From IMG/VR virus record IMGVR_UViG_3300008107_001076, positions 1-31,877 of that record: a DNA stretch of 31,877 bases; one strand, 5' to 3'. Below the pieces are notes generated by a model that saw only the letters and a program-made list of their open reading frames with translations, was not told the DNA's origin and did not search any database. The stretch is from a virus. This document shows, in pieces, positions 1 through 31,877 of the stretch (position 1 is its first letter; every line of letters begins with the position of its first letter). Made by a program: the position numbers and the translations under genes.

Positions 1-1
1 G

Positions 2-1369
2 GCCGCGATCTTCGTCAGCAAGAAAAACGGGAAGTCGTCCCTCATGGCGGCCCTTGTCCTCTACCACCTCCTGGCCGACGGCGAGCCCGGGGCCGCGGTC
101 TTCGGGGCGGCCGTGGACCGGATCCAGGCCGGCGTCATCTACCGTTCCGTCGCCGCGAGCGTCCGGGCGAATCCCGAGCTCGCCCGGGCCCTCGAGGTGA
201 TCGACTCCCGCTCGACGATCGTCCACAAGCCGACTGCCTCCCGGTACACCTGCCTCGCCGCCGACTCGTGGCGGGCTGAAGGCATCGACGCCTCGGCCGT
301 CGTGGTCGACGAGCTGCACGCCCACCGGAAGCCGGATCTCGTCCAGGCCTTGACCTACGCGGGAGCTGCTCGAGCCCAGCCGCTCGTCGTGGCGATCTCG
401 ACGGCCGGCGAGTCGCGGAACGGGATCGGCTACCAGTGGTACCAGGACGCCCGGCTGGTCGAGGCGAGCCCCGAGGCGAACCCGACATTCTTCGGCAAGA
501 TCTATGAGGCGAAGGAGGACGACGCCCGGGGCGTCGAATCGCCCGAGGTCTGGCGCGACGCGAACCCGTCCCTCGGCGTGACGATCTCCGAGAAGGACTT
601 CGCGAACGACTACGCCGATAGTCTCACGAGCGGGACGAAGCGAACGTCGTTCCTCCGATACCGGCTCGGGATCTGGGCCCAGGCCGACGCCCGCTGGTTC
701 CACGGCGACGACTGGGCAAAGTGTGGCCGCGAGCCGCTGGAGCCGCTGGCCGGCCGGCCCTGCTGGGTCGGGGTGGACCTCGCGAGCAACCTCGACATGA
801 CGAGCGCGGCCTTCGTGTTCAAAGAGGCGGACGGCTCCTACTCGGTCGAGTGGAAATACTGGGTCCCGTCGGAGACCGTCGGCGACCGGGTCCGCGAGGG
901 CATCCCCTACGACACCTGGATCCGCGAAGGCTGGGTGACGGTCACGGACGGCCACCGGCTCGACCATGAGGCGGTCGCCCGCGACATCGTCGCGTACGGG
1001 GAGTCGCACGAGATCCGCGGCGTCGGGGTCGATCCCTGGCAGGCCGGGGCCCTGGAGACACTCCTCCAGCGGGAAGGGATCGAGGTGAAGTCGGTCGCCC
1101 AGCGGACGGCCTACCTGAACGCGCCCTGCAAACTGCTCGAGGCCCTGGTCGTCGAGGGCCGGCTCCGGCACGGAGGAAACCCGGTCGCGGCATTCAACGC
1201 CAACAACGTGTGTGTCTACACGGACCCGACGGGCATGATCAAACCCGACAAGGCGAAGAGCAGCGAGAAGATCGACGGCATCGCGGCGCTCGTGAACGCC
1301 CTCGCCCTGGCCTCGACCGACGACGCCGAAACCGGCAGCGCGGACGACTGGAAGATCCACGTTCTCTGA
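2..1369 (+). CDS. terL: Terminase large subunit (5' partial)
   Basis: ATP-driven DNA packaging motor and nuclease that fills the prohead through the portal. The frame is open from base 2, so the N-terminus lies outside the window. A Walker A of the Terminase_1 type (SKKNGKS, bases 17-37) is followed by a Walker B-like VVVDELH at about 299-320. The C-terminal RNase H-like nuclease shows GVDLASN near 770, with further acidic positions in GVGVDPWQ near 1018-1041 and a final IDGIAALVNAL segment. It is followed by the portal gene, the normal HK97-type order. The first ATG in frame (44) lies after the Walker A lysine, so it cannot be the true start. The family call is secure; whether packaging is cos or pac cannot be told. 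Confidence 0.95.
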   Translation, partial: AAIFVSKKNGKSSLMAALVLYHLLADGEPGAAVFGAAVDRIQAGVIYRSVAASVRANPELARALEVIDSRSTIVHKPTASRYTCLAADSWRAEGIDASAVVVDELHAHRKPDLVQALTYAGAARAQPLVVAISTAGESRNGIGYQWYQDARLVEASPEANPTFFGKIYEAKEDDARGVESPEVWRDANPSLGVTISEKDFANDYADSLTSGTKRTSFLRYRLGIWAQADARWFHGDDWAKCGREPLEPLAGRPCWVGVDLASNLDMTSAAFVFKEADGSYSVEWKYWVPSETVGDRVREGIPYDTWIREGWVTVTDGHRLDHEAVARDIVAYGESHEIRGVGVDPWQAGALETLLQREGIEVKSVAQRTAYLNAPCKLLEALVVEGRLRHGGNPVAAFNANNVCVYTDPTGMIKPDKAKSSEKIDGIAALVNALALASTDDAETGSADDWKIHVL

Positions 1370-1379
1370 AACTTTACCG
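1368..1379 (+). promoter_or_regulatory. GAAACTTTACCG motif upstream of portal
   Basis: The 12-mer starts at the terminase stop codon and lies about 67 bp before the portal start, in a 77-bp gap. The same GAAACTTT core precedes the capsid, tail-tube and second fibre-module genes. It resembles a -35 element of ECF sigma promoters (GGAACTT-like). The following bases also resemble those after the capsid-gene copy (a TGCGGG stretch and then CTGACA or CTGGCA). Promoter function is inference. Confidence 0.45.
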
Positions 1380-1446
1380 GGTGGATTGCGGGGGCTGACA
1401 CTGGCGGCAGGCAGGGCGTGGAGCGCTGCCGCTCGAGGGTCCGCTG

Positions 1447-2793
1447 ATGCCCCGCAAGCCTGCCGCCGCCCCGCGCCGAAAGAGTGCCGCGCGGCCGATC
1501 CGCGGGACGCTTGTCAACCTGCGGAACAGCCTGGCCGACATCAGCCTGAGCCTGTCGCCGCGCGACATCGGCCCCGAGACCGCGATCCGTGTCTCGTCGA
1601 TCCTCGGGGTCGTGCGCTGGATCTCGCAGGCCGTGGCGGTGATGCCCCTCCAGATCATGCGGACGCTCCCCGACGGACGCAAGGAAGACGCGGCGATCCC
1701 CTGCTCCTACACGCTGCGGAAGCGGCCGAACCCGTGGCAGTCGGCCTATGACTTCTGGCAGCTCGTCGCCTACTGGACGGCCCTCCACGGAAACGCCTAC
1801 TGCCGCGTCCTGCCCGGGCCGCGCGGCTTCTGTTCCGAGCTGCGGCCGATGCACCCGAGCCGGGTCAAGGTCGACCGGCTCTCCGACTACTCGCTCGCCT
1901 ACAAGTTCTGGAACGACCGCGGCACCTGGGAACCGGTGCCAGCCTCGGAGGTGATGCACTGGCGATGGCTCTCGAATAACGGGACTATCGGCATGGCGCC
2001 GGCGGAACTGTGCGGGACGTCGATCGCCCTCGCCCGCCAGCTCGACACCGCGGCGACGGCCTTCTGGCAAAACTCCGCGCGTCCCGACGTCGTCCTGGAA
2101 ACCCAAGAGAAGATCCCCGACGAGGCGATCGCGGCCCTCCGCGAACAGATCCGGACGCTCTACGGCGGCGCCGCCAACCGCGGCAGCGCGGCCGTTCTCC
2201 CGCGAAAGACGAAGCTCGTCCCGATCGAGAGTAACTCGATGGAGGCGAACCAGTTCCAGGAGCTGCGGGACGCGATCCTCCCCGACGTCTGCCGCTGCTG
2301 GGGCGTTCCCTCGACGCTCCTCGGGGATGCCCGGATGGCGAAATATTCGACCGTCGAGCAGGAGCACCTCTCCGCGCAGGTCTGGTGCCTGCTGCCCTGG
2401 CAGAAGCGTATGGAGGGCCCTGTCGATATGCTCCTCCAACCGGTCTACGGCGAGGACGTTTACGCGAAGCTCGACAACCGCGGGCTTCTCCGCGGCGACA
2501 CCGCGGCCCGGTCGTCGCTCTACCAGACGCTCTGGAACATGGGGGCGATCACGCCGAACGAGATCCGCGACCGCGAGGATCTGCCGCTCCTCGAGGACCC
2601 GGCCGCGAACGAGACGTTCGTCCAGCTCGGGTTCTCGACGCTGGCCGCGGCCGCCGCCCAGGCCGGGGCCGCCGGGGGCGATCCGCCGGCGAGCGATCCG
2701 CCCGACGACACGCCGGCCGACGCGCCGCCGGATGACGAGACCCCGCCGGCCGACGAGCCGGCCCCCGGAGGGACGACCGATGTCGCAGCCTGA
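1447..2793 (+). CDS. Portal protein (HK97 family)
   Basis: Forms the dodecameric ring at the head vertex through which DNA enters and to which the neck attaches. The 448-residue length fits the HK97-type portal family. The N-terminal third has the typical wing/clip pattern (RVSSILGVVRWISQAVAVMPL, then a YDFWQLVAYWTALHGNAY helix). The middle has TKLVPIESNSMEANQFQELR and RCWGVPSTLLGD, the classical family signature. The last 50 residues are a disordered Pro/Asp/Glu-rich tail. The ATG at 1447 follows a GAGGG element. Its end overlaps the next gene by 14 bp, suggesting translational coupling to the protease. Confidence 0.95.
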   Translation: MPRKPAAAPRRKSAARPIRGTLVNLRNSLADISLSLSPRDIGPETAIRVSSILGVVRWISQAVAVMPLQIMRTLPDGRKEDAAIPCSYTLRKRPNPWQSAYDFWQLVAYWTALHGNAYCRVLPGPRGFCSELRPMHPSRVKVDRLSDYSLAYKFWNDRGTWEPVPASEVMHWRWLSNNGTIGMAPAELCGTSIALARQLDTAATAFWQNSARPDVVLETQEKIPDEAIAALREQIRTLYGGAANRGSAAVLPRKTKLVPIESNSMEANQFQELRDAILPDVCRCWGVPSTLLGDARMAKYSTVEQEHLSAQVWCLLPWQKRMEGPVDMLLQPVYGEDVYAKLDNRGLLRGDTAARSSLYQTLWNMGAITPNEIRDREDLPLLEDPAANETFVQLGFSTLAAAAAQAGAAGGDPPASDPPDDTPADAPPDDETPPADEPAPGGTTDVAA

Positions 2794-3757
2794 ACGCCGC
2801 TACCTGCTGACCGCCGACCATCCCGACGCGATCGCCGTCGAGCGGCGCGACGATCAGCCGCCGCAGCTCGTCGGGATCTCGCCCCCGTGGGAGAGCCTGT
2901 CCGTCGACCTGGGCGGCTTCCGGGAGAAGTTCTCCGCGACCGCGTTCGACGGCCTGATCGACCGCAAGCCGACGGATCCGCGAGGCAAGATCGACGTCCC
3001 GTTCCTGTTCAATCACGACCCGAACCTGATCACCGGCCGGACGTCGAATGGCCGGCTCGACCTGACGAAGGAAGCCCGCGGCCTCGGCTACCGGCACACT
3101 CCGCTGCTCACGAGCAGCGGCAAGGACCTCGTGATGATGGTCGAGGATCGGACGATCACCGGCAGCTCGTTCGCGTTCACGGTGGCCGACGGCGGCGAGA
3201 CCTGGACGGAGGATGAGCGCGGGAACGTGATCCGCACCGTGACGAAGGCGGGCGGCCTCTATGACATTTCCGCGGTGACGAGCCCGGCCTACCCGGCGTC
3301 GTCGGTCGCCCCTCGGTCCCTCGACCTCTGGCGATCCGCCCGCGCCGCCGCGGCCGCCCCCGGCTCCGCTCAGGGCCTGCTGATCTCGATCGACTTCGAC
3401 CAGACGTTCACGGCCGCCCCCGGCCTCTGGCGGAGTTTCATGACCGAGGCCCTCGCCCGCGGAAACCGCGTCTGCTGTGTGACCCGTCGCGAGGACACGG
3501 AGAAGAACCGCGAGGAGCTGCGGCTCGCGTTCGGGGAGCATTTTGGCGACTTGGCCGGCGTCGTGCTCGCCGGGCCGGACCGACGAAAGCGGTCGGCCGC
3601 AGCCGACGCCGGCCTCTCGCCCGACATCTGGATCGACGACAAGCCCGAGACCGTGCCGGAGCCCGAGGAGACCCGCGGCGTCCGCGTGTCGAGCCTCGCC
3701 GGTGCTCGGGCCGCAGCGGCCGCCGCCGTCGCGAGGATGCGGATTCATGCCGGCTAA
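2780..3757 (+). CDS. Prohead protease fused to a C-terminal HAD-like domain
   Basis: Residues 1-195 look like an HK97-type prohead maturation protease, which trims capsid delta domains and then itself. FNHDPN supplies the candidate catalytic His79 and TITGSSFAF the Ser at 129/130, followed by ISAVTSPAYPAS. Residues 198-325 form an extra domain with HAD-superfamily motifs: IDFDQT (Asp205, Asp207) as motif I, CVTRRED (Thr235) as motif II, a Lys270 region, and IWIDDKPE (Asp286, Asp287) as motif IV. The family normally ends after the protease. The ATG at 2780 overlaps the portal end, and upstream in-frame codons are portal shadow. The 3' end overlaps the zinc-ribbon gene. Activity of the HAD part is inference. 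Confidence 0.88.
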   Translation: MSQPERRYLLTADHPDAIAVERRDDQPPQLVGISPPWESLSVDLGGFREKFSATAFDGLIDRKPTDPRGKIDVPFLFNHDPNLITGRTSNGRLDLTKEARGLGYRHTPLLTSSGKDLVMMVEDRTITGSSFAFTVADGGETWTEDERGNVIRTVTKAGGLYDISAVTSPAYPASSVAPRSLDLWRSARAAAAAPGSAQGLLISIDFDQTFTAAPGLWRSFMTEALARGNRVCCVTRREDTEKNREELRLAFGEHFGDLAGVVLAGPDRRKRSAAADAGLSPDIWIDDKPETVPEPEETRGVRVSSLAGARAAAAAAVARMRIHAG

Positions 3758-3902
3758 GTGCCCACGCTGCGGCGGTCGGGCCCGCGTCGATTCGTCGAAG
3801 CGGGCCGGGGACCGCCAGGTCCAGTACGTCGAGTGCCAGTCCTGCCGCGCCCGGTGCCGGCAGGTCGTCCCCGCGGATTCAATCTGGAGGCGCAGCCGAT
3901 GA
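3747..3902 (+). CDS. Small zinc-ribbon protein
   Basis: A 51-residue protein whose only recognisable content is a zinc ribbon: CPRCGG near the start and CQSCRARC about 25 residues later, with basic residues between. Such two-knuckle proteins in phages (Com-like or Ogr-like) bind RNA or DNA; which role applies here cannot be told. The ATG lies inside the last codons of the protease gene, and the stop overlaps the next start (ATGA), so it is translated within the head operon. Function is unproven. Confidence 0.7.
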   Translation: MPAKCPRCGGRARVDSSKRAGDRQVQYVECQSCRARCRQVVPADSIWRRSR

Positions 3903-4270
3903 CCGACACCAACGCCCCCGCCGCCGCGGCGGCCCCGTTCGACACCCTCGCGGCCCAGCTCGCCGCGTTCATGGCCGCGGCGAAGTCGTCGGCCGCCGGC
4001 GGCCTGACCTGGCAGGAGTTCGGCGAGCTGCTCGTCTCGCTCCTGCGGCTGTGCGTGACCACGCTCGACACGGTCGAGGGCCTGTCGGGCGAGGAGAAGC
4101 GGGCGGTCGTCCTGGCCGCGGCCGCGAACCTGTTCGACCTCGTGGCCGACAAGGCGATCCCCACGGCCGTCTGGCCGCTCTGGATCCTCGTCCGCCCGGC
4201 CGTCCGGTCGCTCGTCCTGGCGATCGCCGCCGGGGCGATGGAGCAGATCTTGAAACTCGTGAGGTCGTGA
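3899..4270 (+). CDS. Hypothetical protein with hydrophobic C-terminal half
   Basis: A 123-residue protein with an Ala/Pro-rich N-terminus, a middle helix (LTWQEFGELLVSLLRL), an SGEEKRAVVLAAAANLFDLV helix, and a hydrophobic last third (PLWILVRPAVRSLVLAIAAGAM). It could be membrane-associated or a helical structural protein. I do not recognise the family. ATG at 3899 overlaps the previous stop by 4 bp, and its own stop overlaps the next ATG, so it is tightly coupled in the cassette between protease and capsid. The longer open frame from 3758 is shadow of the zinc-ribbon gene. Confidence 0.75.
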   Translation: MTDTNAPAAAAAPFDTLAAQLAAFMAAAKSSAAGGLTWQEFGELLVSLLRLCVTTLDTVEGLSGEEKRAVVLAAAANLFDLVADKAIPTAVWPLWILVRPAVRSLVLAIAAGAMEQILKLVRS

Positions 4271-4833
4271 TGATCACCGCGCTCCTGCTCGCCGCCGCCG
4301 CTCTGCTGTTCGCGAACCCCGAACACCTGAAGGCGATCCGCGAGGCCGTCCGGAAGAAGGCCGCCGCGGCAACGCTCCAGCCGCGGTACATGCTGGCCGT
4401 CGGCCTGGTGATCGGCGCCGCGATGGTCTGGTTCTCGGCTGGCCGCGACGAGGCGGCGCCGCCGCCCCCGGCCCCGGCCCCGGCGGGGCTGCACCTGCGC
4501 GGCCTGTTCCGCGGGCCAACGGCGTCGGAGGACGCGGCGACGATCGGGGCCCTCTGCTCCGAGCTGGCCGACGAGATCGAATGGGACGGCCGGCAGGCCG
4601 AGCCGTTCCTGAAGAGCGGCGTCGCGTTTGACGACCTGCGGCAGCGGGCCCGCGAGCTGCGATGCCGGGGCGTGTCGATCGGCGCCCGCCAGCCGGCGGC
4701 CCGGGACGCGATCCGCGTCTACCTCGAGGAGCAGGTCGGGACCGCCGGCGGCCCGGTGACACCGGAGCAGCGGGCGAAGTGGGTCGCCGCCCTCCGCGAC
4801 ATCGGCCGGGAGGCGACCGATGCGGCCCGATAG
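4270..4833 (+). CDS. Predicted membrane protein with two hydrophobic segments
   Basis: 187 residues. An N-terminal hydrophobic stretch (MITALLLAAAALLF) is followed by a Lys/Arg-rich helix and a second hydrophobic segment (MLAVGLVIGAAMVWF) at about residues 39-55. A Pro/Ala linker leads to a soluble domain of about 115 residues with Glu/Arg-rich helices. Topology looks like a small anchored protein with an exposed C-terminal domain. The family is not recognised. It overlaps both neighbours by 1-14 bp. A hairpin-type holin or a spanin-like role is possible given the peptidase that follows, but nothing in the sequence proves it. Confidence 0.72.
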   Translation: MITALLLAAAALLFANPEHLKAIREAVRKKAAAATLQPRYMLAVGLVIGAAMVWFSAGRDEAAPPPPAPAPAGLHLRGLFRGPTASEDAATIGALCSELADEIEWDGRQAEPFLKSGVAFDDLRQRARELRCRGVSIGARQPAARDAIRVYLEEQVGTAGGPVTPEQRAKWVAALRDIGREATDAAR

Positions 4834-5911
4834 GCTTCGGCTCCTCGCCGTCTCCCTGCTTCTCGGTCTGGCCTTCGCGGCGGTCGTCGCGAGCCTGACG
4901 GGCGGCCCCCGGCCGGCCGGCTGGATCGACGAAGGCGACGGCCGGTTCGGCTGGCGGCCGGACCCCGCCGGCGTCCGCGAGTTCCTCGCGGAGCTGCCGG
5001 AGCCGACGTTCGCCCGGGCCGGGGCCGAGACGGTGGCGAAGGCCCAGGGGAAGGACACGTTCCTCTACCGTTCGGCCTACAAGGCCCACCAGGCCCTCTA
5101 CGGCCGGCCGTGGATCGTCGAGCGGCAGGGCATCGGCGACTGTGTTTCGTGGGGCTGGGCCCACGGGATCTACGTCGCCCAGTGTGTCGACTGGGAGACC
5201 GGCCGACTCGCGAACCCGCCACCGTTCCCGTCCACCGAGGCGATCTACGGCGGCTCGCGTGTCGAGGCCCGGGGTAAGTCGGGCGATGGCGCCGCCCCCG
5301 TCGGCGGCTGGAGCGATGGCTCCTACGGCGCGGCTGCGGCCCGCTGGGTCCGCGACTGGGGCGTCGTCTACCGCGAGCCGATCGGCGACCTCGACCTCCG
5401 GGCCTACTCCGCCGACCGGGCGAAGCAGTGGGGCGCCTACGGCTGCGGCGGCAAGGGTGACGGCGGCCGGCTGGACGGCGTCGCGAAACGGCACCCGGCG
5501 ACCCATATCGCCCTCGTCACGACCTGGGACGAGGCGGCCGCCGCGATCGAGGCCGGCTTTCCGGTGCCGGTCGCCTCGATGCAGGGCTTCGCGAACACCC
5601 GCAACGCCCACGGCTACGCCGCGGCCTCCGGCCAGTGGGCGCACGAGATGTGCTTCGTGGCCGTCCGCTACCAGCGGAACGGCTCGCCGTCCGACGCCCT
5701 GCTCTGCCTGAATTCCTGGGGGCCGAATTGGATCACCGGCCCGAAGTGGCCCGCCGACATGCCCGACGGCTCGTTCTGGGTCGAGCGGCGCGTCGTGGAG
5801 CGGATGCTCGCCCAGGAGGACTCGTTCGCGGTCGGGTCAATCGCCGGCTTCGGCTGGCGCGATCTGCACCACGGGAACTGGATGACACCCGCGCCGGAGG
5901 CTCGCCGATGA
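4820..5911 (+). CDS. Papain-like (C1-type) cysteine peptidase with N-terminal signal/anchor
   Basis: 363 residues. A hydrophobic segment at about 6-26 (LRLLAVSLLLGLAFAAVVAS) suggests export or membrane anchoring. The catalytic domain carries the C1 peptidase signature in order: QGIGDCVSWG (candidate nucleophile Cys108), WAHEM (His275) and LNSWGPNW (Asn298). NSWG is the classical papain-family asparagine motif. This is unlike CHAP or NlpC/P60 endolysin domains, which share the fold but not that motif. The ATG at 4820 overlaps the upstream gene by 14 bp. It sits between prohead protease and major capsid genes, where no peptidase is expected. It could cleave head proteins, or act outside the cytoplasm in lysis or entry. 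The signal-like N-terminus favours the latter. Confidence 0.85.
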   Translation: MRPDRLRLLAVSLLLGLAFAAVVASLTGGPRPAGWIDEGDGRFGWRPDPAGVREFLAELPEPTFARAGAETVAKAQGKDTFLYRSAYKAHQALYGRPWIVERQGIGDCVSWGWAHGIYVAQCVDWETGRLANPPPFPSTEAIYGGSRVEARGKSGDGAAPVGGWSDGSYGAAAARWVRDWGVVYREPIGDLDLRAYSADRAKQWGAYGCGGKGDGGRLDGVAKRHPATHIALVTTWDEAAAAIEAGFPVPVASMQGFANTRNAHGYAAASGQWAHEMCFVAVRYQRNGSPSDALLCLNSWGPNWITGPKWPADMPDGSFWVERRVVERMLAQEDSFAVGSIAGFGWRDLHHGNWMTPAPEARR

Positions 5912-6186
5912 CGGTCACCCTAAACAAGCGGCACGCGATCTACGCGGCGGCCGCGGTTCTGTTTCTGTTCTGGTGGAGCGGCTCGTCTCGACCGCCGCTG
6001 CCAAGCCCGTTCGCGCCCGAGCCCGACCGGCCGGTCCTCCGGGCGCTCGCGCGGCTCGCGAAAAATTTCCTCTGGGTGGCCCTGCTCGCCGAAGGCCCGC
6101 CGGCCTCCGCGGCCGAGTACCAGACCGTCCGGGCCCGCGTCGGGGACGACGGGCACCAGGTCCTCGAGCATGGCAGGGGGTGGTAG
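5908..6186 (+). CDS. Small single-span membrane protein
   Basis: 92 residues. A short basic N-terminus precedes one strong hydrophobic helix (IYAAAAVLFLFWW, residues 10-22), then Pro-rich and amphipathic segments (LARLAKNFLWVALLAEG). ATG at 5908 overlaps the peptidase stop (ATGA). The layout (short N-terminus, one helix, longer outside tail) is compatible with a holin, a spanin or a structural anchor, but there is no family match I recognise. It is part of the 3899-6498 cassette. Confidence 0.68.
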   Translation: MTVTLNKRHAIYAAAAVLFLFWWSGSSRPPLPSPFAPEPDRPVLRALARLAKNFLWVALLAEGPPASAAEYQTVRARVGDDGHQVLEHGRGW

Positions 6187-6498
6187 ATGCTTTCTGGAAT
6201 CTGGAAAGCGTTCCTCGCGTGGCTCGTCTGGCTCTCGGCCGACCCGGCCGCGATCGACGCGGAGGCCCCGAAGGCGGCCGCCGCGGTGGCCGCGGCCCGG
6301 GCGAGCCTCGCGGTGGACGCCGCGCCGCCGGCGCCCCCGGCTCCGCCGCCGGCCCCCGGCCCGACGCCGACCGGGTGCCGGTGCGGCTGCGTGAACGGCA
6401 AGATCAAGCCCGACGGCCGGATCGAGATCCCCTGCGAATGCTCGACGAGCTGCACCTGCAAGGCGTCGCGATGCGGCGGCGCCAACTGCCCCCGCTGA
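6187..6498 (+). CDS. Small Cys-rich protein with amphipathic N-terminus
   Basis: 103 residues starting directly after the previous stop (TAG at 6184-6186, then ATG). The first 18 residues are hydrophobic (LSGIWKAFLAWLVWLS). The middle is Ala/Pro-rich, and the last 40 residues hold a dense Cys cluster (CRCGC, then CECSTSCTC and a final C before CPR). The Cys pattern suggests disulfides outside the cytoplasm or a metal cluster. Not recognised. It is the last gene of the cassette, and a hairpin and the capsid-gene promoter candidate follow it. Confidence 0.65.
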   Translation: MLSGIWKAFLAWLVWLSADPAAIDAEAPKAAAAVAAARASLAVDAAPPAPPAPPPAPGPTPTGCRCGCVNGKIKPDGRIEIPCECSTSCTCKASRCGGANCPR

Positions 6499-6501
6499 AT
6501 T

Positions 6502-6518
6502 CGTCCTACCGTAGGACG
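6502..6518 (+). terminator. Short inverted repeat before the capsid gene
   Basis: A perfect 7-bp stem (CGTCCTA / TAGGACG) with a 3-nt loop lies between the Cys-rich gene stop and the GAAACTTT motif. No U-run follows, so it may be a weak terminator, an RNA-processing hairpin or a binding site. Confidence 0.3.
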
Positions 6519-6521
6519 GCC

Positions 6522-6533
6522 GAAACTTTTCCG
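6522..6533 (+). promoter_or_regulatory. GAAACTTTTCCG motif upstream of capsid gene
   Basis: Second copy of the shared 12-mer, about 66 bp before the capsid ATG, in a 101-bp intergenic gap. It is followed by CCGGGGGTGGTGCGGGCTGGCA, whose central part is similar to that after the portal-gene copy. A strong late promoter ahead of the most abundant virion protein would make sense; this is inference. Confidence 0.5.
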
Positions 6534-6599
6534 GGGGTGGTGCGGGCTGGCATTCTCGCGAGCGTCGGCCCGAACACCACGCACGCAAGGACGCGAACC

Positions 6600-7805
6600 A
6601 TGCCCAGCCCCAAGCTCGCTCGACTCCAGGACGAAACCGTCGCCATCGAGAACGAGATCAACGATCTCCGTTCCGTGACCCCGGCCGACGATGCCGACAA
6701 GAAGCGGATCGAGGAGCGGCTCGCCGCCCTGTCGAACCGGGCCGGCGAGATCGCAGCCGAGGCGAAGGGCGAGCGGGCCCTCGACGACAAGCTCGCCGCG
6801 CTGCGGGCCGTCAGGACCAGCGACTCCGAGCCGAAGAAGCCGGAGATCACGGACCAGGAGACGGACAGGGTCGACATCCGCGCCGGCGTCCGGGCCTTCC
6901 GGTCCGTGAAGATCGCCGCGGCGGTCGGCTCCTACCTCTGCGGCCTGTCCGGGTTCTCGAAGCGGGCGATGGGCGAAACCGTCGACGGCTACGGCGACGA
7001 TTTCGTCGTGACCGAGCTGTACAACGCGATCGTCAACCGGCTCCAGTACCAGTCGGTCGGCCTCCAGCTCGCGAGCATCTTCCGGCCGCAGGGCCAGAAG
7101 CTGTCGATCCCGAAGTCGGGCGACGTCACGTTCGGCTTTGCTGCCGAGAACGTGGCGTTCACCGATCAGGATGTCGCGTCGAGCGGCGCCGAGCTGACGC
7201 TCTACGAAGGCGGGGCGTCGGTGCCCGTCTCGCGGGCCCTGCTCGAAGACTCCCCGGTCGACGTCGCCGGCCTGCTCGTGGATCGGTTCTCGCACGGCCT
7301 CGCCCGCTGGATCGACTCGGTCTGGCTGGGCGGGAACACCGCGAACCCCGCGATCACCGGCCTCGCGGCCTCGGTCGTGGCTGGGAACACGATCACGGTG
7401 GGCGCCTCGGCCTCCACCACGGCCGCCAATCTGGCCGACGTCGTCGGCAAGGTCGACGAGTCGATCATGGGAAATGGTGCCTGGGTGGTCTCGAAGGCCG
7501 GCTGGGTGGACCTCATGAAGCTCTGGGCGTCGCAGCAGACGACGATGGTCGTCGGCGGCGGCCGGATCGTTCCCACCATCATGGGTGCCCCGGTGTACCT
7601 CGTGAAGGGTCTCCCGGCGTCGACGCTCGCCCTGTTCGGCGATTTCTCGATGGCGACTGCGGTCGGCATCAAGGACACCGGGCTGGAGATCAACGTCGCC
7701 CGCGAGCTGCTCGTCCGCAGCCGGCAAGTTCTCTACGTCGCCTCGACTCGGGTCGGTGTGAGCAACCACGGCCCCGAGTTCGTCGGCCGGCTGGCGAAGG
7801 CTTGA
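6600..7805 (+). CDS. Major capsid protein (HK97 fold)
   Basis: 401 residues that assemble the icosahedral shell. Residues 1-85 form a charged helical delta (scaffold) domain (LQDETVAIENEINDLRS, IEERLAALSNRAGEIA), expected to be removed by the protease. The main domain includes VVTELYNAIVNRLQYQSVGLQ, KLSIPKSGDVTFGFAAE, and the C-terminal GLEINVARELLVRSRQV and RVGVSNHGPEFV typical of the Phage_capsid family. The ATG at 6600 is preceded by AAGGA; the frame upstream is shadow. A large - strand open frame over this gene is an artefact of high G+C. Confidence 0.95.
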   Translation: MPSPKLARLQDETVAIENEINDLRSVTPADDADKKRIEERLAALSNRAGEIAAEAKGERALDDKLAALRAVRTSDSEPKKPEITDQETDRVDIRAGVRAFRSVKIAAAVGSYLCGLSGFSKRAMGETVDGYGDDFVVTELYNAIVNRLQYQSVGLQLASIFRPQGQKLSIPKSGDVTFGFAAENVAFTDQDVASSGAELTLYEGGASVPVSRALLEDSPVDVAGLLVDRFSHGLARWIDSVWLGGNTANPAITGLAASVVAGNTITVGASASTTAANLADVVGKVDESIMGNGAWVVSKAGWVDLMKLWASQQTTMVVGGGRIVPTIMGAPVYLVKGLPASTLALFGDFSMATAVGIKDTGLEINVARELLVRSRQVLYVASTRVGVSNHGPEFVGRLAKA

Positions 7806-7829
7806 ACCTGACCGCGTGAGTGCAAACCA

Positions 7830-7865
7830 GGCCCGGGGGCCGGCAGGGATGCCAGCCCCCGGGCC
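7830..7865 (+). terminator. Strong hairpin after capsid gene
   Basis: Eleven perfect base pairs (GGCCCGGGGGC / GCCCCCGGGCC) enclose a further GGCA/TGCC stem, 25 bp after the capsid stop. No U-run follows, so termination may be partial. A leaky terminator or RNA-stabilising hairpin here would keep capsid mRNA in excess over the head-tail genes. The structure is seen; the function is inferred. Confidence 0.6.
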
Positions 7866-7885
7866 GCCCCGTATCCGGAGGCCCC

Positions 7886-8077
7886 ATGCAGACCGAGCCC
7901 CTCCGCCTGACCAGGAACTACCGCGGCTACCGCCGCGGCGAGGTAATCCAGGCGACGGCCGGGCTGGCGAAGACGCTCGTCGAGGCCGGCGTCGCGGAGC
8001 CGGTGAAGGCCGCCCCGCGGATCCCGGGCCTCGATGTCGAGCGGGCGGTCGAGTCGGTCGTGATCGAAACGAGGTGA
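7886..8077 (+). CDS. Small head-region protein
   Basis: 63 residues, ATG at 7886 after CCGGAG. It has a pattern often seen just downstream of phage capsid genes: a short beta start (PLRLTRNYRGYRRGEVI), then LAKTLVEAGVAEPV, then a short acidic/basic end. Its role is unknown; a head accessory or cytoplasmic role are both possible. It stops just before the next gene, which begins with GTG at 8081. Confidence 0.65.
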   Translation: MQTEPLRLTRNYRGYRRGEVIQATAGLAKTLVEAGVAEPVKAAPRIPGLDVERAVESVVIETR

Positions 8078-8080
8078 CCC

Positions 8081-8563
8081 GTGCCGATCCCGGCCCAGCC
8101 GAACACCGCCGCGAAGAACCTGATCGTCACGCCGCTCCGCGGCATGGGGTCGGCGAAGGTGGACCTCGTCCGCAACGGCGCGAGCGTTGTCGTGACCGTG
8201 ACGTTCGTCGCCGGCCTGAACTACTCAGGCTGGAGCTGTTACGCCGAAGCCTCCGCGATGAACAACAATCCGCCAGCTTTCCAGGTCGGCGAGCCCTTCT
8301 ATTCAATCGCCATTCCGAAGACGATCACGACCGACGGCTCCGGCCGGCGGGTGGTGACGCTGACGTTTACGCCGGCCACGTTCTACGGGCTTTCTGGCCT
8401 CGACTTCGACAACCGCTTCATCGTCTACCCGCGTTCGTTCCGGCTGGAGTGCTGGCACGAAAACGTGATCGGAGGCATGGTCTATGCCGACCTCTTCCTC
8501 GGGGGCACCGTGACGCTGACGACGGCCCAGCCGAACTACATCCACTCGGTGAACCAGGCATGA
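8081..8563 (+). CDS. Beta-rich hypothetical structural protein
   Basis: 160 residues from GTG 8081 (GTGACCC just upstream). Alternating hydrophobic strands (SVVVTVTFVAGLNYSGW, RRVVTLTFTPATFYGL, GGTVTLTT) suggest an Ig-like or jelly-roll beta fold. The gene sits between capsid and connector genes, so capsid decoration or head assembly is a reasonable guess. I recognise no family. Its stop overlaps the next start (ATGA at 8560). Confidence 0.7.
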   Translation: MPIPAQPNTAAKNLIVTPLRGMGSAKVDLVRNGASVVVTVTFVAGLNYSGWSCYAEASAMNNNPPAFQVGEPFYSIAIPKTITTDGSGRRVVTLTFTPATFYGLSGLDFDNRFIVYPRSFRLECWHENVIGGMVYADLFLGGTVTLTTAQPNYIHSVNQA

Positions 8564-8946
8564 AACCAGACACCCTCCGCGTGATCCAGTGGCCGGTAAT
8601 CGAGCCCGTGAGCCTCGTCGAGGCGAAGGCCCAGGTCGGCCTGATGCCCGACCAGGCCGACCACGATACGCTCCTCCTTGGGAAGATCGCCGCCGGTCGC
8701 CGGCTGATCGAGCGGCGGCTCGGCCAGACGCTCGTCGCGACCCAGTACCGGGCGACCTGGGCGACGGCCCCGCCGGTCCTGACGCTCCCAGCCCCGCCCC
8801 TGCTCATGAATGAGACCTACCCGCTCGCCGTCTCGGTGGACGGCGTGGCCGTGGCGGCCGGCGACCTCGAGGTCGACGCCGCGGCCGAGCTGCCGCAGGC
8901 CTTCGAGGCCCTGCTCGCCAGCGAATCCCACGATGGGGGATGGTGA
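8560..8946 (+). CDS. Head-tail connector protein (gp6-like)
   Basis: 128 residues. The N-terminal half matches the gp6-like connector family that adds a ring beneath the portal: PVSLVEAKAQVGL, then DHDTLLLGKIAAGRRLIERRLGQTLVATQY, i.e. a helical hairpin with conserved acidic residues and the iE..lG motif, followed by a beta segment. The ATG at 8560 overlaps the upstream stop. Position and order (capsid, connector, head closure, neck, tail completion) agree with the call. Confidence 0.85.
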   Translation: MKPDTLRVIQWPVIEPVSLVEAKAQVGLMPDQADHDTLLLGKIAAGRRLIERRLGQTLVATQYRATWATAPPVLTLPAPPLLMNETYPLAVSVDGVAVAAGDLEVDAAAELPQAFEALLASESHDGGW

Positions 8947-8947
8947 C

Positions 8948-9280
8948 ATGGGTCTCCCGTCCGGACTGCTCCGCGAGGTGTTCGCGATCGAATCGCCGAC
9001 CGAGACCCGGAACGCCCTCGGCGAGAGCGTCCAGGCGTGGAGCGAGGTCGGCCGCGTTTACGGCTCCTATGAGGCGGTGAGCTACTCGGAGCAGCAGCGG
9101 CGCGGCCAGATCGGCGGCTCGACCCAGGCGACCGTCCGGATCCGCTACGTCGAGGGCCTCCGCGGCAACTGGCGGCTGCGGTGGGTGAGCCGCGCGGACC
9201 GGATCCTCTACATCTCCGCGGTCGTCGAGAAGGGCGCCCGCGAGGAACACGAGCTGACCGTCGAGGAACAGGCCACATGA
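8948..9280 (+). CDS. Head-tail joining protein (head closure)
   Basis: 110 residues with the beta-barrel pattern of the Phage_H_T_join/SPP1 gp16-like family: an opening that names the template (FAIESPTETRNALGES), VQAWSEVGRVYGSYEAVS, the TQATVRIRYVEGL strand pair, and RILYISAVVEKGAREEHELTVEE at the end. It closes the connector after packaging and links to the tail. ATG at 8948 follows GGGGATGGTGAC. Its end overlaps the next start (ATGA at 9277). Confidence 0.85.
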   Translation: MGLPSGLLREVFAIESPTETRNALGESVQAWSEVGRVYGSYEAVSYSEQQRRGQIGGSTQATVRIRYVEGLRGNWRLRWVSRADRILYISAVVEKGAREEHELTVEEQAT

Positions 9281-9822
9281 TCGCGCTCAACTGGCGGGGT
9301 ATGTCTGGCGAGGTGGGGGCGATCATGTCCCGCTATGACGAGCTGCCGCGGCACATCGCGAAGAAGCATCTCGGCGCCGCGATGAAACGAGCGCTCAAGA
9401 CCGGCGTCCCGGTCCTGCGGAAAAACACCCCGAAGCGAAAGAAGACGCTCCGCGCGTCGGCGGTGACCCGCGACACGCGCGGCCGGTTCACGAAGGGCTC
9501 CGGCAAGATCCGGAACATCGCCGGAAACCTCCGCCGGGCGGCGACCGTGAATTCCAAGTACATCGGCAAGAACCGCGACGGATTCGTGATCGGCAGGCTG
9601 GGCTACAAGTACGGCACCGAGAGCCGGAAGGCGATCTGGCTGGAGTTTGGGACCGCCCAGATCGAGCCGCGAAAGATCATGGAGCGGACCTACGCCCAGG
9701 TGAAACAGCCGGCGTCGAAGATGCTCGTCGGCGAGATGAGGAAGGCCCTCGATCGGGCCTGTGTCGAATTGGCCGCCGGGAAGAACCCGGGCGGCGCCCC
9801 CGGCTTCCGCCGCAAGAGGTGA
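9277..9822 (+). CDS. HK97 gp10-like neck/tail-completion protein
   Basis: 181 residues. The N-terminal helix (LPRHIAKKHLGAAMKRALKTGVPVLRKNTP) followed by a Lys/Arg-rich region and GRLGYKYGTESRKAIWLEFGT is the pattern of the HK97-gp10 family, which joins tail to head. The strongly basic middle (KRKKTLRASAVTRDTRGRFTK at 47-67) may be disordered or contact DNA. The ATG at 9277 overlaps the previous stop. The upstream part of the frame is shadow. Confidence 0.8.
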   Translation: MIALNWRGMSGEVGAIMSRYDELPRHIAKKHLGAAMKRALKTGVPVLRKNTPKRKKTLRASAVTRDTRGRFTKGSGKIRNIAGNLRRAATVNSKYIGKNRDGFVIGRLGYKYGTESRKAIWLEFGTAQIEPRKIMERTYAQVKQPASKMLVGEMRKALDRACVELAAGKNPGGAPGFRRKR

Positions 9823-9826
9823 ACCG

Positions 9827-10237
9827 ATGCCGATCCCCACGAACTATGCCGAGGGCTGGCTCCGCGACGCGATCGAGGACGCGGCCGGGTGCCCGGCCTA
9901 CCCGCTGGCGGTGCCGGAGGGCGTCCTGCCGCCGTTCGTCATGTACGGCCAGGCAGGGCAGGAGGACCTCCAGACGCTCGACGAGGGATTCGGCTCCTCG
10001 ACCCTGGTCCAGGGCACGTTTTCCGTGTCGATCTGCGCCGACGGCTACCTCCAGGCGAAGCAGCTCGCCCGGCTGATCCGGGCCGCGCTCCGAAACTTTA
10101 CCGGCCTCGTCGGCGACTTGAAGATTCACGAGACGACGATCACCGGCCAGCAGGACGGCGACGCGGTGTTCCTCGAAGGCCGCGACGTCCCGACCTACAT
10201 CGTCGAACAGACCTACGCGATCACCTGGGAGGAGTAA
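9827..10237 (+). CDS. Tail-completion / tail terminator protein
   Basis: 136 residues, about the length of DUF3168/gp17-like tail terminators. It begins with a helix (EGWLRDAIEDAAGCPAYPL), then PPFVMYGQAGQEDLQTLDEG, a beta stretch and the AKQLARLIRAALRNF helix, ending in a strand pair (YIVEQTYAITWEE). Its place just before the tail-tube gene supports the call. A GAAACTTTACCG copy lies inside this gene at 10092 and may serve the next gene. Confidence 0.75.
   Translation: MPIPTNYAEGWLRDAIEDAAGCPAYPLAVPEGVLPPFVMYGQAGQEDLQTLDEGFGSSTLVQGTFSVSICADGYLQAKQLARLIRAALRNFTGLVGDLKIHETTITGQQDGDAVFLEGRDVPTYIVEQTYAITWEE
10092..10103 (+). promoter_or_regulatory. GAAACTTTACCG motif inside tail-terminator gene
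   Basis: Exact third copy of the motif, in coding sequence, 138 bp before the tail-tube start. Intragenic placement makes chance or codon constraint possible (it encodes Arg-Asn-Phe-Thr in another phase), but its position before a highly expressed gene matches the other copies. Confidence 0.35.
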
Positions 10238-10240
10238 ACC

Positions 10241-10615
10241 ATGCCCGATCCCGTGACCTTCATCAGCTCGCAGGGGACGACGTTCTCCTTCGCCGGCGAA
10301 ACCTTCAAGTGCATCGACATCTCGCACGAGGGCTCGGCCCCGAGCCGCGAGCGGGTCGACCTCTCGACGCTCGACCTTGCCGACGGGAGCGAGAAGGTCT
10401 ACGCGAATGCCCCGCTCAAGGAGCCTGCGGACCCGCTCAAGTTCACGATTCAATTCCGCGCCCACGGCAGCTCCGACGGGCCGGCCGCTGGCGCCGAGGG
10501 CACGCTCACCACGACCGGCGGCAGCGGCACCTACCGCTGCACGGCGTCGAGCATCAGCTGGAAGACCGGCGCGTTCGTCGAGGGCTCGGCCACGTTCGAG
10601 CAGGTCCTGAGCTGA
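10241..10615 (+). CDS. Tail-tube-like protein 1 (candidate major tail protein)
   Basis: 124 residues, ATG after GGAGGAG. Beta-rich: TTFSFAGETFKCIDI, DPLKFTIQFRAHG, EGTLTTTGGSGTYRCTASSIS, FVEGSATFEQVLS, matching the small tail-tube fold in which a sheet barrel stacks into hexameric rings. The site between terminator and chaperone genes is where the major tail protein belongs. The gene after it encodes a protein of similar size and strand pattern; which one is the main tube protein cannot be fixed from sequence. Confidence 0.7.
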   Translation: MPDPVTFISSQGTTFSFAGETFKCIDISHEGSAPSRERVDLSTLDLADGSEKVYANAPLKEPADPLKFTIQFRAHGSSDGPAAGAEGTLTTTGGSGTYRCTASSISWKTGAFVEGSATFEQVLS

Positions 10616-10629
10616 TCCGGGGGTGATCC

Positions 10630-11016
10630 GTGCCCCTGCCCCCAAGTTCCCATCCGTGCATCGTCACATTCGCCGGCGTCCAGATCGGCGCGCTGACCGG
10701 GTTTGACTCGGAGGCGCAGGCGGGTCAACTCCAGGACGTCACTCACGGCAACAGCCAGGTGGTCGGCTACGGAATGTCCTCGCGGGTCGTCAAGGAATGG
10801 GACTGCACCTCGGTCGAATCGGCGACGGCGGCCTTCCAGTTCTGGGGGCCGCCTTCGTTCTCGATCCAGGATGTCGGCATGCGCGGACTGCTCACGTTCT
10901 CGGCCCCCGGGAACACTTACTCCGGAGAGGCGATCCTCACCCGCTGGAGTCACTCCGGCAGGAAGGGAGAGTTTTCTTCCGGCTCCTGCTCGTTCCAACT
11001 CACAGGGACCTCCTGA
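10630..11016 (+). CDS. Tail-tube-like protein 2
   Basis: 128 residues from GTG 10630 (GGGGGTGATCC upstream). Beta-rich: CIVTFAGVQIGALTGFDSE, GMSSRVVKEWDCTSVESATA, LLTFSAPGNTYSGEAILTRW and GSCSFQLTGTS. It resembles tail-tube or tail-associated proteins with a central sheet. It may be a diverged duplicate of the preceding gene or a second tube component. A clear SD-like CACAGGGACC and the chaperone gene follow at once. Confidence 0.65.
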   Translation: MPLPPSSHPCIVTFAGVQIGALTGFDSEAQAGQLQDVTHGNSQVVGYGMSSRVVKEWDCTSVESATAAFQFWGPPSFSIQDVGMRGLLTFSAPGNTYSGEAILTRWSHSGRKGEFSSGSCSFQLTGTS

Positions 11017-11017
11017 C

Positions 11018-11398
11018 ATGACGACGATCACGACGTTCGACGATCTCCTCGCGCTCGGTGAGACCGGCGCCCCGATGCCCTACTTCTGCCGGGCGTGGAA
11101 GCGGACGGTCCTCCTCAAGGACCCGACCGCCGAGGATCTCGACGTCTGGCGGATGTATTGCAACAGGAACAAAGCGGCCGACGCCCCGTTCTCCGCGCGG
11201 CTCCTCCAGATCATGCTCGTCAACGACAAGGGCGCGCCGATCATTCCGCCCGGCGACGAGGGCCTGGACGCCGTGGCGATGATGCCGGCCGCCGGCGTGG
11301 CCGAGGTGGCCGAGGCGGCGATGAAGCTGATGGCGGGGCCGACCGAGGACGAGGTCGAGGAACTGGAAAAAAACTCCGACGCCAGCCGCTCGAGCTGA
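11018..11398 (+). CDS. Tail assembly chaperone, short form (gpG-like)
   Basis: 126 residues, mostly helical and acidic at the end (PTEDEVEELEKNSDASRSS). It follows the tail-tube genes and precedes the tape measure gene, the invariable place for the chaperone that binds the tape measure protein during tail assembly. Near its end is an A_AAA_AAC heptamer (11368-11374). Most ribosomes should stop at 11396-11398 and give this form; a minority should shift to make the longer GT form. Confidence 0.85.
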   Translation: MTTITTFDDLLALGETGAPMPYFCRAWKRTVLLKDPTAEDLDVWRMYCNRNKAADAPFSARLLQIMLVNDKGAPIIPPGDEGLDAVAMMPAAGVAEVAEAAMKLMAGPTEDEVEELEKNSDASRSS

Positions 11399-11778
11399 TG
11401 CTCTACCGGCTGGCTTTGGAGTGCAACGTCTGGAACGTCGAGGAGGAACTGAAACCACGGATCAAGCGGTCACAACTGGCGCGGTGGGCGGCCTATTACC
11501 GCGTCGAGCCGTGGGGCAACCCGTGGCGGCGGGCGGGCCGGATGACCGCCCTGATCCGGGCGGCGCTCGGGTGCCGGTATGACCGCGGCGACGAGGAGCG
11601 GTTCCTGCCCAGTTATCGCGAGGGAGACGAGAGCCGGCCGGCGGTGCCACAGACGGACGAGGAGATCGCGGCGGCTCTGGCCGCCCTGCCAGGGCTAAAG
11701 AGGGAGCGGAAATGGCGGACATCGGCAAGGTACGCGCAGTATTCACGGCCTCGACGAGCGGGCTCGTCGCGGGCGTGA
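11018..11778 (+). CDS. Tail assembly chaperone, -1 frameshift fusion (gpGT-like)
   Basis: Expected fusion of 11018-11374 (zero frame) with 11374-11778 in the -1 frame, about 253 residues. The second part (LYRLALECNVWNVEEELK, LARWAAYYRVEPWG, then RRAGRMTALIRAAL) has the look of gpT-type chaperone domains with W..yy..EPwG. An ATG at 11398 in the -1 frame overlaps the G stop, so reinitiation is an alternative, but the perfect slippery heptamer makes frameshifting the better reading. The end overlaps the tape measure start by 67 bp. Confidence 0.85.
11368..11374 (+). promoter_or_regulatory. A_AAA_AAC slippery site for -1 frameshifting
   Basis: The zero-frame codons are GAA AAA AAC; slipping back one base keeps AAA AAA pairing and enters the open -1 frame. 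The heptamer is one of the most efficient known bacterial slippery sequences. In DNA this G+C-rich, a run of seven A is itself conspicuous. Confidence 0.88.
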
Positions 11779-13253
11779 ATCAGGCCGTCGGCAGTATGTC
11801 GAAGATGGAGGCCGCCGTCGGCAGTCTCCGGAGCGGGATGACCGCGCTCGTCGCGATCCAGGGGGCCCAGCTCTTCGCATCGGTCGCCGGGGCCGTGAGC
11901 CGCGGCGTGTCCTCGATGATCTCCTACGGGCAGGCCCAGGCCGAGGTGATCGACCAGCAAAGCAAACTTGCGGCGCGGCTCGGGATGACCCTCGGAGAGT
12001 TCTCCGGCCTCGCCCTCGCCGGTGACCTGGCCGGCGTTGGGATGGACACGATCGCGAAGGCCGCGACGAAGGCCGATATCGCGTTCGTGAAGGCCTCGCA
12101 GGGCTCGAAGGTGGCCCAGGCCGCCTTCGCCGGGCTCGGCCTCTCCGTGGACCAGCTCGGGGGCCTGTCGGCCTCGGAGCGGTTCGACGCGATCGCCGCG
12201 GCGATCGCCAAGTTCCCGACCGAGGCCCAGCGGGCGGCCGCGGCCGTCCAGATCTTCGGGAAGTCGGGCGTCGAGCTGCTCCCGCTCTTCTCCCAGGGGG
12301 CCGAGGGGATCGCCCAGGCCCGCGAGCAGGCCGAGCGGCTCGGGCTCACGCTGACGAATGCCCAGGGCCAGGACGTCGAGGCGATGAACGACGCGTTCAC
12401 GATGGCAGGCAAGGCGATCGAGGGCGTCGTGAACCAGGTCGTCGCCTACCTGTCCCCGGCCGTGAAGGAGGTCGCCGACACGTTTACGAACCTCGTCGGC
12501 TCGATGGGCGGCGCGAACCTCGGCCAGGCGATCGGCGACGGGATCCTCCAGGGGGCGCGGTTCCTGGCCGGGATCGGCGATTGGCTGATCTCCAATCTGT
12601 CGAGCGTCTGGGAGTACGTCTCCCAGGTGGGCGGGCAGTGGGGAAGCGTGGCCGACGCGATGAATCGGATCGCCGGCTTCCTCTCCGGCGTGTTCAACGC
12701 GGCCGAGGCCGGGCTCGGCGTGGTCGTCCTCGGGTTCGGGGCGGTCGTCGAGGGCATCGCGCGGCTCCTCCGGGCCGGCGGGCGGTTCCTCGGTCTCGAC
12801 ACTTCCGGGCTCGACGCCTACGTCGAAGGGGCGAAGGCATTCAACGCGGAGATCACGAAGGGGATCGACCAGAACATCGCCGACTCGAAGGCCGGCTTCG
12901 AGCGGGCGTTCGGCGAATCGACCGCCCCCGTCGGCGCCGCCGTCGCCGGGCCGGCCGGGCCGCTGACGACGGCCCTCGACGGGGCGATCGCCCGGGCCGA
13001 GCAGTCGGCCGCCCAGGTGGACACGGCCTCGAGGTCGACGCCCCCGGCGGCGGCCCCGGCGGCCGAGCTGCGGAACGATCAGGCCCTCAAGGGCATCGAC
13101 TCGCGATCCCAGGAGGGCATCGCGGAGATGTTCCGGCTGATGCGCGGCGGCGGCGAGGACGTCCAGGAGAAGCAGCTCTCCGTCCTCGAGCAGATCCGCG
13201 ACGGCCTGGGCGGCGGCGACGACGAGTATCCGTTCGCTCTGGAGGGTGGCTGA
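11712..13253 (+). CDS. Tail tape measure protein
   Basis: 513 residues. N-terminal FTASTSGLVAGVNQAVGSMSKM, then hydrophobic and long helical segments (TALVAIQGAQLFASVAGAVSRG), the tape-measure repeat-like LGMTLGEFSGLALAGDLAGVG and AAVQIFGKSGVELLPLFSQGAEGI, and a Gly/Ala-rich C-terminal part. The family sets tail length at about 0.15 nm per residue, so a tail near 75-80 nm is expected. ATG at 11712 lies inside the chaperone frame. The frame ends in overlap with the next start (TGATGG). Confidence 0.92.
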   Translation: MADIGKVRAVFTASTSGLVAGVNQAVGSMSKMEAAVGSLRSGMTALVAIQGAQLFASVAGAVSRGVSSMISYGQAQAEVIDQQSKLAARLGMTLGEFSGLALAGDLAGVGMDTIAKAATKADIAFVKASQGSKVAQAAFAGLGLSVDQLGGLSASERFDAIAAAIAKFPTEAQRAAAAVQIFGKSGVELLPLFSQGAEGIAQAREQAERLGLTLTNAQGQDVEAMNDAFTMAGKAIEGVVNQVVAYLSPAVKEVADTFTNLVGSMGGANLGQAIGDGILQGARFLAGIGDWLISNLSSVWEYVSQVGGQWGSVADAMNRIAGFLSGVFNAAEAGLGVVVLGFGAVVEGIARLLRAGGRFLGLDTSGLDAYVEGAKAFNAEITKGIDQNIADSKAGFERAFGESTAPVGAAVAGPAGPLTTALDGAIARAEQSAAQVDTASRSTPPAAAPAAELRNDQALKGIDSRSQEGIAEMFRLMRGGGEDVQEKQLSVLEQIRDGLGGGDDEYPFALEGG

Positions 13254-14155
13254 TGGCTGTCGTGAAGGCGGACTGGCTTCCCTCCGGGGGCCTATCCGGG
13301 AAGCTCGGCGAATCCTACCGGCCGACCGAGAAGTGGCGGGTCCGCGTCGACAACCCGCGGACCTCGAAGATCGTGATCGCCAACTCCACAGGCCAGGGCT
13401 ACGGCGTGGCACACTGGGACTTCCCGGCTTGCAAGGCGATGGAGTTCTCCGTCGACCTGGCCGACGATGTCGGGATGCTCTGGATCGTGACCGTCCAGTT
13501 CTACGTCCCGCCGAACGGGAAGAAGATCAACTCCACGACCGGCATCCCGGAGGACTTCTGGCAGGCCTCCGGCGGCACGACGAGCGTCCCGGCGTTCCGC
13601 GACCGCGACAACGCGCTGATCGTCAACTCGGCCGGCGATCCGATCGAGGGCCTGTCACGCGAGCGCGAGGAGCGCGGCTGGGTGCTGACGAAGTTCTACC
13701 CCAGCGATACCTGGATGGCGGACCGCGACACCTACTCCGGCAGCGTCAACTCCGACGAGTGGGACGGCGAGGCCGCCGGCAAATGGAAGGTCTCTTTGAA
13801 GTCGGCCGACGAGCGGCAGTCGCAGAAGCTCGACGAGAACGACGAGGAGGGGGCGGTCAAGAAGTACGTCGAGACCAAATGGGAGTTTCGGTTCGACCCC
13901 GACGGCTGGCAGCTCAAGCCGTGGGACCTCGGATTTCAGGAGAAGTGCGACTCCAACGGCAACGCGTCGACGAGCGGCACCAACCGAAAGACGATCGTGG
14001 GCAAGGACGGGAAGCCCGTCAAGCAACCGGTCGCGCTGGCGAACGGCGTCGCGAAGGCCGCCGGCCAGGCTCCGGACTCGCTCACGTTCAACGTCTACCC
14101 GGCGACGGCCTACGGCGCGAAGTTCGGGACCCCGTCGATCGTGCCTGTGTCTTAG
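13253..14155 (+). CDS. Tail-tip-region protein, unknown family
   Basis: 300 residues. Beta and Trp/Tyr-rich segments (KWRVRVDNPRTSKIVIANS, LWIVTVQFYVPPNGKKI, ETKWEFRFDPDGWQLKPW) alternate with charged helices (SADERQSQKLDENDEEG). ATG at 13253 overlaps the tape measure stop. Position directly after the tape measure gene is that of the distal tail or tail-tip proteins, but the sequence does not let me say which. No enzymatic motifs are seen. Confidence 0.7.
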   Translation: MAVVKADWLPSGGLSGKLGESYRPTEKWRVRVDNPRTSKIVIANSTGQGYGVAHWDFPACKAMEFSVDLADDVGMLWIVTVQFYVPPNGKKINSTTGIPEDFWQASGGTTSVPAFRDRDNALIVNSAGDPIEGLSREREERGWVLTKFYPSDTWMADRDTYSGSVNSDEWDGEAAGKWKVSLKSADERQSQKLDENDEEGAVKKYVETKWEFRFDPDGWQLKPWDLGFQEKCDSNGNASTSGTNRKTIVGKDGKPVKQPVALANGVAKAAGQAPDSLTFNVYPATAYGAKFGTPSIVPVS

Positions 14156-14167
14156 GAGCCGTGAAGC

Positions 14168-14506
14168 ATGGATCGGAAGGTTCGATTCACGGAGGACGCC
14201 GCCCGCCGCGTCGCCGCGGCGACGCTGGCCTACGAGCGCAGCGGGCGTGATCAGCCGCCGATCCATTTCCGGCAACCAGGCGACGACGGCGGCGAGCCGA
14301 TCCGGCTCGGGAAGACGACCGCCGTCTGGAACAAGGGCGCGACCGCCACGATCCAACTCTGGGAGGGCGGGACGCCAAACGAGGAGACCCAAAGCGGCAC
14401 GCTGGCGGGAGTGATCAACAAGTTCGCGACGGTGCAGTCTGGCCGCTGGGTCGCGGTGGCCCGCGGCCCGCTGAATGCCTGGTATCTGATCTCGGCGGAG
14501 TGCTGA
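14168..14506 (+). CDS. Hypothetical tail-region protein
   Basis: 112 residues, ATG after AGGAGCC. It starts with a basic helix (FTEDAARRVAAATLAYERSG), then a beta-rich half (AVWNKGATATIQLWEG, RWVAVARGPLNAWYLIS). Possibly a small fold binding another tail protein. Not recognised. Four bases separate it from the next gene, which has a markedly lower G+C. Confidence 0.68.
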   Translation: MDRKVRFTEDAARRVAAATLAYERSGRDQPPIHFRQPGDDGGEPIRLGKTTAVWNKGATATIQLWEGGTPNEETQSGTLAGVINKFATVQSGRWVAVARGPLNAWYLISAEC

Positions 14507-14509
14507 CGA

Positions 14510-15472
14510 ATGGTCCTGCTGCCCTGCTCGTCCTGCTGCTGCACACTACTACCTCCGCCGGCGGAAATTGAAATCGAGATCAGCAGCAGCACATCGCATT
14601 TTGGAAGTGTCGTTATAGGACGATACTTGTCTGGCGGATGCGTCGATCCCTCTCCAGAGGCATCGATGAGTGTCTTGATTACGGCGCCAGTGGGAGTTTT
14701 CACGCTCACGCCGGCCACCAACCCGAACCCGCTCGAATTACCTGGAACATACTACAAGTACGACGAGTCATACGGAAGCAGTAACGCAGCGCATACATTC
14801 TCCGCTGTTTTCAACCCGCCGTTTAGCACAGGGGTGTTTATTACGCCGGCCCTTTTGCGTAGGCGATGGAGCCTCGGCGGCACGCCGCCTACAGAATCGT
14901 CTATGCAGGGCAGCGATTGGGGCGACGGGCTTTTGGGTGATTATTGGACCGGGCTCACGAACGTAATCAACGGGGTCGTGTTCGAGACGTATCGACTCCC
15001 AAAGGCCGAGGTGGAGGCGACGATAGGACCCGCCGTAGGACAATACTGCCCGTCTTTCAAGAGCATAGAAGTCATCAACTTATTAGGCCGAGACGGTCTT
15101 CAGCCGCACACATGCGGCTCGGCCACAACATCGCCCGGAGTCATGCCGCCTATTACGGTGTCCGCTAAGGTCTTCCCTGACTCCGGGACGAAAGCCTTCG
15201 AGGAAGCGCAGGGCTGGGGACCAATGTCTTACCAGAATTGGAGATACAACTTCGGCACTTGCTACACGCCAGCCTTCGGCCAACGAGTGCCATTTACTAT
15301 GACCGGAGTGCTGGAAAACCCAGCAACACCCGTTCTTGTGACGTACACGATTAGTCGGATCACATTCATCTACGACTTGCCCCCTCCTGGCTATGAAACG
15401 ACGGCTATTGAAATGCCGTCGTTTGGCAGCGCTGCTCCAACGGCTCCGGCATTCGGTGGGGTGTGCCCATGA
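14510..15472 (+). CDS. AT-richer Cys-containing hypothetical protein
   Basis: 320 residues. The N-terminus has a tight Cys cluster (PCSSCCC), followed by beta-rich sequence with many Thr, Pro, Ser and aromatics and few charges (STSHFGSVVIGRYLSGG, TPATNPNPLELPGTYYKYD, VTYTISRITFIYDLPPPGY). The composition is visibly less G+C-rich than its neighbours, with A/T-ending codons common (14560-15460). Such sequence is often under rapid exchange in tail-tip or receptor-binding proteins, and its place at the end of the tail block fits. The stop overlaps the next ATG (ATGA). Confidence 0.72.
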   Translation: MVLLPCSSCCCTLLPPPAEIEIEISSSTSHFGSVVIGRYLSGGCVDPSPEASMSVLITAPVGVFTLTPATNPNPLELPGTYYKYDESYGSSNAAHTFSAVFNPPFSTGVFITPALLRRRWSLGGTPPTESSMQGSDWGDGLLGDYWTGLTNVINGVVFETYRLPKAEVEATIGPAVGQYCPSFKSIEVINLLGRDGLQPHTCGSATTSPGVMPPITVSAKVFPDSGTKAFEEAQGWGPMSYQNWRYNFGTCYTPAFGQRVPFTMTGVLENPATPVLVTYTISRITFIYDLPPPGYETTAIEMPSFGSAAPTAPAFGGVCP

Positions 15473-15723
15473 ATTGCAAGTGGGACAACCTGAAGTGCAT
15501 CCGCTGCGGCGCGACCGCGAGGTCGCCGGCCGCGCGGCGCAACTGTGACGCCGCCCCCCGGCCGGGCCTCGGCGATCACCTGGAGCGGGTCCTCTCGGCG
15601 GTCGGGGTCACCAAGGCCCTCGCGGACGCCGTCGCGGTCGCCGTCGGCTTCGACGGCTGCGGCTGTGATGAGCGGCAAGAGGCTCTCAACGAGGCTGGGC
15701 TACGGATCGGGATCGGGCACTGA
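15469..15723 (+). CDS. Small Cys-motif protein
   Basis: 84 residues. It opens with CKWDNLKCIRCG, a possible metal-binding knuckle, has a middle helix (LGDHLERVLSAVGVTKALADAVAVAVG) and a second Cys group (GCGC). ATG at 15469 overlaps the upstream stop; a GTG at 15463 is also in frame. G+C returns to the phage average here. Function unknown. Its small size and Cys pairs recall zinc-binding phage accessory proteins. Confidence 0.62.
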   Translation: MNCKWDNLKCIRCGATARSPAARRNCDAAPRPGLGDHLERVLSAVGVTKALADAVAVAVGFDGCGCDERQEALNEAGLRIGIGH

Positions 15724-15739
15724 CCGTGAGGGGCAAACG

Positions 15740-15952
15740 ATGCCACGGCTGGAAACGAGCCTCGACGAGACCGACGACGACGACACGCCGGACGGCATCG
15801 GCGACGACATTCACTGGATGAGAAAACCGAAGGCCAAGGAGGGCCCAACGAATGGCAGGCGATCCGATGACCGCGGTCGTAAAGCGAGTCGTGGCCGAGC
15901 ATCCAAACCACTCCGCCCGCGGGCTCGCGCGACTGATCGTCGCCGAAAGTAA
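15740..15952 (+). CDS. Small acidic-then-basic hypothetical protein (overlapping)
   Basis: 70 residues, ATG at 15740 preceded by GAGGGG. The first half is very acidic (TSLDETDDDDTPDGIGDD) and ends in HWMRKPKAKEG. The second half, which overlaps the phosphoesterase gene by about 100 bp in another frame, is Arg-rich and looks like shadow sequence. The first 36 codons probably are translated; the rest may only be read-out. Function unknown. Confidence 0.42.
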   Translation: MPRLETSLDETDDDDTPDGIGDDIHWMRKPKAKEGPTNGRRSDDRGRKASRGRASKPLRPRARATDRRRK

Positions 15953-16847
15953 GGGTGCGATGACGCTCGAGATGGCGAGGTCCCGGATCCGCCGCCAGTT
16001 CGGCCAGTCTGGCGCGAAACAACGAAGGCAGGCGACGGCGCCGCGGCCGGCCCGCCAGCCCGGCCACCGGTTCGCGATGCCGGCGTCGAAGGCCGAGCCG
16101 TGGACCACGCACGACCTGGGCGTCGTCGGGAAGGTCGGGATCCTCTCCGACATTCACGTCCCGTATCACGACCCGATCGCCCTCCGGGCCGCGGTCGATC
16201 ACCTGGCCGAGGCCGAGATCGACGCGCTCGTCCTGAACGGCGACACGGCCGATTTCTACACGATCTCGCGCTGGACAAAGGACCCGAGGAAGCGCGACCT
16301 CCCGGGCGAGCTGGCCCAGATCCGCGAAACGCTCGGATGGATCCGGCAGACGTTCCCGGAGATCCCGATCGTTTTCAAGAATGGGAACCACGAGGAGCGC
16401 TGGAAGCACTGGCTATGGCAACACGCCCCCGAGGTCTCGGCCGAGCCGGAGATGGGCCTCGCCGCGTGGCTGCACCTGGAGCGGCACGGGATGCAGCTCG
16501 TCGAGGACCATCGGCCGATCATGCTCGGGAAGCTGCCGGTCCTCCACGGCCACGAGAAGGGGAAGGGGATCTCCTCCCCTGTGAACCAGGCCCGCGGGGC
16601 GTTCCTCCGGCTCCATCACACGGTCCTCGAGGGGCACGGCCACCGGACCAGCGGACACTGCGAGCCCGATATGTGGGGCTCGGAGGTCTTCTGCTGGTCG
16701 ACCGGGTGCCTGTGCGATCTCCGGCCGGAATACGCCCGGATAAACAAGTGGAACCACGGGTTCGCGATTGTGGAGGTTCACGAAGGCGGCGAGTTCGACG
16801 TCGAGAACCTGCGGATCACGGCCGACGGGAAGGTCCGGTCGTCGTGA
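15852..16847 (+). CDS. Calcineurin-like metallophosphoesterase with N-terminal helical domain
   Basis: 331 residues. The family motifs appear in order: SDIH (Asp100, His102), NGDTADF (Asp131), GNHEER (Asn179, His180), HGHEKG (His232, His234) and GHGH (His262, His264), giving a complete two-metal site. Residues 1-60 are helical and basic and may bind nucleic acid. Phage relatives are usually annotated as phosphoesterases with nucleic-acid or nucleotide substrates unknown. ATG at 15852 has an AAGGAGG Shine-Dalgarno 8 bp upstream. The stop overlaps the next GTG. Confidence 0.9.
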   Translation: MAGDPMTAVVKRVVAEHPNHSARGLARLIVAESKGAMTLEMARSRIRRQFGQSGAKQRRQATAPRPARQPGHRFAMPASKAEPWTTHDLGVVGKVGILSDIHVPYHDPIALRAAVDHLAEAEIDALVLNGDTADFYTISRWTKDPRKRDLPGELAQIRETLGWIRQTFPEIPIVFKNGNHEERWKHWLWQHAPEVSAEPEMGLAAWLHLERHGMQLVEDHRPIMLGKLPVLHGHEKGKGISSPVNQARGAFLRLHHTVLEGHGHRTSGHCEPDMWGSEVFCWSTGCLCDLRPEYARINKWNHGFAIVEVHEGGEFDVENLRITADGKVRSS

Positions 16848-17383
16848 GCCCCTACATCCTCACCGACGCCGACCTCGAGGAGGCCGAGCGGCAGGCCCGG
16901 CGGTTCCAAGGGGTCTGGTGGACTGGCACAAGCGGGGTGTTAGCGTCCTGGCTGTTTCACGCCGTCACCACAATCAGGGAGGAGCGAAGGATGAAGGAGC
17001 AGCAAGGGGACCGGGTGATGAAGGAGCAGCAAGGGGACCGGGTGAAGTTCGCCACGGGCGCGGTTCGCTCCGGCGACGCGGAGGCGACTCGCTACGATCT
17101 GATCTCCCCGATCGGCCTCGAGGCCGTGGCCCGGACCTGCGCCGAGGGGGCGGCGAAGTACGGAGACTGGAACTGGGAGTCGGGGATGCCGGTCCACGAC
17201 CTGCTGAACCACGCCCTCCGACACCTGTACCAGTACCTCGCCGGCGACCGCACGGAGGATCATCTCCCGCACGCCGCCTGGGGCGTCCTCGCGGCGATTC
17301 ACTCCGACAAGCTCTGGCCGCACCTGAACGCTGGCACGCTCCGCGGGCCGGGCTGTGCGCGGCCGCCGGAGCCGACGCCGTGA
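16844..17383 (+). CDS. dATP/dGTP diphosphohydrolase-like protein (DUF5664 type)
   Basis: 179 residues from GTG 16844. The C-terminal catalytic part (about 66-170) matches the all-alpha phage nucleotide diphosphohydrolase family: KFATGAVRSGDA, RYDLISPIGLEAVA, AAKYGDWNWESGMP, ALRHLYQYLAGDRTEDHLPHAAWGVLAAIH. It would hydrolyse deoxynucleoside triphosphates. A perfect 27-bp tandem duplication (16991-17044) encodes MKEQQGDRV twice; each copy carries an AAGGAG and a GTG or ATG, so internal starts at 16991 or 17018 are possible. The N-terminal 49 residues before it have no recognised match. Overlaps both neighbours by 4 bp. Confidence 0.8.
   Translation: MSPYILTDADLEEAERQARRFQGVWWTGTSGVLASWLFHAVTTIREERRMKEQQGDRVMKEQQGDRVKFATGAVRSGDAEATRYDLISPIGLEAVARTCAEGAAKYGDWNWESGMPVHDLLNHALRHLYQYLAGDRTEDHLPHAAWGVLAAIHSDKLWPHLNAGTLRGPGCARPPEPTP
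16991..17044 (+). repeat. Perfect 27-bp tandem duplication in coding sequence
   Basis: Two identical 27-bp units (16991-17017 and 17018-17044), each encoding MKEQQGDRV in frame. Each unit contains AAGGAG and ends with GGTG, so ribosome-binding sequence is duplicated too. Recent slippage or unequal exchange is likely since no differences have accumulated. Confidence 0.95.
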
Positions 17384-17523
17384 GCCCATTCCTGATCGCC
17401 GTCACCGGCGCGATCTACCTCGTCGTCGCCGCCGACCTGATCTACCACGGGAAGACGGGGCTCGGGATCGCGTACCTCGGCTACGCCTTCGCGAACGTCG
17501 GCCTCTACCTCGCCGCCCGCTGA
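17380..17523 (+). CDS. Small two-helix membrane protein
   Basis: 47 residues from GTG 17380, overlapping the previous stop. Two hydrophobic helices (FLIAVTGAIYLVVAADLIY and LGIAYLGYAFANVGLYLAA) are joined by a short polar turn (HGKTG). The first segment type (tGaiYl.vA.dl) is common in small phage membrane proteins of unknown function. It is a class II holin-like layout, and it is the best holin candidate outside the 3899-6498 cassette, but evidence is only size and topology. Confidence 0.65.
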   Translation: MSPFLIAVTGAIYLVVAADLIYHGKTGLGIAYLGYAFANVGLYLAAR

Positions 17524-17597
17524 CTGGACTCGGGCGTGGCCGCTGCCATGCTGGCCGGCGGTTCGGGTTCGGTTCACTCACGCGAAAGGATTCGCCT

Positions 17598-17897
17598 ATG
17601 AGGTTTCTTACGGTTTGCCTGTTCCTGCTCTGCTCCTCGGCCGCCGTCGGCCAGGATGTGATCGTCGCCCGTCCCCGGTCGGTCGTCGTGACCGCCCAGG
17701 ATCATGCGGTCGTCCTCGCCAGGCGCGGGGCCCTGGTGCATTCCGGCTGCGGCCAGTGGGAGGGGATAGGTGTCGGCTTGACTCCGGACGCCGCCCGGAG
17801 GGCCTGCTGCTACTTCGGCCGCCGGCCGATCGCCGACGAGGGCGTCGCGTTCTCGCCGATTACCCGGCGCTGGTACGCGGTGATTCGCTACCGCTGA
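17598..17897 (+). CDS. Secreted small Cys-rich protein
   Basis: 99 residues with a clear signal peptide (MRFLTVCLFLLCSSAAVGQ). The mature part has HSGCGQWEGIGVGLTPDAARRACCYFG and ends SPITRRWYAVIRYR, a pattern I associate with secreted planctomycete proteins of unknown function (recollection, not a search). GAAAGGA lies 9 bp before the ATG. It ends 38 bp inside the convergent integrase gene. Being outside the structural operon and exported, it may act on the host surface during lysogeny or lysis (inference). Confidence 0.72.
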   Translation: MRFLTVCLFLLCSSAAVGQDVIVARPRSVVVTAQDHAVVLARRGALVHSGCGQWEGIGVGLTPDAARRACCYFGRRPIADEGVAFSPITRRWYAVIRYR

Positions 17898-18822
17898 CCG
17901 GCCGCCGGCTTGCCCCCGGGGGCTCGTCCCCCGGGGGCGCTGGCCGGCGGGAGAGGGCCTCGACGAGCAGCTCGCGGGGATGCGGCGCCGCCCGGCCGAG
18001 GATCGCCCGGTCCCCGTAGGCGGCCTCGAACACGGCCCGGGTGTTGCCCAGGTGCAGGTGCCCCGCCCCGCCCTGCTGAAGCTCGACGTCCGTCCCGGAG
18101 CCCCGGCGGATCCATTTCCAGGTCCCGGGCCGGACGCCGGCCTTCTCGACGAGCCGGCCGACCTGGGCCGTGAACGTCTCGTGGCTGGCCGGCCACGGGC
18201 AGACGAGCGCCCGGGGGCAGGCCGCCAGGGACGCCCGCAGGGCCTCCACGGTGGACGGCTGGAGCCGGCAGGCGATCACCCTGCCGGTCTTGCTCTGCGA
18301 CCAGACGACCGCCCCGTCAGCCCGGACGGCGTCCACCGGCAGGGCGATCAGGTCGCCCCATCGGAGGCCCGTGTCCCAGGCGACGCGGATCGCGAGATCC
18401 CACCAGACGCTCCGGCGAAGGCCGCAGCGGTGCCAGCGCGGCAGGGCCTGGCAGGCAGCGAGGAGCTGCTCGACCTCCGCCCTCTCCCAGGCGACGACCG
18501 GCCGGCGGGGGACGCGGACGCTCCGGACGCGGCAGGTCGGCGGGTCGCACAATCCGTCGTCGGCGGCCGCCCGCCACAGGGCGAGGATCTGGGTCTTCTT
18601 CGACCGGACGGTCTGCGGGGCCGCCGTTCCGGAGTAGTCGCGGAGGAACGCGGAGACGCTCTGCTCGTCCAGTTCCTCGAGGCGGACGGGGCCGCCGGCC
18701 CAGCGCTCGAACAGGTCGGCGGAGATCTGGTACTGGCGGAGGGTCTCCCGGCGGACGTCTCGCAGGAGCCCGTAATCGCGGGCGTACGCCCCGAGCGTGG
18801 CAGGGCCGGATCGGCGGAACAT
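17860..18822 (-). CDS. int: Tyrosine-type site-specific integrase
   Basis: 320 residues from the ATG at 18822 (AGGA upstream on the - strand; the frame extends further but the longer start at 18909 has a weak context). N-terminal core-binding-like helices (SVSAFLRDYSG, TVRSKKTQILALWRAAADDG) precede the catalytic domain: TGLRWGD (Arg154), SKTGR (Lys178), KWIRRGSGT (box II, Lys236 where His is usual, Arg239), HLGN (box III, Asn260 where His is usual) and the nucleophile Tyr269 nine residues later. Box II/III substitutions are seen in some recombinases. It lies beside the candidate attP. C-terminal 50 residues are Pro/Arg-rich and overlap a GC hairpin. It integrates the phage, most likely at tRNA-Arg. 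Confidence 0.88.
   Translation of the reverse strand: MFRRSGPATLGAYARDYGLLRDVRRETLRQYQISADLFERWAGGPVRLEELDEQSVSAFLRDYSGTAAPQTVRSKKTQILALWRAAADDGLCDPPTCRVRSVRVPRRPVVAWERAEVEQLLAACQALPRWHRCGLRRSVWWDLAIRVAWDTGLRWGDLIALPVDAVRADGAVVWSQSKTGRVIACRLQPSTVEALRASLAACPRALVCPWPASHETFTAQVGRLVEKAGVRPGTWKWIRRGSGTDVELQQGGAGHLHLGNTRAVFEAAYGDRAILGRAAPHPRELLVEALSRRPAPPGDEPPGASRRPVSGSESPRTSAG
17912..17938 (+). terminator. GC hairpin at the convergent ends
   Basis: An 11-bp perfect stem (GCCCCCGGGGG / CCCCCGGGGGC) with a 5-nt loop lies 15 bp after the stop of the secreted-protein gene and within the 3' end of int. As the transcripts of both genes converge here it may terminate rightward transcription. No U-run follows. 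Confidence 0.45.
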
Positions 18823-18938
18823 GGTGTGCGTCCTGGTGCCCCCCCGTTGGCTGCCTGCCGCTGGAGGGATGGAACCCCGGAGCATCCGTTCCGCCGACGG
18901 CCGCTGCAAACACCCCGAATAACCGGATCCGCCGGCCG

Positions 18939-18977
18939 CCTTCGGTTCCGTAGAGCATCGGTCTACGGAACCGAAGG
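18939..18977. repeat. 16-bp perfect inverted repeat at the att region
   Basis: Left arm 18939-18954 and right arm 18962-18977 (CCTTCGGTTCCGTAGA and its complement) with a 7-nt centre. The right arm is the 3' side of a tRNA anticodon arm, so the left arm is an inverted copy of tRNA sequence. It could be a core-flanking recombinase binding site or a transcribed hairpin. Confidence 0.85.
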
Positions 18978-19004
18978 TTGAAGGTTCGAGCCCTTCCGGG
19001 TGTA
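18951..19004 (+). other. Candidate attP core: 3' part of tRNA-Arg(ACG)
   Basis: These bases fold like the 3' half of a tRNA: end of D-arm (TAGAGCA), anticodon arm TCGGT-CTACGGA-ACCGA with anticodon ACG (Arg), a 5-nt variable region, T arm GAAGG-TTCGAGC-CCTTC, and acceptor strand CGGGTGT plus A. The 5' half is missing and no CCA follows. A 3' tRNA fragment next to an integrase gene is the classic phage attachment site, replacing the host tRNA end on integration. The anticodon arm is shared with the adjacent inverted repeat. Confidence 0.75.
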
Positions 19005-19028
19005 GTCGGTCGCAGTGAACCGTATGCA

Positions 19029-19058
19029 GCGGCGCCGCTCGAAGGCAAGCGGCGCCGC
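19029..19058. promoter_or_regulatory. Twin palindromes GCGGCGCCGC, 20 bp apart
   Basis: Two identical palindromic decamers at 19029-19038 and 19049-19058 are exactly two helical turns apart, forming an 11-bp inverted repeat overall. They lie between the att core and the excisionase-like gene, just before a promoter-like TTGATT. Could be operators or directionality-factor binding sites, or simply an RNA hairpin. Confidence 0.4.
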
Positions 19059-19060
19059 CG

Positions 19061-19088
19061 TTGATTCACCGGGCGGCCGGGATAACCT
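19061..19088 (+). promoter_or_regulatory. Promoter-like TTGATT-N16-TAACCT before the wHTH gene
   Basis: A sigma-70-like pair with a 16-bp gap, 14 bp before the start region of the excisionase-like gene. The GGATAACCTCG end resembles that before the first fibre gene (GGAATAACCTCG, 26685-26695). Weak consensus; inference. Confidence 0.35.
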
Positions 19089-19102
19089 CGGAGGCCATGA
19101 AG

Positions 19103-19348
19103 ATGCCGGTGAAACTACCGCCGAACCGACGCCTCGTCGGAACAGACGAGGCCGCCCAGGTCTACGGATGCACGGTATCGCACGTTCGCGGCATGGCCGG
19201 CCGTGGCGAGATCTGGTCGAAGCGGATCTCCGACCGCGTCTACGTCTATGACGCGGACGAGCTGGAGCGGCTGGCGAAAGAACGCGACAAGCTGCGGGCC
19301 GCCGGCAAGCTGTGCGGCCGCCGCCCGCGAGGCCGGAAAACGGCCTGA
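19103..19348 (+). CDS. MerR/excisionase-like winged-helix protein
   Basis: 81 residues. GTDEAAQVYGCTVSHVRGMAGRGEIWSKRISDRVYVYDADELERLA has the layout of a MerR/Xis-type winged helix: helix-turn-helix, a wing, then a helix; the end is basic. Starting at ATG 19103 leaves 8 bp after GGAGG; ATG 19097 is also possible. First rightward gene beyond the att region, so it is the best candidate for a recombination directionality factor or an early regulator. A MerR-type repressor role is an alternative. Confidence 0.68.
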   Translation: MPVKLPPNRRLVGTDEAAQVYGCTVSHVRGMAGRGEIWSKRISDRVYVYDADELERLAKERDKLRAAGKLCGRRPRGRKTA

Positions 19349-19381
19349 ATTTCCGAGGAACGGAATCCGAAAAAACTCCTG

Positions 19382-19411
19382 TTGACGAATTGGAGATCGG
19401 GTGAATATATT
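19382..19411 (+). promoter_or_regulatory. Strong sigma-70-like early promoter
   Basis: TTGACG, an 18-bp spacer and TATATT, the closest match to a canonical promoter seen in the window and unusually AT-rich for it. It lies right after the excisionase-like gene and would start the early rightward transcript. A sequence AATTGGAGAT in the spacer recurs as AATTTGGAGAT at 19541. Confidence 0.65.
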
Positions 19412-19438
19412 CCCGCCCGTCGATCAGGAGAGCCGATC

Positions 19439-19553
19439 GTGAAACGACTCGATTGGAACGCTTGGATCGTCTGCCTGTCGCTCGTGCGACTATTCCAAAC
19501 TCGCGCGAACGATCTTCGACCTCGCCGAGCTGCTGCTCACAATTTGGAGATGA
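19439..19553 (+). pseudogene. Short leader ORF with apparent +1 frameshift
   Basis: An AGGAG and GTG start at 19439 open a frame encoding VKRLDWNAWIVCLSL. From 19485 the neighbouring frame continues in host-like codons as CDYSKLARTIFDLAELLLTIW to a TGA at 19551-19553. Joined, they would make one peptide of about 38 residues. The original frame instead runs on into the next gene with atypical codons. It may be a frameshifted remnant, a sequencing error or chance; low confidence. Confidence 0.3.
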
Positions 19554-19564
19554 GGAGAAAACGC

Positions 19565-19798
19565 ATGACTGGAGAACGCATGCCCGGGGACGCGGAAGCC
19601 GACGCCGCCTGTCGCGTGATGCAGGACCTCTACGGCCGGCACCTGCGGCTCGGCGATCTGGTCTGGTGGCGGCTCGACGAATGGCCCGCCGGGCGGACCG
19701 CGTCGTCGGTCGTCTGCGGGAGGCGCGACGGCCGGCTGATCGTCGACTACGCCGGCGAGTTGGTGGAAGTCGAGCCCGACCAGATCATGCCCTTCTGA
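19565..19798 (+). CDS. Hypothetical early protein with a beta C-terminal half
   Basis: 77 residues from ATG 19565, chosen for AGGAG 7 bp upstream; starts further upstream in frame give atypical codons. It has an N-terminal helix (AEADAACRVMQDLYGRHL) and a sheet-like remainder (LGDLVWWRLDEWPAG, GRLIVDYAGELVEVEP). Looks like a small KOW/SH3-like domain at the end. First complete gene after the strong promoter. Function unknown. Confidence 0.58.
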   Translation: MTGERMPGDAEADAACRVMQDLYGRHLRLGDLVWWRLDEWPAGRTASSVVCGRRDGRLIVDYAGELVEVEPDQIMPF

Positions 19799-19810
19799 GG
19801 AGAGGCAAGG

Positions 19811-20083
19811 ATGCCAATCACCAGCAGACGACCGTCCCGCCAGGACACCGCGCTCCACCGGTCCTTGCACCAGATCGGACACTCGGCCACGCGGCGGGGC
19901 CGGCAGTCTTTTCACTTGGCCCGGGCGGCCTGGGCGCCGCTGCGGCGGCTCGACGAGCTGATCCGCGAGATCGACGCCCGCGGCGGGCTGGGGCTGGCGG
20001 CTGGCCTGCTGATGAGGGCCAGGACTGCCCGAGACGAGGGCTGGCCGTACCTGTGCGACGAGAGCGGGGAGGTCTGGAAATGA
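19811..20083 (+). CDS. Hypothetical early protein, basic
   Basis: 90 residues; the GAGGAGAGGCAAGG region precedes the ATG. Rich in Arg and helical (HRSLHQIGHSATRRGRQSFHLARAAWAPL, then LDELIREID and ARGGLGLAAGLLMRARTARD) and ends CDESGEVWK. It may bind nucleic acid but has no motif I recognise. The stop overlaps a further ATG at 20080. Confidence 0.6.
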   Translation: MPITSRRPSRQDTALHRSLHQIGHSATRRGRQSFHLARAAWAPLRRLDELIREIDARGGLGLAAGLLMRARTARDEGWPYLCDESGEVWK

Positions 20084-20148
20084 ACGCACAGGATCAGCGG
20101 CTCGTCCGCTGCATCGCTTGGTTCTCACAGGCATGGAGACAGACATGA
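20080..20148 (+). CDS. Possible 22-residue coupled ORF
   Basis: MNAQDQRLVRCIAWFSQAWRQT, overlapped by ATGA with both the gene before and the gene after, so it could be a real coupled micro-ORF. It is too short to judge from sequence and may be only a bridge between genes. Confidence 0.3.
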   Translation: MNAQDQRLVRCIAWFSQAWRQT

Positions 20149-20504
20149 AGCCGACACCAATCGGACGGTTTGCTGACACGCCCTCATACGAGGAGTTGCA
20201 GCGAGAGGTTGCCCGCCTGCGGCTCACCGACGAGGAGCGGGAGGCAATTGACAGGGTGCGGATCGCGTTCCGCGACATGGATCACAACGACATGACAAGG
20301 CAGCAGCTTGAAGATTACGAAGCGATCTGCCACCTACTGGAGCGGGTGCCTCTCTACGCGCAGCCGCAAGCGTTACTCGCGGCAGAGGAGCGCGACGCGG
20401 TGAGGTGGGCTGGCAACATGATTCCGTTGATGGCACACAAAGGAGCCGCAGTCGCCTACTGCCACGCGGAGACGCTTCGGAAACTGGACGAACGACTGGG
20501 CTGA
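20145..20504 (+). CDS. Helical hypothetical protein
   Basis: 119 residues from ATG 20145 with GGAGA upstream. It is helical (EELQREVARLRLTDEEREAIDRVRIAF, QQLEDYEAICHLLERV) with a Leu/Glu/Arg coiled-coil flavour, and ends HAETLRKLDERLG. The LTDEEREAI segment recurs in similar form (LTDAEREAV) in the 24976 gene. Composition here is slightly lower in G+C. Function unknown. Confidence 0.6.
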   Translation: MKPTPIGRFADTPSYEELQREVARLRLTDEEREAIDRVRIAFRDMDHNDMTRQQLEDYEAICHLLERVPLYAQPQALLAAEERDAVRWAGNMIPLMAHKGAAVAYCHAETLRKLDERLG

Positions 20505-20512
20505 GAACGCTT

Positions 20513-20580
20513 GAATTGATCGGGCGGCGAAAGTAAACGCCACCATTGGAAAGGAGCTTGCCGCCGCTCCGATCCAATTC
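20513..20580 (+). repeat. Imperfect inverted repeat between small genes
   Basis: GAATTGATCGGGCGGCG at the left and CGCCGCTCCGATCCAATTC at the right pair with two small bulges, enclosing GGAAAGGAG. It could be an mRNA hairpin or terminator in the 105-bp gap before the 20610 gene, which has no clear Shine-Dalgarno of its own. Confidence 0.4.
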
Positions 20581-20609
20581 ATTGTTCATCGGCGGTTTAG
20601 GTTTTAACC

Positions 20610-20882
20610 ATGTTTGTAAGAGACGATAGTTTGAAGTTGGGCGATAAGGCCAAGGATCAAATCAGTGGATTCAGCGGAACGATTGTGGCAATCACGGAGT
20701 GGCTGAACGGTTGCCGCCGAATCACGATTCAGCCAAGCATGTTGCATGAGGGAAAGCCGGTCGATAGTAGCACGTTTGACGCGGAGCAAATCGTAAAAGT
20801 GGAGGAAGGTCCAGCGTTGCCGCAAAAGCCTCACGGCGGGCCAAGCATCGCACCAGTTCGGCACGCTAATCCCGTCCGATGA
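20610..20882 (+). CDS. KOW-like small protein of lower G+C
   Basis: 90 residues: SLKLGDKAKDQISGFSGTIVAITEWLNGCRRITIQP, then VDSSTFDAEQIVKVEE. The LG.kakD.isGf.Gti.. pattern is found in a common small phage protein with a KOW/SH3-like barrel of unknown role. Composition is more AT-rich than its neighbours, suggesting later acquisition. The C-terminal 20 residues are disordered. It overlaps the next start at 20879. Confidence 0.62.
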   Translation: MFVRDDSLKLGDKAKDQISGFSGTIVAITEWLNGCRRITIQPSMLHEGKPVDSSTFDAEQIVKVEEGPALPQKPHGGPSIAPVRHANPVR

Positions 20883-21100
20883 ACGCCGGGATCATCGGGG
20901 TCTGGCTGATCGTCGCGACGCTCGTCTGGTTCGTGGGCGTGGCGGCGCTGGTCGTCCTGGGACTGGGATCGCACATGGAGGACGGCCGCGACAACGGATG
21001 CAGCGGTCGAGGATGCCGGCGGGATGCCGGCTGGCAGGGAAGCGACACCACGCCGCGGCGGGCGGAGCCCGTCCGCGGCTTTTCACCTGGGAGGGAGTGA
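20879..21100 (+). CDS. Small single-span membrane protein
   Basis: 73 residues: one hydrophobic helix (IIGVWLIVATLVWFVGVAALVVLGLG, residues 5-30), then a polar Arg/Gly/Cys tail that is probably unstructured. Starts with ATGA overlap to the previous gene. Function unknown; superinfection exclusion or other membrane roles are possible. Confidence 0.55.
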   Translation: MNAGIIGVWLIVATLVWFVGVAALVVLGLGSHMEDGRDNGCSGRGCRRDAGWQGSDTTPRRAEPVRGFSPGRE

Positions 21101-21102
21101 CG

Positions 21103-22047
21103 ATGGCAGGATTCAAGAAAGCAACGAAGGCGGCCGCGAAACTGCGGGCGGCCTTCTTCGGGCCGAGCGGCGCCGGGAAGACGTTCTCGGCTCTGCGGGT
21201 GGCGAAGGGCCTCGGAGGCCCGGTCGCCGTGATCGACACGGAGCGCGGCTCCGCGTCGAAGTATTCGGACCGGTTCGACTTCGACGTCCTCGAGTTGCAG
21301 GACCTGACGATCGACGGCTACGTCGCCGCGATCCGCGAGGCGGGCGAGGCCGGCTACGCCGTCCTGATCATCGACAGCCTGTCGCACGGCTGGCAGACGC
21401 TTTGCGACGAGGTCGAGAAGCTCGCGAAGGCGAAGTACCGGGGAAACACCTGGTCGGCCTGGTCGGAGGGGACGCCGCTCCAGCGAAAGCTCGTCGCGGC
21501 GATCCTTGGCTTCCCCGGGCACGTTATCGGCACCATGCGGTCGAAGACCGAGTGGACGACCGTCGACGACGGCCGGGGCAAGAAAACACCCCAGCGGGTC
21601 GGCCTCGCCCCCGAGCAGGGCAAGGGCGTCGAGTACGAATTCGACCTCCTGGTCGAGATCTCGACGGACCACATCGCGAACGTGATCAAGGACCGGACCG
21701 GGAAGTTCCAGGACAAGCTCCTGGAGAAGCCGGGCGAGGACTTCGGGCGGCAGCTCGCCGCCTGGCTGGCCGACGGGACTCCGGCGCCGGTGGCCCAGCC
21801 GGCCCGGCCGGCGAAGGCCGCCGAGGTCGAGGAGCCGGGCGACGCGCCGCCGACGGTGCCCGAGATCCTCGGCCACATCCGGGCCGCAAAGACCGTGAAG
21901 GCCCTCGGGCGCATGGGCGACCGGATCGACGAGCTGACGAGCGAGGGGCACCTGACCGACCTCGAGGTCGCGGAACTGATGGGGGCGATCAACGCCCGGC
22001 ACCAGGAGATCGAACCCACCACGCAGGAGACCGTTACCAATGGCTGA
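21103..22047 (+). CDS. Sak4-like RecA-fold recombination ATPase
   Basis: 314 residues. Walker A GPSGAGKT (20-27) and Walker B VLIIDSLSH (about 87-95), with VAVIDTERGSA and HVIGTMRSKTEW between and after, match the phage AAA/RecA-like single-strand annealing ATPase family (Sak4 type). It would load on ssDNA with the neighbouring SSB-like protein in recombination or replication. GGGAGGGAG precedes the ATG. After residue 225 comes a Pro/Ala linker and a helical C-terminal domain (IRAAKTVKALGRMGDRIDEL). It overlaps the SSB-like gene by 8 bp. Confidence 0.85.
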   Translation: MAGFKKATKAAAKLRAAFFGPSGAGKTFSALRVAKGLGGPVAVIDTERGSASKYSDRFDFDVLELQDLTIDGYVAAIREAGEAGYAVLIIDSLSHGWQTLCDEVEKLAKAKYRGNTWSAWSEGTPLQRKLVAAILGFPGHVIGTMRSKTEWTTVDDGRGKKTPQRVGLAPEQGKGVEYEFDLLVEISTDHIANVIKDRTGKFQDKLLEKPGEDFGRQLAAWLADGTPAPVAQPARPAKAAEVEEPGDAPPTVPEILGHIRAAKTVKALGRMGDRIDELTSEGHLTDLEVAELMGAINARHQEIEPTTQETVTNG

Positions 22048-22537
22048 TGCTTTCGACATGCTCGACGACGACACGTTCGAGGACTTTTCCAACACGGCGG
22101 CGCCGCCGGAGCGGGAGAACGTCCCCGAAGGCCGTCACCCGTTCACGATCAAGTCGGCAGAGATCGCGGACGGCCGGCTCAAGGTGATGCTGGTCCATGA
22201 GGACGCCAGGTACTACTGGGTCAGGTGTGATCCGCCGACGACGGCGAAGTCGTTCGCCAAGATCGCCGGCTCGCTCGCGAAGGCCCTCGGGCTCACCGGA
22301 GGCCAACTCCGCGACGCGATCCTGGCCGGCGGCGACGGTGTCGTCGGCCGGAAGGTCGTGGCGAGGATCTGGCACGGCACCGGCTCGAAGGGCGGGATCT
22401 TCCCGAACGTCGGCGAGTTCCACCAGCCGGAACCCGAAGCGGCCCCGGCCAAGCCGGCCGCGAAGCCGGCCGCCAGGACGGCCACGAAGAAGGCCGACGC
22501 CGTCTCCCGGCCGCCGGAGGACGACATCCCGTTCTGA
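22040..22537 (+). CDS. SSB-like / DUF669-type ssDNA-binding protein
   Basis: 165 residues. An acidic start (DAFDMLDDDTFEDF) leads to a beta domain (EGRHPFTIKSAEIADGRLKVMLVHEDARYYWV, VVGRKVVARIWHGTG), then an Ala/Lys/Pro linker and an acidic tip EDDIPF, the typical SSB C-terminal tail that recruits partner proteins. Overlap with the Sak4-like gene and the pairing of the two types in phages support the call. DUF669-type similarity is from pattern only. Confidence 0.78.
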   Translation: MADAFDMLDDDTFEDFSNTAAPPERENVPEGRHPFTIKSAEIADGRLKVMLVHEDARYYWVRCDPPTTAKSFAKIAGSLAKALGLTGGQLRDAILAGGDGVVGRKVVARIWHGTGSKGGIFPNVGEFHQPEPEAAPAKPAAKPAARTATKKADAVSRPPEDDIPF

Positions 22538-22543
22538 TCCATC

Positions 22544-22580
22544 GCGGCCGCTCCCGGCCGCAGGGGCCCGCGCAGGCCCC
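22544..22580 (+). terminator. Tandem GC hairpins after SSB-like gene
   Basis: Two adjacent hairpins: GCGGCCG/CGGCCGC with a 4-nt loop (22544-22561) and GGGGCC/GGCCCC with a 6-nt loop (22563-22580), starting 7 bp after the stop. The remainder of the 168-bp gap to the next gene shows no gene. Termination or RNA-end protection of the recombination operon is likely; no U-run. Confidence 0.5.
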
Positions 22581-22705
22581 AGGGAGAGCGCAGCCGGCGG
22601 TCGCGAAGTAACACCGGCAGCAGACACCCGGGAGCGGCCTGACTCACCGAGACCCGGATCAGCCGGCCGCCCCACGACACGGGGCACGAACACACGGAGG
22701 GAATC

Positions 22706-23086
22706 GTGGGAACCTACATCGAATCGGACGCCGATCTGCCGCTGGTGGCGCTCTGCCGCCGGCCCCCGGCCCCGACGCCGGTCGAGGCCGGGCTCGCGGC
22801 CGGGGCGGCCTGCCTGGCGAAGGCCGAGCGGGCAGGCTTCGACGCCGGCGCCGCCCGGGCCGCGGTCCTCGAGCTGCTCGCGGACGGCCGGCCCCGCTCC
22901 GGCGAGGAGATCGTCGATCACTGCCAGCGGCTCGGCCTGGTGCCCCACGACTCGCGGGCCTTCGGGCCGGTGTTCGGGACGCTGGCCCGGCACGGGCGGA
23001 TCGAGGCCGTCGGGTTCACGACCAGGCGGAAGGGGCACGGGACGGCAGGGGCGAGAGTGTGGCAGATCACGGCGGCGTCGCGGTGA
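22706..23086 (+). CDS. Winged-helix-like small protein
   Basis: 126 residues from GTG 22706 after GGAGGGA. The middle (ARAAVLELLADGRPRSGEEIVDHCQRLG and LVPHDSRAFGPVFGTLARHGRIEAVG) has the shape of a winged helix that senses or binds DNA, ending RVWQITA. N-terminal 40 residues are Pro/Ala-rich. It may take part in replication or gene control. GC returns to normal phage values here, and the next gene differs sharply. Confidence 0.65.
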   Translation: MGTYIESDADLPLVALCRRPPAPTPVEAGLAAGAACLAKAERAGFDAGAARAAVLELLADGRPRSGEEIVDHCQRLGLVPHDSRAFGPVFGTLARHGRIEAVGFTTRRKGHGTAGARVWQITAASR

Positions 23087-23133
23087 CGCTGGTCGGGCGT
23101 TGTGAAGCATGCATAAAAGAAGAGGGCAAGAGA

Positions 23134-24033
23134 ATGGGATACGAATTGGTCGGGACGCCAAAGACCGAGAAGGTTACGCAGCAACTGGCGGTCAGGTTTC
23201 GCGACATGGAGCCAGTGCCGCACGATCGTCCGTTGAATCCAAAGCGTGTTGAGGCTTACAGAAAGATGCTTACTGCCGGTCTTTTTCGGCCCGTGCAGTG
23301 GGCCACAGTGCACTGCAACGAGACGCAGGCGACCTACCGCGTAAACGGAAAGCACACGAGCAACCTTTTCGCGGAATATGAGGAACTTCCGCAGGTAATA
23401 CATGCCACGATTGAGCATTACCACTGCGACGATCTTGATGACGTGGCGAGGCTTTACGCAACATTCGACAGCCGCACGCAAGTCCGGACGACTAACGACA
23501 TCAACCGCGCGTTTGCTGCGATCGACGATGAGTTGTCGCAGGTGCCGACGAAGATCATAAATCTGTGCGTAACGGCAATAGCTTTTGTAAAGCACGGCAA
23601 TGAGTACGCAAAGGTTGCCGCTGCTGAGCGAGCCGAGTGCCTTTTGGAGGAATCTGGCAAACGATTCGTGTTGTGGGTTTACGATGTTCTTGGGGGCCAC
23701 TGCGGAGAGAAAACTCGCCTTCTATGGAGAGGTCCAGTAGTTGCCGCAATGCATGCGTGCTATCAGAAGTCGCGGCGTGACGCGAGCGAGTTCTGGCTCG
23801 CGGTACGAGATGGAACTGGGGCTACTCCAAAAACACCAGACCGCGTCCTTCACAGGTTTTTGCTGTCTAAAACAGTCAACTACGGTGGCGGCGCGACTTC
23901 AAAGAATGCCAGCGCTATTGCTGCCCCGCGAGAAATGTATGTCAAGTGCCTGCATGCATGGAACGCCTGGCGTCGCGGCGCCACGACTGATCTGAAGTAC
24001 CACGCCCAGGCCAAGATTCCAGCCGCGTCGTGA
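23134..24033 (+). CDS. ParB/Srx-like fold protein, AT-richer orphan
   Basis: 299 residues. The N-terminal pattern RFRDMEPVPHDRPLNPKRVEAYRKMLTAGLF, then a strand and YRVNGKHTSNLFAEY, matches the ParB/sulfiredoxin-like fold (...nPkRv..y...m..G.f..., dGqHr). The rest is helical with many Cys and Arg. Composition is clearly lower in G+C from about 23098, with A/T-ending codons, and a start at 23134 lies at the composition shift (an upstream frame from 23059 overlaps the previous gene). A late-acquired moron is likely. Nuclease or DNA-binding activity is unproven. Confidence 0.72.
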   Translation: MGYELVGTPKTEKVTQQLAVRFRDMEPVPHDRPLNPKRVEAYRKMLTAGLFRPVQWATVHCNETQATYRVNGKHTSNLFAEYEELPQVIHATIEHYHCDDLDDVARLYATFDSRTQVRTTNDINRAFAAIDDELSQVPTKIINLCVTAIAFVKHGNEYAKVAAAERAECLLEESGKRFVLWVYDVLGGHCGEKTRLLWRGPVVAAMHACYQKSRRDASEFWLAVRDGTGATPKTPDRVLHRFLLSKTVNYGGGATSKNASAIAAPREMYVKCLHAWNAWRRGATTDLKYHAQAKIPAAS

Positions 24034-24106
24034 CGTGCATCAGCCGCCCTCGTGACAGGCACGGAGCCGCTTCGACGCGGCGGGGCGGAATGGAAAGGAG
24101 GCCAAA

Positions 24107-24979
24107 ATGGCCGGTGAATGGATTCCCTACGATGTCTGCCTGCCGCAGAAGCCGGAGGTCCTCGAGCTGGTCGACCGGACGGGGCTCGCCCCCGACCAGG
24201 TCGTCGGCCGGCTCCTGATGCTCTGGGGCTGGGCGGCTTTGAACAGCTCTGACGGGACGGCCCGGATGTCGGTCCGGCTCCTGGGGAGGATCTGCGGGGG
24301 CGACGAGGAGTTCTGGCGGGAGGTCGAGGCGGTGGGCTGGCTCGTGATCGACGCGGACAACGGGACCGTTGCTATCCCCGGATGGGATCGCCGGTTCTCG
24401 AAATCCGCGAAAACACGGGCAATGCACTCGATTCGGGCGGACGATGCGCGGTCGCGCACGGGTGAGTGCGCGAAAGCGCACGGGGCCGTGCGCGGTCGCG
24501 CACCAGAGAGAGGAGATAGAGGAGATAGAAATTCTTCTTCTTCCCCCGGGGATGCTGCGCGGACGGAAGGCGGCGGCCCTGCCGAGCCGTCCGGCTGGGA
24601 GACGCTCCGGACGGCCTGGGCGGAGGCCGTGAAGCGGAAACACGGGAAGGCATGGTGCCTGCCGACGGCCCCGGACAAGCTCGCCGACCGGCTCGACGAG
24701 CCCGGATGGTTCGAGAAGGCCCTCGCGGCGATCGAGGCCCTGCCCCGCTGCCGCTACTTCGCCGACCCGGTGACGCTGCCGCAGCTCGTCGCGCCGGGGT
24801 TCGTCGACAAGGTCCTCGGCGGGCAGTTCGACAACCCGCGGCACGCCAGGCCGGCCGGCAGGCCGGGCGAGGAGCCGCCCCCGGCTCCGCTGTCGACCTG
24901 GAGCCCCGGCGAGCTGGCGGCCTTCGAGGCGTCGAAGCGGGCGATCGCGGACAAGATCCGTCAAGGAGGTGCGGCGTGA
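24107..24979 (+). CDS. Replication initiator, O/replisome-organiser-like
   Basis: 290 residues; AAAGGAGG 7 bp before the ATG. The N-terminal domain (WIPYDVCLPQKPEVLELVDRTGL, VVGRLLMLWGWAALNSSDGTARMS) resembles the winged helix of phage replication initiators. Residues 105-165 are a low-complexity Arg/Ser-rich linker, and the C-terminal helical domain (WETLRTAWAEAVKRKHG) may recruit helicase. The DNA of the linker carries three palindromic iterons and a purine-rich stretch, the same layout as lambda O with ori inside its own gene. No helicase gene is seen nearby, so the host DnaB would be used. Confidence 0.72.
   Translation: MAGEWIPYDVCLPQKPEVLELVDRTGLAPDQVVGRLLMLWGWAALNSSDGTARMSVRLLGRICGGDEEFWREVEAVGWLVIDADNGTVAIPGWDRRFSKSAKTRAMHSIRADDARSRTGECAKAHGAVRGRAPERGDRGDRNSSSSPGDAARTEGGGPAEPSGWETLRTAWAEAVKRKHGKAWCLPTAPDKLADRLDEPGWFEKALAAIEALPRCRYFADPVTLPQLVAPGFVDKVLGGQFDNPRHARPAGRPGEEPPPAPLSTWSPGELAAFEASKRAIADKIRQGGAA
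24445..24545 (+). other. Candidate replication origin inside the initiator gene
   Basis: Three palindromes have centres at 24451.5, 24473.5 and 24495.5, exactly 22 bp apart: TGCGCG-GT-CGCGCA, GTGCGC-GAAA-GCGCAC and GTGCGCG-GT-CGCGCAC. Then comes a purine-rich, AT-richer tract with a 9-bp tandem (GAGGAGATA twice, 24510-24527) and GAAATTCTTCTTCTTCC. Iterons followed by an easily melted tract fit a lambda-type ori. The function is inference. Confidence 0.65.
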
Positions 24980-25284
24980 CACCCTGCACCGCCCCCCGCT
25001 GCGGCGCCGAGGCCCGCTGGTCCGTCGCCGGCCGGCACCTCTGCCGCCGGCACATGCTCGACGCCCTGCTCGCGGGGCGGATCGGCCAGGCCCACGCGGT
25101 CCCGCTGGAGGCCGAGGCCCTCGAGGTCGAGCCGGAGCCGGTGGCGCGGCTCACCGATGCGGAGCGGGAGGCGGTGGCCGCGGCGACTGCCAACCACCAG
25201 AGGCTTTGCGACGAGTACGGGCCGAGCGAGGAGGACGAGGAAATTCTCGCCGCGCTGCGAGGACTGCTGGAGCGGACGAAGTGA
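24976..25284 (+). CDS. Small protein with Cys/His knuckle
   Basis: 102 residues from GTG 24976; AAGGAGGT, a near-ideal Shine-Dalgarno, lies just upstream. The N-terminus (PCTAPRCG and a later CRRH) may form a zinc site. An acidic helix end (LTDAEREAVAAATANHQRLCDEYG, SEEDEEILAALRGLLERTK) follows. Overlaps the initiator gene by 4 bp, so it is translated with it. Function unknown. Confidence 0.62.
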   Translation: MTPCTAPRCGAEARWSVAGRHLCRRHMLDALLAGRIGQAHAVPLEAEALEVEPEPVARLTDAEREAVAAATANHQRLCDEYGPSEEDEEILAALRGLLERTK

Positions 25285-25312
25285 GAACGTGAAGGATCAG
25301 GAGCGGCGAACT

Positions 25313-25735
25313 ATGGACACTGACAACACGCAGGGCGCGGCTGAGCCGTCTCCTGCATCCGTTGGTTCTGTGGCGAACGAGACGGCCATCGACTCGCGGA
25401 CGCTGGCGGTCAAACTCCACGCCGTCGCGGCTGCTGCTTGCTACGGCGATCAGGCGATTCGGGACTGGCTTCACATCGCGGCGAACCACATCGCGATCCA
25501 CAACATGGGCATCACCGGATGCGGCCGATGGATTCCAGTGACGGAGCGGCTGCCAAACAGAGGCGAGTGGGTTCTGGCGTATGGGCCGCACTACTCGCAT
25601 ATAGTTGCGGAATGCGATCGCGGCGAATGGCGATCGGTGTATAGGGACAGCGAAACTGGAGAGCCTTGGCTGCGTGAAGCCGGAATGGTCACCCACTGGA
25701 TGCCGCTGCCGGCCCCGCCTGCGGACGGCAAGTAG
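25313..25735 (+). CDS. DUF551-like protein
   Basis: 140 residues; AGGAG 9 bp before ATG 25313 (a GTG at 25289 in frame is less likely). The C-terminal third has the DUF551 pattern: RWIPVTERLPNRGEWVLAYG, a beta segment around DRGEWRSVY and THWMPLPAPP. This domain is common in phages with unknown function. The N-terminal half is helical (LAVKLHAVAAAACYGDQAIRDWL). Confidence 0.78.
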   Translation: MDTDNTQGAAEPSPASVGSVANETAIDSRTLAVKLHAVAAAACYGDQAIRDWLHIAANHIAIHNMGITGCGRWIPVTERLPNRGEWVLAYGPHYSHIVAECDRGEWRSVYRDSETGEPWLREAGMVTHWMPLPAPPADGK

Positions 25736-25909
25736 CCACAGAACCATGTTTCTACGGTTCCGCATAACCCGCCTCCAGCCGTATATCACCCGGCCGGATC
25801 GACGCCAGCCTGCGGCGTGACGGCGAGAGCCGGCGTTATGCGGAGCCGTCTATCACGCCCCGGCCGCCGCGCTGGACTCGTGGGCTGGAACCGATAGCGT
25901 CGTCGGTGC
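25736..25909. promoter_or_regulatory. Intergenic repeat region before rusA
   Basis: This 174-bp gap without a gene has a 10-bp perfect inverted repeat, TCCGCATAAC (25759-25768) and GTTATGCGGA (25835-25844), each followed within about 10-25 bp by a near-repeat of GCCGTNTATCAC then CCGGCC (around 25778 and 25846). Looks like a control region for the rusA operon, with paired operator-like sites. The -10 is not clear. Confidence 0.45.
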
Positions 25910-26356
25910 ATGGATGCACCGAACGAGATCGCGGTAGAGATCCCAGGCGACCCGATCCCGCAGCCGCGGGCGCGGGCTACGCGCGGCGGGCACATGTATA
26001 CGCCCGGGAAGACGATCCGCCCGTACAAACAGGCGATCGCGATCCGCGTCGGCCTCGAGGCCAAGCGGCGCCGCTGGAAGGCGAGCGACGGGCCGTTCGA
26101 GGTCGTGATCGTGTGTGTGTTCGCGCGGCCGCCTTCGCACTGGACGAAGGCCGGCGACCTGGCGGCCTCGGCCCCGGCGTTCCCGGGCCTGCGGTGCGGC
26201 GACTGGGACAACCTGGCGAAGGGCGTTCAGGACGCCGTGACGGCCTGCGGGGGCGTCTGGCACGACGACACCCAGGTGATCGACGGCCGCGCGATCAAGC
26301 GCTACGCCGCCCGCGGCGAGCCGGCCCGGACGATCATCCAGATCCGGAGGCTCTGA
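25910..26356 (+). CDS. rusA: RusA-type Holliday junction resolvase
   Basis: 148 residues. VEIPGDPIPQPRARATRGG at the start, RPPSHWTKAG in the middle and the catalytic stretch RCGDWDNLAKGVQDAV (Asp98, Asp100) with HDDTQV (Asp119, Asp120) are RusA hallmarks: a dimeric Mg-dependent nuclease that cuts four-way junctions. The ATG at 25910 lacks a strong Shine-Dalgarno. It would resolve branched DNA before packaging and works with the Sak4/SSB pair. Ends 3 bp before the next GTG. Confidence 0.93.
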   Translation: MDAPNEIAVEIPGDPIPQPRARATRGGHMYTPGKTIRPYKQAIAIRVGLEAKRRRWKASDGPFEVVIVCVFARPPSHWTKAGDLAASAPAFPGLRCGDWDNLAKGVQDAVTACGGVWHDDTQVIDGRAIKRYAARGEPARTIIQIRRL

Positions 26357-26358
26357 CC

Positions 26359-26691
26359 GTGTCCAGGGCCCAGAAGGACCTGAAACTCTGGCTGTCTCCC
26401 GAACAGGAGCAGCTCGCCCGGCGGCTTCTGGCCGACGGGGTCTGCCACCGCGACGTCGCCTCCGCGGTCGGGGTCACCTATCGGCGGCTCCTGACGAGGA
26501 TCCTCGACCAGCTCGCCGACGCGAAGGTCGGGCGCGGCCGCGGCGGAGGCCCTCGCCGCCTGGTCGACCCGACGCCGGCCGAGATCGCCGAGATCTGCCA
26601 GGAGATCCGGGCCGGCTGGACCGAGGACCAGCGGGCGGAACGCTGGCACCCACTGCATCACAACTTTTCCGGCGACCGTCTCCCGGAATAA
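26359..26691 (+). CDS. HTH DNA-binding protein, candidate regulator
   Basis: 110 residues from GTG 26359. LSPEQEQLARRLLADGVCHRDVASAVGVTYRRLLTRILDQL has a clear helix-turn-helix with the DVASAVGVTYRR recognition region, then a basic Gly/Arg linker and PTPAEIAEICQEIRAGWTEDQRAERW. It is the last gene before the fibre block and the late-promoter candidate at 26661 lies in its 3' end, so it may be a late regulator. A small-terminase role is an alternative; the HNH and terminase genes lie further on. Confidence 0.65.
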   Translation: MSRAQKDLKLWLSPEQEQLARRLLADGVCHRDVASAVGVTYRRLLTRILDQLADAKVGRGRGGGPRRLVDPTPAEIAEICQEIRAGWTEDQRAERWHPLHHNFSGDRLPE

Positions 26692-26695
26692 CCTC
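26661..26695 (+). promoter_or_regulatory. CAACTTTTCCGG...ATAACCTCG before first fibre module
   Basis: A near copy of the GAAACTTTNCCG motif followed after about 20 bp by ATAACC, which is close to the ATG at 26701. The downstream half resembles the element before the excisionase-like gene. Candidate promoter for the host-recognition block. Confidence 0.4.
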
Positions 26696-26700
26696 GCGGC

Positions 26701-27021
26701 ATGGCACTGGTCACATCTCTCCCCGGTCCGCTCTCCGTCGCGTTCCGTCGCGGCGATGAGTTCTCGACGCTGCTCGACTTCTCGTTCGCGACGACCGGCT
26801 ACACGTTCGCGGCGGCGATCTACTCGGTCGTGACCGGGGTCACCGTCGCCACGCCGACGCTCACGGTCGTTTCCCATGCGAACGGCCAAATCAACCTCGC
26901 CCTCTCCGAGGTGCAGACCGCCGCCTTGGCGGCCGGCACCTACGGGCTCCGCGTCGAGTGGGTCGCCCCCGGCGACGCGAAGCGGACCGCAACTCAAGGA
27001 ACCGTCGAGGTCTATCCGTGA
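26701..27021 (+). CDS. BppU-like N-terminal baseplate/fibre protein (copy 1)
   Basis: 106 residues: [66 protein letters not shown]. The pattern of a beta sandwich followed by LSEVQTAAL...tY.lrveW is that of BppU-type N-terminal baseplate domains, which anchor host-recognition fibres to the tail. A paralogue at 29144 shares its layout. The stop overlaps the collagen-like gene start (GTGAG). Confidence 0.72.
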
Positions 27022-28700
27022 GCCCGATCTCCGTCACCGCGAGCGAACAGAACGTCGGGGTCTCGGTCTCCGGCGGCCAGGGCCCGGCCGGTCCCCAGGG
27101 AGCGACCGGCGCCGCCGGCCCGGCGAACACGCTCGCCGTCGGCACTGTGACGAGCGGCGCGACCGCGGCCGCCACGATCACCGGCGCGGCTCCGAACCAG
27201 ACGCTGAACCTCACGCTCCCGAAGGGCGACACCGGCGCGGCCGGGGCCACCGGAGCGGCCGGTCCAGCAGGCCCAGCCGGCCCCCAGGGGCCGCAGGGAC
27301 CGCAAGGCGACACGGGACCGGCCGGGGCCACCGGAGCCGCTGGAGCGACGGGACCGCAGGGCCCGAAGGGCGACACAGGAGACACCGGCCCGCAGGGGCC
27401 GCAGGGCCCAGCCGGGGCCGCAGGTGCCACGGGAGCGACCGGCGCCACGGGCCCGGCAGGCCCGACCGGGCCGCAGGGGGCGACCGGCCCGCAGGGCGAC
27501 CCCGGCGTCGTCTCGGCCACGGCTCCGGTCACCTACGCCGCGCAGACGGTCGGCCTCTCGGTCGGGGCTGGGCTCACGACCTCGAGCGGCGCCCTGGTGC
27601 CAAACTTCGGCGCGACCGCTGGCACGGTCTGCGTCGGGAACGACGCCCGGCTCTCCGACTCGCGGACGCCGACCACTCACACTCACGCCGCCGGCGACAT
27701 CGCCAGCGGCACGATCGCGACGGCGCGGCTCGGGAGCGGGACGGCGTCGTCTTCGACGTTCCTCCGCGGCGACCAGGCCTACGCGTCGACCAGTGACGTT
27801 TTCGAGTTCACGCGTTCGGTGTCTCCGTCCGGCGCGACCGGCTCAAACGGCGCGTGGACGTGGACGCTCCCATCTACGGCAAAAATGGTCCGTGTTACGG
27901 CCATCGGTGGCGGCGGTGGCGGCGGCAGCGGGCGACGAGGGGCATCAGGCACGGCAAGATTCGGAGGCGGCGGCGGTGCCTCGTCTGGGCTGTGCGACGT
28001 GCTTTTTTCCGCGTCTGCCGACGGGATCGCGGGGCAATCGCTCACGGTTTCAGTCGGCGCCGGCGGTGCAGGCGGCGCGGCGAGGACAACGGACGACACC
28101 AACGGCGCCGCAGGGTCTGCGGGCGGCAACACTACCGTGGCTTGGGGATCTCGGTCGCTATTCGCTGGCGGCGGCGGAGGTGGTGCGGGCGGCACGGCGG
28201 CAGCTGGGACCGGCGGTTCGATCAACCTCTATTCGATGATGCTCGGGATCGCCGGCGGCTCGTCCTCTGTTTCGGGGCAGGCAAACGCTCCGAATCCTGG
28301 GCAGAGCTGGGCAACGGCCGGCTCCATCTACATGACGGCGGCCGGCGGCGCCGGAGGCGGCGGGATTTCAACTGCCGACACTTCTCGCGCCGGCGGACAA
28401 GGACGCGGCGATCACCTGCTCGCGGGACTCACGAGTGCATTCGGATCGAATTCCGGCGGAACCGCCGGAGGCGGCGCAGGTCCGAGTGCGGTTGACTCCA
28501 ACACGAATTCGATCTCCTGGGCCGGTGGCAGCGGCTCCGGCGGCGGGGGCGGCAACTCCACCACGGCCGGCGGCAACGGCGGCAACGGCGGCCGCTACGG
28601 CGGCGCCGGGGCCGGCGGCGGCGCAGCATTCAACGGCTACAACTCCGGGGCCGGCGGCAACGGCGCAGAGGGGTACGTCCGGATCACCGTCTGGTACTGA
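27018..28700 (+). CDS. Collagen-like fibre with Gly-rich adhesin-like tip
   Basis: 560 residues from GTG 27018. Residues 34-68 form an [12 protein letters not shown]...LNLTLPKG module, then about 70-163 are G-X-Y collagen-like repeats (triple helix), then a fibre-type [20 protein letters not shown] module at about 217-236, and a long glycine-rich C-terminal region (about 310-555) that resembles polyglycine adhesins such as the gp38 type. End: [10 protein letters not shown]. Trimeric tail fibre or tip protein; target unknown. The Gly tracts (GGGGGGG) are prone to length change. Confidence 0.85.
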
Positions 28701-28702
28701 AT

Positions 28703-29104
28703 ATGGCAAACTCTCTCGCGATCGTGAATGCTGCCGGCCGCGTCGTGACGTTCGTCCGACCAGACCTTCCCGAAGGCTGGTCTCCGCCAGACGGATGCAG
28801 GGCCGTACCGGACGACCAACTACCGGCCGGCTGGCAGTACGCTCCCGACGAGCGGCCTGTCCCGACGACGATTTCCGCCCGGCAAGCCCGCCTCTGGCTG
28901 GTGCGCCACGGCATCGGCCTGGCGGCCGTCGATGCGGCGATCGCGTCGATCCCCGACGCGATCAACCGCGAGAGCGTCCGCGTCGAGTGGGAGTACGGGA
29001 CCGAGGTCCACCGTGACAGCCCGTGGCTCGCCGCTCTCGGCCCGTCCCTCGGCCTCGACGCCGCCACGCTCGACACCGCGTTTCGCGAGGCCGCGGCGAT
29101 CTGA
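28703..29104 (+). CDS. Fibre-associated protein (assembly or hinge)
   Basis: 133 residues, ATG two bases after the fibre gene stop. The N-terminus (SLAIVNAAGRVVTFVRPDLPEGW) and the C-terminus (ISARQARLWLVRHGIGLAAVDAAIASI, then VRVEWEYGTEVHRDSPWLAALG) match a common small protein seen just after tail-fibre genes in phages of GC-rich bacteria. Possibly a fibre chaperone or connector. Call made by position and pattern. Confidence 0.7.
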   Translation: MANSLAIVNAAGRVVTFVRPDLPEGWSPPDGCRAVPDDQLPAGWQYAPDERPVPTTISARQARLWLVRHGIGLAAVDAAIASIPDAINRESVRVEWEYGTEVHRDSPWLAALGPSLGLDAATLDTAFREAAAI

Positions 29105-29114
29105 AACTTTCCCG
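29103..29114 (+). promoter_or_regulatory. GAAACTTTCCCG motif before second fibre module
   Basis: Fourth exact copy of the GAAACTTT core, at the stop of the previous gene and 30 bp before the next ATG. As with the first fibre module, a TTACGG lies about 20 bp downstream, close to the start. Confidence 0.45.
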
Positions 29115-29143
29115 CCACTCCGGCCCGCGGTTACGGTCTCCGT

Positions 29144-29503
29144 ATGCCCACGTTCTCCGCATTACCGGCCGACCTGACGCTGGCGTTCGTCCCGGGCGAC
29201 GAGTTCGCGCTGGGGATCGACCTGTCGATCGACGGAACCGGGTTCTCCTGGACCGCCATCGTCTATGAGGTGGCGCCGTCCTACCAGAACGGCGTCGCGA
29301 TCGCCTCGCAGGGCGCGACCGCGGCGACCTTCGCGATCGAGGTGACCAGCGCCGCCCTCGGCCAGCTCGTCCTGTCGCTCACCGAAACGCAGACCGCGGC
29401 CCTGTCGCCGACCAAGAGCTACCGCTGGTTTTTCCGCGGCGTGTCGCCCGGAACAGTGACCAGGACCTACCTCTCCGGCGTCGTGTCGCCGACCTCGCCA
29501 TGA
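29144..29503 (+). CDS. BppU-like N-terminal fibre protein (copy 2)
   Basis: 119 residues, paralogous in layout to 26701: LTLAFVPGDEFALGIDLSIDGTGFSWTAIVYEV matches [29 protein letters not shown], and LVLSLTETQTAALSPTKSYRWFFRG matches the earlier [22 protein letters not shown]. The following collagen-like gene starts within its last codons, as in the first module. Each module therefore pairs one BppU-like anchor with one fibre. Confidence 0.72.
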   Translation: MPTFSALPADLTLAFVPGDEFALGIDLSIDGTGFSWTAIVYEVAPSYQNGVAIASQGATAATFAIEVTSAALGQLVLSLTETQTAALSPTKSYRWFFRGVSPGTVTRTYLSGVVSPTSP

Positions 29504-30438
29504 GCGTGACGATCACCGGGAGCCCTGTGACGGTCGCAGTCTCCGGCACGACCGCGAGCGTGACCGTCGCGCAGACTGGCGACCGCGGCCCGACCGGCAA
29601 CACGGGGCCGGCGAACACGCTGGCGATCGGCACGGTCGCGACCGGCACCGCCGCCGCCACGATCACGGGCGCCGCGCCAAACCAGACGCTCAACCTCACG
29701 CTTCCCCAGGGTCCGGCGGGGGCCACTGGGGCGGCCGGACCGAACCTCGAGCTACAGACGACCGCGACGCACATCCAGTGGCGCGTCGTCGGCGGCTCGA
29801 CCTGGTCGGATCTCGCCACGCTCGCGTCGATCGCCGGCCCCGCCGGGGCCACCGGCGCGACGGGCGCGACGCTCGAGCTACAGACGACCGCCTCGCACGT
29901 TCAATGGCGACCGGTCGGCGGCTCGACCTGGACGAACCTCGTCGCCCTCTCCGCGATCACCGGGCCGCAGGGGGCAACCGGGGCCGCCGGACCCGCGAAC
30001 ACGCTCTCGATCGGCACGGTGACCACGGGGGCCGCCGGCTCGTCGGCCTCGGCCACGATCACGGGCACCGCGCCGGCCCAGACGCTGAACCTGACGATCC
30101 CCAGGGGAGACGAAGGGACCGACGGAGGCGACGTTGAGTTCCAGGCCTCCGGGACGCACATCCAGTGGCGTTACGTCGGAGGCTCGACCTGGACGAACAT
30201 CGTCGCCCTGTCGGCGATCACCGGCCCATCCGGGGCCACCGGCGCGGCCGGGGCAACCGGCCCCGCCGGGTCCGCCGCCACGCTGACCATCGGCACGGTG
30301 ACGACCGGAGCGGCAGGGTCGAACGCCTCGGTCACGAACAGCGGCAGCAGCTCGGCCGCGGTCCTCGACATCACTATCCCACGAGGGAACACAGGCTCCG
30401 GCGGTGTCTCGCTCGGCCTGGTCCTCGCCCTGTCATAG
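29500..30438 (+). CDS. Collagen-like fibre with two alternating repeat modules
   Basis: 312 residues from ATG 29500 (ATGA overlap). Type A modules (NTLxIGTVTTG...LNLTxPRG) lie at about 38-71, 167-203 and 260-296. Type B modules (LELQTTATHIQW, GGSTWTNLVALSAI) lie at about 83-116, 125-158 and 212-245. Short G-X-Y collagen stretches separate them. There is no Gly-rich tip, unlike the first fibre. Ends GLVLALS. It is presumably another tail fibre or the stalk of one. Confidence 0.82.
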   Translation: MSVTITGSPVTVAVSGTTASVTVAQTGDRGPTGNTGPANTLAIGTVATGTAAATITGAAPNQTLNLTLPQGPAGATGAAGPNLELQTTATHIQWRVVGGSTWSDLATLASIAGPAGATGATGATLELQTTASHVQWRPVGGSTWTNLVALSAITGPQGATGAAGPANTLSIGTVTTGAAGSSASATITGTAPAQTLNLTIPRGDEGTDGGDVEFQASGTHIQWRYVGGSTWTNIVALSAITGPSGATGAAGATGPAGSAATLTIGTVTTGAAGSNASVTNSGSSSAAVLDITIPRGNTGSGGVSLGLVLALS

Positions 30439-30445
30439 GTGACGC

Positions 30446-30820
30446 ATGGCAAACCCGAACATCGCCTCGGCCTCGACTGTCGTCCTCAACAACGCATTCG
30501 TGAGGCTCGACAACACGACCGAGACCCAGATCGTCAGCAACGCGGCCTCCTCCGGGAAGGTGTATCTCATCGACTCGCTCATCGTCGCGAACGTGGACGG
30601 CGTGAACGCCTGCGACGTCACGATCTCGGTCTACGCCTCGGCAACGAACACGGGCACGGCGACCAAACTCGCGCACACGATCACGGTCCCGGCCGACGCC
30701 ACGCTCGTCGTCGCGTCGAAGGATCTCGGCCTCTGCCTGACCGAGGCCGAGTCGATCTACGCCACGGCCTCGGTCGGCGGCGACCTTCATGTCGTCGCCT
30801 GCTGGAAAGAGCTGTCTTGA
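30446..30820 (+). CDS. Conserved phage structural protein (beta-sandwich)
   Basis: 124 residues. ASSGKVYLIDSLIVANVDGVNACDVTISVYAS, then AHTITVPADATLVVASKDLGLCLTEAESIYATAS and DLHVVACWKELS follow a pattern I have seen in small phage structural proteins in fibre regions. Its exact role is unknown. Starts after the fibre gene with GGTGACGC upstream. Confidence 0.72.
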   Translation: MANPNIASASTVVLNNAFVRLDNTTETQIVSNAASSGKVYLIDSLIVANVDGVNACDVTISVYASATNTGTATKLAHTITVPADATLVVASKDLGLCLTEAESIYATASVGGDLHVVACWKELS

Positions 30821-30836
30821 TTCCTGGAGGTGACGC

Positions 30837-31631
30837 GTGAGGGGGCCAGGAGGATACATCGGATTCCGTCGCGTGCCGGCGGCCTCGGGGGTGCATTCCG
30901 CCGCGAGCGGTGTCTGGACGCTGCGCGAGGCCGAATCGTTCAAGCGGGCGGGGACCTGGCCGGTTTCGAGCGACGATTATTTTTCCAGTGTCGCCCTGCT
31001 GCTGCACGGCGAGGGCAGCGGCGCTACGATCGTGGACTCGTCTCCGACGCCGAAGACGGTCACGGCCTACGGCGACGCCACGCAATCCACGACCCAGGCG
31101 AAGTGGGGAAGCAAGAGCATCAGCAGAGGCACGAACGGCGCCGTCAATCTGGGCGTGGGGATGAACGGATTCGGCTCCGCTAACTTCGTGATCGAGGGAT
31201 GGTTCTACGTCGTGAGCGTCAGCGATTTCAATTGGTTCTATGGATCGCGTCTGACTGGAATAACGGGCGGCGTGCATTTCAACTATTTCTCCGGAACGTG
31301 GAAGAGTGAATTCGCGACCGGCGGCGGCTGGCTCAGGGTCGACAACCTGGCAGTCCCGACCTCCGCGTGGTTTCATTACGCGTTCGTGCGATCCGGCACG
31401 ACTGTGAGAACGTACATCAACGGGGCCTCGCAGGGGTCCGTTACCGTCGGGACGTCGGCGCTCACTGGAGACACGGGGGCGATCACTCTGTTCAGCAGCG
31501 CGACGGCGACCTCCTCTTCATCCAACGGCGTGAATGGATTCGTCGACGATCTCCGTATTACTATCGGGACGGATCGCGGTTACACAGGCTCCACGATCGC
31601 CGTGCCTACCGCCGCATTCCCTGACTCATAG
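30837..31631 (+). CDS. LamG / concanavalin A-like lectin-domain protein
   Basis: 264 residues from GTG 30837 preceded by TGGAGGTGA, a near-perfect Shine-Dalgarno. SSVALLLHGEGSGATIVDSS and SISRGTNGAVNLGVG with ANFVIEGWFYVVS, WFHYAFVRSGTTVRTYINGASQG and NGFVDDLRITIGTDRGYTG are the LamG (jelly-roll lectin) pattern, expected to bind sugar or other surface ligands. The N-terminal 60 residues are different and may attach it to the tail. Base composition is mildly lower than the phage average around 31150-31560. Confidence 0.83.
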   Translation: MRGPGGYIGFRRVPAASGVHSAASGVWTLREAESFKRAGTWPVSSDDYFSSVALLLHGEGSGATIVDSSPTPKTVTAYGDATQSTTQAKWGSKSISRGTNGAVNLGVGMNGFGSANFVIEGWFYVVSVSDFNWFYGSRLTGITGGVHFNYFSGTWKSEFATGGGWLRVDNLAVPTSAWFHYAFVRSGTTVRTYINGASQGSVTVGTSALTGDTGAITLFSSATATSSSSNGVNGFVDDLRITIGTDRGYTGSTIAVPTAAFPDS

Positions 31632-31642
31632 TTTGGCATCCC

Positions 31643-31747
31643 ATGACCACGCTCTACTACGCCCTCCAGGACGAGCAGACGATCTACCTGCTCTGCCAGC
31701 TCGCGCAGACCGGCTGTCTCGCCTACCTCGTCTACAGGCACCGATGA
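31643..31747 (+). CDS. 34-residue hypothetical protein
   Basis: MTTLYYALQDEQTIYLLCQL then AQTGCLAYLVYRHR, starting at ATG 31643 eleven bases after the lectin-like stop. It has a hydrophobic, partly aromatic helix. It is too short to be sure it is translated, but it fills the gap between two coding regions on the same strand and uses host-like codons. Confidence 0.5.
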   Translation: MTTLYYALQDEQTIYLLCQLAQTGCLAYLVYRHR

Positions 31748-31757
31748 GGGGGCTGTC

Positions 31758-31877
31758 GTGACGCAACCTGTCCCCCGCTGGCGGCCGCCCACGATGCGAC
31801 GGGCGGCGACGAAGGAGATCGCGCACTACCGGACCGCCGACTGGCAGGCGAAGCGGCAGCGGATCGCGATCCGCGAC
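31758..31877 (+). CDS. Probable HNH endonuclease, 3' partial
   Basis: At least 40 residues from GTG 31758, running off the window end. RRAATKEIAHYRTADWQAKRQRIAIRD is the pre-motif seen in HNH nucleases just before the first Cys pair (W...R..ii.rD). An HNH gene normally lies beside the terminase genes of HK97-type phages and can act in packaging. This is the natural neighbour of the terminase at the left end. The HNH motif itself is not in the window. Confidence 0.6.
   Translation, partial: MTQPVPRWRPPTMRRAATKEIAHYRTADWQAKRQRIAIRD

Follow-up and report, generated by a model that had tools for sequence, protein, structure and literature searches.

To our knowledge, the lysis systems known from bacterial phages all target peptidoglycan or its synthesis. 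Planctomycete walls are thought to be largely cysteine-rich protein rather than ordinary peptidoglycan, and their composition and mechanical role have been debated for decades. Cysteine-rich YTV proteins have been described in planctomycete walls, and most Planctomycetales lack peptidoglycan genes (PMC8567305). In Planctopirus limnophila, a YTV protein is essential and most peptidoglycan genes are dispensable (PMC10632474). A viral peptidase acting on a prokaryotic cell is known from archaea, where PeiP, a lysis peptidase from an archaeal virus, lyses cells under reducing conditions only (PMC2989375). A phrase search found no papers on isolated planctomycete phages; a non-lytic phage has been reported from a deep-sea planctomycete (PMC10945688), a sign that phage release in this phylum need not involve lysis.

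A five-gene cassette between prohead protease and capsid

The window, that is, the whole stretch of 31,877 nucleotides analysed here, belongs to a record of 33,446 bp from which the small terminase and the beginning of TerL are missing. Positions 3899-6498 hold five tightly packed genes, with an S78 prohead protease on one side and an HK97 capsid gene on the other, and at every junction of the five the stop codon overlaps or adjoins the next start codon. An earlier note on this DNA had placed five coupled genes here, and all of them were recovered between the two head genes; its count stands for the cassette itself and overlooked a sixth coupled gene, encoding a 51-aa zinc ribbon. The genes are as follows.

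2780..3757, + strand: S78 prohead protease, context (PF04586, E 2.5e-26; phrog_80, E 4e-32)
3747..3902, + strand: 51-aa zinc-ribbon protein (CPRCGG...CQSC), from sequence; coupled to the cassette, between prohead protease and cassette
3899..4270, + strand: m123, 123-aa hydrophobic protein, borderline TM 94-112
4270..4833, + strand: m187, 187-aa membrane protein, TM 40-58, with a conserved C-terminal soluble domain
4820..5911, + strand: predicted papain-fold cysteine peptidase, 363 aa, Gln103/Cys108/His275/Asn298 (AF2 model, Foldseek, residue conservation)
5908..6186, + strand: m92, 92 aa, short hydrophobic N-terminal segment, amphipathic helix, recurrent C-terminal HxxGW
6187..6498, + strand: cys103, 103 aa with 9 Cys, hydrophobic N-terminus, Pro/Ala linker, 9-Cys C-terminal domain
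6600..7805, + strand: HK97-type major capsid protein, context (PF05065, E 1.6e-24)

The membrane character proposed earlier was clear for the peptidase and m187, borderline for m123 and below threshold for m92 and cys103, the last being the Cys-rich small protein already recognised.

The peptidase, its partners and the search for lysis genes

The peptidase begins with a signal-anchor-like helix (residues 3-27), followed by a linker or pro-region at about 28-100, and a membrane helix was found in 28/31 peptidases by a hydropathy cut-off. A first structural model using 29 close relatives reached a pLDDT of 60, and a more diverse alignment raised this to 88 (AF2; pLDDT 88.3, pTM 0.85). Foldseek comparison with the PDB showed that 50/50 of the matches listed were C1A proteinases at probability 1.00, the best being xylellain (E 3.7e-10). 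Gln103, likely the oxyanion-hole residue, Cys108, His275 and Asn298, the first residue of an NSWG motif, were unchanged across 31 diverse relatives with identity down to 45%. Since these residues are invariant in the 31 relatives and the cassette order is kept in dozens of independent contigs, the catalytic residues do not reflect chance. Distant homologues retained the Cys and the His, while the Asn was sometimes Gln. The papain-type peptidase with Cys108, His275 and Asn298 that had been proposed from the letters alone, with structure prediction suggested as a check, was thus recovered with a C1 fold. Searches against Pfam and NCBIfam gave zero family matches for this protein, a single-sequence search of the PDB returned nothing at E<=10, and a profile search returned no C1 entry; we therefore call it C1-like by fold, not C1 by sequence. 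By its model, this 363-aa product has the papain fold of a C1-like peptidase, with catalysis predicted.

The partner proteins are conserved in position, and none of the core cassette genes matched a model in Pfam, PHROGs, NCBIfam or PADLOC. An anti-phage defence system was rejected in this way, no cassette protein having a PADLOC match. Upstream of the peptidase, m123 was present in 52/54 distinct lineages having the full upstream side and m187 in 53/54; downstream, m92 was present in 42/46 lineages having the full downstream side and a protein in the cys103 slot in 39/46, so that the survey of related phages proposed by the earlier note found the set conserved. No family match was obtained for m123 in Pfam, PHROGs or NCBIfam, GenBank phages gave no match to its single sequence, and the gene is missing from a terminally redundant relative (G008); we infer it to be a candidate membrane-permeabilising (holin-like) component. 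The m187 homologues of two distant prophages (L167 and L168) carry a lipobox and are predicted lipoproteins. The motif [HN]xx[GS][WLF] ends 102/135 m92 homologues. The 9-Cys domain at the C-terminus of cys103 resembles the CxxCxGxG zinc repeats of DnaJ, and the last cassette slot holds either such a Cys-rich domain, a thioredoxin-like domain, or both: the thioredoxin-like domain replaces the Cys-rich one in Blastopirellula-type cassettes (the homologue in L086 lies at 11499-12068), and Cys-rich and Trx-type sequences are joined within one protein in L167 and L172. The zinc-ribbon gene occurs in many cassettes and is missing from some; its product gave weak Lar and zinc-ribbon matches (E 2.7e-05, under the Pfam cut-off).

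The apparent lack of an endolysin, holin or spanin, noticed earlier by reading, was examined by Pfam search, and no murein hydrolase, holin or spanin was found among nearly all called window proteins and the adjoining methyltransferase of the record. An endolysin might have lain in the segment missing from the window. We found none in nearly all of the record, and no murein hydrolase among 56/57 called proteins of G008, a genome with a 127-bp direct terminal repeat. Amidase_2, phage lysozyme and CHAP were absent from 25 cassette-carrying records. No small membrane protein matched a curated holin above cut-off, and those beside distant peptidases gave only weak, sub-threshold hits. One 179-aa protein (16844-17383) matched phrog_2252 ('endolysin; inhibits RNA polymerase'), and was not counted as an endolysin because the matched region is a dGTP_diPhyd_N domain. 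A highly diverged murein hydrolase could evade Pfam.

Distribution, genomic contexts and hosts

Peptidase relatives are encoded by at least 412 IMG/VR stretches, a search of 50,697 GenBank phage records turned up none, and the five-gene set has no description in the databases searched. Counted by distinct lineage, 37 cassettes lie between S78 and the major capsid protein gene, 6 have an integrase downstream, and 12 are in other or short contexts. The G006 cassette forms the final block ahead of the integrase, 3' of same-strand tail genes, and in Blastopirellula (L086) it precedes TerL; the packaging and head genes of both belong to PHROGs different from those of the window. The cassette is therefore portable between unrelated head modules. 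Its position before the integrase (G006 and similar records) or before TerL (B. marina) is lysis-gene-like, and its composition, a compact conserved block of small membrane proteins and one enzyme with predicted export, is that of a lysis cassette.

The hosts are planctomycetes, namely Blastopirellula marina DSM 3645 and planctomycete MAGs. In a phylum sample of 392 Planctomycetota genomes, the peptidase was found in 11 and YTV proteins in 40; the peptidase occurred in 11/40 YTV-positive and 0/352 YTV-negative genomes (Fisher 3e-12, ignoring phylogeny), and the association persisted among genomes of 5.4 Mb or more (Fisher 2e-6, likewise ignoring phylogeny). All 21/21 peptidase-bearing genomes tested have YTV proteins. 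This association is confounded by phylogeny, as YTV marks one class and the loss of penicillin-binding proteins one family. Hosts of the close peptidase form lack PF00905, the penicillin-binding transpeptidase, which is present in 377/392 genomes of the phylum and missing from 197/199 in the B. marina family. Six hosts of distant peptidase homologues retain such transpeptidases, indicating that peptidoglycan loss is not required and weakening its absence as a sole explanation.

Proposed function and comparison with known systems

In our view the five genes probably form a lysis cassette, expressed late and exported, that serves phages and prophages of planctomycetes with modified walls. This reading draws on the C1-like fold and its catalytic residues, the membrane helix, the portability of the cassette, the lack of a recognised murein hydrolase, the planctomycete hosts and the coincidence with YTV proteins. 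The peptidase would sit in the periplasm, anchored to the membrane and probably restrained by an inhibitory pro-region. Its release would come as infection ends, when the 123-, 187- and 92-aa hydrophobic proteins depolarise or rupture the membranes in a holin-like manner, and the freed enzyme would cleave a disulfide-rich protein layer. YTV-domain wall proteins are the best candidate substrate, a layer that may fill the role that peptidoglycan has in other bacteria. The Cys-rich or thioredoxin-like partner may supply reducing or zinc/thiol chemistry that loosens disulfide cross-links or keeps the catalytic Cys reduced. More tentatively, this may be a new kind of bacterial lysis, in which a membrane-tethered papain-like protease and a thiol-redox/zinc protein dissolve a disulfide-cross-linked YTV wall, not peptidoglycan, with a cassette common to phages of peptidoglycan-less Pirellulaceae and, in diverged form, to prophages of other YTV-walled planctomycetes.

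The same proteins might serve entry instead of exit, as virion or tail-delivered proteins that open the protein wall at DNA injection. The genes sit inside the head operon in 37 lineages, a position that fits a virion protein equally well, the protein-wall argument holds for entry too, and no other wall-degrading enzyme was recognised in the tail genes. However, the membrane helix of the peptidase and the predicted lipoprotein signals on partner homologues suit export from the infected cell better, and lysis genes typically occupy a slot like the one before the integrase, apart from head and tail genes, so that we give entry a modest chance of being correct. The earlier proposal of lysis or entry is strongly favoured over head maturation by the C1 fold, predicted export, portability into lysis-type positions as well, the lack of a recognisable murein hydrolase and YTV hosts.

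Lysogenic conversion or superinfection exclusion, in which a prophage cassette remodels or protects the host envelope, would account for a cassette that adjoins the integrase in several temperate relatives and is kept in host chromosomes. We regard it as unlikely, since most lineages carry the cassette inside the late head operon, PADLOC defence models matched none of its proteins, and constant export of a wall protease would cost the lysogen.

Many phages encode murein peptidases with a papain fold, and the enzyme might be an endolysin in another guise, cleaving the stem peptides of murein like CHAP or NlpC/P60; among the viral fold matches, one carries the annotation N-acetylmuramidase fragment, and six distant-homologue hosts have transpeptidases. 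The chance of this appears slight, because all of the 50 PDB matches listed were C1A proteinases and none CHAP or NlpC/P60, the CHAP search was negative, and close-form hosts have no penicillin-binding transpeptidases; a disguised CHAP, lysozyme or amidase was rejected from the fold and these searches. A role in head maturation as a second protease, the earlier note's alternative, takes its appeal from the adjoining S78 and capsid genes and is very unlikely, because the cassette also lies before an integrase or terminase beside unrelated head modules instead of being stably linked to one, an ordinary S78 protease is already present in the phage, and an N-terminal membrane helix is unfit for a cytoplasmic capsid protease.

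If proteolytic lysis is true, a protease and thiol cassette tracking YTV-walled hosts would answer how viruses exit peptidoglycan-less or protein-walled bacteria, would give independent, virus-side evidence for a load-bearing cysteine-rich protein layer, and could become a tool for opening planctomycete cells. The peptidase would also serve as a marker gene for planctomycete phages; it is missing from the GenBank phage records searched.

Several known systems resemble parts of the cassette. The MEROPS C1A peptidases (xylellain, cathepsins B/L/K) share the fold, the Gln-Cys-His-Asn order, the NSWG motif and an N-terminal extension ahead of the catalytic domain that could serve as a pro-region, whereas the window peptidase has no Pfam, NCBIfam or PDB sequence match, is predicted to be membrane-anchored and belongs to a fixed phage cassette. 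C1 folds also occur in phage peptidases of unassigned role (uncultured Caudovirales in BFVD, Streptomyces phage Shady), with an identity to the window peptidase of just 12-19%. The last cassette protein of Blastopirellula is weakly similar to DsbH (E 2.9e-4, under the curated cut-off) and has a WCPYC motif, as among DsbH/DsbE-type thioredoxins, but is fused to a cassette-specific N-terminal segment, and the window form has the Cys-rich DnaJ-like zinc motif instead. The pseudomurein endoisopeptidases PeiW and PeiP of archaeal viruses are alike by description, as viral cysteine peptidases directed at a non-murein prokaryotic wall; they differ in their C-H-D triad, pseudomurein-binding repeats, isopeptide substrate and archaeal hosts. 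With the canonical holin/endolysin/spanin cassettes of dsDNA phages, including those with SAR endolysins, the locus shares a compact group of small membrane proteins that accompanies a single exported enzyme, lipoprotein partners (here in distant forms) and a position beside integrase or terminase, whereas its enzyme is a C1-like peptidase rather than a murein hydrolase, its small proteins have no holin match above cut-off and no recognisable spanin homology, and it carries a thiol/zinc partner.

Gene set and placement of the cassette

The window lies in an IMG/VR record of 33,446 bp, whose other genes form a temperate siphovirus set: TerL, portal, head completion, tape measure, integrase, RusA, an AAA ATPase, a methyltransferase, and collagen-like and LamG-type tail proteins. 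The five-gene region which the earlier note had described between prohead protease and capsid was confirmed. Successive stop and start codons of the five genes abut or overlap, and a sixth small gene is coupled to them.

Genes of the cassette and its flanks
2780-3757, S78 prohead protease, 5′ flank of the cassette
3747-3902, small zinc-ribbon gene, the sixth, coupled to the cassette
3899-4270, cassette gene 1 (123 aa)
4270-4833, cassette gene 2 (187 aa)
4820-5911, cassette gene 3 (peptidase)
5908-6186, cassette gene 4 (92 aa)
6187-6498, cassette gene 5 (Cys-rich)
6600-7805, HK97 capsid gene, 3′ flank of the cassette

The C-terminal extension of the S78 protease (about residues 199-299) was HAD-phosphatase-like by eye (DFDQT...IDDKPE) and matched phrog_4256 and phrog_4919 at E about 1e-15.

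Conservation was counted across 63 peptidase lineages, each more than 7% different. Homologues of the 187-aa and 123-aa proteins were encoded 5′ of the peptidase in 53 and 52, respectively, of the 54 lineages with a full upstream side, while the 92-aa and Cys-rich homologues lay 3′ of it in 42/46 and 39/46 with a full downstream side. The cassette occupied the S78-capsid interval in 37 lineages, had the integrase downstream in 6, and stood in other or short contexts in 12. In the cassette-carrying record G006 it forms the final block ahead of the integrase, 3′ of the tail genes and on one strand; in Blastopirellula marina, TerL follows immediately. The head and packaging genes of both belong to PHROGs different from those of the window. 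Because the same gene set accompanies unrelated head modules, we rejected it as a head-maturation device, the second-protease alternative of the earlier note.

The 92-aa family (window member 5908-6186) carries a recurrent C-terminal motif of the HxxGW type in 102/135 members. In a planctomycete MAG locus (L087) no 123-aa homologue was called, and the 92-aa gene is followed by an 82-aa multi-pass membrane protein (2988-3236), GlsB/transglycosylase-associated-like by eye. Downstream of the cassette of MAG RI_54 (L084 3591-11800) stand about eight tandem paralogous genes for multi-pass membrane proteins of roughly 325 aa. The B. marina DSM 3645 prophage (L086) encodes beside its cassette two proteins that were found again in related prophages: a conserved one of 358 aa (6877-7953), which looks like a fusion of an ATPase with a GNAT-like domain, and one of 124 aa resembling a domain of the helix-hairpin-helix or the RNA-polymerase-alpha C-terminal type. 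A window-type cassette with capsid also occurred on a contig binned as Alphaproteobacteria (RFNS01000116.1), probably a mis-binned planctomycete phage.

A C1-like peptidase

No peptidase model recognised the peptidase in Pfam, PHROGs, NCBIfam or PDB sequence searches. An initial scan of IMG/VR found 180 stretches encoding relatives, and a wider one at least 412. We aligned 31 relatives (45-77% identity) and found Gln103, Cys108, His275 and Asn298 kept in all of them. The structure predicted from this alignment (pLDDT 88.3, pTM 0.85) matched C1A peptidases in 50/50 of the PDB matches listed, with bacterial xylellain as the best (E 3.7e-10) and cathepsins also among the top matches. The papain-type assignment of the earlier note and its residues Cys108, His275 and Asn298 held. 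Residues 3-27 form a hydrophobic helix, which a simple hydropathy cut-off detected in 28/31 relatives; residues 28-100, N-terminal to the catalytic domain, would be positioned as a linker or pro-region. Taken together, these data indicate a peptidase that is C1-like by predicted fold and active site, yet a new family by sequence.

Among 48 distinct peptidases, 24 finish in [LIV][ASV][LPFYA] (for example FSLAP or FALAL; carriers include L020, L086 and L092), vs 4.8% of proteins in the loci; this end, possibly a sorting signal or degron, is absent from the window peptidase. One B. marina-family genome (G520) holds two separate copies (C2:772915 and C5:159215), perhaps two prophages.

Murein hydrolases and host walls

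The earlier note had recognised no endolysin, holin or spanin, and a Pfam scan of nearly all called window proteins plus the adjoining methyltransferase likewise matched no murein hydrolase, holin or spanin. The cassette-carrying genome G008 is probably complete, since it has a 127-bp direct terminal repeat; no murein hydrolase was among the 22 Pfam families matched by 56 of its 57 called proteins, the other spanning a junction between two sequence pieces. Amidase_2, phage lysozyme and CHAP were found in 0 of 25 cassette-carrying records. The dATP/dGTP diphosphohydrolase-like protein at 16844-17383 matches phrog_2252, labelled 'endolysin; inhibits RNA polymerase', and automatic annotation would likely call it an endolysin in error.

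Planctomycete walls were earlier described as mainly protein, and wall preparations yield cysteine-rich YTV proteins; most Planctomycetales are without peptidoglycan genes (PMC8567305). Planctopirus limnophila cannot do without its YTV protein; most of its peptidoglycan genes are dispensable (PMC10632474). Genomes matching the peptidase included B. marina DSM 3645 and planctomycete MAGs. Among 392 evenly drawn Planctomycetota genomes we detected the peptidase in 11, PBP transpeptidases in 377 and YTV, the domain that marks the cysteine-rich proteins of the wall, in 40. All 11 peptidase genomes fell among the 40 with YTV (Fisher 3e-12), and for genomes of at least 5.4 Mb, counted by hand, the comparison was 11/34 vs 0/66 (2e-6), both being confounded by phylogeny. 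PBP transpeptidases occurred in 0/4 genomes with the close form, and 197 of 199 B. marina-family genomes, 12 of which have the peptidase, are without them. Since PBPs are present in the hosts of six distant homologues, and YTV in 21/21 tested peptidase-bearing genomes vs 0/7 picked regardless of YTV, a YTV wall is a better predictor of the peptidase than peptidoglycan loss, in a correlation confounded by phylogeny.

A possible thiol or zinc partner and the proposed function

The last cassette protein of the window has nine cysteines in motifs like the CxxCxGxG zinc repeats of DnaJ. In Blastopirellula-type cassettes this slot holds instead a thioredoxin-like domain with WCPYC, weakly similar to DsbH, and two distant prophages (L167 and L172) combine Cys-rich and thioredoxin-type sequences in one predicted lipoprotein. 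These forms suggest that a periplasmic thiol or zinc function accompanies the protease from cassette to cassette.

The earlier note had proposed proteolytic lysis or envelope entry in a host with a protein-rich envelope. The analysis established the predicted fold, the conservation and portability of the cassette, the absence of any recognisable murein hydrolase among the proteins scanned, the planctomycete hosts and the coincidence with YTV. Of the readings considered, these observations best support an exported cassette that would bring about lysis by thiol-assisted proteolysis of a disulfide-rich protein wall; the main surviving rival is that the cassette opens the same wall for entry instead. 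For lysis, the peptidase would be proteolytically active, face the wall, take wall protein as its substrate and act at the time of lysis. Among known systems, PeiP, an archaeal-virus lysis peptidase, is active only under reducing conditions (PMC2989375).
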